Below are positions 1 to 64,000 of a DNA stretch of 64,000 bases, in pieces (within the stretch, counting starts at the first letter, position 1; every line of letters starts with the position of its first letter). The position numbers and the translations under genes were made by a program. A model generated the notes under the pieces. That model saw nothing but the letters and a program-made list of their open reading frames with translations. It had not been told where the DNA came from and searched no databases. The stretch comes from Bacteroidota bacterium (lineage in GTDB: Bacteria; Bacteroidota; Bacteroidia; Chitinophagales; Saprospiraceae): positions 124,001 to 188,000 of the forward strand of contig JAKOVW010000053.1 of NCBI GenBank assembly GCA_029781865.1, written 5' to 3'.

Positions 1-503
1 TCACCCAGAAATACAAAGATCTGCAAATTGCTGAAACGTATATTGACAAATCACTTTCCATTTTTCCATTATACGGGCAGGCATTAAATATGAAGTCAGG
101 AGTTTTAGCAGAATGGCTTAAAAAAGATAATGACATCAATAAATTTTTGAAGAACCTGGAACCAATCATTAAGGTAAAACCCAATCTTGATTTTGTTTCC
201 AAGTACATGGAATACCTCATCAAAGACAAAGAAAATGACCCGATCATGTTCCCGTTCCTCAAAAGGATCGGTTATGATATTCTTTATAAAGAAACCCATA
301 ATTATGTTTATGCTTTGCATTTTCTGGGAATGGCTTATAAGATGAATAATAAAGATGCAGATCTTTGTTTTTACATTGGATCCGTTTACCGCGATGCCGC
401 CAAGTTTGGAAAAATGAATTATTCCAAAGCAAAGGAATTCGAACAAAATGCAAAGATGTTTTTTGACCAGGCTGCAACACTAGACCCTAAATATGCACAA
501 TGA
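1..503 (+). CDS. TPR-like protein, C-terminal part (5' end outside window)
   Basis: The frame is open from position 3, so the gene starts upstream of the window; the first in-frame ATG at 90 is probably internal. About 167 residues are visible. They are helical and lysine-rich and read like degenerate tetratricopeptide repeats: an ALHFLGMAYKMNN unit, then LCFYIGSVYRDAAKFG and a final FFDQAATLDPKYAQ, the usual end of a TPR helix pair. TPR proteins act as interaction scaffolds; no catalytic motif is visible. The last 11 bases overlap the start of dprA, which suggests co-transcription and translational coupling. Function unknown; confident that it is a real gene, moderately confident of the TPR fold. 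Confidence 0.75.
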   Translation, partial: TQKYKDLQIAETYIDKSLSIFPLYGQALNMKSGVLAEWLKKDNDINKFLKNLEPIIKVKPNLDFVSKYMEYLIKDKENDPIMFPFLKRIGYDILYKETHNYVYALHFLGMAYKMNNKDADLCFYIGSVYRDAAKFGKMNYSKAKEFEQNAKMFFDQAATLDPKYAQ

Positions 504-1599
504 TGAATTGCTTTACAACATAGCACTGACTAAAGTCGAAAATGTAGGAGCCATAACTGCAAAAACATTAATCAGTTATTGCGGTTCTGCAAAATCCGTT
601 TTTGAGGAACGGAAATCCAAATTGATCAGGATCCCACAGGTTGGATCTGCCATTGCACATGCCATCAAGGACAAGTCTGCTCTTGAAAAAGCGGAAAAGG
701 AAATAGACTACATTCAAAAACACAGGATTCAGGTCTACTTTTACCTCGATGAAAACTATCCATACCGATTAAAAAATTACAACGATTGTCCCTTGTTACT
801 TTACTATAATGGGAATGCAGATTTAAATCAGGATAAAATAATCGCTGTAGTAGGAACCAGGCGGATTACAGAATATGGGAAAGATCTGGTTACCCAACTC
901 ATCAAAGGAATTTCCCACCAACCTATTCTGGTGGTAAGTGGTCTTGCTTATGGTGTCGATAGTTTAGCACATAAACTTTGTGTTGTGGAAAACATTCCAA
1001 CCATAGGTGTGCTTGGTCATGGACTGGACCGCATTTATCCATTGGAAAATAAAAAACTGGCTTGCCAGATGACGGAACATGGTGGATTGCTGACTGAATT
1101 TGGCATTAATACAAATCCGGACAGGGAAAACTTTCCAATGCGAAACCGAATTGTGGCCGGAATGTGCGATGCCGTTGTTGTGGTTGAAACCAAACGCGAC
1201 GGTGGAAGCATGATTACGGCTGAAATTGCAAACAATTATAACAAGGACGTCTATGCTTTTCCGGGACGAACTCATGATCTTTATTCTAATGGCTGTCTTC
1301 ATCTGATCAAAAATCATAAAGCCCAACTCATTGAAAATGCAGAAGACTTGATTTTAAACATGCGATGGGATGTCAATACAACTGGCGACAAACAGATTCA
1401 GCAACAATTGTTTATTGATTTGAATGAAGATGAACAAGCGCTTGTGGACCTTTTACAAAAAGATAACGAAGTACATGTGGATGTTTTCTATCAAAATTTA
1501 GAACTTAGCCCCAGCAAACTGGCGAGTCTTTTATTAAATCTTGAATTCAATGGCATTATCAAATCATTACCCGGCAAGAGGTATTCACTCGTTCAATAA
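493..1599 (+). CDS. dprA: DNA-processing protein DprA
   Basis: 368 residues, a normal length for DprA, the cytoplasmic loader of RecA onto incoming single-stranded DNA during natural transformation. The N-terminal 60 residues form a helix-hairpin-helix-like region (TKVENVGAITAKTL). The Rossmann-like core starts near residue 119 with VVGTRRITEYG and continues with VVSGLAYGVDSLAHK, FPMRNRIVAG and the DGGSMITAEIA segment, all DprA signatures. The last ~65 residues form the winged-helix domain seen in many family members (SPSKLASLLLNLEFNGII). The ATG at 493 overlaps the upstream TPR gene by 11 nt. The next gene starts 7 nt after the stop, so the three may form one transcript. Family assignment is secure; competence in this organism is an inference. 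Confidence 0.95.
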   Translation: MHNDELLYNIALTKVENVGAITAKTLISYCGSAKSVFEERKSKLIRIPQVGSAIAHAIKDKSALEKAEKEIDYIQKHRIQVYFYLDENYPYRLKNYNDCPLLLYYNGNADLNQDKIIAVVGTRRITEYGKDLVTQLIKGISHQPILVVSGLAYGVDSLAHKLCVVENIPTIGVLGHGLDRIYPLENKKLACQMTEHGGLLTEFGINTNPDRENFPMRNRIVAGMCDAVVVVETKRDGGSMITAEIANNYNKDVYAFPGRTHDLYSNGCLHLIKNHKAQLIENAEDLILNMRWDVNTTGDKQIQQQLFIDLNEDEQALVDLLQKDNEVHVDVFYQNLELSPSKLASLLLNLEFNGIIKSLPGKRYSLVQ

Positions 1600-1606
1600 G
1601 ACTTAC

Positions 1607-2737
1607 ATGAGTATACCATACACGATTTTATCCTTCATTCTGTTTTCTTGTCATACAACGCGTTTTGCAAGCGAAATTGAAGCACCCAAACATCAGCCGG
1701 TCAAAACAGTTACAAACATTAATCCTCCAAAACCAAAAAATGTCATTTTTATGATTGGCGATGGAATGGGACTTACACAAATCACAGCAGGAATGTATAT
1801 GAATGGCAATCATCTCGAAATGGAGAGATGTACTTCCATTGGACTTCACAAATCCTATTCTGCAAATGAACTGGTCACCGAATCAGCAGCCGGAGCAACC
1901 GCTTTTTCCATTGGAATGAAAACAAAAAACGGTTATTTAGGTCTTGATTCAGCTGGTGTTTCACATACTACTATAATGGAGGACGCATCAAAAAATGGAT
2001 CAGCAACCGGCATTATTGTTACCTGTTCAATCGAACATGCCACTCCGGCTGCCTTTTATGCGCATCAAAAAGAAAGAGATCACTTTGATGATATAATCCC
2101 TGATTTACTTAATTCAAATCTGAATCTATTCATTGGTGGTGGTAAAAAATATGTTGACCGGAAAACTAAAGATACGCTTAGCCTTGTCAACCAATTAAAA
2201 AACAAAGGGTACCTGGTCAATGACTATCATGAAAACGATAAGACTACTTGGATCATACCTGATGTAAAAAAAGTATGCTATTTTACTGCGGATGGAGAAC
2301 CCTTGCCTTATTCAAAAGGTAGAACTTATTTGCCAATCGCAACCAAAGCCGGTATCGACTACTTAAACAAAGCATCTGATCATGGATTTTTTTTAATGAT
2401 CGAAGGATCACAGATTGACTGGGGTGGTCATGCCAATGATGCGGATTACCTGATAGCTGAAGTTTTGGATTTCGACCGGGCGGTTAAAGAAGCACTTGAT
2501 TTTGCAGAAAAAGATAAAAATACTTTAGTATTGATTACGGCAGATCATGAAACCGGTGGATTTGCAATCAATTCAGGAAAAAAATTCGGCGATCTATCGA
2601 CTTCTTTCACAACTAAAAAACACACCGCCGCTTTAATTCCCGTTTATGCTTATGGTCCCGGAGCGGAATTGTTTTCCGGCATTTATGAAAATACAGAAAT
2701 CTATGTAAAACTAAAAAAGCTAATGGATCTCAAATAA
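1607..2737 (+). CDS. Alkaline phosphatase (PhoA family), probable lipoprotein
   Basis: 376 residues from the ATG at 1607. The reading frame also offers an ATG at 1541 inside dprA, but starting at 1607 gives a clean lipoprotein signal, MSIPYTILSFILFSC, with a lipobox-like LFSC ending at Cys15. The mature protein is a metal-dependent phosphomonoesterase: the first metal ligand lies in MIGDGMG (about residue 49), the nucleophile is Ser93 in TESAAGATAF, and zinc ligands lie in TADHETGG (residues 311-318) and the late KKHTAALIPV. The nucleophile box reads ESAAG rather than the DSAAS of the E. coli enzyme, as in many shorter homologues. It is expected on the outer or inner membrane facing the periplasm, releasing phosphate from organic esters. 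No regulatory site was recognised. Confidence 0.92.
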   Translation: MSIPYTILSFILFSCHTTRFASEIEAPKHQPVKTVTNINPPKPKNVIFMIGDGMGLTQITAGMYMNGNHLEMERCTSIGLHKSYSANELVTESAAGATAFSIGMKTKNGYLGLDSAGVSHTTIMEDASKNGSATGIIVTCSIEHATPAAFYAHQKERDHFDDIIPDLLNSNLNLFIGGGKKYVDRKTKDTLSLVNQLKNKGYLVNDYHENDKTTWIIPDVKKVCYFTADGEPLPYSKGRTYLPIATKAGIDYLNKASDHGFFLMIEGSQIDWGGHANDADYLIAEVLDFDRAVKEALDFAEKDKNTLVLITADHETGGFAINSGKKFGDLSTSFTTKKHTAALIPVYAYGPGAELFSGIYENTEIYVKLKKLMDLK

Positions 2738-2887
2738 TCTAAAATAGGAAACCTCTGTCTGCTAAATAAAACTTTTATCAAAATTCAGTTACCACAAACA
2801 GAACAGAAAGCGAATTGCGGATTTTAAATTCTGACTTCAATTACCTGATCTCAGATCTCAAGTTTCAGATCTGTTCACTCCGGACCA

Positions 2888-5800
2888 CTATCGCATCAAA
2901 GTAATGTCTCCCGTTTTCCATTTGGCAACACCATCTTCGCCAACAAACTGAATGGCATACACATAGACTCCGGGGTTCATCTTTTCCTGATTTGATGTTC
3001 CATCCCAATAAATATCCTCATTTAATTTTCCATCCAGATGTTCAAAAATTAAATTTCCCCAACGGTCAAAAATTCTGAACACTGCAATGGTAGTATTCGG
3101 CAATTTAAAAACAGGAAAGAAACGATCATTTATATTGTCTCCATTTGGAGAAAACACATTAGGCACATAGATGTCCGCCTGATCGATAAGCACTGTAATG
3201 GTAATATTATCAGTTACCGAACAATCATGATCATCTGTCAATGTCAAGGTATAGCTAGTGGTTTGATCCGGCTTTGAATTCGGATTCAGACAATTGGTGC
3301 AATCCAAAAATGTTGGCGGATCCCAGACTATAGAAGTGGGAATAAAATTCACTACAGGAATAATAGAAACTACAGATCCTTTTTTAATAATCGTATCCTT
3401 GGGCAATTGCAATCCCAAAACAAGAGAATTATTTATCGTGAAATTATACGTTGTATCACAAGACAATTGATCTATAATTTTTACCGTATGATTGCCCTGG
3501 GATAAATTGCCTAAAGTCAATCCCTTGTTATAATCTACTGCGGCCCCATTATCAACCGAGACTTTAAAATTTCCGGACCCCCCGGTGATATCATTTAAAA
3601 CCAATTGACCTGTATTGGCTACATTACATTGCAAATCATTAGCCAGATAATTTAACTGAATGACCGGATTAATCGTCAAAGCAACATTAACTACACTATC
3701 GCATCCGGATGAGTTGCCTCCGACAAGACGAACAGTACCTGTAGGATTATTCGCATCGAAGGTTTTATTTCCAACTTTCACATTGTCTTTTCTGCAAATG
3801 GTCTTTGTAAAGTTACCCATGGTTTCAGGAACAAAAGTGATATTGACATTCAAAAAGCTATCACACATTCTTACCGATACATTTGGAATTCTCAGGACAC
3901 CGCTTGGTCTGGATATTGAAAATGTCTGACCGAAAATAATGCGGCTTTGATTTTCACACATGGTTGTATCAAAATTACCTATTGCATCGGGTATAATAGA
4001 AATATTTACATCAACGATGCTATCGCAACCATTCGCTGCAAGATTACTCAGTCGCAATGTTCCCGTGGTATGTCCACTGAAAAACAATTCCCCATTTAAA
4101 TTTAACGTATCATCCCTGCAGATTTCATTTGTATAACTTCCCTGAGCATTAGGCAATAAGCCGATACTTACATTGATTATACTATCGCAACCAAAACTTG
4201 AACCATTCGGAATGGTTATAGCTGCCATTGTATTTTTATCTGAAAAATAACGGTCAATGATAAAAACGCTATCTCCTCTGCATAGCGTTTGATTCAAGCT
4301 TCCCACATTATTTGGATAATTCAGATTGACATGCACCAAACTATCGCAACCCGTGCTGGATGCACCGGGTAATGTCACATCACCTTTTAATTTATTCTGA
4401 TCGAACACCTGCCCTCCGACAACGACTGTTTGTCCGGGACACATTGTTCTGTTTAAAAATGATTCGGTAAAATTATTAATCATGAGCTGAACGAACACGA
4501 TACTGTCACAACCTGCCACAGCAAGTCCTGCACCGACTGCAGTACCAGAAGTCTTGTTTTTATCAAACACGGTCCCGAAGATGGTCACCGAAGCATTATC
4601 ACAAATGGTTTGGTTAAAACTACCCACTCCAACTTCACGGCCTGTAAATGTGATGATACTATCACAACCTGAAACGGATTTTAAATTAAGTGAATCATCA
4701 AAATGATTCTTATAAATTTTGATTTGATTTAAAGGCGGACCAAAACGCAATGTGTCCTGATAACACACAGCAACATCCATATGTGAACGGTAACCTGCAT
4801 TTGCTTTTACATTAACTATAATCACAGAATCACAAATACTGACTGCATCGCCTTTTACTACTATTGAATCATACGGATTTGAATCAGAATATACTTTACC
4901 TCTGTAGTTTACTGTCTGACCTGTACAAAGAGATGGATTGAAACTTATTTTGACCAATCCCGGACATTGATAGCAGGAAGAAAACGCGGAGTACAATGTT
5001 GGTCTTTGGTTAGGATTGCTATCATACTGAAAAGCCGATATCGTCGATTTATTCGGGTAGGCTGCGTTCAATATCCAGTTACCTGCACCATCTGCTTTTG
5101 TTCTTCCCAATTCAATACCTGCTTCACAAACAGTATTTGGGCAACCGAGGTGATTATTTGAATAGACAACAACACTATCGTTGGGATTGCCTGTTCCAGT
5201 GATTTGGTTTCTATTCACTGTACTAATGCTCGGTACCGGATGTGCTGCTAATAAAGTAGGATCCATAATGATCACTCTGTCATTGATACAGGTCATTTTG
5301 TTATCTATATGTCGGATCTTTTGATTCGAGGGATTATTTTGATTGTAGAACACAGTATCATAAAGACTGATATTGTTTCTTTCCATATTCACTTCACCGG
5401 CTCCGGAGGCAGATAGAAACCATTTTCCATTTCTTGCATAGTTTGCCACAACATCACTGACGTCAGCGCCATTTCCGGTGAGTGAAATATCCTGTGCGTT
5501 ACTATAGAATCTGTTTTTACTTATGGAAACCCTGTCCTTTACCGGCGTTTGAATAACGGATTTTGTAAATCCGAAAAAGAAATTATCATTAATAAAAGCC
5601 TGATGATCCGGATTAACACCAAGGATAGCATTTTCGGGATCTAAAAAGTTGGCGCTTTTTGAAGTGTCCAGAGCACCAAAGGTATTTTTATTGACAAACA
5701 AATTTCCGCCTCCCCACTCGATCATTTTCACTTTGTTGGCAAAGACATTTGAGTCAATGGTTACATTCCCCAGGTTTTGGGTAGATTCCACTGAAATAAA

Positions 5801-6406
5801 ACCTTCTAATTTATAGATGGAGGATAAGGAATGATCCGTGCCGAAATAACAATTTGAAATACTCATATTATCGGCCTTGTAAATGATGATTAACTTTTTA
5901 GGCAAGGTCGGATCAAAATAATTGTCATTTGTGAAAGAACAATTAAAAATGCGGCTGTCGGAAGAATTATTGGCTGGATCACCAAATTGAAATAAATGAT
6001 CTCCAATGGTATCAAACAGGTAATCGGTAAAGTCGATTCCACTGATGTAAAACCGTTTTCCCAAAACATCCCAAAATCCGGTACCGAAAAATTTGCGGTT
6101 ATTAAAATCGATAACAATCGTACCTGCTCCTCCCGGTTGAGATTCACCCAGAATAGTTAAATCATCTTTTGTGACAACCGGAAACGGGCTGGTTGGATTA
6201 ATGGATTGCTGCCCTGCACCTGGAATATTAAAAAGAATGGTGCTGGGTACTCCATCAGCTTCTGATGCATTGATTGCTTCACGAAGACTACAATGAATGG
6301 CATCACAAACACCATCATCCGCATCATTATTTGAATTTACCGTATAAACCTGAGCACTTATTAAACAGCCCCACAACAAAAGACTAAACAAACTAAGATA
6401 TCTCAT
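2888..6406 (-). CDS. T9SS type-B secreted protein with beta-helix region and GCDSIV repeats
   Basis: 1172 residues from the ATG at 6406; a TTG nine codons upstream (6433) is also possible, but the ATG gives the normal signal peptide MRYLSLFSLLLWGCLISAQ. The N-terminal ~450 residues contain the CSLREAI motif typical of secreted parallel beta-helix proteins, followed by many short N-rich turns. Then come about seven units of 60-65 residues, each ending in GCDSI(V/I) and containing a second Cys (for example NQTICDNASVTIFG). A SprB-like domain follows, then a gliding-motility-type C-terminal domain: NVFSPNGDNINDRFFP, FRIFDRWGNLIF and a final KTGDITLMR. Such domains direct export by the type IX system and surface attachment. 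Probably an adhesin or structural surface protein; ligand unknown. Confidence 0.9.
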   Translation of the reverse strand: MRYLSLFSLLLWGCLISAQVYTVNSNNDADDGVCDAIHCSLREAINASEADGVPSTILFNIPGAGQQSINPTSPFPVVTKDDLTILGESQPGGAGTIVIDFNNRKFFGTGFWDVLGKRFYISGIDFTDYLFDTIGDHLFQFGDPANNSSDSRIFNCSFTNDNYFDPTLPKKLIIIYKADNMSISNCYFGTDHSLSSIYKLEGFISVESTQNLGNVTIDSNVFANKVKMIEWGGGNLFVNKNTFGALDTSKSANFLDPENAILGVNPDHQAFINDNFFFGFTKSVIQTPVKDRVSISKNRFYSNAQDISLTGNGADVSDVVANYARNGKWFLSASGAGEVNMERNNISLYDTVFYNQNNPSNQKIRHIDNKMTCINDRVIIMDPTLLAAHPVPSISTVNRNQITGTGNPNDSVVVYSNNHLGCPNTVCEAGIELGRTKADGAGNWILNAAYPNKSTISAFQYDSNPNQRPTLYSAFSSCYQCPGLVKISFNPSLCTGQTVNYRGKVYSDSNPYDSIVVKGDAVSICDSVIIVNVKANAGYRSHMDVAVCYQDTLRFGPPLNQIKIYKNHFDDSLNLKSVSGCDSIITFTGREVGVGSFNQTICDNASVTIFGTVFDKNKTSGTAVGAGLAVAGCDSIVFVQLMINNFTESFLNRTMCPGQTVVVGGQVFDQNKLKGDVTLPGASSTGCDSLVHVNLNYPNNVGSLNQTLCRGDSVFIIDRYFSDKNTMAAITIPNGSSFGCDSIINVSIGLLPNAQGSYTNEICRDDTLNLNGELFFSGHTTGTLRLSNLAANGCDSIVDVNISIIPDAIGNFDTTMCENQSRIIFGQTFSISRPSGVLRIPNVSVRMCDSFLNVNITFVPETMGNFTKTICRKDNVKVGNKTFDANNPTGTVRLVGGNSSGCDSVVNVALTINPVIQLNYLANDLQCNVANTGQLVLNDITGGSGNFKVSVDNGAAVDYNKGLTLGNLSQGNHTVKIIDQLSCDTTYNFTINNSLVLGLQLPKDTIIKKGSVVSIIPVVNFIPTSIVWDPPTFLDCTNCLNPNSKPDQTTSYTLTLTDDHDCSVTDNITITVLIDQADIYVPNVFSPNGDNINDRFFPVFKLPNTTIAVFRIFDRWGNLIFEHLDGKLNEDIYWDGTSNQEKMNPGVYVYAIQFVGEDGVAKWKTGDITLMR

Positions 6407-6521
6407 CACTTTAAAAAAGCTTTTTCCCCACAAAGAGAATGAAAAATATTGATATAAAACTCAGGGTAAACACTGATAATTACACTGTAATTTGGTACCA
6501 AACCCCTGTTTTAGTTAAAAT

Positions 6522-7397
6522 TCAGGCTAAATGGCGCTCTGCATGATAACTGCTTCTGACCATCGGACCACTTTCTACATATCTGAATCCCCTGGTCAGG
6601 CCGATTTCCTTATATTCTGCAAATTGGTCAGGATGTACAAATGACGCCACTTCCAAATGCATTTTGGTTGGCTGCAGATATTGACCTAAGGTCAGTACAT
6701 CACAGCCATGGGCTAATAGATCGTCCATGGATTTTAACACTTCCTCTCTTTCTTCGCCCAATCCCAACATGATACCGGATTTGGTCCGTTTTCCATAATC
6801 CCTGGTTCGTTTAATTTGTTCCAGGCTCCTTTGATATTTGGCCTGAGGTCTTACCAGCCGATAGAGCCGCTCTACAGTTTCCATATTATGAGAAACTACT
6901 TCCTGCCCCGCACTGATCATTCTTTCCAATGCTGTCCAGTTGGCTTTTACATCCGGAATCAGGGTTTCTATGGTAGTATCAGGACATTCCGACTTTACAG
7001 CTGCTACTGTCTGATACCAGATTTCAGCTCCCCGGTCTGCCAGTTCATCCCGGTTTACCGAAGTAATGACAGCATGCTTCACTTTCATCAGACGGATTGC
7101 TTCTGCAACTCTTCTGGGCTCATCCGTATCATATTCATTGGGTCTACCTGTTTTTACAGCACAAAAACTACAAGAACGGGTACATACATTACCCAGTATC
7201 ATGAATGTAGCAGTACCTGCACCCCAGCACTCTCCCATATTTGGGCAATTACCACTCTGACAAATGGTATGCAATTTATATTCGTCTACCAGATGTCTTA
7301 CCCTGCGGTAATCTTCGCCAATGGGAAGCTTAACGCGCAACCATTCCGGTCTTCTTGGCCTGCTTGGTGTCTCCGAAATCAGATCTAATTCAATCAT
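6522..7397 (-). CDS. lipA: Lipoyl synthase
   Basis: 291 residues, standard length. LipA is a radical-SAM enzyme that inserts two sulphur atoms into octanoyl groups on the lipoyl domains of pyruvate and 2-oxoglutarate dehydrogenases and the glycine cleavage system. Both iron-sulphur sites are visible: the auxiliary cluster Cys46, Cys51 and Cys57 ([14 protein letters not shown]) and the radical-SAM cluster Cys72, Cys76 and Cys79 (CTRSCSFC). The C-terminal RSSYHAERH carries the conserved serine that ligates the auxiliary cluster. The ATG at 7397 starts at the expected place. It stands alone on the minus strand, 116 nt upstream of the T9SS gene; no lipB lies nearby in the window. Confidence 0.97.
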
Positions 7398-7587
7398 GAA
7401 AAATCAACGGTTGTTCAAATTGAAGTGAATTAAAGGATAAAAGTAATGATTGACCTTGACTAAGGAAACATGCATTTCTGATTTAGGTTTGATTTTAGAT
7501 CTTTCTGTATTCAATAGTTAAATCGGGTCTTTACTTTGAATCAAATGGGAAAGTTTGGATTTTTTTCAATTTGTAGTTGTTTAAGCA

Positions 7588-8361
7588 TCAGCTTTTTCGA
7601 CTACCCAATTGCAAATTAATATAGAAATTAATGTATGAGTACGGATTATTCTCCAAAATCATGACTGCAGGACGCTTGGAATAAACATCTATTTGAATTC
7701 CGGCTTCCAGACACCTAACCATTTTTTCGAATGCCCCGGGATCAAGCCTTAGGGCGATTCTTCCGAAAACTCCAGGTACAATGCTCATCTCACCGAAACC
7801 TCTGAAAAAGCTGCCGGAACCCTGAATACTGGCTGGGTCCAGAAAGTTTTCATCTTCTTTCGTGTATTTCCGTTCATCGATTATGGTTTTACCATCTACA
7901 TTTTCTGAAAGTTTCAGGTAATATGGTTTTAATAGTCCGAGATTAAATCCACCTTCCAACCTCATGCCAATAGCAATACCTTTGGTTCTAGCCTTTTCCG
8001 TGAATGTGGTGATAATTCCTCTTCCGATTCTTAAATTAATCAGTTGATTTTGTTTACCGAAAGTATACGAAGAGCTGAAGTTTTTAAATCCAGAACTAGT
8101 GGTTCTGGACGAGCGTGTTTCCAAAGGATTATACAGCAGACCAAGATCAAAATGCAAATAACTGGTAGTATGATAATTTTTAATTTTTCCTTTATTGTAT
8201 CCGAAATAGAATCCATTGGTATGAATGGAAGCATCCAAAGACCATTCATTTTTATAAATAATCCCTTTTCTAACCGTCTGTACAGAAGTAAATGATTTAT
8301 TGGATTGCGAGTAAAGAGCAATTGAAAAACAGGTCCAAATAAATATCTGTATTATTTTCAC
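7588..8361 (-). CDS. Conserved secreted protein, probable outer-membrane beta-barrel
   Basis: 257 residues. The start is a GTG at 8361, preceded by AGGAT; no in-frame ATG gives the signal peptide MKIIQIFIWTCFSIALYSQ, which ends in the Bacteroidota-typical SQ cleavage region. The mature part alternates polar and hydrophobic or aromatic residues (FYFGYNKGKIKNYHTTSYLHFDL, split into strands) and ends in INFYINLQLGSRKS, consistent with an 8- to 10-stranded outer-membrane barrel. No enzyme motif is visible. It diverges from the deacetylase-like gene at 8413, with only 51 nt between the starts. I do not recognise a named family; the membrane-barrel reading is an inference from the strand pattern. 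Confidence 0.7.
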   Translation of the reverse strand: MKIIQIFIWTCFSIALYSQSNKSFTSVQTVRKGIIYKNEWSLDASIHTNGFYFGYNKGKIKNYHTTSYLHFDLGLLYNPLETRSSRTTSSGFKNFSSSYTFGKQNQLINLRIGRGIITTFTEKARTKGIAIGMRLEGGFNLGLLKPYYLKLSENVDGKTIIDERKYTKEDENFLDPASIQGSGSFFRGFGEMSIVPGVFGRIALRLDPGAFEKMVRCLEAGIQIDVYSKRPAVMILENNPYSYINFYINLQLGSRKS

Positions 8362-8412
8362 ATCCTAAAAGTACAACATTTTTGAAATGCTAACAACAAT
8401 TTCTGACAATCA

Positions 8413-9729
8413 TTGAGCAAGGTACTTATCTATACGGAAAACCCTCATCCCAGGTTGGCTTACGCCATCCGTTTTATACAACAATACAATCCGGAGCATA
8501 CATGGGTAATCACAAGCTCCCTGGATGAATACCTTAATGATCCGGGGCCGTCCATCAATTACAGCAAACGCGAAATAAAAGACTCAGAAATCCACTATCA
8601 TTCTTCAGATTGGCTTTATAAAGACCCTTCCTCCTATGCACAAGTCAGCGTGCGTCATACGGGAATGGACTTTCAGCTTTTTCCAAATTTGCATGACAAT
8701 GGATTCGATGTTTTTGCTTCCATTTTCTATATCATCGCAAGAGTCGAAGAATATCTTCCATTTGAACAGGATATTCATCTTCGTTTTGCCGCAACTGAAT
8801 CCTTACTTTATAAAAATAATATTCTGGAGCTGCCGATTGTAGACATTTGGATTAAGCGGTTATATCATTCCATTGAAACCAAATTCAACATTGACTTCAA
8901 AATTAAACCCTGCAATCCATCCTGGTCATTAGGCATTGATGTGGATCAGTTTTATAAATACAAACATAAAAATGCATTCACCAGCGTTGGGGGTTTGTTT
9001 AAATCCATATTAAAAGCCAATTTTTCAGAAAGTCTGAATCGCATTCAGGTACTCTTGTTCAATAAAAAAGATCCTTACAATTCGTATGATCAGATCAGGG
9101 AATTGAACATATCGAAAAAGCAACTTCGTTTTTTTATCTTGAGTGGTGGCTATTCTGATTATGATAAAAATCATTCACTTCATCACCCAAAAGTCCAGGA
9201 AACCCTGAAATCATTAATCTCGTTTTCTGAAATTGGCTTACACCCATCCTACTCCGCATCAAAAAGTGAAAAAGAATTGTGGTCGGAAAAAGCTGAACTG
9301 GAAAAATGCATTCATCTTTCCATTGAAGATAGCCGGCAACATTTTTTAAAAATACGATTTCCCGATACCTACAGCATGTTGCTGCATTGTGGAATTAAAA
9401 AGGACTACAGCCTTGGGTACGCTGATTTACCGGGGTTTCGGGCCGGCACCGGAAGACCTTATTTTTGGTATGACCTGAAGAATGAAACGGAAACCAATTT
9501 GATGTTAACTCCGTTCGTTGCCATGGACAGAACATATCTGGATTATTTAAAATACAGTCCGGCTAAAACCATTGAACATATTCAGAAGTTATTTGAAACT
9601 TGTATTCATAGTGGTGGTCATTTTCACCTGATTTGGCACAACAGCAGCTATGATTTTGAAGGCGAATGGAAAAACTGGAATTTTGTCCTGGAATCAATCA
9701 TTACCAATTTTAAATCACATGACCATTAA
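8413..9729 (+). CDS. Polysaccharide deacetylase family protein
   Basis: 438 residues from a TTG start; an in-frame TGA lies at 8404, so no upstream ATG exists. The protein resembles the Bacteroidota polysaccharide deacetylase-like family with an N-terminal extension of about 170 residues. The core shows the metal-binding WSLGIDVDQFYKYKHK, a second segment SFSEIGLHPSY with the His-x-x-x-Ser/His type ligand, then SRQHFLKIRFPDTY and ADLPGFRAGTGRPYFWYD, and ends with GGHFHLIWHNSS. Such enzymes remove N-acetyl groups from surface or cell-wall glycans; the substrate here is unknown and no signal peptide is visible, so it may act in the cytoplasm on lipid-linked glycans. corA follows after 6 nt, probably on the same transcript. 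Confidence 0.8.
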   Translation: MSKVLIYTENPHPRLAYAIRFIQQYNPEHTWVITSSLDEYLNDPGPSINYSKREIKDSEIHYHSSDWLYKDPSSYAQVSVRHTGMDFQLFPNLHDNGFDVFASIFYIIARVEEYLPFEQDIHLRFAATESLLYKNNILELPIVDIWIKRLYHSIETKFNIDFKIKPCNPSWSLGIDVDQFYKYKHKNAFTSVGGLFKSILKANFSESLNRIQVLLFNKKDPYNSYDQIRELNISKKQLRFFILSGGYSDYDKNHSLHHPKVQETLKSLISFSEIGLHPSYSASKSEKELWSEKAELEKCIHLSIEDSRQHFLKIRFPDTYSMLLHCGIKKDYSLGYADLPGFRAGTGRPYFWYDLKNETETNLMLTPFVAMDRTYLDYLKYSPAKTIEHIQKLFETCIHSGGHFHLIWHNSSYDFEGEWKNWNFVLESIITNFKSHDH

Positions 9730-9735
9730 GAAATT

Positions 9736-10779
9736 ATGACTAAGAAAAAGAAAGTCGGTCTTTCACCCGGCACTTTGATTTATACCGGTGAAACGAAAGC
9801 TCAGGATCCAATACTACAGGGCCTTAAATACAACCAAAAGGAGTTGATTTCATTAAACAGGGATGTAGCATTGCATTTGCCCGAAGATTCAAATTATCAA
9901 TATTGGTTGGATTTAAGAGGTATACATGATGTAAAGCTGGTGAGTCAGATAGGAGATGCATTTCATATACATAAACTTATATTGGAAGATATTTTGGATC
10001 CCGGTCAACGCATCCGCATTGAAGATAATGACACCTCGATGTTTGCAATCATCTGCAATCTTTCCTATGATAAAGCTAAAAATGAATTAAAAAAGGAGCA
10101 GATTGCCATTTACTTCACCAATACATTTCTAATCAGTTTCCAGGAGGATGTTGATGATACTTTTGCGGTTATCCGGGAACGAATGAATATGGAAACATCC
10201 AGAATCCGTACCCGGGGAACTGATTATCTATTTTATGCGATAATGGATTATATCGTCGACCGGTATTTCATCATTCTTGAATCTTTTCATGATGAAATTG
10301 AATACCTGGAGGACCTGGTGGTTCAAAAGGATACCGAGCTGAATCTCGATGTGCTCCATGCACTCCGCAATAACATCATCAGTCTGAAGCGATATGTCTA
10401 CCCGCTCCGGGAAGAGGTCAACCAAATCAAAACACTTGAAACCAATCTTGTTAATGAATCCTCCTTTTTGTTCATCCGGGATTTGCAGGACAATATTCAA
10501 CATATCATCGAGTCTTTGGACAATCAAAGAGAATTGTTGAATGGTATCCGGGAATTAGTCATGAGTAAGGCGAATCTCAATATGAATAAGGATATGAAAT
10601 GGCTTACGATAGTGTCTACAGTGTCGATTCCCATTTTATTCTTCACCGGTGTTTATGGAATGAATTTTGAATTCATGCCGGAGTTAAAATGGAAATATGG
10701 CTATCTCATGTGGTGGATAGGAATGAGCTTAGTTGTATTTGCGATGATTTCATTCTTAAAACGCAAAAAATTGCTTTAG
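9736..10779 (+). CDS. corA: Magnesium/cobalt transporter CorA
   Basis: 347 residues, standard CorA size. The N-terminal ~240 residues form the cytoplasmic funnel domain (WLDLRGIHD, ILEDILDPGQRIRIEDND). A long amphipathic helix follows (DIQHIIESLDNQRELLNGIRELVMSK, in two parts), then two membrane helices: MKWLTIVSTVSIPILFFTG with the signature YGMN loop before FEFMPEL, and YLMWWIGMSLVVFAMISFL, followed by the basic KRKKLL tail. CorA forms a homopentameric inner-membrane channel for Mg2+ and other divalent ions. It lies 6 nt downstream of the deacetylase-like gene and is convergent with a small gene ending at 10786. Confidence 0.96.
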   Translation: MTKKKKVGLSPGTLIYTGETKAQDPILQGLKYNQKELISLNRDVALHLPEDSNYQYWLDLRGIHDVKLVSQIGDAFHIHKLILEDILDPGQRIRIEDNDTSMFAIICNLSYDKAKNELKKEQIAIYFTNTFLISFQEDVDDTFAVIRERMNMETSRIRTRGTDYLFYAIMDYIVDRYFIILESFHDEIEYLEDLVVQKDTELNLDVLHALRNNIISLKRYVYPLREEVNQIKTLETNLVNESSFLFIRDLQDNIQHIIESLDNQRELLNGIRELVMSKANLNMNKDMKWLTIVSTVSIPILFFTGVYGMNFEFMPELKWKYGYLMWWIGMSLVVFAMISFLKRKKLL

Positions 10780-10785
10780 GAACGT

Positions 10786-10950
10786 TTAACAGTACCCTAA
10801 GTCTTCATCGGTTTCGAGGAATTCTCCTGCAGGTTTTAATTCGATCACTGGTTCGGTTTCGGGATTTTCTTTGCGTACATTGAAAACACCTTTTTTACCA
10901 TCAGTTTTCTCCTCTTCCCTGGAATGCCTCTTTTTAAACAGGTTTTTCAT
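10786..10950 (-). CDS. Small hypothetical charged protein, 54 residues
   Basis: An intact ATG-to-TAA frame of 54 residues fills the gap after corA. It starts MKNLFKKRHSREEEKTDGKK, so the N-terminus is basic, and the rest is acidic, ending in FLETDEDLGYC. No membrane segment or known motif is visible. Support for reality: a perfect Bacteroidota -7 box (TATATTTG, minus strand) lies 37 nt upstream of the ATG, and the stop is only 6 nt from the convergent corA stop, so the frame fits the gap exactly. Against it: no homologue can be named and length is short. Function unknown. Confidence 0.55.
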   Translation of the reverse strand: MKNLFKKRHSREEEKTDGKKGVFNVRKENPETEPVIELKPAGEFLETDEDLGYC

Positions 10951-10986
10951 TACAGAATAGATTTATGTTCATGGATTAAAAACGTA

Positions 10987-10994
10987 CAAATATA
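10987..10994 (-). promoter_or_regulatory. Bacteroidota -7 promoter box for the 54-residue gene
   Basis: TATATTTG on the minus strand matches TAnnTTTG exactly and lies 37 nt before the ATG at 10950. No clear -33 TTTG is seen at the expected distance. Confidence 0.45.
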
Positions 10995-11580
10995 AAAAAA
11001 TTTATATATGTTTTAAAAGTATTTAAAGAATTCAAACAGAACGAATCCTGCTTGCCTTTGAATTCAATAAATAGTTATCTTCTATTATTACTTCTAACAA
11101 TCAAACGCAAAGACGGTTTTCAGTAATGATGCTGAAAACAAACATTCTTTGAATAACCACTGTTGGCAGGCGGTTACATTAAACCTTAAATTTTCGCTGT
11201 TTGAAAGCTGTAGAGTGTAAGTAATGTTAAAAATGACTTTCTAATTCCGAAATTCATTGAAATTATAAAGTACCTCAAAGTTAAGATAAAATTTTTAAAA
11301 AGAGGAGATGCTTTTGCACATTCTAATACATTTCTCAGATTTATAACACTCCGGTGCGCAAATGTTAATTATCCGGATGCGAGTCAGCATTGTTTTATTA
11401 CCGATAATTCAATCCTTTTGCATAAGATCAGGTTTTCCCGTACATAAGCCGAAGGAATTTGTTTTCTGAACGGCTCACGGCAAAATCGCTCAGAAGAATA
11501 ATAAATATTACTTATATTTTTAATATGTATAATGTTGTATTTGTATGTTTTGCCTTTATTTTTTCGCTGTTGATAAAATT

Positions 11581-11613
11581 TTTGTCCTAAGCCATATAAT
11601 CTCTCTAATTTTG
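11581..11613 (+). promoter_or_regulatory. Promoter of the DksA-like gene (TTTG-N21-TAATTTTG)
   Basis: TTTG at 11581-11584 and TAATTTTG at 11606-11613 match the Bacteroidota -33 and -7 consensus with a 21-nt spacer. The box lies 18 nt before the ATG at 11632. This places transcription after the upstream in-frame ATG at 11545 and so supports the later start. Confidence 0.6.
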
Positions 11614-11631
11614 GCGCAAAATTGTAATAAC

Positions 11632-12072
11632 ATGAAGACCAGATATTCCGACGAAGAATTGATGGAGTTTAAAAAAGTCATTGACGATAAGCTTGAGAGC
11701 ACTAAGCGTGAGTTGGAGGATATTGAGCAGCAAATGATGGAATTAAGAGACAACATGGCTGATGAGCAAGGAGGCGATTGGTTTGATGATAGTTCCATTC
11801 ATACTGAAATTGAATTTTTAACCAAGATGGCTGAACGCCAAAAGCAATTTATCCAGAACCTCGAAATGGCGCTTGTGAGAATTAAAAACAAATCATACGG
11901 CATTTGCATGGTAACCGGTGAATTGATCGAAAAGCAGCGTCTTCTTTTGGTTCCACATGCTACCAAAAGTGTGAAAGCCAAAGAAAGTGAACATCCGGCA
12001 GTTCCTCCTGCAGAATCAAGGCAAGAGAGTTCTATGTATTCAGATGAAGAGGACAACCCGCCTCTGGAGTAA
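11632..12072 (+). CDS. TraR/DksA-like regulator with incomplete zinc finger
   Basis: 146 residues from the ATG at 11632; an earlier ATG at 11545 would put the promoter inside the coding region and adds a hydrophobic stretch foreign to the family. A coiled-coil N-terminal half (ESTKRELEDIEQQMMEL) is followed by the DksA-type core RIKNKSYGICMVTGELI and VPHATKSVKAKE. DksA binds the RNA-polymerase secondary channel through its coiled-coil and potentiates the stringent response. Only one Cys is present where the classical family has four, a form common in Bacteroidota homologues. The C-terminal 25 residues are acidic and low-complexity. It is monocistronic on present evidence. Confidence 0.88.
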   Translation: MKTRYSDEELMEFKKVIDDKLESTKRELEDIEQQMMELRDNMADEQGGDWFDDSSIHTEIEFLTKMAERQKQFIQNLEMALVRIKNKSYGICMVTGELIEKQRLLLVPHATKSVKAKESEHPAVPPAESRQESSMYSDEEDNPPLE

Positions 12073-12244
12073 ATTGTAGTTCCTTACTGCAGGTCTTCAG
12101 AACGCAATCTGAACATTAAAAACCTATCTCAGGTTATATCGCTATTAGTGGCACTGTCATTTCAATGCATCTAAGGGCACTGAGAAATAATAAACGCTGC
12201 CATAAGGATTCCGGAATAATTTTTTAAGTCCTTAGAAAATTGAA

Positions 12245-13219
12245 TTACCAGCCCAGAACCCAGGCAAAGATCAAAGGTGCAACTATCGTAGCATCACTCT
12301 CAATCACAAATTTTGGAGTATGGATATCCAATTTACCCCAGGTTATCTTTTCATTTGGTATCGCTCCTGAATAAGAACCATATGAAGTTGTTGAATCAGA
12401 AATCTGGCAGAAATAGGACCAAAAAGGAACGTCATGCCAGCCTAAATCCTGATACATCATGGGTACCACACAGATTGGAAAATCACCGGCAATTCCTCCT
12501 GCAATCTGAAAAAAACCGACACCCTTACCTCCGGAATTCTTGCGATACCAATCCGATAAATAGACCATATACTCTATTCCGCTTTTCATGGTACTGGCCT
12601 GAAGCTCTCCTTTGATAACATAAGAAGCAAATATATTTCCCATCGTACTATCTTCCCAGCCCGGACAAACTATAGGCAAATTACGTTCAGCTGCCGCTAT
12701 CATCCAGGAATCTTTAGGGTCTATTTCATAATACGGCTTTAATACGCCACTCAACAACATCTGATACATGTACTGGTGCGGAAAGTATCTTTCGCTTTTA
12801 TCCTCTGCTGATTTCCAGCATTCAAAAATATGTTTTTGCAATCTTCGGAATGCTTCTTCTTCCGGGATGCAGGTATCTGTTACACGGTTTAATCCTTTCT
12901 CCAATAAATCCCATTCTTGTTGCGGAGTTAGATCCCTGTATTCCGGAATCCGCACGTAATGTGAATGTGCAACCAGATTCATTAAATCTTCTTCCAGATT
13001 CGCGCCGGTGCAGGATATGATATCCACCTTTCCCTGCCGGATCATTTCAGCCAATGATACACCAAGCTCGGCAGTGCTCATCGCTCCTGCAAGAGTCACC
13101 ATCATCTTACCTCCTTCCAAAAGATGCTTTTCGTAACCTTTGGCTGCATCCACTAATGCTGCCGAATTAAAATGACGGTAATGGTGGGCTATAAATTGGG
13201 ATACAGGTCCTTTGTTCAT
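12245..13219 (-). CDS. Deoxyhypusine synthase family protein (possible homospermidine synthase)
   Basis: 324 residues. The protein is collinear with deoxyhypusine synthase: the NAD-binding VTLAGAMSTAELGVSLAEMI and ISCTGANLEEDLMNLVAHSH, then PIVCPGWEDSTMGN, and near the C-terminus ITWGKLD followed by ESDATIVAPLIFAW. The WGK lysine (Lys296) matches the catalytic lysine that carries the aminobutyl intermediate in the human enzyme (SWGK). Bacteria lack eIF5A, so the acceptor must differ; family members are reported or proposed to make homospermidine from putrescine. It is the third gene of a minus-strand set after an arginine decarboxylase and an agmatinase, which supply putrescine. That order supports a polyamine aminobutyltransferase; the exact product is inferred. 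Confidence 0.9.
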   Translation of the reverse strand: MNKGPVSQFIAHHYRHFNSAALVDAAKGYEKHLLEGGKMMVTLAGAMSTAELGVSLAEMIRQGKVDIISCTGANLEEDLMNLVAHSHYVRIPEYRDLTPQQEWDLLEKGLNRVTDTCIPEEEAFRRLQKHIFECWKSAEDKSERYFPHQYMYQMLLSGVLKPYYEIDPKDSWMIAAAERNLPIVCPGWEDSTMGNIFASYVIKGELQASTMKSGIEYMVYLSDWYRKNSGGKGVGFFQIAGGIAGDFPICVVPMMYQDLGWHDVPFWSYFCQISDSTTSYGSYSGAIPNEKITWGKLDIHTPKFVIESDATIVAPLIFAWVLGW

Positions 13220-13353
13220 GACTATTTATTTGAAGTTTGTATGCTGCTTATTAAGTTCTTATTACTAAAAATATCCATGTTACACATATTTAATTTCGTT
13301 GCATTTATTGTTCCATTTCGAATGAACCTACTTTGGTTACAATATCTGATTCA

Positions 13354-14226
13354 TCACTTCTTCCCACTGCGCTCAAAATAATACGCCAACATTTTATAAT
13401 ACAATTTTGCGGTCAGAAAATCAGGAGCGCGGTTATGCGAATCAGGAGCTAGTTCAACAATATCAAAACCAACCACTTGCTTTCTGAGAAATATCATCCG
13501 CAAATACTGCAATACCTGGTACCAATGCATTCCTCCCGGTTCCGGAGTACCTGTACTTGGCATGATCGAAGAATCAAAGACATCCAGATCAAATGTGATA
13601 TATACTTTGTCTGTCATCTTTTTTAAAGATTCTTCCATCCAGTAATCATTATCCATGATCTGATGGGCAAAGTAAACTTTATCTTTTTGCAAATATTTTT
13701 TCTCACTGATATCCATGCTTCGAATTCCAACCTGAATCAAATTGGAAGATTTTTGTACCTCAGCCATTGCGCAGGCATGATTGTATTTTGTACCCATATA
13801 TTCCTGACGAAGATCCGTATGCGCATCCAGTTGAACTACGGTCAGATTTTTATATTTTCTGGAAAAAGCCCGCAATACTCCGATAGAAATACTGTGTTCC
13901 CCTCCAAAATAAGTTAAGAGTTTATTTGTCTTCAGTTGTTCCTGTGTTTTGGCAAAAACGGTTGCAACCATTTCATCGGGTGTTGCTTTTTTAACCTTAA
14001 GTGGGCTTTCTAAATAAATGCTTTGCCGGTATGGCTCGCTGTTCGTCTCAATATCATAGAGCTCCATGTTTTCAGAAGCATTCAGAAAGGCTTTAAACCC
14101 TTTATCTGCACCTTTTCCCCAGGTGCTGGTTCCGTCAAAAGGAATAGAAGTAAGGATCACTTTGGCAAGGTCAAACGTAGCGTATCGGGCTGGAATTCCT
14201 GCGTATGTTTTAGATTCAGTTTTCAT
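13354..14226 (-). CDS. speB: Agmatinase (ureohydrolase family)
   Basis: 290 residues, typical for agmatinase/arginase. All binuclear manganese motifs are visible: His111 in FGGEHS, Asp134/His136/Asp138 in QLDAHTDLR, His150 in YNHACAM, and two late aspartates in TFDLDVFDSS. The STGTPEPGG segment is characteristic of agmatinases rather than arginases. The reaction is agmatine to putrescine plus urea in the cytoplasm. It lies between the arginine decarboxylase (214 nt upstream) and the deoxyhypusine-synthase homologue (134 nt downstream), all on the minus strand, so the pathway arginine to agmatine to putrescine is complete here. The gaps are large for an operon, so separate promoters are possible; none was recognised. 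Confidence 0.92.
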   Translation of the reverse strand: MKTESKTYAGIPARYATFDLAKVILTSIPFDGTSTWGKGADKGFKAFLNASENMELYDIETNSEPYRQSIYLESPLKVKKATPDEMVATVFAKTQEQLKTNKLLTYFGGEHSISIGVLRAFSRKYKNLTVVQLDAHTDLRQEYMGTKYNHACAMAEVQKSSNLIQVGIRSMDISEKKYLQKDKVYFAHQIMDNDYWMEESLKKMTDKVYITFDLDVFDSSIMPSTGTPEPGGMHWYQVLQYLRMIFLRKQVVGFDIVELAPDSHNRAPDFLTAKLYYKMLAYYFERSGKK

Positions 14227-14439
14227 ATGATATTTATCTCATTATTCTGTAAGGTAACCTCGACGTATTTACATTCCGGTTTGGATTCACTTTTATGACT
14301 TTGCATTATATAATGATGTATATGTTTTCCCATACACCGATTTCAAACACCATTCAAAGGAAACTAAAATTTTTACGCTTGGTTTAAATTCATATTAAAA
14401 TAAAAAGCTAAGCCTGTGTATTTCATACTACCCTCTCAA

Positions 14440-15840
14440 TCAACTATACCCGAGAATTTTCAACATATCTTTTGAAGTTTGCTCTTCACTGTAAACCCAA
14501 TCTAAAAGATTTCCATTGTCATCGCGATCGACAATGATGTGTTTGGGAGATGGAAGTAAACAATGTTTAATTCCGCCGTAACCGGACAATGCATCCTGAT
14601 AGGCACCTGTATGAAAAAAACCGAGATATAAATTTTCCTTGTCTTCCCGGTTATATTTGGGTAAGAACAATTGCTGATTTTGTGCTTCTGTGTTATAATA
14701 ATCTGAATTATCACAACTCAGTCCGCCAATATTGATTCTGCAATAATCGTGATGCCATTTATTGATCGGCAACAAAATAAACCGCTCCGCAATTCCCCAA
14801 CTATCCGGTAATGTATTCATCAATGAATTGTCAATCATATACCAGATTTCTGAATCATTCTGTTGCTTTTGCTCTAATACGGAAAACACTGTTGCGCCGC
14901 TCTCGCCTACCGTATACTTGCCAAATTCCGTAAAAATATCCGGCTCGTCTACCTCAGCTTCTTCGCAGGAATCCTTTATCATTTTTACGATCTGATGAAT
15001 CATGTATTTATAATCGTATTCAAAACCAAGCGAGTTGCGTATCGGCAAGCCACCGCCAATGTTAATCGCTTTAATACTGGGTATATTTCGTTTGAGCTCT
15101 ATATAGGTGTTAATTCCTTTTTTGAGTTCGCCCCAGTAATAAGCGGTGTCTTTAATCCCGGTGTCTACAAAAAAATGAACCATATAGAGTTCAAATTTTT
15201 TGTTCTTCTTTAATTTTTCCTTTGCAAACTGAACGATTTCAGAAGAACGGATACCCAGCCTGCTGGTATAAAATTCAAAGGTGGGTTCTTCTTCTGTTGC
15301 AACGCGAATACCTATTTTGCATTTTTTGTGAATAAGCTCATCAAACCGGTCCAGTTCGAAAATATTATCCACGACCGGAATGACATTCTTGAATCCTGAA
15401 TTGATCAGATTGGCTATATTCTGCAAATACTGCTTTGGTTTAAAACCATTATTTACGATGATCTGATCTTTATTAATCTGTCCGTTCTTGTATAAATTCT
15501 GGATCAGATCAATATCAAATGCGGATGAAGTTTCGAGATGAACATCGTGTTGCAGTACTTCCTTTAAAACATATGAGAAATGACAACACTTGGTACAATA
15601 GCAATAAAAGTATTTCCCATTATAATCCAGGGATTTCATGGATTTATTAAACAGGTTCTTTGCCTTCTTAATCTGATCACCAATTTTTGGTAGAAAGGTT
15701 AGCTTAAACGGAGTACCATACTTTTCAATTAACACCATCAGAGGTATCCCATTAAAAATCAATTCATCTTTCTCCAGATCGAATCCTTCCTGTGGAAAAT
15801 AATAGCTTTGATCAATCAGGTCGAAATACTTATTTACCAT
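14440..15840 (-). CDS. Arginine decarboxylase, fold-III PLP enzyme (short type)
   Basis: 466 residues, about 160 fewer than classical SpeA. It has the alanine-racemase-like barrel with Lys84 in YCYCTKCCHF as the pyridoxal-phosphate lysine, the HFFVDTG and INIGGGLPIR phosphate-binding segments, EFGKYTVGESG, the catalytic-cysteine region GLSCDNSDYYN, and FHTGAYQDAL near the end. The context decides the substrate: the next genes encode an agmatinase and a deoxyhypusine-synthase homologue, so arginine to agmatine is the natural assignment. An ornithine or diaminopimelate decarboxylase-like role is less likely given the agmatinase. A -7 box (TATATTTG) lies about 28 nt upstream of the start on the minus strand. 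Confidence 0.85.
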   Translation of the reverse strand: MVNKYFDLIDQSYYFPQEGFDLEKDELIFNGIPLMVLIEKYGTPFKLTFLPKIGDQIKKAKNLFNKSMKSLDYNGKYFYCYCTKCCHFSYVLKEVLQHDVHLETSSAFDIDLIQNLYKNGQINKDQIIVNNGFKPKQYLQNIANLINSGFKNVIPVVDNIFELDRFDELIHKKCKIGIRVATEEEPTFEFYTSRLGIRSSEIVQFAKEKLKKNKKFELYMVHFFVDTGIKDTAYYWGELKKGINTYIELKRNIPSIKAINIGGGLPIRNSLGFEYDYKYMIHQIVKMIKDSCEEAEVDEPDIFTEFGKYTVGESGATVFSVLEQKQQNDSEIWYMIDNSLMNTLPDSWGIAERFILLPINKWHHDYCRINIGGLSCDNSDYYNTEAQNQQLFLPKYNREDKENLYLGFFHTGAYQDALSGYGGIKHCLLPSPKHIIVDRDDNGNLLDWVYSEEQTSKDMLKILGYS

Positions 15841-16158
15841 CCCGGTGCTGTTTATAATTTAAGAGGACAAATATATCTAAAATCAATGATTGCCCGCAGA
15901 CCATTGATCCGGGAAATAAGACCCGCTTGCAGACTTATACCTGGAATTGAAATCCGCGGAGAATCTGATTCAAGATGAAACACCTGAAATCATTCTATAT
16001 TATTAATGATATCACACAAATTGCGGATTTCGCATAGATCAGAATTTCGTATCTATTATTAGGGCCTAATGAATCAATTTTTCCGGATTCTTATCTTTTC
16101 CCTGAAATTGTTTATGTTTACCACATCATGAAATAATCATATTAAATTTTTGTCTAAT
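15841..16158. other. Divergent intergenic region
   Basis: 318 bp between the arginine decarboxylase (minus) and the permease (plus). Apart from the minus-strand -7 box, I see no gene. An approximate -7 box (TAAATTTTTG, two T too long) lies just before the permease start. Confidence 0.5.
15868..15875 (-). promoter_or_regulatory. Bacteroidota -7 box before the arginine decarboxylase
   Basis: TATATTTG on the minus strand, 28 nt before the ATG at 15840, matches TAnnTTTG. It could drive the whole polyamine set. No clear -33 element. Confidence 0.5.
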
Positions 16159-17838
16159 ATGTCAGGATCCTTATTCAGGAAAAAGCCTTTGCCCTCGCAA
16201 TCCGATGCCATTCATCATACAAAACTTCACAAAGTCCTAAATGTAAGAGATTTAACTGCATTGGGAATTGCCGCGATAATTGGTGCCGGTAGTTTCAGCA
16301 GTTTAGGCGAAGCATGTTTCAAAGGAGGTCCTGGCGTTGTCATCCTGTTTGTGATAACTGGAATAGCCTGTGGTTTTACTGCATTGTGTTATGCGGAATT
16401 TGCCAGCAGAATTCCCCTGTCAGGTTCTGCTTACACGTATGCATATGTTTCGTTCGGAGAGTTGGCAGCCTGGATAATTGGTTGGGCTTTATTAATGGAG
16501 TATTCCATCGGCAATATTTATGTTGCTTTCTCCTGGAGTGATTATTTTACTTCACTGCTGGAAAGAGTGCATATTCATATTCCGGATTATTTGAGTTGCA
16601 GTTATATGGAAGCTCAAAAAGCAATTCTGAATCATTCCAACAACCAGGAATTAATCAATGCATGGAATGGTGCTCCTGTGATCGGTGGGCTGAAAATCAT
16701 TTTCGATTTACCGGCAATTATTATCAATATACTGATCACACTTCTGGTCTATATTGGAGTCAAAGAATCGAAGAATTTCAGTAATATCATGGTAGCGCTG
16801 AAGCTTTTTGTGGTATTGCTTGTGATTATTGTTGGAGCCATGTACCTCAATACGGCCAATTGGTTTCCAATTAATGAATCCGGCGTTTCTGCTTTTATGC
16901 CTAATGGATTTACAGGTGTAATGTCTGCAGTAAGTGGCGTCTTTTTTGCGTATATTGGATTTGATGCAATCAGTGTTTTTGCAGAAGAGAGCAAAGATCC
17001 CCAAAAGGACTTACCGCGAGGAATGATTTATTCACTGGTGATTTGCACGGTGATTTATATATTACTGGCCCTGGTTTTGACCGGCGCTCTGAATTATAAG
17101 CAGTTTGATGGTATTGGGGATCCGCTGGCCTATATCTTCGAAGTAAAAAACAACGCATGGATGCAACTCATTGTATCTTTCATCGCCGTCGTAGCTATGA
17201 CGAGTGTATTGTTAGTGTTTCAGATGGGACAGCCCAGAATCTGGTTGAGCATGAGCAGAGATGGATTATTGCCTGAAGCCTTTCAACGCATTCATCCCAA
17301 ATTTTTAACTCCTTCATTTGCTACTATAGTTACAGGACTGGTAGTTGGCGTTCCCATATTGTTTACAGATAAAACATTTGTGCTTGATTTCACAAGCATA
17401 GCAACCATTTTCGCTTTTGTGCTGGTATGTGGCGGTATCTTATTAATTCCAAGAAAAGAAAAAATCAGCGGACGTTTTCAATTGACCTATATTAATGGGA
17501 AATACCTGTTTCCATTACTGGTCATGGTCACATTTTTTCTGATCTCCTTTCTCTTTCCTGATTATTTCAAGAATCTGATGGTATTTAACGGAGTGGATCA
17601 AACTATTAAAATTTCCAGCCTGATCTATTGGATATTATTAATTGTAATGGCATTTTTTGCTTTCATGAGAGATCTCTCTTTAATCCCTTTATTAGGCGTT
17701 TCCAGTTGCGCCTATCTTCTTACAGGTATGACGGCGTCCAATTGGGCCTGGTTTTCAAGTTGGCTTCTGGTCGGATTAATGGTCTATTTTTTGTATGGAT
17801 ATAAACGGAGTAAACTCCGAGAGATGGATAATGATTAA
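16159..17838 (+). CDS. APC-family amino acid permease
   Basis: 559 residues from the ATG at 16159; a TTG three codons earlier is less likely. This is a multi-pass inner-membrane transporter of the amino acid-polyamine-organocation family, most like the cationic amino acid (CAT/YfnA) group. The first helix carries the substrate-binding glycine motif LTALGIAAIIGAGSFSSLG, followed by GGPGVVILFVITGIACGF and YAEFASRIPLSGSAYTYAY. FFAYIGFDAISVFAEES with the downstream PQKDLPRG is also typical. About 12-14 membrane helices can be counted. It diverges from the polyamine cluster, which makes arginine or polyamine-precursor uptake a reasonable guess. A strong terminator follows the stop. Confidence 0.9.
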   Translation: MSGSLFRKKPLPSQSDAIHHTKLHKVLNVRDLTALGIAAIIGAGSFSSLGEACFKGGPGVVILFVITGIACGFTALCYAEFASRIPLSGSAYTYAYVSFGELAAWIIGWALLMEYSIGNIYVAFSWSDYFTSLLERVHIHIPDYLSCSYMEAQKAILNHSNNQELINAWNGAPVIGGLKIIFDLPAIIINILITLLVYIGVKESKNFSNIMVALKLFVVLLVIIVGAMYLNTANWFPINESGVSAFMPNGFTGVMSAVSGVFFAYIGFDAISVFAEESKDPQKDLPRGMIYSLVICTVIYILLALVLTGALNYKQFDGIGDPLAYIFEVKNNAWMQLIVSFIAVVAMTSVLLVFQMGQPRIWLSMSRDGLLPEAFQRIHPKFLTPSFATIVTGLVVGVPILFTDKTFVLDFTSIATIFAFVLVCGGILLIPRKEKISGRFQLTYINGKYLFPLLVMVTFFLISFLFPDYFKNLMVFNGVDQTIKISSLIYWILLIVMAFFAFMRDLSLIPLLGVSSCAYLLTGMTASNWAWFSSWLLVGLMVYFLYGYKRSKLREMDND

Positions 17839-17841
17839 AAG

Positions 17842-17877
17842 AAAAAACCGGTGAATACATTTAGTCACCGGTTTTTA
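17842..17877 (+). terminator. Rho-independent terminator, possibly bidirectional
   Basis: A perfect 12-bp inverted repeat, AAAAACCGGTGA (17843-17854) and TCACCGGTTTTT (17865-17876), with a 10-nt loop. It lies between the convergent permease and OmpA-type genes and has A and T tracts on both sides, so it can serve both. Confidence 0.85.
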
Positions 17878-17916
17878 AGTAGTAGGTAAAATTCTTTTAG
17901 GTGTTCTGCAAATTCT

Positions 17917-18606
17917 TTATTTACTGAGTAGCATCATTTCAATTCTGTTATTGATCAATTGACCATCGTACGTTTTGTTATCACCAACGGGAAACTTTTC
18001 TCCGAAACCTTTCACAACCACTCGGTTTTCATCTATTCCTGCGGCCGCCAATTTTTTTCTGATCGCAAGTCCACGGTCTTCTGATAATTTTTCATTCACT
18101 TTTTCATCACCCACATTATCGGTGTAACACATCAACTTTATCTTGATATTCGGAAAATGATTCAGTATGGTTGCCAAATCCAGAATTTCATGGGCAAATT
18201 TTTCATTGATATCAGCATTTCTTTTTTCGAATCGCAAATCGATGAATTTGAATTCGTCGCCCAGATCATTATCTCCTTTCTTTAAAAAATCAAGTAGCTG
18301 ATTGCCCAACGTACCTTCTTCAAAATTCAATTTCTCCAGCTCTCTTAGTTTTTGCTTGGTTTCCTCAGGATAATAGGAGGCAATGGGTATATAATCGGTA
18401 TTGACAAGGTTTGGCTTGTTTTTGTTGGAATCCTGAGCTGCAGCAGTATTAACCGTTGCCGATTCCTGCGGATGGGATTCCTTATTGGTGCATCTTAACA
18501 AGAAGATCATCAATAAAGCAGCCAATACAATTTGTAACAAACCGACTTTAAATACTATCAATTGATTTTGGTTTATCATTACCGATGATTTTGGCTCCGA
18601 TTTCAT
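17917..18606 (-). CDS. OmpA-family peptidoglycan-associated protein
   Basis: 229 residues. A basic N-terminus and one hydrophobic helix (VGLLQIVLAALLMIFLLRC, residues 21-39) anchor the protein; the Cys at the end could be a lipobox. After a low-complexity linker of about 40 residues comes a C-terminal OmpA domain: IKLMCYTDNVGDEKVNEKLS, RGLAIRKKLAAAGI, ENRVVVKGFGEKFP and NNRIEMML. The Asp and Arg expected to bind diaminopimelate are present in the TDN and NNRIE segments. Such proteins tether the envelope to peptidoglycan. A -7 box (TATATTTG) lies 140 nt upstream on the minus strand. Confidence 0.88.
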   Translation of the reverse strand: MKSEPKSSVMINQNQLIVFKVGLLQIVLAALLMIFLLRCTNKESHPQESATVNTAAAQDSNKNKPNLVNTDYIPIASYYPEETKQKLRELEKLNFEEGTLGNQLLDFLKKGDNDLGDEFKFIDLRFEKRNADINEKFAHEILDLATILNHFPNIKIKLMCYTDNVGDEKVNEKLSEDRGLAIRKKLAAAGIDENRVVVKGFGEKFPVGDNKTYDGQLINNRIEMMLLSK

Positions 18607-18745
18607 AGTTGTATAACGCTTTCTACAGAATAATGTTTCTCCGTTTCGAGCTCCTTAACAATTATTTAAAATATAAACCACAAAAAAGGGCAAAAAACCA
18701 TTTTTAATTCCAAAGCAACAAACAGAACAAATCCTGTCTGAACGA

Positions 18746-18753
18746 CAAATATA
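18746..18753 (-). promoter_or_regulatory. Bacteroidota -7 box, possible promoter of the OmpA-family gene
   Basis: TATATTTG on the minus strand, 140 nt before the ATG at 18606. The long leader lowers confidence. Confidence 0.35.
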
Positions 18754-18918
18754 TTAAAAAAATATATAATACGTATGGAATTCTTAAGCCTTCTTATTTT
18801 GTGGGTGCAAACAGACTGAAAAACGATTATTTAGCCAGTCTGTGGTATGGTTTTCATAGATATCTTTTCGAATCATGCATTTTTTAACCCTTTTTATACC
18901 ATCTAAGCCGATAAACCG

Positions 18919-18926
18919 TATTTTTG
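18919..18926 (+). promoter_or_regulatory. Bacteroidota -7 box before the nuclease-helicase gene
   Basis: TATTTTTG, an exact TAnnTTTG match, 25 nt before the ATG at 18952. No clear -33 TTTG. Confidence 0.45.
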
Positions 18927-18951
18927 GATCAACACCTTATTATTACCTGCC

Positions 18952-21900
18952 ATGAGAACAGATCCGAATCCTTTTATTCCTGCCATACTATTGACAAATA
19001 GCAAGTTGCCTGCTGATAAAATGGTCCCCTTGATTTTGGATTCCATTGAAAACGAGATTGCTGTACTTGCCAATGACGCCACTCAATTGTTTTATTCCAC
19101 TCAAAGCCGGCTCCAATATCTTTTTACGTCTGGCGTCATTTCTAAAGAACTTTTTCAGAAAATCAGCCTGATAAGGGCTGATCATGTTGTGGCCGATGAC
19201 AAACAATTACTCAACTCAACTATCGCCGTATTGTTGGAATTGATTGCCACATCTACGAATCAACCGATTCCGGATTATCTGAACAGTTATCAATTCAGTT
19301 TACCTGGAGCACCAGACGGAAAAATTACTCCGGAAAAAGCTCCCGAAAAATCAGGCCGAATCAGCATATTAAAATTTGATACGCTTACCAATACGATCGA
19401 CTTTGTTTTTGAGAAAGGCGAGGTAAACATCCAACAAATTGCACTGAACGAATTACCCGAGAAAAAAAGAAAATTATTTCACCAGGCTCTGAAATATCTC
19501 AAACTTCCATTTGACGTCTATGCGCATCAGTTAAGTAAACCATCCGGCAACTGGCTTGCAGAAGAATTCATTTTATTGCCGGATTTTCTGATTGATGTTA
19601 CTGCAATCACTTCGTGCTATAGCCACAGTGGCTCCAACCCTTTAAAGCACTTGATCAATTTATTTTATTTTCGTCCGACAGCTTATTCCGCGCTTGTAGG
19701 AACTGCAGTTAATCAGTTTCTTGATGAACTCATACTCACTCCCGAATTGAGTTTTGAGGAGATTTCGCAAAATTTATTTCAACATAATCCCATTGCATTT
19801 TCCTTATTGCAGGATTCCGAAGTGTTGAAATTCCAGGATACGATCCGAATTCATTTTCACAATATCAAAAAAGTAGTCACTGAACATTTTAATCATCTCG
19901 TGGACCGGCTGGAAGATTGTCTGATGGAACCAAGTTTTTACTCCATTGAATATGGAATCCAGGGAAGACTGGACATTTTTTATGAAAACAAAAACACGCT
20001 GCAAAAACTAATTATTGAATTAAAAAGTGGTAAACCATTTCTGCCGAATCGCTTTGGCATTAATGCCGATCATCATGCACAGATCATGCTTTATTATCTG
20101 ATGATCCAATCCGTTTACGGCAGTTATCAGAAAGTGCAAAGCCAGGTTTTATATTCATCGCAAAACGAAAATGCACTTAAGCCGGCACCAGTATTAGTTG
20201 AAATCAAACAGGAATTAATTCACCTGCGCAATTCGCTGATTTTACTTCATCTTCATCTTGCTTACAGAAGTGCATCAGACCCATTCATTCTCGATCTCAT
20301 TTCAGAAAAAAATTATAGCCAGGCTGAAAGTTACACCAAAAGAGACGCCACAATTGTATTGAACATTTATTCCGGATTAACACAGATTGAAAAGGACTAC
20401 TTCAAAGAACTCTGTGGTTTTATTGCAAGAGAGCAGTTCATTGCCAAAATGGGAAGAGCCAATATGCAATATACCGAAGGTCTGGCTTCTTTATGGCTAC
20501 TCACCGAACATGAAAAGATCAATAATTTCATGATCCTGCATGGATTGAAGATACGGGACATGATTCTTGAAAAAGGGGAATATCCGATATTAATACTCCG
20601 TCCGGTTTCGGATAATGAACATCTCTCCAATTTCCGCATTGGCGACACGCTAGTCATGTATTCCGGTGCAACCGCTTTAAAAGAACAAATTTATAAATGC
20701 ACTTTCATCGAACAATTTAAAAATGAATACCATGTAAGACTCAGGACCCGACAATTCCCTGACATGGATGCCGCAAAACAAAAAACCTGGAATCTTGAAC
20801 ACGATTCACTTGACCGCTCCTTCATCAATCAATTTCAGGGTTTATTGGAATTTTCACAAGCCGGGACAGAAAACAGGCAACGTCTTATGGGACTTCTTGC
20901 TCCCCGATTGAATCAGGATCAAACATTCAAAACATTATCCGATACGCCGGAAAGGATTCAAGCAACCCTAAAAAAAATAATTCAATCAAGAGATTATTTC
21001 ATTTTATGGGGTCCGCCGGGCTCCGGTAAAACAAGTATGGTGATCAAGCACCTTACCCGCCTGCTTTTCGATGACACGAACGAACACGTTTTATTGCTCG
21101 CATATACAAACCGTGCTGTAGATGAAATCTGTGAAGCGATTGAATCCATTCAAACGGAAGAGCCCATTGAATATATCAGAATCGGTTCGCGTTTTGCAGT
21201 GTCTCCCAAATTCAGAGCGAACTTGCTGGAAGAAAAGATCGGCACATTTAAAAACAGAAAACAACTTCAACAACTACTAAAGAGAACCCGAATTTTCACA
21301 GCAACAATTGCATCCATCCAGGGCAAAAAAGAATTGTTTTATCTCAAAAAATTTGACACCGTAATCATTGACGAAGCCAGTCAGATATTGGAATCTCAAC
21401 TCTGCGGACTGCTCTATCGGTTCGATCGCTTTATTCTTATCGGTGATCATATGCAATTACCTGCGGTAACGGCGCAAACTGAAGCCGAATCCGGTATTCA
21501 TTCGGATCACCTGATTACAGCTGGTTTTCAAAGTCTGAGTATGTCCTTTTTTGAACGATTATTACAACAATGCAAAAATAATGAATGGCATCATGCTTAT
21601 GAAATGCTTACTTTTCAAGGAAGAATGCATGAAGATCTGATGAAATTTCCCAATCAGGTATTCTATAATAATCAATTACAAATACTCCCGGATGGAGATT
21701 ACAACAGACAATCCAAAGCGTATGCTACTTTGTTTTCCAAAACCGCAGATGAGATTCAATCCGCTCTTGGCACTCACCGTACATTATATATACCTTGTGA
21801 AAATCAGGAACTGTTGCAAAGCAGCAAAACAAATCTTGCGGAAGCCAGGTTGGTATGCACGTTGATTAAACAATTGGTTGCACTTTATCACTTAAGTTCC

Positions 21901-22266
21901 AAAAAATGGGATGAATTTAGTTTGGGAGTGATAACACCATTCAGAGCTCAGATTGCTCAGATTAAAAATCAAATTCATCAAAATGGCCTGGACCAAATAC
22001 CAATCACTGTTGATACCGCAGAACGATATCAGGGAAGCACCAGGGATATAATTATTATTTCAACGGTCATATCCAATGAAAATCAACTTTCGCAGATTAG
22101 TTCTATCAATGCGCTTGGTGTTGACCGAAAATTAAATGTTGCACTTACGCGGGCCAAAGAACAGATCATTTTAATCGGCAATCAGAATGCCCTAAAAGCA
22201 TCTCCGCTTTATAATCAATTGATCAACGAATACTGGTATTGGAATCCGGGTATTCCAATGCCGTAA
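18952..22266 (+). CDS. Dna2-like nuclease-helicase (PD-(D/E)XK plus SF1B helicase)
   Basis: 1104 residues. The N-terminal half contains a Cas4/RecB-type nuclease core: Asp341 in IQGRLDIFYE and Glu356-x-Lys358 in IIELKSGK, the D...ExK pattern. After a linker comes an SF1 helicase: Walker A GPPGSGKT (687-694), AYTNRAVDEI, Walker B IIDEAS (Asp807, Glu808), GDHMQLPAV, the EFSLGVITPFRAQIAQI segment, ERYQGSTRDIIIIS and LNVALTRAKEQ. This order matches Dna2, which trims flaps and resects DNA ends. An iron-sulphur cluster, usual in Dna2, is not obvious since few cysteines surround the nuclease. It is a single gene with its own -7 box; no partner methylase or defence gene adjoins it, so a housekeeping repair role is the simpler reading. 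Confidence 0.85.
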   Translation: MRTDPNPFIPAILLTNSKLPADKMVPLILDSIENEIAVLANDATQLFYSTQSRLQYLFTSGVISKELFQKISLIRADHVVADDKQLLNSTIAVLLELIATSTNQPIPDYLNSYQFSLPGAPDGKITPEKAPEKSGRISILKFDTLTNTIDFVFEKGEVNIQQIALNELPEKKRKLFHQALKYLKLPFDVYAHQLSKPSGNWLAEEFILLPDFLIDVTAITSCYSHSGSNPLKHLINLFYFRPTAYSALVGTAVNQFLDELILTPELSFEEISQNLFQHNPIAFSLLQDSEVLKFQDTIRIHFHNIKKVVTEHFNHLVDRLEDCLMEPSFYSIEYGIQGRLDIFYENKNTLQKLIIELKSGKPFLPNRFGINADHHAQIMLYYLMIQSVYGSYQKVQSQVLYSSQNENALKPAPVLVEIKQELIHLRNSLILLHLHLAYRSASDPFILDLISEKNYSQAESYTKRDATIVLNIYSGLTQIEKDYFKELCGFIAREQFIAKMGRANMQYTEGLASLWLLTEHEKINNFMILHGLKIRDMILEKGEYPILILRPVSDNEHLSNFRIGDTLVMYSGATALKEQIYKCTFIEQFKNEYHVRLRTRQFPDMDAAKQKTWNLEHDSLDRSFINQFQGLLEFSQAGTENRQRLMGLLAPRLNQDQTFKTLSDTPERIQATLKKIIQSRDYFILWGPPGSGKTSMVIKHLTRLLFDDTNEHVLLLAYTNRAVDEICEAIESIQTEEPIEYIRIGSRFAVSPKFRANLLEEKIGTFKNRKQLQQLLKRTRIFTATIASIQGKKELFYLKKFDTVIIDEASQILESQLCGLLYRFDRFILIGDHMQLPAVTAQTEAESGIHSDHLITAGFQSLSMSFFERLLQQCKNNEWHHAYEMLTFQGRMHEDLMKFPNQVFYNNQLQILPDGDYNRQSKAYATLFSKTADEIQSALGTHRTLYIPCENQELLQSSKTNLAEARLVCTLIKQLVALYHLSSKKWDEFSLGVITPFRAQIAQIKNQIHQNGLDQIPITVDTAERYQGSTRDIIIISTVISNENQLSQISSINALGVDRKLNVALTRAKEQIILIGNQNALKASPLYNQLINEYWYWNPGIPMP

Positions 22267-22614
22267 GGATTGTCTTTTCAATAGATTTGCAAATCATCAT
22301 AATCAGATACCACCATTCAGATCGAAATACCGAAATATCTATGTATCAAAAAGGATTCATATTTTGAGTAATTTGTAGTAAATAGAAATAGTTGCCATTT
22401 GATTTTAAAGAACCGGCTCCGCATTAGAATCAAACCTATAAATTTCGGATTCATATTATCCAGCTGAACCAGGAATTCAAGCGGCATAACTGAATTAATC
22501 GGGAATACGTTGCTTTTACCCGAACCCGGACCAGCACCAAAAGCCATATACCGCTAAAGCAGCGTTTGCCCTTATATTTGCATCTTTAATTAGCCTTACC
22601 GCTTATTCTGAATA
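22267..22614. other. Intergenic region without a supported gene
   Basis: 348 bp. A 76-codon minus-strand frame exists (22317-22547) but has no signal, motif or promoter and is not called. A 12-bp palindrome GATTTGCAAATC is at 22284-22295. A plus-strand -7 box lies near the right end. Confidence 0.45.
22573..22580 (+). promoter_or_regulatory. Bacteroidota -7 box before the beta-helix protein gene
   Basis: TATATTTG, an exact TAnnTTTG match, 34 nt before the ATG at 22615. Confidence 0.5.
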
Positions 22615-24135
22615 ATGAAAAACACACTCGTAATCCTTTTTGCTCTCTGGTTTTTTGACGCTTCCGGAATTTCCTATTATGTTTCCGCTAATGGAAATGA
22701 CATTAATAAAGGAACCAAATGGGTTTTTCCATTCAAAACCATTCAGAAAGCGGCAAGTCTGACTAGACCAGGTGATACGGTCTTCATTATGAAAGGCGAT
22801 TATTACTCCAATAATGAAAGCTTGCTGCACATCGAAAGAAGCGGAAATGAAAAAGATGGATGGATCGTTTTCAAAAATTACCTCAATCACAAACCCGTCC
22901 TTCATGTAAAAAACAAAAATGGAATCTGGATTCAATCTTCCGGATATATCAGTATTGAAGGACTTACTATTGTACCTGAAACTTCTGATTCAATTACCTT
23001 TCGCAGTAAAACATATACCGGAATATTAATCGATGGAACCTATGAGTCTCCCTGTGCTCATTTGAAGATCTTCAATAATTTCATTCAGAAAATGCCTGGT
23101 AATGGACTTATGGCAAACTACTTTGATTATCTAACGATCAGTTATAATAAATTTTATTCGAATGCTCAAATACCGGATAGCAAGGCAGCTATTTTTCTGA
23201 AAAACCTGGTCGATGTGGATGGTCGTGCGATTTACCATAATTTTATCCAGGCAAATACCCTTGAAAAAAACGGATTAAATGCCTTAGCATGCCATCCTGC
23301 TATTCTCATGGAATACGAATTTAAGAATCTGACCAACTCAAACAGCAAAACACTGGTTCATAACAATATCCTTTATTTAAATGGTGGCGGCGGCATATTC
23401 ATTAAAGGTGCTTTAGGAATAAATGTCATTAATAATACTTTGTATAAAAATTCCGAAAGCAATGAATGCAAAGAAGGCGAAATCGTTATCGCAAACTGTT
23501 CAGGGCTTAATGTACTCAATAATATTTTCTATACATCAACGGCTAAACCCGGAAATGTAATTATGTCTTCCGCTGACATCCGCTTTCAAAATAACCTGTA
23601 TTACAATTTTTCCGCAAAAGAAAAGGGTGAAAATGATCTGGTTTCTAATCCCGAATTTGAACTGATTAATGATAAGGAAGGCGTTTATAATTTTCGACTC
23701 AAAGGCAACAGTCCGGCTATCAATGCCGGCACCGATGAGTTATTATCTGATATAGATTTTGAAGGCAATAAGAGAAAAATGGACACTCATGTGGATCTTG
23801 GTGCGTTGGAATTTACCAATCGCATTTTACCCTCTCTTAAAAACACAAAAGCCGGTCCCCAGGCAAAAGGAATCAAAAGTACATGGACCAGCTTGTACAC
23901 TAAAGACCAAAAAGTGTATACGATATGGAATCAACAGAACCAGGGGTTTTCCGTGCGGATGTTTGATGGCCAGGGAAATCTGTTATTTGAAAAAATCAGA
24001 TCGGATGAAAGTGAAAATTCTTTTGAAATTGATTTTAATCCATATGCTCCGGGGTTTTATACCGTATATGTGTTCAATGCGGCATCCAGTCATGTTGAAA
24101 GAATCCGGGTTCAGGACAGGACCAAAGCGCAATAA
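22615..24135 (+). CDS. Secreted right-handed beta-helix protein
   Basis: 506 residues with signal peptide MKNTLVILFALWFFDASG. The start of the mature protein, YYVSANGNDINKGTKW followed by PFKTIQKAASLTRPGDTVFI, is the classical opening of DUF1565-type parallel beta-helix proteins. Repeated N-rich turns follow (IFNNFIQKM, VHNNILYLNGGGGIF, VLNNIFYT), then the usual SPAINAGTDELLSDIDFEG and VDLGALEF close. The last 80 residues (VRMFDGQGNLLFEK, SFEIDFNPYAPGFYTVYV) resemble a T9SS type-A sorting domain, though the final motif is weak. Such folds are common in polysaccharide lyases and epimerases, but no catalytic set is recognisable. It is probably secreted to the surface; ligand or substrate unknown. 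Confidence 0.85.
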   Translation: MKNTLVILFALWFFDASGISYYVSANGNDINKGTKWVFPFKTIQKAASLTRPGDTVFIMKGDYYSNNESLLHIERSGNEKDGWIVFKNYLNHKPVLHVKNKNGIWIQSSGYISIEGLTIVPETSDSITFRSKTYTGILIDGTYESPCAHLKIFNNFIQKMPGNGLMANYFDYLTISYNKFYSNAQIPDSKAAIFLKNLVDVDGRAIYHNFIQANTLEKNGLNALACHPAILMEYEFKNLTNSNSKTLVHNNILYLNGGGGIFIKGALGINVINNTLYKNSESNECKEGEIVIANCSGLNVLNNIFYTSTAKPGNVIMSSADIRFQNNLYYNFSAKEKGENDLVSNPEFELINDKEGVYNFRLKGNSPAINAGTDELLSDIDFEGNKRKMDTHVDLGALEFTNRILPSLKNTKAGPQAKGIKSTWTSLYTKDQKVYTIWNQQNQGFSVRMFDGQGNLLFEKIRSDESENSFEIDFNPYAPGFYTVYVFNAASSHVERIRVQDRTKAQ

Positions 24136-24360
24136 GGAAATTTGGCTACTATTCAATTCATAAGCATTCATACAAAAATGATTGACATAAAACAAAACTT
24201 GTCTTCATCCATCATCCGGAATTGGGAGTTTGTATGATTCGTAAATTCATAGACCAATTCAATGGTATTTAGTTTTTTTTAACGGATATTCCATACAAAT
24301 TGCAAAAAGGATAAATTCCAGGAATCAACCTGATTATCATACCTATCAAATTTAATTATC

Positions 24361-24740
24361 ATTTTACCCCTACAATCATATCACCCCTTCGGGGTTCGTG
24401 TTATGTTCCTAATATCGTGCTATAATCATTTCAACCCTACAATTATATCACCCCTTCAGGGTTGGGATACGTTGTTGTAATAGTGATTCATCTGTTACAA
24501 TTATTTCACCCTTACAATCATTTCACCCCTTCGGGGTTGGGTTGACGGATACCAAATAGAATTATTATTTCCAACCTGTTTATTCAACCTCGGAGAGGTG
24601 CTATTTTTGTAGCACATCATCAAAATAATGTCGAATACGGAAAGGGTGACATTATTTTTTCAAGAATTATATCACCCCCTTAGGGGCTGGTGATTTGCCC
24701 TCAGTATCTTGCTATAATAATTTTACCCCTACGGGGTTGG
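24361..24740. repeat. Cluster of REP-like ACCCC/GGGGT hairpins
   Basis: At least five copies of a short palindrome, ACCCC-TTC-GGGGT or close variants, at 24383-24395, 24450-24462 (one arm imperfect), 24525-24537, 24675-24686 and 24725-24737. They are mostly preceded by an AT-rich TATATC or TATTTC stretch and followed by TGG, and half-copies (CACCCTTACAATCA, TTACCCCTACAATCA) lie between. A different hairpin pair is embedded: ACCTC-GGA-GAGGT (24587-24599) merging into GTGCTA-TTTTTG-TAGCAC (24598-24615). The layout resembles the scattered intergenic palindromes of Bacteroidota and REP arrays in other bacteria. No IS200-like REP transposase lies in the window. Confidence 0.8.
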
Positions 24741-24834
24741 AATTGCACCCTATAACGCTTATTAGAGAACTGGACAATCGGTTATAGGCCGGAAAACAGA
24801 TGGCGGAATACCCCCTACAGATCACTTATTTTAA

Positions 24835-24842
24835 TACCTTTG
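24835..24842 (+). promoter_or_regulatory. Bacteroidota -7 box before batA
   Basis: TACCTTTG, an exact match to TAnnTTTG, lies 24 nt before the ATG at 24866 and inside the longer frame that starts at 24800. It supports the later start. Confidence 0.55.
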
Positions 24843-24865
24843 TGCCCGGAATCGCCTCTATATAC

Positions 24866-26896
24866 ATGCAATTTGTTTTTCCTTCGTTTCTTTGGGCTCT
24901 GGCCTTGTTAGCCATACCAATCATCATTCATTTATTTTATTTCAGAAGTTACAAGAAAGTCTTTTTCACCAATGTGCATTTTCTTAGGGAACTGGTGGAA
25001 GAAACGGCTACGCGTAACAAGATTAAGAATTTGTTGATATTGATTGCCAGGCTGCTGGCCTTAAGCGCATTGGTATTGGCATTTGCACAACCTTACTATT
25101 CAAAGGATCAGAAAATAAGAAAAGAAAGTCAGGCGGTAAGCATTTATGTGGATAACAGTTGGTCAATGAATGCCAGCGCCCAGGATGGATTGCTGATCCA
25201 GGAAGCCAAACGAAAGGCAAAAGACATTTTACTCAGTTATTCAGATAATGACCGGTTTCAGATCATCACCAATGAACTCGAAGGAAAGCATCAGCGCTTT
25301 GTAGCCAAAATCGATGCGATCAGTTTGCTTGAAGAAATACAATGCGGACCAGCATTTCAATCCCTGGCAAAAATGACCGCTAGAATGAAACAGTGCTTTC
25401 AGAATGCCAATCTCGAGCAAGGAGATATTTATCTGATCTCGGATTTTCAAAATTCCATCTGTGATCTGGAAACCATTGAAAAAGATAGCCTCTTCAAGAT
25501 TTTCTTAATACCCGTTCAATCGATTCAGGAAAATAATCTCAGTGTTGATTCCGCTTATTTTTCTTCTCCTGTATTGTTGCCCGGCCAGACCAATACCTTA
25601 ATTTACAAAGTAAGTAATTACGGCATTTCAGATGCAGAAGAAGTCAGATCCAGTTATGTATTAAATGGGCAGGAATATCCGGTTTCTTCTTTAAACATTA
25701 AAGCAGGAAAAACGATTGTCGATTCGATCAAGGTAAATTTCACAAACAATGGCTGGCAGAAAATAATTGTCAAAATAAAAGATTACCCGATTCAATTCGA
25801 TGACCAATATTTTTTGAGTTGCAAAACTGAAAATGAAATAAAGGTATTGTTACTTTATGCCAAAGAACTTCCGACTACATTATTAAAAGCCTTTGAATCC
25901 ATACCTTATTTTAAAGTGAGCGCTTTACCACAAAGCAATGTGGATTACAGCAAGTTCAAAGAAAATCAATTAATCGTTCTTTGTGAGCTGACCGAAATCA
26001 GCAGTGGTATGGCAAGTGAGTTATCTAAAAGCATTAGTGATGGTATCAATATTTTGATTTTTCCTGTTGCTGGATTAGTACCTGGCAATTACTCTTCCCT
26101 GCAAACCATTTTAGGACTTCCTGAACTCAGAGAATTTGATCAAAACAAAAAAGAAGCTACCAAAGTGGATATAGAAGCCGATGTTTTTCGCGATGTCTTT
26201 AATAATGCCAAAGCGCAAATCAAACTGCCTTCCACGACAGGACAGTATTCTTTTTATGGTGGCAGGCCAGCTGAAAAGATCATTACTTACAGGGATGGCT
26301 CCTCTATGTTAAGCAGATTCCGATTGGACAAAGGATATATTTATTTATCCGCAGCACCTTTGGATACAAAATATAATGAGCTTAGCAAAAGTGCGGAAGT
26401 CTTTTTACCCTTGTTGTTTAAGGCTGCTTTTTCATCCGGCAGAACGCAGCATTTTTCTTATGATTTAACGACCAACCCTATCATTCCTTGGAATATAAAC
26501 GGGGCAACAATCAAAGAAGATTTATATCTGACATTAAGTGGTCCCGCGGAGTTTATTCCTTCTATTCGCACAGTCAATAATCAGGTAATGATTGAGGTTT
26601 TTGATCAGATTAAAAAATCAGGCATTTACGATTTAAAAAATCAATCAGAAACAATTGGCGCAATTGCTTTCAATGACAGCCGAAAGGAATCAAATCCAGA
26701 TGTTCTGGATATTTCCGTCCTGGATAAAAAGTATGGCTCATTTACAAAAATCATTAAAAATCAATCCGGCCAGGATTTTACCAGTACAATAGAATCCGAA
26801 AAAGCCGGAACGCCCATGTGGTGGTGGTTTTTGATTTTTGCATTTCTTTTTTTAATTGTTGAAACTTTTCTAATTCGTATCTGGAAGACCAGTTAA
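24866..26896 (+). CDS. BatA-domain membrane protein with von Willebrand A-like domain
   Basis: 676 residues from the ATG at 24866. The longer frame (ATG 24800) is rejected because a -7 box lies inside it and because BatA proteins begin exactly here, MQFVFPSFLWALALLAIPII. The N-terminal BatA domain holds two membrane helices with the signature HLFYFRSYKKVFFTNVHFL. A von Willebrand A-like domain follows with a DxSxS metal site, YVDNSWSM. A long periplasmic region and a final helix (WWWFLIFAFLFLIVETFLI) complete the protein. Bat proteins form a Bacteroidota membrane complex linked to envelope stress tolerance. The dihydroorotase-like gene follows after 2 nt, so the two are co-transcribed. Confidence 0.88.
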   Translation: MQFVFPSFLWALALLAIPIIIHLFYFRSYKKVFFTNVHFLRELVEETATRNKIKNLLILIARLLALSALVLAFAQPYYSKDQKIRKESQAVSIYVDNSWSMNASAQDGLLIQEAKRKAKDILLSYSDNDRFQIITNELEGKHQRFVAKIDAISLLEEIQCGPAFQSLAKMTARMKQCFQNANLEQGDIYLISDFQNSICDLETIEKDSLFKIFLIPVQSIQENNLSVDSAYFSSPVLLPGQTNTLIYKVSNYGISDAEEVRSSYVLNGQEYPVSSLNIKAGKTIVDSIKVNFTNNGWQKIIVKIKDYPIQFDDQYFLSCKTENEIKVLLLYAKELPTTLLKAFESIPYFKVSALPQSNVDYSKFKENQLIVLCELTEISSGMASELSKSISDGINILIFPVAGLVPGNYSSLQTILGLPELREFDQNKKEATKVDIEADVFRDVFNNAKAQIKLPSTTGQYSFYGGRPAEKIITYRDGSSMLSRFRLDKGYIYLSAAPLDTKYNELSKSAEVFLPLLFKAAFSSGRTQHFSYDLTTNPIIPWNINGATIKEDLYLTLSGPAEFIPSIRTVNNQVMIEVFDQIKKSGIYDLKNQSETIGAIAFNDSRKESNPDVLDISVLDKKYGSFTKIIKNQSGQDFTSTIESEKAGTPMWWWFLIFAFLFLIVETFLIRIWKTS

Positions 26897-26898
26897 TT

Positions 26899-28185
26899 AT
26901 GGAAGTAATTTTTAGACGCGTCAAGATCATCGATCCCAACAGTAACCATCATCATCAAATCAGAGATGTTTGGGTAAAGGATGGGGAAATTATTGATATC
27001 AAAGCTGATATAAAAGCGTCTAAAAATATATTGATTTGCGATTCTCCTAAATCTTGTCTTTCTCCGGGTTGGATTGACGTTGGTTGTATTTCCGGTGAGC
27101 CCGGAAATGAACATCGCGAAACTTTGGATTCTTTGTCAAAAGCAGCTGTTAACGGAGGGTATACTACAGTGTGTTGTTTCCCAAATACAAAACCGGTCAT
27201 TCATTCCAAATCAGAAGTCAGTTTTATCAAAACAAAATCGGAACATCTTCCGGTGCATATTCTACCCATCGGTGCAATCAGCAAAGATTGTAAAAGCATA
27301 GAGATGGCCGAAATATTACAAATGCATGAAGCAGGCGCAATTGCCTTTTCTGATGGGATGCTGTCGATTCAAAACAGCGGATTGCTCATTCGCGCTTTGG
27401 AATACCTGAAACTCCTTCCGGATTCAATCCTGATCAATTGTTGTAATGATTTTAATATTGCCGGTCACGGACAAATGCACGAAGGAAAAACCAGTACATC
27501 CCTCGGACTGAAAGGCATACCGGCATTGGCTGAATCAGTCAATGTACAAAGAGATTTATCCATTTTAAAATATACAAATTCTAAATTATTAATTCACAAA
27601 CTATCATCGGTTGATTCGATTCCATTTTTAAAAAATGAAAAATCGAAGCAAAAAAACCTGTTTGCTTCGGTGTCTATTTTTAATTTAATTTTTGAAGATG
27701 AATTGATGACTTCATTCAATGTGAATTTAAAACTGGATCCTCCCATACGTGGAAACAGAGATCGCAAAGCATTATTAAAAGCAATTGCAGATGGTGTTAT
27801 CGATATTATTTGCAGTGATCATACACCCTGGGATACAGAGAAAAAAGACCTTGAATTTCAGTCCGCATCATTTGGAGCTATTAGTCTTGAAACGTCCTTC
27901 GCTGCTTTCAACACGTACCTGGCCAACGAACTAAATCTCGACAACTGGGTTCAGTCCGCCAGCCTAAAGCCAGCCTCCATACTTAATCTACCTAAACATA
28001 CTATTCAGTCCGGCAGCAAATGCGATTTAACCTGGTTCAATCCCGAATTAGAGTGGATATATAAACAGGATCAAATCAAATCCGTCTCTAAGAACAGTCC
28101 ATTTATTGGCCAGACATTAAAAGGTAAAGTATTGGGTACCTATTCTAAAAATAAATTTCACCCGGTTAGTAAATTACAAGATTGA
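26899..28185 (+). CDS. Dihydroorotase-like protein lacking the HxH metal site
   Basis: 428 residues, class-I dihydroorotase length and order. The fold is recognisable (KSCLSPGWIDV, GYTTVCCFPNTKP, LDPPIRGNRDRKALLKAIADG, ICSDHTPWDTEKK, FGAISLETSF). However, the metal-binding box, normally D-x-H-x-H-x-R-x-P-G, reads D60-V-G-C-I-S-G-E-P-G, so both histidines (now Gly62 and Ile64) and the arginine (Gly66) are gone. The next His position reads INCCND instead of a His, while the later LIHKLSS and SDH are kept. It is therefore probably catalytically inactive, like known non-catalytic PyrC paralogues that act as structural partners of aspartate transcarbamoylase. It lies 2 nt after batA. Confidence 0.85.
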   Translation: MEVIFRRVKIIDPNSNHHHQIRDVWVKDGEIIDIKADIKASKNILICDSPKSCLSPGWIDVGCISGEPGNEHRETLDSLSKAAVNGGYTTVCCFPNTKPVIHSKSEVSFIKTKSEHLPVHILPIGAISKDCKSIEMAEILQMHEAGAIAFSDGMLSIQNSGLLIRALEYLKLLPDSILINCCNDFNIAGHGQMHEGKTSTSLGLKGIPALAESVNVQRDLSILKYTNSKLLIHKLSSVDSIPFLKNEKSKQKNLFASVSIFNLIFEDELMTSFNVNLKLDPPIRGNRDRKALLKAIADGVIDIICSDHTPWDTEKKDLEFQSASFGAISLETSFAAFNTYLANELNLDNWVQSASLKPASILNLPKHTIQSGSKCDLTWFNPELEWIYKQDQIKSVSKNSPFIGQTLKGKVLGTYSKNKFHPVSKLQD

Positions 28186-28465
28186 ATTTTGATTTACTGT
28201 AAATGCAATTCTTACTATGCATCTTCCGACAATTCCTGCAAATGCGTAATAATTAGTCTTGTTTGTCCACGAGTACTGTCCTGAAATTTGAAGAAAGCCA
28301 GACCTTTACATTTCAAAACTATTAGCTTTCAAAGCAAAATAATTCCCCAGTAAACTTTCATAATCAGCTAAGTGCAATGTATCCCAAAGAGTTTAGTTCA
28401 CCGTAAAATATTGTGTTGCTTTTTTTAGTAAAAAAACTAACTTGCATGAAATTTGAACTTCCATT

Positions 28466-28990
28466 ATGGACCAATATAAAGCTGCTATTCGATACGGATT
28501 AATCTGGGGTGCTATTTCCATTACAACCACCCTGTTATTGTATTTACTGGGCATGATGGACAATATTGCTGCCGGCATCTTGCTTTTTGTATTTGGCATC
28601 TATATGATGTACCGCACCGGCGCTGAAAAACGAGATGAATTGGGAGGATTTATCAGCTGGAAGGAAGCCCTTAGCCCTACCTGGCTTGTGGCTGTGATTT
28701 CAACTTTTTTAACCACAATATTCAATTGGGTTCTTTTCAATTTAATTGATCCCTCTTTACAACAAAAGCAAAGAGAACAGGCCATTCAAATGACGGAAAA
28801 GATGAGGTCATGGATTGGAGACGCTGAAACTGAAAAACAACTGGAAGAGCTGGAGAAAAAAGATTTTGCGAGCATTCAGAATTTCATCATGTACTTTTTC
28901 ATTGGCATTCTTCTTTATTTTGTAATAGCCGCAATCATTTCCGCAATACTAAAGCGTAAAAAAGCAGAAGATATCTTTTCCAAATACTAA
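28466..28990 (+). CDS. DUF4199 family membrane protein
   Basis: 174 residues with four predicted membrane helices: YGLIWGAISITTTLLLYLL, GILLFVFGIYMMYRT, SPTWLVAVISTFLTTIFNWVLF and FIMYFFIGILLYFVIAAIISAIL. A soluble, charged segment (EQAIQMTEKMRSWIGDAE) lies before the last helix, and the C-terminus is basic. This matches the DUF4199 family, found almost only in Bacteroidota and of unknown function. In this phylum it is often found next to a family-2 glycosyltransferase, as here (29109), which suggests a role in lipid-linked sugar handling. The spacing of 118 nt to that gene, which has its own -7 box, speaks against an obligate operon. Confidence 0.8.
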   Translation: MDQYKAAIRYGLIWGAISITTTLLLYLLGMMDNIAAGILLFVFGIYMMYRTGAEKRDELGGFISWKEALSPTWLVAVISTFLTTIFNWVLFNLIDPSLQQKQREQAIQMTEKMRSWIGDAETEKQLEELEKKDFASIQNFIMYFFIGILLYFVIAAIISAILKRKKAEDIFSKY

Positions 28991-29061
28991 CCGGCATAAA
29001 ACAATTGTTCTATACCCAAATTTGCAATTCCTTAAAATCTACCGATATCCGGCAAGCATTA

Positions 29062-29090
29062 TTGCTTGTGTTCTAAAAGTCCTACCTTTG
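29062..29090 (+). promoter_or_regulatory. Promoter of the family-2 glycosyltransferase (TTG-N18-TACCTTTG)
   Basis: TACCTTTG at 29083-29090 matches TAnnTTTG exactly, with TTG at 29062-29064 in the -33 region. The box ends 18 nt before the ATG at 29109. It could drive the whole glycosyltransferase-heptose set to 34055. Confidence 0.6.
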
Positions 29091-29108
29091 TTCTATTAAA
29101 TAATATTC

Positions 29109-30047
29109 ATGGACCTCGCACTGATTATTCCTGCTTACAATGAAGAAGAATCCATAGAAGAACTCTATTTGTGGATTAGCAAGGCACTAGGTCCTACCGG
29201 ATTGATGTATGAAATATGGTTTATTGATGATGGCAGTACTGATCAAACCTGGTCGCGCATCGAAAATCTTCATGCCAGGCATCCGGAAGTGAAAGGCGTT
29301 AAATTCCGTAGAAACTATGGTAAGTCTGCTGCATTGAATACCGGCTTTCATCTTTGTACCGCAAATGTGGTAATCACTATGGATGCAGATCTTCAGGATA
29401 GTCCTGATGAAATACCGGAATTATACCGCATGATCAAAGAAGACCATTTCGATGTCGTTTCGGGCTGGAAGAAAAAAAGACATGACAATGCATTGACTAA
29501 AAATTTACCTTCCAAACTTTATAATCGCGTAACCGGTTGGATGAGCGGAGTCAAACTACACGATATGAACTGCGGTTTGAAAGCATATAGAAATGAAGTT
29601 GTAAAATCCATAGAAGTATATGGTGAGATGCATCGTTACATACCGGTAATTGCTAAATGGGCAGGATTCAGAAATATTGGGGAGAAAATCGTACAGCATC
29701 AGGCGCGTAAATATGGCAAATCAAAATTTGGTATGAGCCGTTTTGTCAATGGATTTCTGGATTTATCGACGATATTATTTATAGGTAAATTTGGCAAAAG
29801 ACCCATGCATTTTTTTGGCACGATGGGCTTGCTTTTTTTCTTTATTGGATTTTGTTTTGTCTTTTATTTAAGTATCACCAAACTTGCATTCGGACAAGTG
29901 GGAATGACACAACGTCCGGCTTTCTTTTTATCCCTGGTAGCAATGATCATTGGTTCGCAAATGTTCTTTACCGGATTTCTGGCCGAATTGGTTACCCGTA
30001 ATGCAACTGAGCGGAATGTCTATCTCATCGATAAACAATTGAATTAA
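29109..30047 (+). CDS. Family-2 glycosyltransferase, DPM1/GtrB-like
   Basis: 312 residues. The GT-A catalytic domain shows LALIIPAYNEEESIEELY, the nucleotide-binding FIDDGSTDQTW, and the metal-binding MDADLQDSPDEIPELY. After LHDMNCGLKAYRNEVV and HRYIPVIAKWAGF come two membrane helices in the last 80 residues (GTMGLLFFFIGFCFVFYL and FFLSLVAMIIGSQMFFTGFLAEL). This is the architecture of dolichol/undecaprenyl-phosphate sugar transferases, which load a hexose on a lipid carrier at the inner membrane. It is followed after 3 nt by a second glycosyltransferase and then by the heptose genes. Confidence 0.9.
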   Translation: MDLALIIPAYNEEESIEELYLWISKALGPTGLMYEIWFIDDGSTDQTWSRIENLHARHPEVKGVKFRRNYGKSAALNTGFHLCTANVVITMDADLQDSPDEIPELYRMIKEDHFDVVSGWKKKRHDNALTKNLPSKLYNRVTGWMSGVKLHDMNCGLKAYRNEVVKSIEVYGEMHRYIPVIAKWAGFRNIGEKIVQHQARKYGKSKFGMSRFVNGFLDLSTILFIGKFGKRPMHFFGTMGLLFFFIGFCFVFYLSITKLAFGQVGMTQRPAFFLSLVAMIIGSQMFFTGFLAELVTRNATERNVYLIDKQLN

Positions 30048-30050
30048 TCC

Positions 30051-31187
30051 ATGTCAAGCGTGGTCATAGTAGGACCTGCACATCCGTTGCGCGGTGGACT
30101 TGCCTCCTTCGATGAACGGTTAGCCAGAGAATTTCAACAAAAAGGATGGGATACTACTCTCTATACATTTTCATTACAGTACCCGGGTTTTTTATTTCCA
30201 GGTGTCAGTCAATTTTCCGATGAACCGAAACCTGAAAATTTAAACATTCAAGTTTGCATTAACTCTATCAATCCTTTGAATTGGATTAAAATAGGATTGC
30301 GATTAAAAAAGGAAGCCCCCGATCTCATTGTTGTACGATACTGGATTCCTTTTATGGGTCCTTGTCTGGGAAGTATATTGCGAATAGCAAAGCGAAATAA
30401 TAAAACGAAAGTGATTTGTATCGCGGACAATATTATCCCACACGAAAAAAGACCAGGCGATTCTTTATTCAACACTTATTTTCTTCCTGTACCGGATGCG
30501 TTTGTAGTTATGGGTGAATCCGTAAAGAATGCATTGCTTCAGTTCAAACCCGAAGCAAGATATTTGTTAACTGATCATCCATTATATGATAATTTCGGAG
30601 AAATTGTCGACAAAAAGGAAGCCCGGAAATATCTTAACAACCCTGTTGATATAAAATTGGTATTGTTTTTTGGATTTATACGCAAATACAAAGGATTGGA
30701 TTGGTTGCTGGATGCCTTCAGCTCGCCTATCTTGAAAACATCAGATATCCATTTGCTGATTGCAGGCGAATTTTATGAAGACTCTAAACCTTACTTTGAG
30801 CAAATTGAAAAAAATCAGATTGGCAATAAAATTTTGCTTCACACGCACTTCATTCCGGATAGTCAGGTTAAATATTATTTATCCGCAGCAGATGTCGTGG
30901 TGCAACCTTACAAGAATGCAACTCAAAGTGGCGTGACTCCTCTGGCCTATCATTTTGAAAGACCCATGATAGTTACTGATGTTGGCGCTTTAGCAAGACT
31001 GGTCCCGGACAATGTAGTTGGCCTGGTTTGCAAACCAGACCCTGAATCTATTGCAATGGCCATCAAATCCTTTTTTGAAAAAGATCCGGCTTACTTCACA
31101 ACAGGTATAAGAACCGGAAAAATGAAACTAAGTTGGAAGACATTTGTTGATAAAATTTTGGCTTTAAGCAATGATATACAGAAGTAA
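30051..31187 (+). CDS. Glycosyltransferase, GT-B fold (family 4/1 type)
   Basis: 378 residues. The N-terminal Rossmann half begins VVIVGPAHPLRGGLASFDER, with the glycine-rich turn where donor-sugar enzymes place acceptor contacts. The C-terminal half opens with KLVLFFGFIRKYKGLDWLLD, the usual start of the donor-binding domain, and ends with SAADVVVQPYKNATQSGV and FERPMIVTDVGALA. The classical E-x7-E motif is not obvious; a Gln-Ser-Gly stretch sits in its place. The gene is soluble, lies 3 nt after the family-2 enzyme and overlaps hddA by 17 nt, so a role in adding a heptose or a neighbouring sugar is likely. The donor cannot be read from sequence. Confidence 0.85.
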   Translation: MSSVVIVGPAHPLRGGLASFDERLAREFQQKGWDTTLYTFSLQYPGFLFPGVSQFSDEPKPENLNIQVCINSINPLNWIKIGLRLKKEAPDLIVVRYWIPFMGPCLGSILRIAKRNNKTKVICIADNIIPHEKRPGDSLFNTYFLPVPDAFVVMGESVKNALLQFKPEARYLLTDHPLYDNFGEIVDKKEARKYLNNPVDIKLVLFFGFIRKYKGLDWLLDAFSSPILKTSDIHLLIAGEFYEDSKPYFEQIEKNQIGNKILLHTHFIPDSQVKYYLSAADVVVQPYKNATQSGVTPLAYHFERPMIVTDVGALARLVPDNVVGLVCKPDPESIAMAIKSFFEKDPAYFTTGIRTGKMKLSWKTFVDKILALSNDIQK

Positions 31188-32202
31188 AGCACCATTCCGA
31201 TTGGGATTGGCCGGTGGTGGTACCGATGTAAGTCCATACAGTGACTTATATGGAGGTGCTATTTTGAATGCCACTATATCCTTATTTGCGCAAGCGAATA
31301 TTGAACCGATTTCCGAACCTTACATCATATTTCATTCTATCGACCAAAACCTGCAATTGCAGTTTCCCTTGCATACCAGACTGGAGACCGACAATGGACT
31401 TGAATTGCAATGCGGAATATACAACCGCTTGTTATCCGAAAATGTGCTGGGCAAACAAGGATTCAAATTAACCACTCACCTCGAAGTACCAGCAGGCAGC
31501 GGCCTTGGTACATCTTCAACTTTAGTGGTAGCTATTTTGAAAGCATATTCCGAAATGCTGAATCTCCCTTTGGGCGATTATGATCTTGCCCATCTCGCTT
31601 TTGAAATCGAACGTCTCGACCTGAAATTATCGGGCGGTAAACAAGACCAGTATGCCGCAACTTTCGGAGGAGTCAACTTTATGGAATTTTTTGAAGATGG
31701 CAAAGTCATTGTCAATCCACTTCGCATCAGGCAAGAATACTTATTTGAATTGGAAAACAACCTGGTTCTATATTTTACCAGCATTAGCAGACAATCGGAT
31801 GAAATCATCCGGGAGCAACAAAAAAATGTAACCAATCACAATCAAAGTTCGATTGATGCAATGCATCAGCTCAAAGAGCAAAGCAAAATGATGAAAGAAG
31901 CCTTGCTGAAAGGAAAACTGGATGCCATTGGTGAAATTCTTGATTTTGGTTTTATGCAAAAACGCAAAATGGCTCATAATATCAGCAATGACTATATGGA
32001 TGAATTATATGACACCGCCAGGAAGGCCGGAGCATCCGGTGGAAAGATATCAGGAGCCGGCGGAGGAGGTTTTATGTTTTTTTATTGCCCCCGGAACACC
32101 AAATTCAAAGTCATTGAATCACTTAAAAAATTCAATGGGTATTTTATGAATTACCAGTTTACGAAATACGGTGCTCAAAGTTGGAAAATACAAACAGATT
32201 AA
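31171..32202 (+). CDS. hddA: D-glycero-alpha-D-manno-heptose 7-phosphate kinase
   Basis: 343 residues, a GHMP kinase. Motif 1 is FRLGLAGGGTDVSPYSD, motif 2 (ATP-binding) is VPAGSGLGTSSTLVV and motif 3 is KISGAGGGGFMFFY; GGKQDQYAATFGG is typical of the heptose and fucose branch. The enzyme phosphorylates D-glycero-alpha-D-manno-heptose 7-phosphate at C1. The HddA name rests on context: gmhA, hddC and gmhB follow without gaps. The ATG at 31171 overlaps the preceding gene by 17 nt, which suggests translational coupling. An L-fucokinase-like role is unlikely in this setting. Confidence 0.88.
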   Translation: MIYRSKAPFRLGLAGGGTDVSPYSDLYGGAILNATISLFAQANIEPISEPYIIFHSIDQNLQLQFPLHTRLETDNGLELQCGIYNRLLSENVLGKQGFKLTTHLEVPAGSGLGTSSTLVVAILKAYSEMLNLPLGDYDLAHLAFEIERLDLKLSGGKQDQYAATFGGVNFMEFFEDGKVIVNPLRIRQEYLFELENNLVLYFTSISRQSDEIIREQQKNVTNHNQSSIDAMHQLKEQSKMMKEALLKGKLDAIGEILDFGFMQKRKMAHNISNDYMDELYDTARKAGASGGKISGAGGGGFMFFYCPRNTKFKVIESLKKFNGYFMNYQFTKYGAQSWKIQTD

Positions 32203-32203
32203 T

Positions 32204-32788
32204 ATGAATGAGATCATAACAAATAGTATAAGACAATCCATTCTTACCAAACAGAAATTGTCTGAAGATACGGAGACATTAAACAAAATTGAAGCAATTG
32301 CGGATGCCGTTGTTCAGGCTTTAAAAAATCACCATCGGATTTATTTTTGTGGAAACGGAGGCAGTGCTGCAGATGCCCAACACCTGGCTGCTGAATTATC
32401 CGGACGCTTTTATACCGACCGACCTGCCCTCCCGGCTGAAGCCCTGCATTGCAATACCTCCTATCTTACAGCTGTGGCTAATGATTATAGTTATGATGTA
32501 GTCTATCAAAGATTAATTGCCGGAATAGGACAGAAAGGCGATGTACTTATCGGACTTAGTACATCCGGTAATTCCAAAAATATCATTCTGGCCATTGAAG
32601 AAGCTAATAAAAAAAACATGATCACAATTGGCCTCACAGGTGCCAAAGGAGGGCTATTAAAAAACAATTGCACTTTTTGGATTGGCGTCCCGTCGGATGA
32701 TACACCAAGAATACAGGAATCACATATCTTAATCGGGCATATTCTCTGTCAGTTGATTGAAGTAAATTATTTTAATTCCAATTCGTAA
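32204..32788 (+). CDS. gmhA: Sedoheptulose 7-phosphate isomerase
   Basis: 194 residues from the ATG at 32204. A GTG 11 codons earlier (32171) extends into hddA and is less likely; with the ATG the gene starts 1 nt after the hddA stop. The SIS domain shows CGNGGSAADAQHLAAELSGR, the sugar-phosphate serines in GLSTSGNSKN, IGLTGAKGG, and the catalytic ESHILIGHILC region. GmhA makes D-glycero-D-manno-heptose 7-phosphate from sedoheptulose 7-phosphate, the first step of the pathway. Length and motifs match the family well. Confidence 0.94.
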   Translation: MNEIITNSIRQSILTKQKLSEDTETLNKIEAIADAVVQALKNHHRIYFCGNGGSAADAQHLAAELSGRFYTDRPALPAEALHCNTSYLTAVANDYSYDVVYQRLIAGIGQKGDVLIGLSTSGNSKNIILAIEEANKKNMITIGLTGAKGGLLKNNCTFWIGVPSDDTPRIQESHILIGHILCQLIEVNYFNSNS

Positions 32789-32793
32789 TCCCA

Positions 32794-33501
32794 TTGAGAG
32801 AAGCAATCATACTGGCAGGTGGAAAAGGAACGCGGATACAACACCTACTCCCCGGCATTCCCAAATGCATGGCGCCTATCCGTGGCATTCCCTTTGTCTC
32901 TTATTTGATTGAATATCTCATTTCGGAAAACACAGATCATTTTATATTTTCTTTAGGTCATATGCATGACCAGATTATAGATTATCTGGATGCTGCTCAT
33001 TCTGGCATACACAAAAGCTTAGTCATCGAACAATCTCCTTTAGGAACAGGCGGTGCTATTTGCAAGTCGATGGAATCGGTCAACGGAGATGCTGCATTTG
33101 TATTGAATGGCGATACCTGGTTTCCGGTATCTCTGGATAGTATGGCAGACCTGTACCGGAAAAATCATTCCGATTTGGTGTTAGCATCTACTTTGTTGCA
33201 AGCACCCGACCGGTTTGGAACCATTTCGTTTGACAACGAATTCAGGATTACCTCTTTTCACGAAAAAAGAATACTCGAATCAGGATATATTAATGGAGGT
33301 ACCTATTTGATATCCAAAGCAAAAATGATGGCTGAATCCAAGAAAGAAGCCTTTTCTCTGGAAACCGGGATCCTGGAAACTATGGTCAGGGAGTGGAACA
33401 TGTATGCCAGTGTGCAGGATATCCCATTTATAGATATCGGTATTCCTGAAGATTATCATCTTGCTCAATCTTTTATCCCAGAATTAAACTCAGGCATATG
33501 A
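32794..33501 (+). CDS. hddC: D-glycero-alpha-D-manno-heptose 1-phosphate guanylyltransferase
   Basis: 235 residues from a TTG start at 32794, 5 nt after gmhA. The nucleotidyltransferase fold is clear: AIILAGGKGTRIQ, the lysine in GIPKCMAPIRGIPF, the GTGGAICKS loop and FVLNGDTWFP with its metal-binding Asp. HddC joins GMP to heptose 1-phosphate, giving GDP-heptose. HddC is chosen over a hexose-1-phosphate enzyme because of the heptose neighbours. It overlaps gmhB by 4 nt (ATGA). Confident of family, fairly confident of substrate. Confidence 0.87.
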   Translation: MREAIILAGGKGTRIQHLLPGIPKCMAPIRGIPFVSYLIEYLISENTDHFIFSLGHMHDQIIDYLDAAHSGIHKSLVIEQSPLGTGGAICKSMESVNGDAAFVLNGDTWFPVSLDSMADLYRKNHSDLVLASTLLQAPDRFGTISFDNEFRITSFHEKRILESGYINGGTYLISKAKMMAESKKEAFSLETGILETMVREWNMYASVQDIPFIDIGIPEDYHLAQSFIPELNSGI

Positions 33502-34055
33502 AAAGTATCCGCAGTTTATTTCTCGATCGTGATGGGGTGATTAATGAATTGCTTCCAATGGATTATGTAAAGACCATTGAGGAATTCAAATTCAAGGAAG
33601 AAGTGCTGCATGAATTAGCACTATTGTCAAAGCTATTTGATCGCGTATTTATTGTGACCAATCAACAAGGAGTTGGCAAGGGTCTGATGTCCGCTGATGA
33701 TCTCCATGAAATACATTACTACATGAAAAACAAAATTGAAAAGGCAGGAGGCCAAATTACCAAAATATATTCCTGTACACATATCAAAGAACTACAATGT
33801 GAATGCCGGAAACCGAAACCCGGAATGTTGAAAATGGCTTTTACTGAATTTCCGGATGCAACTCCACAACATAGTATACTCGTAGGAGACAGTTCTTCTG
33901 ATATAGAGATGGCAAGTTATCTTGGAATTCCATCTGTTGGTATGTTGCATAAATACAACATGGATGTTGCCTGGCAACCAAAGCCGGACTATTTGATAAA
34001 CAACCTTACAGAATTGAGACTGAAGGTTTTACCTTTGATATTTAATCCATTGTAA
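33498..34055 (+). CDS. gmhB: D-glycero-D-manno-heptose 1,7-bisphosphate phosphatase
   Basis: 185 residues, HAD superfamily of the GmhB/HisB type. Motif I is FLDRDGVIN with the nucleophile Asp, motif II is FIVTNQQGVGKG, and motif IV is VGDSSSDIEMA. The zinc loop CECRKPKPGM is partly preserved, with a further Cys in YSCTHIKELQC. The enzyme removes the 7-phosphate, the last step before the guanylyltransferase acts. The ATG at 33498 overlaps hddC by 4 nt. With it the four-enzyme route to GDP-D-glycero-alpha-D-manno-heptose is complete. Confidence 0.9.
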   Translation: MKSIRSLFLDRDGVINELLPMDYVKTIEEFKFKEEVLHELALLSKLFDRVFIVTNQQGVGKGLMSADDLHEIHYYMKNKIEKAGGQITKIYSCTHIKELQCECRKPKPGMLKMAFTEFPDATPQHSILVGDSSSDIEMASYLGIPSVGMLHKYNMDVAWQPKPDYLINNLTELRLKVLPLIFNPL

Positions 34056-34183
34056 CAAATGTAATGACCTATTGAATGCATATCTTTTATTTTCTGAATT
34101 AATATCAATCAGTTAAACCTGGTATGAGCTTTATGAGAAACCGGATGCTTCCAGGATCTATTCTACAATCTACTTAAATAAAT

Positions 34184-34822
34184 ATGTACGCTGTTAAAGA
34201 ACTATTTTACACATTGCAGGGAGAAGGAGCCCGAGTAGGAAGACCTGCCGTTTTTCTGCGGTTTGCAGGATGTAATTTATGGAATGGCCGGGAAGAAGAT
34301 CGGGGCAATGCAATTTGCAGTTTTTGCGATACCGATTTTGTTGGCACTGATGGTACTTTTGGTGGAAAATATGAGAAGGCCACGGATCTTGCAACTCAGG
34401 CTAAATCATTATGGCCTGTTGCTAATGAATTCAAAAGTAAGCCTTATATCGTATGTACCGGAGGTGAGCCTTTGCTACAATTAGATTCTGAATTGATAGA
34501 TGCACTTCATCAACTGGGATTTGAGGTTGCCATAGAAACAAATGGAACCATTGACATTCCCAGAGGCATAGACTGGGTATGTATGAGTCCGAAGCCAAAT
34601 ACGGTAATTAAAGTTCTAAGGGGAAATGAATTAAAGTTTGTCTATCCACAAAAGGAGCTTAATCCAGAAGTATTTGAAGCCTTCGACTATGAACATTTCT
34701 TTATTCAGCCAATGGATGGTTCGGATGTTAAACAAAATATTCAGTTATCATTGGCATATTGTTTGTCAAATCCACAGTGGAAACTGAGTTTACAAACACA
34801 TAAATTACTAGGTATACGATAA
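34184..34822 (+). CDS. queE: 7-carboxy-7-deazaguanine synthase
   Basis: 212 residues, typical QueE. The opening VKELFYTLQGEGARVGRPAVF and FLRFAGCNLWNGREE are signatures. The radical-SAM cluster uses the long-loop form, C-x14-C-x2-C (CNLW...CSFCDTD), of the Gram-negative type. CTGGEPLLQ and IETNGT follow. The enzyme converts 6-carboxytetrahydropterin to 7-carboxy-7-deazaguanine, precursor of queuosine. No queC, queD or queF is in the window. The SET-domain gene starts 4 nt after the stop, so the two are probably co-transcribed, which is odd for a queuosine gene and is noted in the findings. Confidence 0.93.
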   Translation: MYAVKELFYTLQGEGARVGRPAVFLRFAGCNLWNGREEDRGNAICSFCDTDFVGTDGTFGGKYEKATDLATQAKSLWPVANEFKSKPYIVCTGGEPLLQLDSELIDALHQLGFEVAIETNGTIDIPRGIDWVCMSPKPNTVIKVLRGNELKFVYPQKELNPEVFEAFDYEHFFIQPMDGSDVKQNIQLSLAYCLSNPQWKLSLQTHKLLGIR

Positions 34823-34826
34823 GCTT

Positions 34827-35447
34827 ATGCGTTTTCCACATTTTTTACAATCGTTGAAAAAAAAATCTCAAAAAAAATGGACATCAATGAATCGTATAAA
34901 AGATAAACTCTTTACATTGCATCGATTTACAAAACAAGAACCTATCCTGATGGAAATAGTCCGTAGCCTACAAACAAAATCCAATTTTGCAAAAATTGAT
35001 TTTGACCCTAAACTCCAACAAAACCGACTCATATCCCTTAAAAATTTTAAAAAAGATAGTATTATCTGCCATTTCAGTTATGCGGAAATCATGCCTGAAC
35101 CAAACAGGTATACCGTACAAACCGGGGAAGGCAAACACATTATTCTTTCTCCGCTCTATTTAGAATATGTCAATCACAGTTGTGAGCCCAACTGTTTTTT
35201 CGATACTACAAACTTCCAGTTTGTTTGCCTCAGGGATATAGCAAGAGGTGAAGAATTCACTTTTTTCTATCCATCCACGGAATGGGATATGGAAGAAGCA
35301 TTTGAATGTCAATGTCAGACGAAATCATGCCTTGGAGAAATAAAAGGCGCAAAATATCTAACAAACACTCAGGTAGCAAAATATCGTTTCAGCGATTTTA
35401 TAGGCGCAAAATTGAAGAAGGCCAAGAAGCATGTCTTTGAATTATGA
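34827..35447 (+). CDS. SET-domain protein methyltransferase, stand-alone
   Basis: 206 residues from the ATG at 34827; in-frame ATG codons at residues 21 and 42 are alternatives. The core is a SET domain: YVNHSCEPN (Asn116-Asn122), then RDIARGEEFTFFYPS with the catalytic-type Tyr148, and a post-SET C-x-C-x4-C (Cys161, Cys163, Cys168). With Cys119 of the NHSC motif, these give the four-Cys zinc site of eukaryotic SET lysine methyltransferases. The usual Asp before the Tyr is Phe147. The N-terminal 40 residues are very basic (SLKKKSQKKW). Bacterial SET proteins transfer methyl from S-adenosylmethionine to lysines; the substrate here is unknown. The next gene overlaps it by 17 nt. Confidence 0.87.
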   Translation: MRFPHFLQSLKKKSQKKWTSMNRIKDKLFTLHRFTKQEPILMEIVRSLQTKSNFAKIDFDPKLQQNRLISLKNFKKDSIICHFSYAEIMPEPNRYTVQTGEGKHIILSPLYLEYVNHSCEPNCFFDTTNFQFVCLRDIARGEEFTFFYPSTEWDMEEAFECQCQTKSCLGEIKGAKYLTNTQVAKYRFSDFIGAKLKKAKKHVFEL

Positions 35448-36558
35448 CTCAAAGCCATTTAGTAAGGGTGATCAGGATTGGTTAATCTGGATTCTTGCAC
35501 CTTTTGTAAAAACAGAAGACCCTAACCTTCAGTACTATTATGACTTCAGTCAAAGCATAGGTGAATACACCAAAGTTTTTAAAGAACTAGATCTCAATTG
35601 GAAATGGCAGGCTATCGAAATTTCCAATTATAAAGAAATCATCCGCAACATCCAATCCGAATCATCGCCCAGAAGACCTTTGGTAATCAATCTATGTGAT
35701 GGAGATGAAGACAATGGAGTACCCGGCATATCTGTCATTCGTGAACTGGAACTTAATGACTTGATCTATACGGGTTCTGATACCTATTTTTACGACATCA
35801 CGACTTCCAAAATACCCATGAAGAAGTTATTTGACCAGTATCAGGTACCTACTTCACCCTGGATGGTTATCGATATTCAATCTTATGATCCGCATGAAGT
35901 ATTTCAAAAACTAAAAAAACCATTGATTGTAAAGCCTGCGATTTCCGGCGGCAGTCTGGGTCTTGGTTTGAAGTCTGTAGTCCATGATGAACAAGAAATG
36001 AAAAGTTATCTGAATTCAATCATTAATGGATATAAAGGATGGGATTTATCCTCCGGAGGATTTTTTATTGAAGAATTCATCCAGGGGCAAGAATACACTA
36101 CACTTATAGTCGGCCCTTCCGATGATTTGCAGAGATGCACCATTTATGATCCGGTAGAGCGAGTCTTTGAATCTTCAATTCCTGCAACAGAACAATTTTT
36201 ATCATTCGACAGGTTATGGGAAATCTATGAAGAAGAATCACCTATCGAACAGGATAAAGCGTTGTGGAATTATTCCAGACCGAATCCAGCGTTAATCGAT
36301 GAAATTAAATCCATAAGCTGGAAAGCTTACCAGTCTGTAAAGGGAATGGGTTATGGAAGAGTCGATTTGAGAAGAGACCAGATTACCGGAAAAATTATGG
36401 TTTTGGAAGTAAATGCCCAATGTGGCTTGTCTGATGATGAAAACTTTACATCCATTGGTGCCATATTAAGATTATGCGGAGAGCGCTTTACTGAACTTAT
36501 TTATAAAATTATTCAGGATGCCTATCAACGATATCAGTTGAAGCATTCAATGATTTAG
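35431..36558 (+). CDS. ATP-grasp ligase, D-Ala-D-Ala ligase-like
   Basis: 375 residues. The ATP-grasp fold is visible: KKPLIVKPAISGGSLGLGL with the ATP lysine Lys168 and a glycine loop, FFIEEFIQGQEYTTL (metal and phosphate loop), and GYGRVDLRRD followed by VLEVNAQCGLSDDE (Glu326, Asn328). D-Ala-D-Ala ligases read E-x-N-x-x-P-G at this last site; here Cys331 takes the Pro position, so the carboxyl acceptor is probably not D-alanine. ATP-grasp ligases join a carboxylate to an amine through an acyl-phosphate. The ATG lies inside the SET gene (17-nt overlap), a sign of coupled translation. Not a housekeeping Ddl: the context and divergent motif argue against it. Confidence 0.85.
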   Translation: MSLNYDSKPFSKGDQDWLIWILAPFVKTEDPNLQYYYDFSQSIGEYTKVFKELDLNWKWQAIEISNYKEIIRNIQSESSPRRPLVINLCDGDEDNGVPGISVIRELELNDLIYTGSDTYFYDITTSKIPMKKLFDQYQVPTSPWMVIDIQSYDPHEVFQKLKKPLIVKPAISGGSLGLGLKSVVHDEQEMKSYLNSIINGYKGWDLSSGGFFIEEFIQGQEYTTLIVGPSDDLQRCTIYDPVERVFESSIPATEQFLSFDRLWEIYEEESPIEQDKALWNYSRPNPALIDEIKSISWKAYQSVKGMGYGRVDLRRDQITGKIMVLEVNAQCGLSDDENFTSIGAILRLCGERFTELIYKIIQDAYQRYQLKHSMI

Positions 36559-36698
36559 TTTGTATGTATCATAATAAAATGATTTAATCGTTTAAAATTT
36601 ATTTAAATATTCCAATAAATAGATGTTCTATAGTTATGAAATAAACAATATTATATAATTTAGAGCATCGAAATGAATTGTAACATATATTTAGTTCT

Positions 36699-38126
36699 AT
36701 GAAAGTTTGTGTACTCCAACCTGATTACAGCACCTCGAACGTTGATTACAAAAATTATGACCCACCAAGAAACTTAAGTTCGTTGCTTCCTGAAGATACC
36801 GTTGATCATGTATTTTTAAACAAGTTAACCACCTACAAGCAATTGAAAAGCTTGTCTGATCATCATTATGACATTTTTGTAAACCTTTGTGAAGCTTATC
36901 TTGAATGGGAAGTTCCTTCCATTGATGTCATACATTCACTGGATCTTCTTAATTTACCTTATACCGGACCTACGACAGAGCTCTATGATCCCCCTAAGGA
37001 ATTGATGAAATATGTTGCTTATGCATCCGGAGTCGAAGTGCCCAATTTCAGGATCGTAAAAACATTAGAAGATCTTAATGATCTTAGCTTGCATCTCCGT
37101 TTCCCTTTATTCGTAAAGCCGGCAAAAGCAGGAGACAGCCTTGGAGTAGATGACAACTCTTTGGTTTTGGATGAAAAGTCCTTATTGATAAAAGTAAAAG
37201 CTTTGTTGGAAGAATTCGGAGAAGTACTTGTGGAAGAATATATAGATGGCCGGGAATTCACTGTATTGGTTGCTTCCGATCCCAAGGATGAAAAGAAATG
37301 CACCGCATTTAAACCGGTTGAATACATCTTTCCGGAAGGTTTCGCATATAAAACCTATAAATTAAAAACATCCGAACTACATCCTGAAAGCAATATCCCT
37401 TGTAAAGAAGAAAACATTGACCGCAAACTCAGAAAGGCCGCTTGTGCCATTTTCAGAGAATTCGGTGGAAAAGGTTATGCCCGAATGGATTTCCGGATGA
37501 ACGCAAAAGGCAAATTGTTCTTTCTCGAAATCAATTTCACCTGCTCTGTATTTTATGCAGAAGGTTATGAAGGATCCGCCGACCATATTCTAAAATGTGA
37601 TGGAATCGGACAAGCCGGATTTTTGAATCAGATCATTCAGGAAGGTATCAACAGACATAAACGCAAACAGAAAAAATACTACATCAAAAAAGACGCAATT
37701 TCAGGATATGGTATTTACGCCAATAACAAAGTAAGGAAAGGGGAAATCATATTCAGGGGAGAAGAAAAAGCACATCGTTTGGTTTCCAAATCATTTGTAG
37801 ATAAAAACTGGAATGCAGCGGATCGTGAAGTTTTCCGCAAATATGCTTATCCGGTTAGCCGTGATGTATATGTACTCTGGGATTCGCAGCCTTCAGAATG
37901 GGCACCCCAAAATCATTCCTGTTCTCCGAATACAGTATATTTCGGTCTGAACGTCATTGCCAGTAAGGACATTGAAAAAGATGAAGAATTTACATTGGAC
38001 TATGCATCCTTCCTTGATGACCAGATGGAACCTTTTGAATGCAGTTGCGGAAGCCCGAATTGTAGAGGGTTGATCAGCAAACATAGTAAAGAAGTTGAAG
38101 TCAAAGTGGTCAAAGCGTTGATGTAG
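36699..38126 (+). CDS. ATP-grasp ligase fused to a SET methyltransferase domain
   Basis: 475 residues in two domains. Residues 1-315 form an ATP-grasp ligase: FPLFVKPAKAGDSLGVDD, VLVEEYIDGREFTVLV, and FFLEINFTCSVFYAEG, with Glu277, Asn279 and Cys282 where D-Ala-D-Ala ligases have E-x-N-x-x-P. Residues 330-465 form a complete SET domain: GYGIYA (336-341), NHSCSPN (405-411), the catalytic DYASF (Tyr435) and the post-SET C-x-C-x4-C at Cys448, Cys450 and Cys455. Cys408 completes the zinc site. The gene is 140 nt downstream of the single ATP-grasp gene, in the same direction. Fusing ligase and methyltransferase in one chain suggests that they act on one substrate. The substrate is not visible. Confidence 0.88.
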   Translation: MKVCVLQPDYSTSNVDYKNYDPPRNLSSLLPEDTVDHVFLNKLTTYKQLKSLSDHHYDIFVNLCEAYLEWEVPSIDVIHSLDLLNLPYTGPTTELYDPPKELMKYVAYASGVEVPNFRIVKTLEDLNDLSLHLRFPLFVKPAKAGDSLGVDDNSLVLDEKSLLIKVKALLEEFGEVLVEEYIDGREFTVLVASDPKDEKKCTAFKPVEYIFPEGFAYKTYKLKTSELHPESNIPCKEENIDRKLRKAACAIFREFGGKGYARMDFRMNAKGKLFFLEINFTCSVFYAEGYEGSADHILKCDGIGQAGFLNQIIQEGINRHKRKQKKYYIKKDAISGYGIYANNKVRKGEIIFRGEEKAHRLVSKSFVDKNWNAADREVFRKYAYPVSRDVYVLWDSQPSEWAPQNHSCSPNTVYFGLNVIASKDIEKDEEFTLDYASFLDDQMEPFECSCGSPNCRGLISKHSKEVEVKVVKALM

Positions 38127-38246
38127 TCTGATTCAATAAAAAATTACCTGTTCTTTTCCTGAGTAGCCCTGTAGCGTTTAAATCTTGGCGGCTAAATCTC
38201 TTGCCTGAATCTTTCCTTTTTTTTATAAATAATACCAGATCATTTT

Positions 38247-38254
38247 TAGCTTTG
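38247..38254 (+). promoter_or_regulatory. Bacteroidota -7 box before tRNA-Leu
   Basis: TAGCTTTG, an exact TAnnTTTG match, ends 18 nt before the tRNA. Confidence 0.5.
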
Positions 38255-38272
38255 CAGGCCTTTTTACACATT

Positions 38273-38357
38273 GCCGAAATGGCGGAACTGGTAGACGCGC
38301 TGGACTCAAAATCCAGTGACCCTCAAAGTCGTGTGGGTTCGAGTCCCACTTTCGGCA
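38273..38357 (+). tRNA. tRNA-Leu (anticodon CAA)
   Basis: An 85-nt class-II tRNA with a long variable arm. The acceptor arms GCCGAAA and TTTCGGC pair perfectly, followed by the discriminator A. The anticodon stem CTGGA/TCCAG encloses the loop CTCAAAA, giving anticodon CAA for UUG codons. The T-loop GTTCGAGTC is canonical. The CCA end is not encoded. Confidence 0.97.
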
Positions 38358-38370
38358 CATAAACACAGGA

Positions 38371-38406
38371 CACAGATTACACAGATTTGACAGATTGCAC
38401 AGATTC
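38371..38406 (+). repeat. Four tandem 9-bp repeats, CACAGATTN
   Basis: Units at 38371, 38380, 38389 and 38398 read CACAGATTA, CACAGATTT, GACAGATTG and CACAGATTC. Degenerate copies flank them (ACACAGGA at 38363-38370, TACAGATTA at 38413-38421). The array starts 13 nt after the tRNA-Leu. Similar ACAGATT tracts occur next to genes in several bacteria; function unknown. Confidence 0.75.
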
Positions 38407-38543
38407 TACTTGTACAGATTAAAATAGTACAAATTGAAAAGTAGAATAATAGATATGCCTGAATTCAGAACAGTTGAGCATGAAGTGAATCTGCAGGCCG
38501 GCTTAATTTAATATTCAGGATCAGTAAAATCTTTTCAATCTCG

Positions 38544-39833
38544 TTATCCAGCGTCTGCGAATTTCAAAATTGCCCGGACTAATTTATCCAATTCTGCTTT
38601 TGTGGTGTACACATTTGGAGTAATTCGGATACCATGGATATTTTCCCAGTTGATGGCGACTACATGTATTTTATAATTGTCGAATAAATAATTGGCGAGA
38701 TCTTCCGGTTTTTTATCCTTCACTTCCATATTGCCCAGGGCTCCGCTATAGTTTTTACTTTGAGGATGATGAATAATCACCTTAGGATGTTGTTTGACCT
38801 TATTGGTCCAGTATTGCTGCAATTCATACAAGCGGTTGAATTTTCGTTCTTGTCCAATCAATTCATAAAAATCGATGGCATGTGATATGGCATGTTCAAT
38901 GGCGAAGGAACGGGTACCCAAACTCTCAAATTTCCGGATGTCAGCACTTTCCGGATCACCTGCGGCCAGCAATGGATATATTGATTGGATTTTATCTTTT
39001 TTGATATAGAGCAAACCGCTTCCGAAAGGAGCACTCATCCATTTGTGCAAAGAAGCGCCAAAATAATCAGCGCCAAGATCAGGGATCTTATAAGGAATGT
39101 GTGCAAAACTATGTGCTCCATCCACAACAACTTCAATTCCCTTTGCGTGAGCAGCATCCGCAATTTTTTTTGCAGGCAGAAGTTGTCCATTCCAGTTTAT
39201 CATGTGCGTAATATGCACCACCTTTGTTTTTTCGGTAAATGCTGCTTCAAAGGTTTTTACGATCGTATTATCATCTGTGATCGGAAAGTCAAAATTGATC
39301 CATTTTAAAACAATACCATCCCGATGGGCTCTTTGTTTATAAGCATTGATCATATTCGGATAATCCTGTTTAGTGAGAACCACTTCATCTCCTGCTTTCA
39401 AATGCAAACCAAAGATTATCGTTTCCAATGCTTCCGAGCTATTCCGGTTAAAAGCTATTTCTTCTGCTGAACAACCCGCAACGGCGGCCATCTTTTCACG
39501 CAATGGTTCCCTGCCCTGATCGAGAATCCTCCACATATAATAAGAAGGAGCTTCATTGGACATCCGGTTGTAATATTCAACCGCTTCCTGGACCACCCTT
39601 GGTTGTGGCGATACCCCGCCATTGTTGAGATTGATAATACTCGGCGAAACTGAATATGCCTGCCTGATCTGCATCCAGAATTCTTCCTCTTCAATATTGG
39701 ATGTACTGAGATCTTTGAGATGATCCATTGATTTAAAGTAAGAATCTTCCACCGATTTTAGAATGCCGGTAGGTTTAAAGAGCGTTGTAGCCGAAACGGC
39801 ACCCAACCATTGTAGAGCAGATCTGCGTTGCAT
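38544..39833 (-). CDS. Class-V aminotransferase fold PLP enzyme with Tat-like signal
   Basis: 429 residues. The N-terminus MQRRSALQWLGAVSATTLF resembles a twin-arginine signal, so the enzyme is probably exported folded to the periplasm. The class-V fold is clear: IINLNNGGVSPQP, AFNRNSSEALETIIFGL, VVVDGAHSFAHIP with the cofactor Asp, and DYFGASLHKWMSAPFGSG with the PLP lysine. The nearest named relatives are isopenicillin-N epimerase-like and cysteine desulfurase-like proteins; the true reaction is unknown. It stands alone on the minus strand. PLP enzymes exported by Tat are known but uncommon. Confidence 0.87.
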   Translation of the reverse strand: MQRRSALQWLGAVSATTLFKPTGILKSVEDSYFKSMDHLKDLSTSNIEEEEFWMQIRQAYSVSPSIINLNNGGVSPQPRVVQEAVEYYNRMSNEAPSYYMWRILDQGREPLREKMAAVAGCSAEEIAFNRNSSEALETIIFGLHLKAGDEVVLTKQDYPNMINAYKQRAHRDGIVLKWINFDFPITDDNTIVKTFEAAFTEKTKVVHITHMINWNGQLLPAKKIADAAHAKGIEVVVDGAHSFAHIPYKIPDLGADYFGASLHKWMSAPFGSGLLYIKKDKIQSIYPLLAAGDPESADIRKFESLGTRSFAIEHAISHAIDFYELIGQERKFNRLYELQQYWTNKVKQHPKVIIHHPQSKNYSGALGNMEVKDKKPEDLANYLFDNYKIHVVAINWENIHGIRITPNVYTTKAELDKLVRAILKFADAG

Positions 39834-40295
39834 ATTGTTTTAAATAGGAATGCAATTTAAGGAGAAGTTGGCAATTGGTTTTCAGAAGTATAGCGTGATG
39901 TCTTATACTGCTTTTAAAGTTCAATCCTTTGTCCAATTGATTTAATTGATACATCAAATTTATTTGCCAAGATTTATTTATTTCCGTATCTGGTTTTATG
40001 ACCTTAGAATGATATAGTGAATTCAAAGATTCCTATGGATTTATACTATGAATTGACCTGTCGTTAGAATCATAATAAGCATGGTGTCTGAAAACTTGTT
40101 TATAACACTCCGGTTCAATCCTAAATAAAATGCAGTCATAATGCGGACCATTCTAATTTTTCAAACCAATACATAGGGTCATATAACATTTATTTGCACT
40201 TTGAATAGATCTCTATTTCAATCTATTATAGAAGAGATGGAATAAGCTTACCATCTTGTTCAAATTGGAGTTAAATTTGGAGTCATTAGTAGTAT
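39834..40295. other. Divergent intergenic region
   Basis: 462 bp between the aminotransferase-V gene and the first T9SS repeat gene. It holds a -7 box near the right end and the 16-bp string shared with the 11.3 kb gap. No gene is supported. Confidence 0.5.
40272..40279 (+). promoter_or_regulatory. Bacteroidota -7 box before the T9SS repeat pair
   Basis: TAAATTTG, an exact TAnnTTTG match, 16 nt before the ATG at 40296. It may drive both repeat genes and the methyltransferase. Confidence 0.5.
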
Positions 40296-43200
40296 ATGTG
40301 CAGATTATTATTACTCCTGTGGATGATCATAGGCTTTGCCTTTGTCGAAACAAATGCTCAATGCAATTTTACCGTTAATGCCGGTCCGGATCTCAAAGTT
40401 TGCAAAGCGGGCGACATGATTACCATCAATGGTAAAGTTACCGGTAACCCTACAGAGATATTCTGGGATCCTGCAACAGGATTAAGCAATCCCAAATCTC
40501 CAGTTACCAAAGCAACAGTAAGCGGGCCCATTCAATATATACTTACAGCAAGAGGAGTAAATAATACCAACCTAATAGTCAATGGCAATTTTGAAGCCGG
40601 CAAGTCCGGATTTTTTACTGATTACATTGTTGGATTTATGTCATGTTATGGAGCGGGCTATTTGGATTGTGAAGGCACCTATGATGTCATCAATAATCCT
40701 CAATTAGGTCATACCGCATGGGCTCCCTGTGCAGATCACACTTCAGGAAGTGGCTTGATGATGGTACTTAATGGCGCTGCGGCATTTCAGAATGTATGGT
40801 GTGAGAATATTGCTGTTGTTCCAAATATGGATTATGTATTTACAGCCTGGATTACATCAGTCATATCTGCTTCTCCTCCAATTTTACAATTTTCAATCAA
40901 TGGTGTCGATATTGGCCCGGTATTCAATTCCAGCGGTACGCCTTGCCTTTGGGAAAAGTACGAGGTTATCTGGAATTCCGGTTCCAATAATTCTGCACTT
41001 ATTTGCATACTCAATGAGAATACAGCCGGTGGCGGCAATGATTTTGCAATTGATGACATCAGTTTCAAAAAAATCTGTGAAGTCAAAGACACCATGAACA
41101 TCACCATTGAAGAAATTATCGTAGATATCCAGGAACCTGAAATTGTCACTTGCGATCAACCTACCCAAAAGCTAAATGCAAAAGCGTCTTCGAATGGTCC
41201 CGGATGGACTTATTCATGGACTACCTCGGATGGCAAAATAGTTTCCGGTGCTAATACGCCCGAGCCGGTTATTCGTGGCCCGGGTACTTATTATCTGACT
41301 GTATGCTCTCCCCTTCCGAATTGCTGCATCACAAAAAGTGTTGAGGTCCACGGAAGAATAACTCCGCCGGATTTGATACTATTTGTAAAAGATACGTTGG
41401 GCTGCAACAATGTAAGTGTATCGATCGTATCGCGGAGTATGACAGCTCCACTTGATTACAATTGGATCGGTCCAAATGGCTACACCAATTTTGATGGGCC
41501 TGTAATTTCTGTGATCGAAGGAGGTTTATACATTTTGACCATTACAGATGAATACAATTGCAAAACAATTGATTCTGTAAAAGTGTATGAAAACATTGAC
41601 AATCCAAAAATCAGCATTGCGTCAAACAATATTAATTGCAAAAATGATACGGCCAGATTAATTGGCAATTCTACAATACCCGGCTCCAAATTTGAATGGA
41701 CTGATCCGAAAGGCAACTTAATAAAAAAGGATACATTTAATGTAGTGGATAGCGGACTGTATTTTTTGAAAGTAATTACACCATCCGGCTGTGTAAAATA
41801 TGATTCGGTAAGAATTAAAAAAGATAAATTAATTCCACAGATCACTGTGTATAAAGATACGCTAACCTGCAAAAATAAATCTGCAGATATCTTAGTCAAT
41901 AGCAGTTTGCCGGTTTATACTATTTACTGGACAAGTCCTTATCCATTTCAGCAACTGGATTCGTATTCCATCCGAACACAACAAAACGGTATTTACACCG
42001 TAGAATTGGAAGCTCTCAATGGATGCAAAAATAAGGTTGATGTGGAAATGCTCATTGATACGACGAGTCCTTTAATTAACCCTACATTTGATACAGTAAC
42101 ATGTTCGAAACCAATATCAACAATACTTTTCAATTGTTCTGACCCTAACGCCAAATTGGAATGGATAAGAAACGGAACAAGTGGACCAGATGGCAGGGGA
42201 TATAGTGATTCGGTTCAAACCGATAAGGGCGGCCATTATGTATTTTCAGCATTATCAGAAAACGGTTGTCAGGTAGATATTCAATTTGATGTTCCAATCG
42301 ATACTTTGCATCCGTTACTAAGTGCTGAAAACGATACTTTAAATTGCATTAAAACAAGTTTGAATTTGAAATTGAATGATTTATTTTCATCAAATTATTC
42401 ATGGACCGGTCCAAATAATTTTCAGAGCACTCAAAAAAATCCATCGATTTCTATTTCGGGAAACTACCAGGTGACTGCAAGTTTGCCCAATGGATGTACG
42501 TCCACACAATCCATAAATATTGCATCCGATTTTGCAAAACCTGTTTTACAAGCCAAAAACGATACCCTTACCTGCAAAAAAGACAGCATTACTTTGAATG
42601 CCAGTAAAGATCAAATCAATGCAATTGTAAACTGGACAGGTCCAAATGGTTTTCAATCCAATTTAATAAATCCATATGTCTCCAATCCGGGTAGTTATCA
42701 ATTGATAGTTACTAATCCCAATGGGTGTAAAGATTCTGTTTTGCTTACTGTTTTTCAGGATATTGGAAAACCGGATCTCGGTGCGAATAACGATACTTTG
42801 AATTGCAGTAAACAGGTTGCCAACTTATTTGCCATTTCAACCAGGGACAGCCTCAATTATTTATGGACCGGTCCAAATGGTTTTAATGCAACTACCCAAA
42901 CTATTGCTGTTAACCAGGCTGGAACTTATACCATCCGCATCAGCACAACAGAAGGCTGTTATAGTCTACTAAACGTAGAAGTCCTTGAAGATACGATTAA
43001 ACCTGATTTACACTTAATTACTGATACGCTGAATTGTTTAAAAACACAAACCAGCTTACAATATAATTCCGGATCTAATCTGATTTCTTTGCAATGGACA
43101 GGCCCCGGTAATTTCAATTCAAATCAACAAAATCCACTGATCACGCAGGGCGGAAATTATACTTTGAAAGTAACATCATCAAATCTCTGCACTGCACAAC

Positions 43201-44708
43201 AGACAATTAATATTCTGCAGGATACCATCCGTCCGTCGATCACCGCTAAACCGGATAGTATAAATTGCAACAAACGAGAAATAGATCTCATAGCCAGTGT
43301 AACCCCGGCCAATCTGATTGGTGAATGGACCACTTCAACGCAACAAAAAATCAAGGCAAATTCTATTAAAACCAAAGCAGGTGGTGATTTTACCTTTGAT
43401 GTCATTGGAGCTAATTATTGCATAAACAGCATACTGATAAATGTTCCTGTTGATACCTTAGCTCCTGATTTGCAGGTAAAAGATGATACGATCAATTGCT
43501 ATTTTCCCATTGCTGATGTCAATGCAATCTCCAAAACATCAAATCTGAAATATACCTGGACAGGTCCTAATAATTTTACCTCGTCTAATGCCAGCAATAC
43601 CACACAACAAGGAGGTACCTATCAAATCAGCATTACGGCTCAGAATGGTTGCATCAGTCAAAAAGATCTTTTTGTATTCGTAGATACCGTACGACCAAAA
43701 TTAATTTCTACAGCAGATAGCATTGATTGCACTCATCCGGAAGCAACGCTGCATGTCAGCAGTGATATCGGTAACGTAAAATATGTCTGGAAAAATGACC
43801 AATCACAAATTCTTTCCAATACTCCTAATCTGAAAACGAAATTTGGCGGTAACTATATTGCTGAAGTTGTAAATACCATAAATGGTTGTCTCTCGAGAAT
43901 CCTTCAACCGGTCAGACAGGATAGTTTAATCATTACAGATGTAAGCATTCTTCCTGTTAATCCTATTTGCGGAAAAAACATCGGATCCGCACAGGTTGTG
44001 AAAATTATCGGTGGACATCAGAATATCAAATATTCTATTGATCACAAGCAATCGTATACATCCAATCCGGATTTTAATTCATTGCCTGTGGGTCAATATA
44101 CGTTATTTGTTATCGATGATAAAAAATGTGAATTCCAAAAAGATTTTGAAATTGTTGAAATTCCATTTGTAGAAACCAATCTTGTTCCGGAAATCACTTT
44201 GACTCTGGGTGATTCCGCACGAATGAATCTCAGCATCATTCCGGATATTCGATTGGTAAAAAGCATTGACTGGGAGCCAACGACCTATCTCAGTTGTAAC
44301 AATTGTGAAGATCCCATTGTAAAACCTTTGGTAAGCACTGATTACAAAGTGACCGTCATAGATACCAACGGATGTCAATCTATACAATACATTCGCATCG
44401 TAGTTGAAACACCAAAAGTCTGGGTACCGAATGTGTTTAGTCCGAATGGGGATAACATCAATGATCTCGTTTGGATTTATGGATCCAAAGCTGAAGTTAC
44501 CCGCATCAATATCTTTCAAATTTTTGATCGCTGGGGTAACCGGGTTTTTGAAAATTACAACTTCGAACCTAATGACCCATCCAAAGGATGGGATGGAAAA
44601 TTCAACTCTGAAAAATGCAATCCGGGTGTTTATGTATACTGGGCAGAAGTAGAGTTGATCGATGGGACAAAATGGATTATTAAAGGAGATATAACATTAG
44701 TTCGATGA
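40296..44708 (+). CDS. Giant T9SS type-B repeat protein, copy 1
   Basis: 1470 residues with signal peptide MCRLLLLLWMIIGFAFVETNAQ. After an N-terminal domain (VNAGPDLKVCKAGD and a carbohydrate-binding-like NLIVNGNFEAG block) come about 12 units of 75-80 residues. A typical unit reads P-x-L-x-x-x-x-DTLxC, then YxWTGPNGFxS, then GxYxLxVTxxNGC, so each carries two Cys, probably a disulphide, in an Ig-like fold. A SprB-like domain (SILPVNPICGKNIGSAQ) and a type-B T9SS signal follow: VPNVFSPNGDNINDLVW, IFDRWGNRVFE and IIKGDITLVR. Likely a long surface adhesin or gliding-track protein. Its stop overlaps the start of a paralogue by 4 nt. Confidence 0.92.
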   Translation: MCRLLLLLWMIIGFAFVETNAQCNFTVNAGPDLKVCKAGDMITINGKVTGNPTEIFWDPATGLSNPKSPVTKATVSGPIQYILTARGVNNTNLIVNGNFEAGKSGFFTDYIVGFMSCYGAGYLDCEGTYDVINNPQLGHTAWAPCADHTSGSGLMMVLNGAAAFQNVWCENIAVVPNMDYVFTAWITSVISASPPILQFSINGVDIGPVFNSSGTPCLWEKYEVIWNSGSNNSALICILNENTAGGGNDFAIDDISFKKICEVKDTMNITIEEIIVDIQEPEIVTCDQPTQKLNAKASSNGPGWTYSWTTSDGKIVSGANTPEPVIRGPGTYYLTVCSPLPNCCITKSVEVHGRITPPDLILFVKDTLGCNNVSVSIVSRSMTAPLDYNWIGPNGYTNFDGPVISVIEGGLYILTITDEYNCKTIDSVKVYENIDNPKISIASNNINCKNDTARLIGNSTIPGSKFEWTDPKGNLIKKDTFNVVDSGLYFLKVITPSGCVKYDSVRIKKDKLIPQITVYKDTLTCKNKSADILVNSSLPVYTIYWTSPYPFQQLDSYSIRTQQNGIYTVELEALNGCKNKVDVEMLIDTTSPLINPTFDTVTCSKPISTILFNCSDPNAKLEWIRNGTSGPDGRGYSDSVQTDKGGHYVFSALSENGCQVDIQFDVPIDTLHPLLSAENDTLNCIKTSLNLKLNDLFSSNYSWTGPNNFQSTQKNPSISISGNYQVTASLPNGCTSTQSINIASDFAKPVLQAKNDTLTCKKDSITLNASKDQINAIVNWTGPNGFQSNLINPYVSNPGSYQLIVTNPNGCKDSVLLTVFQDIGKPDLGANNDTLNCSKQVANLFAISTRDSLNYLWTGPNGFNATTQTIAVNQAGTYTIRISTTEGCYSLLNVEVLEDTIKPDLHLITDTLNCLKTQTSLQYNSGSNLISLQWTGPGNFNSNQQNPLITQGGNYTLKVTSSNLCTAQQTINILQDTIRPSITAKPDSINCNKREIDLIASVTPANLIGEWTTSTQQKIKANSIKTKAGGDFTFDVIGANYCINSILINVPVDTLAPDLQVKDDTINCYFPIADVNAISKTSNLKYTWTGPNNFTSSNASNTTQQGGTYQISITAQNGCISQKDLFVFVDTVRPKLISTADSIDCTHPEATLHVSSDIGNVKYVWKNDQSQILSNTPNLKTKFGGNYIAEVVNTINGCLSRILQPVRQDSLIITDVSILPVNPICGKNIGSAQVVKIIGGHQNIKYSIDHKQSYTSNPDFNSLPVGQYTLFVIDDKKCEFQKDFEIVEIPFVETNLVPEITLTLGDSARMNLSIIPDIRLVKSIDWEPTTYLSCNNCEDPIVKPLVSTDYKVTVIDTNGCQSIQYIRIVVETPKVWVPNVFSPNGDNINDLVWIYGSKAEVTRINIFQIFDRWGNRVFENYNFEPNDPSKGWDGKFNSEKCNPGVYVYWAEVELIDGTKWIIKGDITLVR

Positions 44709-47700
44709 GTTTAATAAAAATTTCAAAAACTATTCTTTTTATTTTTTTTGTTATAGCATTTTCCGATCGGATCAATGCACAACAATTTAAAAAAGCATTA
44801 ACTTCAAACTACAATTTTCAGGCCAATGGCTGTGGAATCACTGTTAATGCAGGTCCGGATATTACCATTTGTGCCGGAATCGGTAAAGCTCTGAATGGGA
44901 ATGTGACCAATTCAACAGATTATATCTGGGACCCACCGGATGGTTTAAGCAATCCAAAAATTTTAAAACCAGTGGCCACACCATCGATGACAACGACTTA
45001 TACATTGACAGCTAAAGCCATGTCGGGAAATCTGATTAATAATGGTGATTTTGAAACAGGTGGAATGGCTCCGGCTACAACAGATTATACACTATACAGC
45101 AACATCAATAATTTTGTGACCTCAACAGGAGGATACATGGTTCTGAGCATTCCACAAATTGCGATGCAGTTTGGTTGTAATCCGAATACAGGTAATTATA
45201 CTTTAGCCATCACTCCAACGGGATCTTCATCCAATATTTGGTGCCGCACTATTACAGTAAATCCGAATACGGATTATAAAATTGATTACAAAGTTTTTGG
45301 CATTCCTTATATATTCGGATCCCCTCCTACTATTGGCCTGAGAGTAAATGGTACATTGATAGGAAGCATTGATGCGCCAAGTGGTCTCTGTCTTGAAGCA
45401 GATGCAGCTTTCATCTGGAATTCCGGAGCTGCAACTTCTGCCACATTTTGTCTTGCGAATTATGGCGGCACAGGTATGTTTAGTATCTGCATGATAGATG
45501 ATATCAAAATAAGAGAATGCTGTGTTGAAAAAGACCAAGTCACGGTAACCGTTTATGAATTAAAAGCTGAAGCACTTCCACCCATAGATATCAATTGTTT
45601 AAACAGACCTATTACCATCGACGGAAGTCCTTCTACACAAGGTCCTGGTATTACCTACAACTGGAGTACAAAAAATGGTCATATCGTAAGTGGTGATAAA
45701 ACATTAATGCCTGTAGTGGATACACCAGGAACGTATACCTTGAAAATAATCGGACTATATGGCTGTGAAGCAACTACTGATGTTATCGTAAACGGAAGTG
45801 TCACAAAACCGGATGTGACTCCAAAATCAACAGATATTGATTGCCTCAATCCAACCGGAAGCATAGATGCAACGAGTAAATCGAGCTCACCACAATTCGA
45901 ATGGAATGGACCTAATGGATTTTACAGCACAAAAGCAAAAAATCTGAATCTCAAAGAACCCGGAGAATATATCGTAAAAGTTACCGATACCTATGGATGT
46001 GAGTCAACTGCAAAAATTGAAGTCAAAGACAATCGAACCGATCTTGAAGCTGAAATTACCGGAGACAGCATCACCTGCGCAAAAGATTCTGCAATCTTAA
46101 AAGCTAACTCTATTGCAAGAAAACCAATTTACAAATGGAGCGGCCCTTTCGCATTTAAGAAGGACAGTTCCGATATCGCAATTGTCAGGGATACAGGATG
46201 GTATTATTTGAATACAACAGATAGCAGTGGTTGTAAAGAATTGGATTCGTTTTACGTGAAAGATTTACAAAATGCAATTCCGATTTCCATTCAGGCAGAT
46301 ACCATCAAATGCAGTACTCCTGATGTAGTGCTTAAATTAACATCAGATACAACAGCAACCATACAATGGAAAGGACCAAATGGATTTGTTTCCAACCAAT
46401 ATCAACCGAAGGTTTCTGAAGGAGGTTGGTACTATGTAGAAATAAAAACCAAAGATGGTTGCACGGGATCGGATTCTATTTTTGTTGAAAAAGAACTTGG
46501 AGTGCCTGACATTTTCATTTCATCTAATGATACCATTACCTGTGATAAAAAATCAATTCAGGTTTCCGGTGGCAGCAATTCAACCGGAGCGACAATTGAA
46601 TGGTTGACCCCTACCGGCATCATTAAGAATCAAAGCATGTTTCAGGCCGTGGACTCCGGAATGTATGTCTTGACAGTAACAGGCTTAAATGGGTGTAAAA
46701 TTTCTAAGAGCATACAATTGTTTAAAGATGTTACATCACCTAATCTATTTGGATACAAGGACACCCTGGATTGCCTTAAAGACACATTGAATTTACAGTC
46801 GGGTATAAGCAACGCACGTGCCTATTTATGGACCGGACCCAATAATTACTCAAGCAATATTTCCGCACCACAGGTTTTCGATAAAGGTGCATATACCCTG
46901 ACTGTGACTGCAAGAAATGGCTGTACCTCCTCAACCGTGTTTGAAATTGAAGAAAACAAAACACATCCCAATCTTCAAATTAAAGCGGATACTATAAGTT
47001 GTTTGCAAAGTTCTATAACTCCAAATGTCATCACAGACAGCACCATAGTTTCTTTTCATTGGACTGGTCCGAATGGATTTAACAGTTTAATGAAATCTCC
47101 GACTATTACAAAAGGTGGTAACTATTTTCTGACCGTAACAGGAATCAATGGTTGTGATTCAACTCAGTTTATTAATATAACAGAAGATTTACAAAAACCT
47201 TCTGCTACACTTGAGGCTGATACCATTCAATGTAAAACAACAGCAAATATTCGGGCTATAAGTATCAGTCCGGGTGCAAACATTCAATGGAGAGGCCCTA
47301 AAGGATTCATGTCAAATTTGCCAAGTTCAACTATTTCAGATAGTGGTTATTATGTACTTACACTTACCGGAACGAATGGTTGCATTTTTCAAGATTCGAT
47401 TTTTGTTTTTCAAAAAGATCAATTGCCGGATATATTTGCATTTGATGATACAATTACTTGTATTAAGAAATCCATTCAACTTAATGGTGGATCGAATACA
47501 CAAAGCGTATCTATTGACTGGAAAGGACCTAATGGATTTAATTCAAATCTAGCACATCCCATTGTAACTGATTCAGGTATCTATACTCTTAAAGTTACAA
47601 ATTCTGATGGATGTGAATCTATACGGAATATTCGCATATATAAAAATGATGAGCCATTATCTATTAAACTGGAAAATCTTGAGGGACCTTTCATCGACTG

Positions 47701-49153
47701 TCGTGGAGGTAATGGACAAACTCTTGAAGTTTTTTTCACTGGAAATATTATTTCTTTCGTATTTTATAGAGAAGGGCAGAAAAAAGGGCCTCCAACCTTG
47801 AATAATTCTATTTCAGTTGGCACTGCAGGTAAATGGTTTGTTGAAGCATTAAATGAAAACGGCTGTTTATCCATTGACAGCGTTCTAGTAGAAGATCTTC
47901 GCAAATTTCCACAAATACATGTCCGGGATGATAGTATTAATTGCCTTCGAAATACAATTAGCTTACCTTTGGATTCCGCCGACACCGGTTTGATTTTTAA
48001 TTGGACGGGTCCAAATAATTTTATAAGTAATCTCAAAAATCCTATAATCCAATTTGGAGGCAATTTTATAGTAACAGCAATAGACACTACCAATCTTTGT
48101 CAAATTACAAAATCTGTCTTCATTAAATCTGATACAACCAAACCAGACCTAAGTTTATCAGCAGATACTTTGAGCTGTAAACGACCAAGTGCTCCTGTGA
48201 AAGCAGGTTCCAGCTTACAGGGTTTTACGATGAAATGGATCGGACCTAATGGATTTAACTATACCTTACCGCAATTTGCAACAAAAATTCCGGGTAGATA
48301 TTTCTGTACAATTACTAATCCGCGCAGTGGCTGCAGCACAACTTCTTTTGTCGATGTCATAGAGGATACGTCCAGAATTAAAGACGTTATTTCGCAATTT
48401 AAAAATGCCAGTTGCAATAAGAACAACGGTAAAATATTTATTACCCAGGTGGATGGCGGTAAAAAGCCTTACCGGTTTTCCATTGACAACGGCATCACCT
48501 TCGTAGCTGATTTGAGTACTTTAGATTTGGCTCCCGGAAATTATTCCGTACTGGTTGAAGATCAAAATGGCTGTTCTTTTACATTGAATGTTAAAATTGA
48601 TGAGGAAAAATCAGTGAATATCAATTTGCCGAATTTGATTCAACTTAAATCCGGAGAAAAAAATCAGTTGCATTTGGATATCCTGGCTGATACTGCATCC
48701 ATTGTAAGCATCAACTGGTCACCATCAGACCAATTGAGCTGCAATGACTGTCCGGATCCCATTGTAACTGCCAATCATGATGACCGCATATACGTATCTG
48801 TGGTTGACATCAATGGTTGCGTTGATACTGCAAGTATCCTGCTCCAAATTCAAAAAGAGTCCAACTACTTCTTTCCAAATACATTTTCTCCTAACGGCGA
48901 TAACATCAATGATTTTTTCTACCCTGTAGGCATTAACGGATCAGCCAAAGTGAGTTATTTGAATATTTACGATCGCTGGGGCAATCTCGTCTATCAAAGA
49001 AAGGATTTTCAGCCCGGAGTGGAACGGGAAGGTTGGGATGGAAAAAGTAAAGATGGACAGAAAGTCAATCCCGGAGTTTATATCTATGTGGCTGAAATAA
49101 TCGACCAGGGAATTATGCTAAAATATTCCGGCGATGTTACACTCATCCAATAA
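44705..49153 (+). CDS. Giant T9SS type-B repeat protein, copy 2
   Basis: 1482 residues with signal peptide MSLIKISKTILFIFFVIAF ending near RINAQ. The layout equals that of the preceding gene: VNAGPDITICAGIG, NLINNGDFETGG, about 12 two-Cys repeats (for example SFHWTGPNGFNS and YFLTVTGINGCDS), a SprB-like domain (QFKNASCNKNNGKIFITQ), and a type-B C-terminus (FFPNTFSPNGDNINDFF, IYDRWGNLVYQ, YSGDVTLIQ). One repeat near residue 1000 is divergent (IDCRGGNGQTLEVFFTG). The start ATG overlaps the upstream TGA, which suggests coupled translation. The O-methyltransferase gene begins 2 nt after its stop. Surface-exposed adhesin role inferred. Confidence 0.92.
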   Translation: MSLIKISKTILFIFFVIAFSDRINAQQFKKALTSNYNFQANGCGITVNAGPDITICAGIGKALNGNVTNSTDYIWDPPDGLSNPKILKPVATPSMTTTYTLTAKAMSGNLINNGDFETGGMAPATTDYTLYSNINNFVTSTGGYMVLSIPQIAMQFGCNPNTGNYTLAITPTGSSSNIWCRTITVNPNTDYKIDYKVFGIPYIFGSPPTIGLRVNGTLIGSIDAPSGLCLEADAAFIWNSGAATSATFCLANYGGTGMFSICMIDDIKIRECCVEKDQVTVTVYELKAEALPPIDINCLNRPITIDGSPSTQGPGITYNWSTKNGHIVSGDKTLMPVVDTPGTYTLKIIGLYGCEATTDVIVNGSVTKPDVTPKSTDIDCLNPTGSIDATSKSSSPQFEWNGPNGFYSTKAKNLNLKEPGEYIVKVTDTYGCESTAKIEVKDNRTDLEAEITGDSITCAKDSAILKANSIARKPIYKWSGPFAFKKDSSDIAIVRDTGWYYLNTTDSSGCKELDSFYVKDLQNAIPISIQADTIKCSTPDVVLKLTSDTTATIQWKGPNGFVSNQYQPKVSEGGWYYVEIKTKDGCTGSDSIFVEKELGVPDIFISSNDTITCDKKSIQVSGGSNSTGATIEWLTPTGIIKNQSMFQAVDSGMYVLTVTGLNGCKISKSIQLFKDVTSPNLFGYKDTLDCLKDTLNLQSGISNARAYLWTGPNNYSSNISAPQVFDKGAYTLTVTARNGCTSSTVFEIEENKTHPNLQIKADTISCLQSSITPNVITDSTIVSFHWTGPNGFNSLMKSPTITKGGNYFLTVTGINGCDSTQFINITEDLQKPSATLEADTIQCKTTANIRAISISPGANIQWRGPKGFMSNLPSSTISDSGYYVLTLTGTNGCIFQDSIFVFQKDQLPDIFAFDDTITCIKKSIQLNGGSNTQSVSIDWKGPNGFNSNLAHPIVTDSGIYTLKVTNSDGCESIRNIRIYKNDEPLSIKLENLEGPFIDCRGGNGQTLEVFFTGNIISFVFYREGQKKGPPTLNNSISVGTAGKWFVEALNENGCLSIDSVLVEDLRKFPQIHVRDDSINCLRNTISLPLDSADTGLIFNWTGPNNFISNLKNPIIQFGGNFIVTAIDTTNLCQITKSVFIKSDTTKPDLSLSADTLSCKRPSAPVKAGSSLQGFTMKWIGPNGFNYTLPQFATKIPGRYFCTITNPRSGCSTTSFVDVIEDTSRIKDVISQFKNASCNKNNGKIFITQVDGGKKPYRFSIDNGITFVADLSTLDLAPGNYSVLVEDQNGCSFTLNVKIDEEKSVNINLPNLIQLKSGEKNQLHLDILADTASIVSINWSPSDQLSCNDCPDPIVTANHDDRIYVSVVDINGCVDTASILLQIQKESNYFFPNTFSPNGDNINDFFYPVGINGSAKVSYLNIYDRWGNLVYQRKDFQPGVEREGWDGKSKDGQKVNPGVYIYVAEIIDQGIMLKYSGDVTLIQ

Positions 49154-49155
49154 TT

Positions 49156-49794
49156 ATGTACGCCATTCAATTAAAAGATTTAAACGCATATTGCGATGTA
49201 CATAGTCATTCAGAAGATCCATTTCTGAAAGAACTCGAACGGCAAACTTATCTCCAGACTATTGCTCCGCAAATGATTTCAGGAAGAATACAGGGACGCT
49301 TTCTCAGCTTGATTTCCAAATTGAAAAGACCCCGGTATATACTGGAAATTGGAACATTTACAGGATATAGCGCTTTATGCCTGGCCGAAGGGTTAACCGA
49401 TGATGGCAAACTTCACACGATTGAAATATCAGATGATTTTGATCATATCCGTGATCAATATGCGATGCAATCTCCTGTTGCAAAAAAAATCGTATGGCAT
49501 AAAGGAGATGCCGCAACACTTATTCCGGATATGAATTATTCATGGGATATCGTTTTTATGGATGCTGCAAAAAATCAATATATAGCTTATCTTGACTTAC
49601 TGGAAAAAAATATGAAACCAGGCAGTTTGCTGATTGCTGATAATGTATTGTGGTATGGAAAGGTACTTGAAGAAAAAAAAGATGAAGAAACCCGAATTCT
49701 GGATTTATTCAATAAAAGATTGAAAAATTCAACGGATTGGGATACGCAAATTTTTCCACTCCGCGATGGAATCAGTATTTCCATGAAGAAATAA
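49156..49794 (+). CDS. SAM-dependent O-methyltransferase, family 3
   Basis: 212 residues, the size of the catechol/caffeoyl-CoA O-methyltransferase family. The SAM-binding motif is ILEIGTFTGYSALCLAEGL, followed by LHTIEISDD with the ribose-binding Glu, and the metal site WDIVFMDAAKNQYIAYLD with LLIADNVLWYGKV. It methylates a hydroxyl on a small molecule; the substrate is unknown. The gene starts 2 nt after the second T9SS repeat gene and so shares its transcript, though a functional link is not obvious. Confidence 0.9.
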   Translation: MYAIQLKDLNAYCDVHSHSEDPFLKELERQTYLQTIAPQMISGRIQGRFLSLISKLKRPRYILEIGTFTGYSALCLAEGLTDDGKLHTIEISDDFDHIRDQYAMQSPVAKKIVWHKGDAATLIPDMNYSWDIVFMDAAKNQYIAYLDLLEKNMKPGSLLIADNVLWYGKVLEEKKDEETRILDLFNKRLKNSTDWDTQIFPLRDGISISMKK

Positions 49795-49810
49795 TACAAT
49801 TTCATATCCT

Positions 49811-50707
49811 TTGAATAAGACCATTTTTAATCCCATTTCTGACTATTCCGCTGATCAACCGGGGCGTATTTCTCAGGAGCCATGGTATCTTGAACTTGTT
49901 TCAAAAACGAATGTCATTTTTCATACAGATTCTTATGATTTTATTCTGCCTTATATATCAAGTCTCGGCATTAACCGGGTTTTCATCCCTCCATTTGTAC
50001 AGCGAATAGATCCGATTGTCAGGAACACCAACAACACCCCACAGCAAATACCAACAGAAATTATTACTCAGTTCCCCTGCGGTATCATGAGTTTATCAAT
50101 TAAACTTAAAAATCCTCAGGCTTTACTGACTGAATTAATCAGAACTAACTATGTATTAAAACTTGACAAAGGTTATGAAGCGCTTTACAAAGACTATAAT
50201 AATGGTCACAAATTGAACCTCAAACAAGCTACACGCCTAGGTATCCATGTATCCAGGTCAATTGACATTATGGAATTTACCGACTTTTATTACCAATTCA
50301 GCCATGCGGACATTCCTGAAAATTATAAAAACAAAAAAAAGATTTTTAATCTGGTTACGGAATGTCTCAAAAGGGGTTGTGGCTTTATATACAAAGCTGT
50401 AAACGATCAAAATCAAATTCTTGCCTGTGCCTTTCTGACCAACTATAATAAGCGCATGGTTTATCTCTTGTCAAGCTCTTCGCCTGAAGGCAAGAAGCAA
50501 TATGCGATGTATACCATCCTGGATGATATTATTAAAACACATTGTAACTCAAATTTAATCCTGGACTTTGAAGGAAGTATGATTCCCGGAATTGCTTATT
50601 TCATGAAGGGATTTGGAGCAGAAGAAGAAAAATATTATGTGTATGAATGGAATGAACATTTCTTGTGCAAGCTAAAAAAACAGTTAAAGCAATTCATCCG
50701 GCGCTAG
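49811..50707 (+). CDS. GNAT/FemAB-like acyltransferase-fold protein
   Basis: 298 residues from a TTG at 49811; no ATG occurs before residue 90. The C-terminal half looks like an acetyltransferase/FemAB fold: FIYKAVNDQNQILACAFLTN, MVYLLSSSSPEGKKQYAMYT, IILDDIIKTH-type helix, and LILDFEGSMIPGIAYFMKGFG, where FemAB-type proteins have a similar D-F-E-G-S stretch. The N-terminal half (RINPPF-like turn IPPFVQRIDP) would be the paired domain. FemX-like enzymes use aminoacyl-tRNA, GNAT enzymes use acyl-CoA; neither can be chosen. The C-terminus is basic (KKQLKQFIRR). It lies 16 nt after the methyltransferase. Confidence 0.65.
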   Translation: MNKTIFNPISDYSADQPGRISQEPWYLELVSKTNVIFHTDSYDFILPYISSLGINRVFIPPFVQRIDPIVRNTNNTPQQIPTEIITQFPCGIMSLSIKLKNPQALLTELIRTNYVLKLDKGYEALYKDYNNGHKLNLKQATRLGIHVSRSIDIMEFTDFYYQFSHADIPENYKNKKKIFNLVTECLKRGCGFIYKAVNDQNQILACAFLTNYNKRMVYLLSSSSPEGKKQYAMYTILDDIIKTHCNSNLILDFEGSMIPGIAYFMKGFGAEEEKYYVYEWNEHFLCKLKKQLKQFIRR

Positions 50708-50783
50708 AATAGAAATTTGATCTTTTCAAAAAAGATAAATGGCAAAACTATTGCTGCCGGATTTACAACGAAGATTCATAAAC

Positions 50784-52583
50784 TCAAAACAAAGTCGAAT
50801 ACCCAAAATGAATTTTCCCTTTACCAAAATCCACAGATTGCGTTTTACTTGCGCCCATTGCATATTGTAGTGAAAATGCGCCCACCTTAGTTTGAAACTG
50901 AATGCCCAATCCAAAACCTTCATACCAATTCCATATATTCTGCTGATCAAGGGGTTGATTTAAATATGCAAAATCGGAGAATACATTCAGAAAACTATTC
51001 CGGTCCAGCAGAAACCGGTATTCCAAAGTCGGTATTATTGCATGCTGGCATTTATAAAAATCTTCGTCAAAGCCTCTCAAATTTTTATAACCCCCGATTC
51101 TGATCAATTCATTATCCAGGATTTTTCCTGAACCTAAAATTCCATTGGAAAGCAGGGCCAATTTAATTACATGCCTGGAATTAAAATGAATATACCTTGA
51201 AGCCGAAAGCAAATAAATTGCCTGTTCTTTATTCAGATTGAGACTATCGTATTGTTGTTGAACATGGATCCGGTCAGACTCATAGGATAGTAAGACGGTA
51301 TTTGTTTTAAATGTTTTCGTTCCTACTTTAACATCCAGTAAAACTGCCCAGCCCGTCGAAGGATTTGGTCTATAATCCAGATCATTAAATATATGGCGTA
51401 AACCCGCTGCCAGATAATTGTAGTCCAATTGAGAAGGCAAGCGGAAGGTACGGGATAAAGTCAGCGAATCCGGGTTCAACACGGAAGAAGATAAATAAGT
51501 AAAAGATAATCCGGTATTTTGCGAAAGTGACCAGGGATAGCTGATTACAAATTGGGTGGAGAGATCAATGTATTGTTCTCCAAAACGATACAAATGAAAA
51601 TCAGCAGACAATCCAAAAGGCATAAACTTCACATAAGGAAAATCAAATCCCAACTTTAACCTGGGTGCATTTTCAATGAGATTTTCGTACTTCAGAAATA
51701 TCTTTTCTCCTGTTTTTAATGAGTTTAAAATTTCGAATCCTGCTTCACCGGTCAATTGATATTTTTTATTGGATAACCCGGTTTCCGGACTCAATCCCAA
51801 AAGCACATCAAACTTACTTGCACGGGCCTTTTCAAGATACAACCACACAATGCCCTCATTACCTAAAAACAAAACTCTGGGGGAAGACCTCATTTGAAGA
51901 TAGGCCAATCTCCCGATTTTATCCTGTATGCCTTCAACCAAATCCTGATTATAGGGATCGCCTGGAATCACTCCAATGATTCTGTTTAAAACCTGATCAT
52001 CAATAAGCTTCTTTTGCCTTTGATCTGTTTGGTGAAAATAAATGGGCCTCCCTTTATGGAATGAATACAATGCAATCAGGGAATCTGAACTTATTCTGAT
52101 TGGAGATACATCGATTCTGGCAAAGGGATAAGAATGATTTGCGCAATATTGAATCCACGAAGCGAATTGATTACTCCAATACTCCGGAGTTGATTTCACA
52201 GGAATGGAATGGCTCATTGGAAGGCTATTCAATTCACTGGTGGTCATGCTATCCTGCCGTAATACAACAAACTTGTACACTTCCCCTTTATGCAGATAGT
52301 ATTTTTGTTTAAAACCATCTTTAACTATGGAATCCAATCCGGTCAAAAAAAAACCCTCTTTCCTCTGAAGACTGATCCATTGTTCAATCTTACCATGAAG
52401 CTGGATACTATCCCTTACATTTGCAAATGTTTTGGAATCCTCTACAGAATCGATGTAAATGTCAAATTGAAAATGGTCCTGGGCAGTAAGCGAATGATTG
52501 ATAAAAAAAGCAAACCATAACAGTATAGGAATGAAACCTGAACGCTCAATTCCGGATACAAAAATACCTGCAGGACTATACAT
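50784..52583 (-). CDS. Omp85-superfamily outer-membrane protein (BamA/TamA/FhaC-like)
   Basis: 599 residues from the ATG at 52583 (an ATG at 52589 adds two residues). A signal peptide, GFIPILLWFAFFINHSLTAQ, follows a 15-residue N-terminal tail. Residues 35-240 contain POTRA-like periplasmic segments (for example WIQYCANHSYPFARIDVSPI and ILDDQ...). The rest is a 16-strand-type barrel with the family signature IGGYKNLRGFDED (the RGF loop), VFSDFAYLNQ, and a final strand ending in GYSTLF. Such proteins insert or translocate polypeptides at the outer membrane. Its 5' end overlaps the divergent hemW gene by about 53 nt. Confidence 0.82.
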   Translation of the reverse strand: MYSPAGIFVSGIERSGFIPILLWFAFFINHSLTAQDHFQFDIYIDSVEDSKTFANVRDSIQLHGKIEQWISLQRKEGFFLTGLDSIVKDGFKQKYYLHKGEVYKFVVLRQDSMTTSELNSLPMSHSIPVKSTPEYWSNQFASWIQYCANHSYPFARIDVSPIRISSDSLIALYSFHKGRPIYFHQTDQRQKKLIDDQVLNRIIGVIPGDPYNQDLVEGIQDKIGRLAYLQMRSSPRVLFLGNEGIVWLYLEKARASKFDVLLGLSPETGLSNKKYQLTGEAGFEILNSLKTGEKIFLKYENLIENAPRLKLGFDFPYVKFMPFGLSADFHLYRFGEQYIDLSTQFVISYPWSLSQNTGLSFTYLSSSVLNPDSLTLSRTFRLPSQLDYNYLAAGLRHIFNDLDYRPNPSTGWAVLLDVKVGTKTFKTNTVLLSYESDRIHVQQQYDSLNLNKEQAIYLLSASRYIHFNSRHVIKLALLSNGILGSGKILDNELIRIGGYKNLRGFDEDFYKCQHAIIPTLEYRFLLDRNSFLNVFSDFAYLNQPLDQQNIWNWYEGFGLGIQFQTKVGAFSLQYAMGASKTQSVDFGKGKIHFGYSTLF

Positions 52584-53691
52584 ACACATTCCTTACTGCA
52601 AACGCAAATGTAGCTATTGTAATTTTCATTTCTCTACGAATTTAAGCACCAGGGAGGCATTGATCCAATCTTTAATTCAAGAAATTGATTCCCGCTCTAA
52701 CGAAGCAACCGGGTATACCATTCAGAGCATTTATTTCGGAGGAGGTACTCCATCATTATTGAATGAGTCTGAATTGAAAAAGATTATTAAAACAGTATAC
52801 TCTAAATATTCCATTGATTTGAATGCAGAAGTTACCCTGGAAGCCAACCCGGACGACATTGATGCTGACTATTTACAATTGATCCGACAAGTTGGAATCA
52901 ACCGGTTAAGCATTGGAATCCAATCTTTCTTTGAAACAGATTTGCAATGGATGAACCGGGCACATACAGCCCGTCAATCTTTTGAGTCTATCGAATTGTC
53001 TATTGCAGCAGGATTTCAAAATTTCAGCATTGATTTGATCTATGGTTTGCCTAATTCTGATCTTGATCTTTGGTCGGCTAATTTGAAATTTATTTTACAA
53101 TATCAAATTCCGCATATTTCCTGTTATGCATTAACCCTTGAGGAACGAACGGCACTTCATCACCAGGTGTCTGAAAAAACAATTCAATTGCCACATGATT
53201 CCAGCACCATAGATCAAATGGATCGATTACTGGACTTTTGTGACTCCAATTACTATGAAGCTTATGAGATTTCCAATTTCGCCAAACAAGGATTTCGGTC
53301 AAGACATAACAGTTCCTATTGGGAAGGTCTTCCTTATTTTGGTTTCGGACCGGCAGCTCATTCATTTGACAAGGGTTTCAGGAGATGGAATATTGCAAAC
53401 AATGCGCTATACATTCAGGCCATTCAGAACCAACTACCTTACTTCGATTCAGAAGCACTTAGTAAAAAGGATCAGTGCAACGAGTATATCATGCTTCAAT
53501 TGAGAAGAATTGAAGGACTTGATTTGCATTATTTAGAAAATCACTTTGAAGAATTTAGCACTAGCATTCAATCCGAACTTATAAAACAGATTAACCTTGG
53601 AAATATCACAATTCAAAATGGTAAATATGTCCTAAGCAGACAAGGCAAGCATCTTGCAGATGAAGTGAGTTCGAGTTTATTTGTAACTTAG
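52531..53691 (+). CDS. hemW: Radical-SAM haem chaperone HemW
   Basis: 386 residues from the ATG at 52531; an ATG at 52498 is also in frame. The start of the domain is IHIPYCKRKCSYCNFHF with Cys23, Cys27 and Cys30. The third Cys is followed by NF, not xC, so this is HemW rather than coproporphyrinogen dehydrogenase HemN. YFGGGTPSLL, ANPDD, RLSIGIQSF and IDLIYGLPNS follow. HemW binds haem and inserts it into respiratory proteins. The first ~53 nt overlap the opposite-strand Omp85 gene, so its promoter must lie in that gene's coding region. Confidence 0.92.
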   Translation: MKPERSIPDTKIPAGLYIHIPYCKRKCSYCNFHFSTNLSTREALIQSLIQEIDSRSNEATGYTIQSIYFGGGTPSLLNESELKKIIKTVYSKYSIDLNAEVTLEANPDDIDADYLQLIRQVGINRLSIGIQSFFETDLQWMNRAHTARQSFESIELSIAAGFQNFSIDLIYGLPNSDLDLWSANLKFILQYQIPHISCYALTLEERTALHHQVSEKTIQLPHDSSTIDQMDRLLDFCDSNYYEAYEISNFAKQGFRSRHNSSYWEGLPYFGFGPAAHSFDKGFRRWNIANNALYIQAIQNQLPYFDSEALSKKDQCNEYIMLQLRRIEGLDLHYLENHFEEFSTSIQSELIKQINLGNITIQNGKYVLSRQGKHLADEVSSSLFVT

Positions 53692-53738
53692 CTTATTTAC
53701 AGGCTATATATCCATTAATATAAATAAATTTAAATATC

Positions 53739-54287
53739 ATGCCATCTGCTTTCGGTCATGCATTATTCGCAGTTAGCTTAACTCCATTTAGACCTTATAA
53801 AGGGAATCTGCTTTCCACTCTATTACTCAGCATGGCTTGCGCGACGATTCCTGACCTGGATGTCCTTGGTTTTAATTTTGGAATACGCTATGCCGACATG
53901 CTGGGACACCGGGGATTTTCGCATTCCATTTTGTTTGCGATTTTAATGGGTGTATTCGTTTATTTTTTTTTCTACAAAGAAGAGCACTCAAAAACGGAAG
54001 ATTTAATTTCAATAAGCTGGTACTTTTTTATCTGTACAGTGAGCCATGGATTATTTGATGCAATGACAACCGGTGGATTGGGAGTTGGCTTTTTCATTCC
54101 ATTTTCCGGTGAACGCTATTTTTTCTCTTACCGCCCTATACCTGTTTCGCCACTAAACATGCAGTCTTTTTTCACCAGTTACGGCTGGTCCATATTAAAA
54201 GAAGAACTTTTGTTTATTGGTATCTTATCTTTTTTCGTTGCCGTAAGTGGGTATTTTTGGAGAAGACTATTTTTCAAAGAAACATAG
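53739..54287 (+). CDS. YdjM-like inner-membrane metal-dependent hydrolase family protein
   Basis: 182 residues, mostly membrane-embedded. The start MPSAFGHALFAVSL, the metal-binding ATIPDLDVLGF, and GHRGFSHSILFA are the signatures of the YdjM/LexA-regulated membrane hydrolase family, with His and Asp in D-x-D-x-L and H-R-G-x-S-H boxes. Four or five hydrophobic helices can be counted. A late CTVSHGLFDAMTTGG adds further candidate ligands. The biochemical reaction is unclear for the whole family; damage-inducible regulation known for the E. coli protein is not visible here. The gene follows hemW by 47 nt. Confidence 0.85.
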   Translation: MPSAFGHALFAVSLTPFRPYKGNLLSTLLLSMACATIPDLDVLGFNFGIRYADMLGHRGFSHSILFAILMGVFVYFFFYKEEHSKTEDLISISWYFFICTVSHGLFDAMTTGGLGVGFFIPFSGERYFFSYRPIPVSPLNMQSFFTSYGWSILKEELLFIGILSFFVAVSGYFWRRLFFKET

Positions 54288-54306
54288 CAAGTTTGTATAG
54301 AATTTC

Positions 54307-55335
54307 TCAAATTTTACTCCTTTGCTTTTCCCATTCCCAGGCTGTTTTTAGAATGTCATCCAAACTTCTCGTTGGCATCCAATTCAATATGTCTTTAGCC
54401 TTACGGGTATTTGCATAAATCTCAGCGATATCACCGGGACGTCTTTCTCCCCGTATAAAATCTATGGGAATCCCACTTACCCGCTCAAAAGCATTAATGA
54501 CTTCCAATACACTCATGCCTTTTTCCATTCCCAGATTATAAGTATCGAATGAGCTGTGTTGCTTTCCATCCAGAAGATGTCTTAATGCCAGTGTGTGTGC
54601 ATGCGCTATGTCCATTACATGGATGTAATCCCGCACACAACTACCATCCGGTGTAGGATAATCTGTGCCAAATACCGTCATCGATTTCCTTTTTCCAATT
54701 GCTGTTTCAGTTAATACAGGTACCAGATTTAATGCAGGATTCGATGGTGCCTCCCCGATCAGTACAGATTCATGTGCACCTGCAGGATTAAAATAGCGAA
54801 GCGAAATTGATTTACCTTCAAATCCCGCAAAAAAATCCTGAATAATGAGTTCACCCATTTGCTTCGTCCTGCCATATGGCGAGCTGGTAGGTCTGAATTC
54901 GGCATCCTCCTTTACCGGCAAATCATTTGTGTTACCATAGACAGTACACGAAGAAGAAAAAATTAAATCAGGAATTTTACTGTACTTCATCCATTCAAGT
55001 ACCTCCAATAATCCGCCGATATTATTTTTATAATAGTCCAAAGGAAATTTCACAGATTCACCAACAGCCTTCAATGCAGCAAAATGAATTACTCCTGCAA
55101 TTTCTGGTTCCCGATCTGCTATGGCTTTCCATGAACCCGGAACGGATAAATCAATCTTATAATTTTCAATTTTCTTTCCTGTAATTTCTTCAATGCCTTT
55201 CAACACTTCTTCTTTGGAATTTATTAAAGAATCTACGCTAAACACATCAAAACCATTCTGAATCAGATCCACGATGGTGTGACTTCCGATGTATCCGCAC
55301 CCTCCGGTCACCATTACTTTATTGCGCTTGCTCAT
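54307..55335 (-). CDS. galE: UDP-glucose 4-epimerase
   Basis: 342 residues from the ATG at 55335. A TTG ten codons earlier is part of the uvrC frame region and is not used. The short-chain dehydrogenase features are MVTGGCGYIGSHT (NAD), SSSCTVYG (catalytic Ser/Thr) and YGRTK (catalytic Tyr and Lys), followed by LRYFNPAGAHES and DYIHVMDIAHAH. The enzyme interconverts UDP-glucose and UDP-galactose in the cytoplasm. It supplies sugar donors for the envelope glycans implied by the glycosyltransferases elsewhere in the window. The ATG overlaps the uvrC stop by 17 nt, so both are co-transcribed. Confidence 0.96.
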   Translation of the reverse strand: MSKRNKVMVTGGCGYIGSHTIVDLIQNGFDVFSVDSLINSKEEVLKGIEEITGKKIENYKIDLSVPGSWKAIADREPEIAGVIHFAALKAVGESVKFPLDYYKNNIGGLLEVLEWMKYSKIPDLIFSSSCTVYGNTNDLPVKEDAEFRPTSSPYGRTKQMGELIIQDFFAGFEGKSISLRYFNPAGAHESVLIGEAPSNPALNLVPVLTETAIGKRKSMTVFGTDYPTPDGSCVRDYIHVMDIAHAHTLALRHLLDGKQHSSFDTYNLGMEKGMSVLEVINAFERVSGIPIDFIRGERRPGDIAEIYANTRKAKDILNWMPTRSLDDILKTAWEWEKQRSKI

Positions 55336-57160
55336 TATCCTGTTTTTCTTTTTGCTGTAAATCAAAATAAGAAAAGATTTTTTTTGTAATCTCCTCCCCT
55401 ACTTCTTGTTTTAGATCTTCCCTATTTGCATTTCTGATTCCGGCTACAGACCCAAACTTTTTTAACAATTTCTGGGCGGTCTTTTCACCAACTCCCTTTA
55501 TATGCATCAACTCCGTTTTAATAAAATTTTTTGATCTCTGGTTGCGATGAAAACTAATTCCAAAACGATGCGCCTCATTTCTCAATTGTTGTATGAGTTT
55601 CAAAGATTCCGATTTCTTATTAATATGCAAGGGAATGGAATCGTTTGGAAAATAAATTTCCTCCAGTTTTTTCGCAATTCCGATTATGGAAAAACGGTCC
55701 TGCAATTTCAATTTTTCTATAGACTTTAAAGCAGCTGAAAGTTGCCCTTTGCCACCATCTATGATAACAAGCTGAGGAAGCTCCTGACCTTCTTCAAGCA
55801 AGCGACTATATCTTCTGTAAACTACCTCTTCCATTGAAGCAAAATCGTTTGGACCTTCAACAGATTTAATATTAAAATGACGGTAATCCTTTTTACTTGG
55901 CTTGGCATTCTTAAAAACCACACATGCTGCAACCGGATTGGTGCCTTGAATATTAGAATTGTCGAAACACTCGATATGCAAGGGAACATCTTTCAAGTGC
56001 AAATCATTTTGCAGGGTTTTCAAAATTCGTTCAGCAGGAGTCAACTTTCCACCCTTATTCATGCGCTCCCGCTTTTTTTGCAAGAGGTAGTATTGGATAT
56101 TACTGATTGATAAATCCAATAACTTTTTCTTATCGCCGGCTTTTGGAATTGTAATTATGGTTTCCTTCTCCGGAATGCTGATCTCAAACGGCACAATGAT
56201 TTCATTGGCAATGCTGTCAAATTTATCCCGTAATATCGGAATTGCCAGGGAAAGAATTTGCGAAGGATCTTCATCGCAATTTTTACTGGCTTCCATAGTA
56301 TACGTGTGAATCACAGCACCATCAATGACTTTTAAAAAATGGATGTATGCATCTTCTTCATCTATGGCAATTGAAAAAACATCCACATCTTTTATGGAAG
56401 TACTTACCACAGTGGACTTGCCCTGATAATCTTCAAACGCCGATAGATTCATTTTACATTGCTGGGCTTTTTCAAATTCCATGTGCTCTGCATGATAATT
56501 CATCTGTTCAACAAGATACTCGCGAACTTTCCGAAGATGTCCCTTCAGCATGTTTTTTATCTGTTCGATTTTATTTTTATACTCTTCAGCTGTTTCATAA
56601 TGCTGACAAGGACCATTGCAATTTTTTATATGATATTCAAGACAGACTTTGTATTTGTTTTTCTGCAATGCTGCCGGTGACAAATTGAGATTACACGTGC
56701 GTAATGGAAATAAGGTTTTGATCAGTTGAAGAATAATATCGGCTTTGTATTTTGAAGTATATGGACCAAAATAAACGGATCCATCCTTAATCAATTTACG
56801 GGTAAAAAACACTCTGGGAAAATCTTCTTTCTTAATACAGATATACGTATACGTCTTGCCATCCTTGAGCATGACATTATACCTGGGCTGATGAGTCTTT
56901 ATTAACGAATTTTCGAGCAAAAGGGCATCCTGCTCATTTTCCGTAATAGTAAATTCAATGTGTTTGGCATTGCGGACCAATGCTTTTGTTTTGGCAAGTG
57001 TGTATTTTTTATCTCCGAAATAGGAATTGAGTCTGTTTTTTAAATTTTTCGCTTTGCCTACATACAGAATTTCTTCCCGGACACCGATAAAACGATATAC
57101 GCCTGGATCTTTAGGGATTCCATCTACGATTAATTTATAATCATCACTATTCACAATCAC
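55319..57160 (-). CDS. uvrC: UvrABC excinuclease subunit C
   Basis: 613 residues, normal length. It has an N-terminal GIY-YIG nuclease domain (GVYRFIGVREEILYVGKAKN), a UVR helix-hairpin (HMEFEKAQQCKMNLSAFEDY), a RNase H-like nuclease (IECFDNSNIQGTNPVAACVV and VIIDGGKGQL with the catalytic Asp), and C-terminal helix-hairpin-helices (IKGVGEKTAQKLL). It makes both incisions in nucleotide-excision repair. The start is GTG at 57160, or GTG two codons on at 57154: a -7 box (TAATTTTG) overlaps the first GTG, so a near-leaderless transcript is possible. galE overlaps its end. Confidence 0.95.
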   Translation of the reverse strand: MIVNSDDYKLIVDGIPKDPGVYRFIGVREEILYVGKAKNLKNRLNSYFGDKKYTLAKTKALVRNAKHIEFTITENEQDALLLENSLIKTHQPRYNVMLKDGKTYTYICIKKEDFPRVFFTRKLIKDGSVYFGPYTSKYKADIILQLIKTLFPLRTCNLNLSPAALQKNKYKVCLEYHIKNCNGPCQHYETAEEYKNKIEQIKNMLKGHLRKVREYLVEQMNYHAEHMEFEKAQQCKMNLSAFEDYQGKSTVVSTSIKDVDVFSIAIDEEDAYIHFLKVIDGAVIHTYTMEASKNCDEDPSQILSLAIPILRDKFDSIANEIIVPFEISIPEKETIITIPKAGDKKKLLDLSISNIQYYLLQKKRERMNKGGKLTPAERILKTLQNDLHLKDVPLHIECFDNSNIQGTNPVAACVVFKNAKPSKKDYRHFNIKSVEGPNDFASMEEVVYRRYSRLLEEGQELPQLVIIDGGKGQLSAALKSIEKLKLQDRFSIIGIAKKLEEIYFPNDSIPLHINKKSESLKLIQQLRNEAHRFGISFHRNQRSKNFIKTELMHIKGVGEKTAQKLLKKFGSVAGIRNANREDLKQEVGEEITKKIFSYFDLQQKEKQDNEQAQ

Positions 57161-57167
57161 AAAATTA
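57160..57167 (-). promoter_or_regulatory. Candidate -7 box overlapping the uvrC start
   Basis: TAATTTTG on the minus strand; its last G is the first base of the GTG at 57160. No -33 element is visible, and a terminator lies just upstream. Confidence 0.3.
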
Positions 57168-57172
57168 AATAC

Positions 57173-57203
57173 AAAAGCCCAGGCTTGTAGTACCCGGGCT
57201 TTT
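57173..57203 (-). terminator. Terminator of the SPFH gene
   Basis: Inverted repeat AAAAGCCC (57173-57180) and GGGCTTTT (57196-57203) with a 15-nt loop, in the 65-nt gap between the SPFH stop and the uvrC start. The flanks are A/T-rich. Confidence 0.7.
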
Positions 57204-57225
57204 GATAGGGTTTATTTTCAGATAA

Positions 57226-58056
57226 TCAGGCCGAGGCTTCAACGACAGGAACGGTTTCCTTGTCTGAACACAAAACGACCATCAGATTACTTGCCAATCT
57301 GGCCTTTTCATGTGCATCCATAGCCACTATATTCTTTTCATCAAGCTGTTTTAATGCACCATCCACCATCCCGATCGCCCCTTCCACAATCTTATATCTG
57401 GCCGAAACTATAGCTTCTGCCTGCTGACGTCTTAACATGGCAGAGGCAATTTCAGGTGCATATGCGAGATAGCCAATGCGTGCTTCCAGAACCTCTATGC
57501 CAGCCATAATTAATCGCTCGCGCAATTCTTTTTCCAGCACATGACTTACCTCCTCTTCACCGGAACGAAGGGTGATTTCAGTATGATCATCCACATGATC
57601 ATAGGAAAAACTTCCTGCCAATTTTCGTACAGCTGCATCCGTTTGCACTTTTACAAAATGCATATAATCTTCCACTTCAAATTGCGCCTTAAAAGTATCT
57701 TTTACTTTCCATACAAGGATAACACCAATTTGAATTGGATTTCCTCTTTTATCGTTAACCTTTAATCGATCGCTCTCAAAATTTCTTGCGCGCAAGGATA
57801 CATTTCGTTTATAGAAAAACGGATTGGCCCAGAAGAATCCATCGGTTTTTACTGATCCTACATACTTTCCAAACAAGGTCATCACTTTTGAGCCATTTGG
57901 ATTGACGATGATAAAACCGCTAAAACATAAAAAGATAAGGAAACCTGCAAAGATCCAAATTATGGGTTCGGATAAAATCAAAGCCAATACCAATACAACG
58001 AGACTAAATATCAGTACTATCCAGCCTGAGATGGGTTTATACAATTTTTCATTCAT
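57226..58056 (-). CDS. SPFH/band-7 membrane protein
   Basis: 276 residues. Two N-terminal membrane helices (WIVLIFSLVVLVLALILS and IIWIFAGFLIFLCFSGFIIV) precede the SPFH domain: VNPNGSKVMTLFGKYVG, GFFWANPFF, ARNFESDRLKVND, and IQIGVILVWKVKDTF. The C-terminal third is coiled-coil (LRRQQAEAIVSARYKIVEG), with the E-A-x-I repeats of flotillin-like proteins. They form membrane microdomain scaffolds and often influence protease or envelope stability. The start ATG at 58056 is clear. A terminator follows the stop. Confidence 0.9.
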   Translation of the reverse strand: MNEKLYKPISGWIVLIFSLVVLVLALILSEPIIWIFAGFLIFLCFSGFIIVNPNGSKVMTLFGKYVGSVKTDGFFWANPFFYKRNVSLRARNFESDRLKVNDKRGNPIQIGVILVWKVKDTFKAQFEVEDYMHFVKVQTDAAVRKLAGSFSYDHVDDHTEITLRSGEEEVSHVLEKELRERLIMAGIEVLEARIGYLAYAPEIASAMLRRQQAEAIVSARYKIVEGAIGMVDGALKQLDEKNIVAMDAHEKARLASNLMVVLCSDKETVPVVEASA

Positions 58057-58264
58057 ATAATTGATTTGAATAATTTCAGGAAATAAACAGCAGCAAGATT
58101 CTCATTTTCTATTCCGAACATAATTACTGCCTGATAAAATACCACTTATTCTCCACTTATACGCGAATTCTGTTCAAGCTCCTTCAGAGATAACATTCAT
58201 CTATAATTGCGTTTTGTATTTCTTTTTGTATACTGAATTTCCGTTTGGCACCTCTTCTGAAGGT

Positions 58265-59353
58265 TTACTTTTTTCCTTTTAGCAGATCATTGCTTTTCTT
58301 TGTTCCAGAATTCAATTCTTTTGTTTCCATTTGCTTGTAATCATAGCCTTTTAATTTGTGAAGATCGGCTTCAGCAGCAATGTAGGGCATCTGATTCCAA
58401 TATGGACTTGCTATAATTTTTTCGAGAGATTCTTTGTACTTGACATCCTTATTCTCCAAAAAAGCTTTAACCGCAACGGCATACGCTTTAATGGACCATT
58501 CTCTCGCTTCATTAGAAGATTGAGGCAATTTGTTTAAATCCACTAATTCAGATTCGCTTATTACACCCTTATAATACAACAAGGCATCCAGATATGGTTT
58601 TGTAACCTGTGATATAAACATTTTCGGATCCACGGATTCCAGAATCTGATCGGCTTCTTTGCCTCTTCCGGATCTTTTATAGGCCTGGTATTGCCAGTAA
58701 TAGGACATGCAATGCAAATCAGGATTGGTAGAAAAATCAGTACATACTTCAAACATTTTTTCTGCATTTGAAAAATCACCCTGTGCCTGAAATGCAAGTC
58801 CCATCCATTTATAAATCTCATAATGCAATGTTGCATTGATCTTCTTTTCATCCTCCGTTTTGTCCAGCATTCCTTTGACGTCTTTTTGCCCTTCGATACC
58901 TTTTCCGGCTTTCCAGAAGTCATTGACGGCTGCACCAAACTGACGAGCCTCAACGGATGCAATTCCCCTGAGATAATATAACTCTGCTGTATTTGGAAAT
59001 TGCTCAATTCCCTTACCGAGCACCTGCAAGGCATTTTCCACCAAACCGGATTTTAAACATTGTGCTCCATAGTTCAGATAAGGTTTCACTTCCGTTAGAT
59101 GGCCCAGGTAGTTCATACGGGCAGCATCGACATCTGCTTTATTCTTTTTAACGATGGAGTCAGGTTCGGGAATTCTCAATAACCTTTTGCCATCCACGGT
59201 AACGGCAAAGGTCTCTCCGGCTAATTCTGATTCAGTTGGAGCAGCCACTCCCTGTGCCTGACTTCCCGATGATTTTGAATCCTGTTTACAGGAATCTGAT
59301 GTTAAGATTATACCCAGTAAAACCAATCCGGAAAACCATTTTTTAACTACCAT
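58265..59353 (-). CDS. TPR lipoprotein
   Basis: 362 residues. The signal peptide ends with the lipobox LTSDSC at Cys22 (MVVKKWFSGLVLLGIILTS). After an Ala/Ser-rich linker lie tetratricopeptide units: PYLNYGAQCLKSGLVENALQ, TAELYYLRGIASVEARQFGA and YEIYKWMGLAFQAQGDF, at residues 95-230. No catalytic motif is visible. It is expected on the periplasmic face of a membrane as an assembly scaffold, perhaps for an outer-membrane machine; the partner is unknown. It diverges from a lipoprotein gene at 59520. Confidence 0.8.
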   Translation of the reverse strand: MVVKKWFSGLVLLGIILTSDSCKQDSKSSGSQAQGVAAPTESELAGETFAVTVDGKRLLRIPEPDSIVKKNKADVDAARMNYLGHLTEVKPYLNYGAQCLKSGLVENALQVLGKGIEQFPNTAELYYLRGIASVEARQFGAAVNDFWKAGKGIEGQKDVKGMLDKTEDEKKINATLHYEIYKWMGLAFQAQGDFSNAEKMFEVCTDFSTNPDLHCMSYYWQYQAYKRSGRGKEADQILESVDPKMFISQVTKPYLDALLYYKGVISESELVDLNKLPQSSNEAREWSIKAYAVAVKAFLENKDVKYKESLEKIIASPYWNQMPYIAAEADLHKLKGYDYKQMETKELNSGTKKSNDLLKGKK

Positions 59354-59519
59354 AATTATTCAATTTAATAGGCAAAATTCCAAATAAAAAGGCTGCCAGA
59401 ATCACCCTTTGAGAGATGTTAACAAATATTCATATCTTGGGGTTGCAAGCATGTCTGAATCAATTTATATGATTGTTAAAACCTGAATAGAAATCCAATT
59501 CAAACGAAAATAAATTTTA

Positions 59520-60227
59520 TTGAAACGAATATCATCCTGGCACTTTTTCCAATTCATCTTTTACCTGCAAATTTTCTTCACCAGTTGCAGGAATGAAGAA
59601 TCCGTCTATAATCCATGCCTTAAACATTACCAAACTGAAGACTTCAGGCCCTCCAGTGTCAGTTTAAGCTGGGCCGCTTTTTCAGACCATCAAAACCTTA
59701 TTTTTGAAAATGAAAACGGTGAACAAACAAAATTTACTGTGACTACTGCAAATGAGATCACGGAAAGTTTAAAATCGCTATTTATCATAGTGTGTCCTGA
59801 GGATAGTTTTCAAACCAGTGAAGTGAATTATAAAACTTTTGAATATCTAACTATATGCAATAAGACTGAAGGAAAAACATCGCTGAATGCCATTCTCGTT
59901 CATCTTGATGTAATCCTTGATGAACTACACAGCAATTTGGATAAAGTAAAACTTGCAGATATTGTAAATATCGATTTTCGGGTTAAACCAAACGGAAGTT
60001 CAGATTCAACCACAACGCGGATTCTGGAATTCCCTGTTTTAGAAAGAGGCTATAAAGATGCCCTTTCTGCAGCCTATCTTCATCTTGACAGTATCCATCT
60101 GAATCACCAGGTATTTTACGATGTTTATTTTAATTATGACAACAGTGAACAATTAAAAGTTTATTACTCCCGGGCGGGATTGCTCGCCTTCCAAATTGAC
60201 GGAGAATTATTTGTGAAAAAACCATAA
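59520..60227 (+). CDS. Hypothetical lipoprotein
   Basis: 235 residues from a TTG at 59520. The N-terminus MKRISSWHFFQFIFYLQIFF followed by TSCRNEE gives a lipoprotein signal with FTSC at Cys23. The rest is soluble, with strand-like stretches (IVNIDFRVKPNGSS, QVFYDVYFNYD, LKVYYSRAGLLAFQIDGE) and no motif that I recognise. It is likely anchored in the periplasm. It stands between the TPR lipoprotein and the CRTAC1-type gene. Confidence 0.65.
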   Translation: MKRISSWHFFQFIFYLQIFFTSCRNEESVYNPCLKHYQTEDFRPSSVSLSWAAFSDHQNLIFENENGEQTKFTVTTANEITESLKSLFIIVCPEDSFQTSEVNYKTFEYLTICNKTEGKTSLNAILVHLDVILDELHSNLDKVKLADIVNIDFRVKPNGSSDSTTTRILEFPVLERGYKDALSAAYLHLDSIHLNHQVFYDVYFNYDNSEQLKVYYSRAGLLAFQIDGELFVKKP

Positions 60228-60379
60228 ATTTCAGGATGCTTTAGCCTAAAGAAAAACACTATAATTTCTTAAATTTTTATTAAAATATTTTTCCTTGTAA
60301 AATAATTCGCAATTTTTTTTAATGCTGCAAATTCAAAGTTGATTACCAGATATTAATAAACCATTTGCGCTAAATTTTG

Positions 60380-60387
60380 TATTTTTG
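60380..60387 (+). promoter_or_regulatory. Bacteroidota -7 box before the CRTAC1-type gene
   Basis: TATTTTTG, an exact TAnnTTTG match, 64 nt before the ATG at 60452. It overlaps the TTG (60377) that opens the longest frame, which supports the later start. Confidence 0.5.
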
Positions 60388-60451
60388 TTTGTCCGATCAG
60401 GAAGGATTGAAAACATCAATTGCAATTCTTTACCCATTCAAAGTTAATTTC

Positions 60452-62767
60452 ATGAATTCAGATTTGAACTATTTAAACTTCATCTCCAGGTTTAAGAAAC
60501 ACATTAAACTTGTTTATCATTTACCGCAATATGCCGTAAATTTAATGACCTTAGTTATTCTTATTTCTGCAGTATTTTTCTTAGAATCCTGTAACTCAAA
60601 AAAAGAGAATACAGAAGAAATGATCCGTCTACTTGCAGAAACCAACAAAACTTTTCAGGACAAAGACAATCCTTTTTCTTTAGATATAGCCATTTCGAAT
60701 TACAATAGTAAACTGGGCGGGATCATGGATCCGGCAGATCGTTTTGAAGTGCAATTTGCATTGGGCAATGCGTTGTTAAAAAAAGGGAAAGAGCAGGAAG
60801 CGATAGATGTTTTGAATAATGCAATCAGCCTTGCCGATGATCCATACAATCCTAAAATTGCAAGTTTAATGCGAACTCTCGCAATTGCCCATATGCGCAT
60901 GGGAGAACGCAAAAATTGTTTGACGAATCATTCTGTAGAATCCTGCATCATTCCTATTCGGGGAAACGGCATTCACAAAGATCAGTCCGGATCAAGAAAT
61001 GCTATTGGCATCTTAAAAAATATTTTAAACATCAATCCACAGGATTACGAATCCCGATGGTTATTGAATATTGCCTATATGACCGTTGGTGAGTATCCGG
61101 AACAGGTCCCGGAAAAATATTTAATTCCAGGACTTGCCAAAGACACGTCGAATCTTCCCATAAAATCTTTTCTAGACATTGCACCGGCTCTTGGTTTGAA
61201 TATCAGAAATAATGCAGGTGGCGCAATCGTAGAAGACATGAATAACGATGGTTATCTGGATATCATTACCTCAGATTCCAAAATCGACAAGCCAATGCAT
61301 TACTTTCAGAATGATAAAAAAGGAGGATTTATTGATTTATCTGAAAAATCAGGCTTATCTAAATTTGTTGGCGGCCTCAATATGCTTCTGGCGGATTATG
61401 ACAATGATGGTGATCCGGATATTCTGGTACTGCGCGGCGGTTGGTGGAGCAGATTTGGAAGACATCCTCATTCATTATTAAGAAATAACGGCGACGATAC
61501 CTTTTCAGATGTAACCATTACCAGCGGATTGTTTTCCAAACACCCTACACAAACCGGAGTTTGGGCCGATTTTAACAATGATGGATGGCTGGATTTATTC
61601 ATTGGAAATGAAACAACCAATAAATCCGATCCGGATCCATGCGAGCTCTTCATCAGCAACAAAAATGGAACATTCACTGAAGTCGCCGCTAAAGCTGGCT
61701 GTCAAATTGCAGATTACATCAAAGGGGTGTCTGCGGGGGATTACAACAATGACGGCCTTACCGATCTGTGTTTATCTAGTGTTAGTGCGCTTGGAAAAAG
61801 AACGCTTCTTAAAAATACCGGCATTAAAGGTAAAATTCCCCAGTTTGTTGATGTGTCAAAAGAATCCGGTTTGAGAGATGTCGACGTGCGTACTTTTCCA
61901 ATCTGGTTTTGGGATTACAATAATGATGGTTGGCTGGATATTTTTGTGTGTGGTTATGAATCCGCTATTTCAATTGCACATACTGCATGTACCGAAGCAT
62001 TGAACATGCCGAACAAAGCAAGTGCTATGTATTTGTACAAAAATAATAAGGATGGCACATTCACTAATGTCTCCAAAGAAGCAGGACTGGATAAAAATAT
62101 TTTTGCCATGGGTTCAAATTTTGGCGATATAGACAATGATGGTTATCTGGATTTTTATCTTGGCACAGGTAATCCGGAATTTAGTTCATTGATTCCAAAC
62201 CGACTTTTCAAAAACATGGGTAATGAAACGTTTACCGACATCACCATTCCGGCCCGTGTTGGCAACTTGCAAAAAGGACATGGCGTTGCCTTTGCAGATA
62301 TAGATAATGATGGAGATCAGGACATTTTTATTGAAATGGGAGGAGCCTATCCGGGAGATGCGTATTATAATTCTCTCTACCTGAATCCGGGTCAAAATAA
62401 AAATAACTGGATTAACATTCGACTGATCGGAACGGAAACGAATCGATCTGCAATCGGCACGAGACTCAAACTGAGTTTCAAAGAAAATGGAATTCAACGC
62501 ACGGTTTACAGGGATGTCAACACAGGTGGAAGTTTTGGTTGCTCTTCGTTGCGCAGAGAAATAGGAATCGGCCAGGCAGAGATCATCGATGAAATTGAAA
62601 TTACCTGGCAAAAAACTAAAAAAGTGCAACTCCTCAAGAATGTAAAACCGAATCAATTCATAACGATTAAGGAAGGCGAACCTGATTTCAAAATGATAGA
62701 ATTAAAAGACTTAAACTTTATTGGAGATAGTTCAAAAGTCAAAATGTGTAAACCAGCTCCACTTTAA
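60452..62767 (+). CDS. CRTAC1-type protein: FG-GAP propeller plus ASPIC/UnbV domain
   Basis: 771 residues from the ATG at 60452; the longer frame from TTG 60377 would start on a promoter, and an ATG at 60545 would give a shorter lipoprotein signal. A hydrophobic segment ending in the lipobox FLESC (Cys near residue 47) indicates a lipoprotein. A TPR stretch follows (VQFALGNALLKKGKEQEAIDVL). Then come seven calcium-binding FG-GAP/VCBS units such as DMNNDGYLDI, DYDNDGDPDI, DFNNDGWLDL and DIDNDGDQDI, a likely seven-bladed propeller. The C-terminus is the ASPIC/UnbV domain (NWINIRLIGTETNRSAIGTR, DEIEITWQKTKKVQ). Such proteins are frequent in marine Bacteroidota; function unknown. Confidence 0.88.
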   Translation: MNSDLNYLNFISRFKKHIKLVYHLPQYAVNLMTLVILISAVFFLESCNSKKENTEEMIRLLAETNKTFQDKDNPFSLDIAISNYNSKLGGIMDPADRFEVQFALGNALLKKGKEQEAIDVLNNAISLADDPYNPKIASLMRTLAIAHMRMGERKNCLTNHSVESCIIPIRGNGIHKDQSGSRNAIGILKNILNINPQDYESRWLLNIAYMTVGEYPEQVPEKYLIPGLAKDTSNLPIKSFLDIAPALGLNIRNNAGGAIVEDMNNDGYLDIITSDSKIDKPMHYFQNDKKGGFIDLSEKSGLSKFVGGLNMLLADYDNDGDPDILVLRGGWWSRFGRHPHSLLRNNGDDTFSDVTITSGLFSKHPTQTGVWADFNNDGWLDLFIGNETTNKSDPDPCELFISNKNGTFTEVAAKAGCQIADYIKGVSAGDYNNDGLTDLCLSSVSALGKRTLLKNTGIKGKIPQFVDVSKESGLRDVDVRTFPIWFWDYNNDGWLDIFVCGYESAISIAHTACTEALNMPNKASAMYLYKNNKDGTFTNVSKEAGLDKNIFAMGSNFGDIDNDGYLDFYLGTGNPEFSSLIPNRLFKNMGNETFTDITIPARVGNLQKGHGVAFADIDNDGDQDIFIEMGGAYPGDAYYNSLYLNPGQNKNNWINIRLIGTETNRSAIGTRLKLSFKENGIQRTVYRDVNTGGSFGCSSLRREIGIGQAEIIDEIEITWQKTKKVQLLKNVKPNQFITIKEGEPDFKMIELKDLNFIGDSSKVKMCKPAPL

Positions 62768-62955
62768 TTCAGAGCTATTGCTATCGCCTATTTTTTAGAA
62801 TCGATTTCAACTCAGGGTAAATTCAATGTTGAATTGTTTTGCGTTTCAGGGATATTAAACTGACCTACATTCTAAAAGTTTCAAATCATTTAAAACTTAA
62901 TCTTTATCTTTATAGTCCATTTATTCCGGTCTTGATTCATACATTAAACCAGCTT

Positions 62956-64000
62956 ATGAAAATCATCTTTTACTTAGCCGTTTTTTGTCTGGCCATTTTC
63001 GAATTGGCGAATGTATATTTCATTATGCCGATGCCCGGAAGCCAGGAAATAAACAGTCTGGACATAGCCTTTTTTTTGTACAGCTGGAGATGGTTGTTCA
63101 GAATCGCTTTATACCTGATTTTGGTCTTCAGTTTTTCATATGCATTCCGTTCGTCAAAATGGATGACCATTGCCGGAATCATTCTTGCAGTAGGTACCAG
63201 TTACGCATTTAACTTTCATATGAAGGCAGACGAAATGTTTCTTCAGCCTAAAGAACTTATTTTCAAATCTGCTGCAGATAATCAGGTTCCCAAAGATCGA
63301 TTAATCATTGGCGTAACCGTAAACAAAGAATCAAAAGCATATCCTATTTCTTACATTGGATATCATCATCAAATCAGAGATACTATAGCCGGCAAACCCA
63401 TTATGGTAAGTTATTGCACGGTTTGCAGATCAGGACGTGTCTTTGAACCCGAAGTGGATGGCCAACCTGAATTATTCAGACTCGTTGGAATGGACCATTA
63501 CAATGCCATGTTTGAAGATCAAACCACAAAAAGCTGGTGGCGACAGGAAAACGGAGAAGCGGTTGCAGGAAAACTCAAAGGTAAATTTTTAAAAGAAGTA
63601 CCATCTGCTCAGGCAACAGTTGAAACCTGGTTGCGATTGCACCCAAACAGTTTAATTATGCAGGCAGATCCAAATTCTACAGAATCTTATGATAGTTTGG
63701 CAAAATTCGAATTGGGCAAATCAAAAAGCAGGCTGACAAAACGCGATTCCAGTTCATGGAAAGATAAATCCTGGATCATCGGTGTGCAATCAGGCACAAA
63801 TACCATTGCCATAGACTGGAATGATCTGCAGAAGAAACGCCAGATCAATTTTAAACTGGATACGACTCCTTATTCATTGTTACTCGCATCTGATAATAGG
63901 AGCTTCTTTGCATTCAAATGCCCGTCACCGGATCCCAAACTGGTACTCGTGCATGACACGATTTACTCGTCGAATGCATATTTTAATTTGAATGGAGAAA
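62956..64000 (+). CDS. DUF3179 domain protein (3' end outside window)
   Basis: The ATG at 62956 opens a frame that runs to the window edge (348 codons seen). Three N-terminal hydrophobic helices (IIFYLAVFCLAIFELANV, WRWLFRIALYLILVFSFS and WMTIAGIILAVGTSYA) anchor it in the inner membrane. The soluble part contains the DUF3179 signature: VSYCTVCRSGRVFEPEVDG, RLVGMDHYNAMFEDQTTKSW, GEAVAGKLKGKFLKEVPSAQ and TWLRLHPNS. The function of DUF3179 is unknown; its two closely spaced Cys (CTVC) may be redox-active. 188 nt after the CRTAC1-type gene. Confidence 0.85.
   Translation, partial: MKIIFYLAVFCLAIFELANVYFIMPMPGSQEINSLDIAFFLYSWRWLFRIALYLILVFSFSYAFRSSKWMTIAGIILAVGTSYAFNFHMKADEMFLQPKELIFKSAADNQVPKDRLIIGVTVNKESKAYPISYIGYHHQIRDTIAGKPIMVSYCTVCRSGRVFEPEVDGQPELFRLVGMDHYNAMFEDQTTKSWWRQENGEAVAGKLKGKFLKEVPSAQATVETWLRLHPNSLIMQADPNSTESYDSLAKFELGKSKSRLTKRDSSSWKDKSWIIGVQSGTNTIAIDWNDLQKKRQINFKLDTTPYSLLLASDNRSFFAFKCPSPDPKLVLVHDTIYSSNAYFNLNGE

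Follow-up and report, generated by a model that had tools for sequence, protein, structure and literature searches.

A conserved three-gene module of SET and Ddl-like ATP-grasp domains, a candidate pathway for a small methylated, amide-linked compound

In the window, i.e., the whole stretch of 64,000 nucleotides that was analysed, three consecutive plus-strand genes combine two SET domains with two Ddl-like ATP-grasp domains. Their features are given below; here and throughout, residue counts refer to alignments of chosen relatives (48 rows for gene 1, 37 for gene 2, and 49 for the fusion).

34827..35447, plus strand: gene 1, BurB-like stand-alone SET methyltransferase (probable true start at 34950)
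35172..35183, plus strand: NHSC box of gene 1, residues 116-119, read from the sequence; N, H, and C invariant in 48/48 rows
35307..35330, plus strand: post-SET CxCx4C of gene 1, residues 161-168, a putative zinc site; cysteines invariant in 48/48 rows
35431..36558, plus strand: gene 2, Ddl-like ATP-grasp ligase that is not Ddl, core ATP/Mg residues kept
36699..38126, plus strand: gene 3, ATP-grasp/SET fusion
36699..37673, plus strand: ATP-grasp half of gene 3, about residues 1-325
37677..38084, plus strand: SET half of gene 3, about residues 327-462
37911..37922, plus strand: NHSC box of gene 3, residues 405-408, read from the sequence; N, H, and C invariant in 49/49 rows
38040..38063, plus strand: post-SET CxCx4C of gene 3, residues 448-455, a putative zinc site; cysteines invariant in 49/49 rows

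The three ORFs, the 17-nt overlap of genes 1 and 2, and the 140-nt gap between genes 2 and 3 are present as the sequence-only reading described them. Gene 1 probably starts at M42 (34950). Indeed, its closest relative begins at this position, some other relatives having longer N-termini, and residues 1-50 of the predicted model reach a confidence of only 48-53. With this start, queE (which ends at 34822) lies about 127 nt upstream, and not 4. The domain content previously proposed, two SET and two Ddl-like ATP-grasp domains, is borne out by Pfam, which recognizes SET in gene 1 (5.9e-11), Dala_Dala_lig_C in gene 2 (2.6e-15), and both Dala_Dala_lig_C (9.3e-21) and SET (2.7e-09) in gene 3; the two SET (PF00856) scores, 43.2 and 37.8 bits, are above the gathering cut-off of 22.4. 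Both SET domains were also said to keep the NHSC.PN box, a Tyr, and the CxCx4C motif. The Asn, His, and Cys of the box, the Tyr (48/48 gene-1 rows and 49/49 fusion rows), and the three cysteines are invariant, but a few rows depart from the Ser of NHSC or from the Asn of "PN". In the ATP-grasp half of the fusion, K140, E179, E186, K223, R262, D264, E277, and N279 are invariant (49/49 rows), as are the core ATP/Mg residues R310, D312, E326, and N328 of gene 2 (37/37 rows).

The three genes form a conserved module and constitute one functional unit. Many Chitinophagales-type genomes carry the cassette, as do probable green sulfur bacteria. Of the 83 loci with at least 2300 nt of upstream sequence, 76 have gene 2 immediately before the fusion and 64 show the full gene order, the median gaps being 5.5 and 20 nt. 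The fusion relatives used were the best 80 of 365, and, as the same genome may be in both collections (L045 is the locus of genome G004), the 99 loci are not all independent. In six of nine family relatives, no flanking family is common to the window and the relative. Since relatives have sequence and order in common, the association of the genes does not result from chance. Co-occurrence in genomes points the same way. Among 395 Bacteroidota genomes, we found the fusion in 17, gene 1 in 16, and gene 2 in six, and the fusion is present in 15 of the 16 gene-1 genomes and in all six gene-2 genomes (Fisher p = 4e-24 for gene 1 and 2e-9 for gene 2; by genus, 4e-10 and 3e-9). Homologues occurring singly would have spoken against a common system; the partners mostly co-occur, and in one genome (G268) all four components are present, though scattered over three contigs. 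Gene 1 gave no match in six of 11 checked genomes that keep the fusion and was not found in G031, which also keeps it; in G267 and G396 the fusion is present, and a separate gene 1 or gene 2 was not found at the thresholds used. A reading of the genes as coincidental neighbours, with no joint function, could draw on the 13 of 83 loci where gene 1 was not found as a separate gene within the stretch read. One of these, however, is a natural fusion of gene 1 with gene 2 (L084, 1/99 loci), and this fusion, the co-occurrence even when the genes are dispersed, and the order kept between differing flanks make coincidence highly improbable.

The cassette ligases are not ordinary Ddl enzymes, a possibility ruled out by score, tree, and D-Ala-site residues. 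They score 72.6 and 87.3 bits with TIGR01205, for a curated cut-off of 245.65, while the true Ddl of the host genome, a separate gene located elsewhere, reaches 368.2 bits. In the tree, gene 2 and the fusion ligase are each other's closest relatives and form a clade of their own apart from Ddl (100/100; the trees used 18/49 fusion, 15/37 gene-2, and 20/48 gene-1 rows). As for the residues E15/S150/Y216, which we take to be the D-Ala-site triad of Ddl, the fusion shows D in 43, A in four, and S in two of 49 rows at the S150 position, and T in 43 and W in six, never Tyr, at the Y216 position; gene 2, in which the S150 position was placed by motif only, has G in 37/37 rows. The best matches of both ligases are nevertheless Ddl, and not TTL or RimK, and the fold of the fusion ligase is Ddl-like. 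Ddl being the closest solved relative of both, ligases and methyltransferases could together make a modified cell-wall dipeptide, i.e., an altered peptidoglycan or envelope peptide. We consider this improbable: the triad is mostly lost at the S150 and Y216 positions, and no Mur or Van gene was recognized by eye in the 25 commonest flanking families.

SET domains are regarded as methyltransferases of proteins, chiefly histones; BurB departs from this rule, its substrate being a free amino acid. Among solved SET proteins, BurB is the nearest to gene 1 by profile and fold and, more tentatively, by tree. BurB is the best solved match of the gene 1 profile (5.6e-23, the next solved protein being at 1.7e-11) and the sole match at 1e-9 of the profile built from 48 rows. 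The fold comparison places BurB first (5e-11) and MLL4 second (7e-8), with an identity of only about 30% between the gene 1 model and BurB. In the SET tree, gene 1 tentatively groups with BurB (93/88), BurB forming a long branch and the tree covering only a 114-residue segment; two of the eight other SET loci offered (L002 and L165) yielded no row. BurB (9l4t/9l4v) is a methionine S-methyltransferase that acts on free Met and works in the DMSP and malleicyprol pathway (PMC12542666). Inspection by eye of the 25 commonest flanking families (99 loci) revealed no DMSP-pathway neighbours. The fusion SET is near protein-lysine methyltransferases and BurB to about equal degree: the single sequence matches BurB at 5e-8 and KMT2D at 9e-7, and the profile matches KMT2D at 1.2e-11 and BurB at 9.1e-11. 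From the recurrence of both enzyme types, two rounds or two related substrates had been suggested as possible. Two rounds would agree with the close kinship of the two ATP-grasps, but not with the SETs, which fall in different clades, nor with a probable green sulfur bacterial version that lacks gene 2.

Relatives on plasmids were also considered. In Eleftheria terrae, a plasmid carries a gene-1-like SET whose neighbours encode PKS, TauD, an aminotransferase, and an aldehyde dehydrogenase, and no annotated ATP-grasp was present in the four neighbourhoods read of gene-1-like plasmid matches (eight records). For the fusion, 22 plasmid records matched, none over 80% of its length, and no SET was found in the stretches around the plasmid ATP-grasp records of one Sinorhizobium, one Rhizobium, and Thioflavicoccus, nor in a Nonomuraea stretch.

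An ABC_membrane_3-type gene directly follows the fusion on the same strand in 44 of 93 loci, and its protein is devoid of an ATPase domain in the two members scanned. In the phylum sample, only three of the 17 genomes with the fusion have a close homologue of it, and the eight genomes of the window's genus have none. In probable green sulfur genomes, the fusion is followed by a full ABC transporter in eight cases out of nine, and in the ninth the sequence stops at this point; BLAST gave no likeness between this transporter and the ABC_membrane_3 protein. Other flanking families are common to up to 29 of the 99 loci, at varying positions, and by eye look like shared synteny. None of the three proteins had a PADLOC match at 0.01, and a defence system was set aside.

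As the sequence-only reading noted for the gaps, no precursor peptide gene was found: among 1345 small ORFs (15-110 aa, near the cassette and with little overlap with longer ORFs), no family occurs in more than 10 of the 99 loci. By eye, the cluster from 10 loci seems to run antisense to a neighbouring gene and another, from six loci, resembles a small unrelated protein; both were rejected as precursors. This lack of a widely conserved small ORF argues against a RiPP pathway with a precursor encoded elsewhere, in which the ATP-grasp and SET enzymes would modify a ribosomal peptide exported by the ABC protein. No C39 peptidase was recognized by eye in the commonest flanking families, and the cassette ATP-grasps are Ddl-like, whereas graspetide ligases are RimK/MdnC-like. 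Such a pathway has a small probability, even if graspetide loci, in the accessible part of PMC8939145, combine ATP-grasp ligases with ABC transporters and O-methyltransferases.

The sequence-only reading had inferred a peptide- or protein-tagging pathway. In protein tagging, the ATP-grasps would attach an amino acid to the terminus or a side chain of a protein, and the tag or the protein itself would be methylated by the SETs. SET is best known as a protein-lysine methyltransferase, in line with the KMT2D match of the fusion profile, and a housekeeping target would fit the absence of a conserved small gene nearby; at one locus (L148), the fusion is followed by FGase, MATCAP carboxypeptidase, and glutathione-synthetase-like genes. 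We nevertheless rate tagging as rather unlikely, given that the nearest solved relative of gene 1 works on a free amino acid, that neither the ligases' best matches nor the fusion fold point to TTL or RimK, that an ABC-transporter-type partner would be unexpected for a cytosolic tag, and that no conserved target gene was found beside the cassette (commonest flanking families and small ORFs, 99 loci).

A free small molecule is a more likely target than a protein, given the kinship of gene 1 with BurB, the Ddl-like fold, and the partners of ABC type. The cassette would then be a compact biosynthetic operon whose product, often exported, would be a small, methylated amino-acid compound with amide links, a reading to which we give a roughly even chance. 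We infer substrates and product as follows. The gene-1 SET would use SAM to methylate a free amino acid. Both ATP-grasp domains, that of gene 2 and that of gene 3, would convert carboxylates into acyl phosphates and form amide bonds. The compound joined in this way, or an amine on it, would be methylated by the SET half of gene 3. The ABC-type membrane protein encoded alongside in many of the relatives would export or handle the product, which is probably a di- or tripeptide. More tentatively, and with less than even confidence, the cassette may represent a new class of NRPS-free non-ribosomal peptide pathway, in which SETs serve as small-molecule tailoring methyltransferases for ATP-grasp ligases; its product could be a sulfonium or N-methylated di- or tripeptide, e.g., built from S-methylmethionine.

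If true, a recurrent bacterial module in which two SETs, one of them BurB-like, work with dedicated amide ligases would bring peptide biosynthesis within the range of SET chemistry, and would call for caution with the automatic label "protein-lysine N-methyltransferase" on bacterial SET genes. With three genes, some of them in named isolates such as Lacibacter cauensis and Ginsengibacter hankyongi (loci L097 and L112), the cassette is a compact and testable pathway for a metabolite. Comparative-genomics surveys of the Aravind group may reportedly mention SET and ATP-grasp neighbours. We found no published description of the cassette in the open literature on SET with ATP-grasp, and the accessible parts of PMC3980110 and PMC2922099 do not mention it.

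The cassette resembles several known systems, each in part. Graspetide pathways, as far as the accessible text of PMC8939145 goes, also place an ATP-grasp ligase near a methyltransferase and an ABC transporter, but the methyltransferases named there are O-, C-, and UbiE-type, not SET, and the cassette differs in that no precursor peptide was found. TTLL12 is a eukaryotic protein that carries SET-like and TTL-like domains on one chain, as the fusion does for SET-type and ATP-grasp-type domains; its domain order is reversed, its ligase belongs to the TTL family and is not Ddl-like, and it is reported to be without critical residues and in-vitro activity (PMC3520985). Ddl (TIGR01205) shares its fold with the fusion and the core ATP/Mg residues with both ligases, which differ from it by scores under the cut-off, a separate clade, and D-Ala-site residues that are mostly lost. 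MLL/KMT2-type SETs have the NHSC box, the Tyr, and the post-SET zinc cysteines in common with the fusion SET, together with the profile match, but the fusion SET is bacterial and joined to an ATP-grasp ligase. BurB, finally, is like gene 1 a short stand-alone SET with post-SET cysteines and apparently lies on the same side of the tree; the N of the gene-1 NHSC is an L in BurB, and BurB serves the DMSP/malleicyprol pathway rather than ATP-grasp ligases.

The cassette consists of three genes on the plus strand of the window:

34827-35447, plus strand, gene 1, a SET protein
35431-36558, plus strand, gene 2, a D-alanine--D-alanine ligase (Ddl)-like ATP-grasp protein
36699-38126, plus strand, gene 3, an ATP-grasp/SET protein (the fusion)

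We found again the three open reading frames of the sequence-only reading, with the 17-nt overlap of genes 1 and 2 and the 140-nt gap before gene 3. A Pfam scan detected a SET domain in gene 1, a Ddl-type ATP-grasp domain in gene 2 and both ATP-grasp and SET domains in gene 3, and alignments showed that the SET motifs named in that reading are present and kept in chosen relatives. Gene 1 probably starts at 34950, not 34827, because its closest relative starts there and its first 50 residues have a pLDDT of 48-53 in the AlphaFold model (overall mean pLDDT 84.8, pTM 0.74; for the fusion, 87.6 and 0.85). Upstream lies queE (7-carboxy-7-deazaguanine synthase, 34184-34822), as in 3/9 family relatives read. 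At 31171-34055, four genes, judged by eye, resemble GDP-heptose biosynthesis genes (GHMP kinase, sugar isomerase, nucleotidyltransferase and HAD phosphatase), the Pfam scan having covered the HAD gene only.

Its own genome set aside, a full-length fusion is present in 9 of the 59 relatives listed, i.e., in seven of the eight from the window's genus (the genome without it being 66% complete), in 2 of 28 from elsewhere in the family and in none of the 23 from the rest of the order. Gene 2 adjoins it in all nine and gene 1 in eight; gene 1 was not found in the fusion-bearing genome G031. Three of the nine have flanking genes in common with the window, and the other six have none of its flanking families. 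The comparison was then widened to 99 loci (the window itself, 8 loci of the family, 10 from a phylum search and the top 80 among 365 encoded relatives, these 80 all carrying Bacteroidota group names except two 'uncultured bacterium'). Conservation of the three-gene order, by which the sequence-only reading proposed to check its tagging pathway, was borne out: among the 83 loci with at least 2300 nt upstream, gene 2 lies directly 5' of the fusion in 76, gene 1 falls inside the stretch read in 70, and the full order is kept in 64. One locus, L084, encodes genes 1 and 2 as a single 556-residue protein and was entered in these counts as lacking gene 1. Among 11 genomes whose cassette appeared without gene 1, the gene was found in five (four times beyond the stretch read and once, by coordinates, as the fused gene of L084); the other six gave no match, some of the eleven loci stopping near the cassette. 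The evidence shows that the cassette is a conserved module whose catalytic residues are kept.

Co-occurrence was measured in a 395-genome sample of the phylum Bacteroidota, counting the fusion above 440 bits; six further matches, unfused ATP-grasps at 107-112 bits, were left out. The fusion occurs in 17 genomes, gene 1 in 16 (15 of them with the fusion) and gene 2 in six (all with the fusion). Fisher tests gave p = 4e-24 for gene 1 and 2e-9 for gene 2, and 4e-10 and 3e-9 when counted per genus, all four values being uncorrected for phylogeny. One genome, G315, has a gene-1-like SET (111 bits) without the fusion, and another, G268, has the components spread over three contigs, the first with genes 1 and 2, the second with the fusion and the third with the ABC protein described below.

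Where at least 1000 nt follow the fusion (93 loci), 44 loci encode a protein of about 300 residues directly 3' of it, on the same strand. Scans of two members gave ABC_membrane_3 (PF13748) in each and an ATPase domain in neither. Close homologues occur in 3/395 genomes, all three with the fusion; none was found in 14 of the 17 fusion genomes, nor in 8 genomes of the window's genus, and 14 other genomes of the 395 have remote homologues only (75-106 bits). In the family member G032, the homologue is located away from the cassette.

In one genus (nine genomes), gene 1 adjoins the fusion in every case (one partial); eight of the genomes have a full ABC transporter 3' of the cassette, the ninth sequence ending there. 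The magnesium-chelatase genes adjoining the L152 cassette suggest that these are green sulfur bacteria. An extra small SET of 118-120 residues follows the transporter gene in the 4/4 loci read (L149:11227-11589; L150-L152). Since this genus has gene 1 and the fusion and gives no match to gene 2 at 1e-40, the module core looks like a BurB-like SET (BurB is a SET-domain methionine S-methyltransferase) plus the fusion, gene 2 probably being an addition in Chitinophagales-type lineages.

The proposed pathway presupposed that the ATP-grasps are not ordinary Ddl enzymes. Against a cut-off of 245.65 bits, gene 2 reaches 72.6 and gene 3 reaches 87.3; the genome's true Ddl reaches 368.2. In a 56-row tree, both ATP-grasps form their own clade apart from Ddl (100/100), which makes them look, by sequence, like duplicates of one another. 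Inside this clade, beside gene 2, sits a G031 paralogue (L044:8041-9204, 291 bits), a second gene-2-like ATP-grasp adjoining a sodium:solute symporter gene. The fusion model is nearest to solved Ddl structures; the core ATP/Mg-site residues are invariant in the cassette ligases, and the positions that we take to make up the Ddl D-Ala site mostly hold other residues. The simplest reading is that the cassette ligases are active and have altered substrates. Elsewhere, unfused Ddl-like ATP-grasps adjoin a conserved protein of about 280 residues (L154:7248-9228; L156:8021-10202; L157:7126-9150) with the motif SFYPQPN..CGPFALK, perhaps a papain-like peptidase, although Pfam gave nothing for the L154 copy at 1e-5; this would be a further ligase pair.

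BurB was the best match of the gene-1 profile (5.6e-23), the next solved protein following at 1.7e-11; built from 48 rows, the profile had BurB as its sole match at 1e-9. Foldseek also ranked BurB first (5e-11), before MLL4 (7e-8). In the SET tree, one group (93/88) holds gene 1, a long-branched BurB, the G315 SET and the small SET of the probable green sulfur bacteria. BurB converts free methionine to S-methylmethionine and holds methionine chiefly via its own main chain (PMC12542666). On an Eleftheria terrae plasmid, a gene-1-like SET adjoins PKS, TauD, aminotransferase and aldehyde dehydrogenase genes, a small-molecule setting.

We propose that the ATP-grasps of gene 2 and the fusion would ligate free amino acids and that the two SETs would methylate using SAM, the product being presumably a small methylated peptide, often exported. 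The search beside the cassette loci gave no widely conserved precursor gene, in agreement with the sequence-only reading, which saw no precursor peptide gene in the gaps. Protein tagging instead of a small product is possible, notably by the fusion SET, which the tree places outside the gene-1/BurB group and whose kinship is less clear than that of gene 1: a single-sequence search put BurB (5e-8) ahead of KMT2D (9e-7), and a profile search put KMT2D (1.2e-11) ahead of BurB (9.1e-11). At L148:3041-8792, genes for an N-formylglutamate amidohydrolase, a MATCAP-type carboxypeptidase and a glutathione-synthetase-like ATP-grasp come after an ATP-grasp/SET fusion, all on one strand, possibly a second peptide-modifying cluster.

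In the literature searched, we found no description of the conserved SET/ATP-grasp pairing, nor of SETs that serve ATP-grasp ligases. Every enzyme class in the cassette is already known, and there is a fair chance that the cassette itself is a new class; we file it with ATP-grasp amide biosynthesis and methyl tailoring, in variant form.
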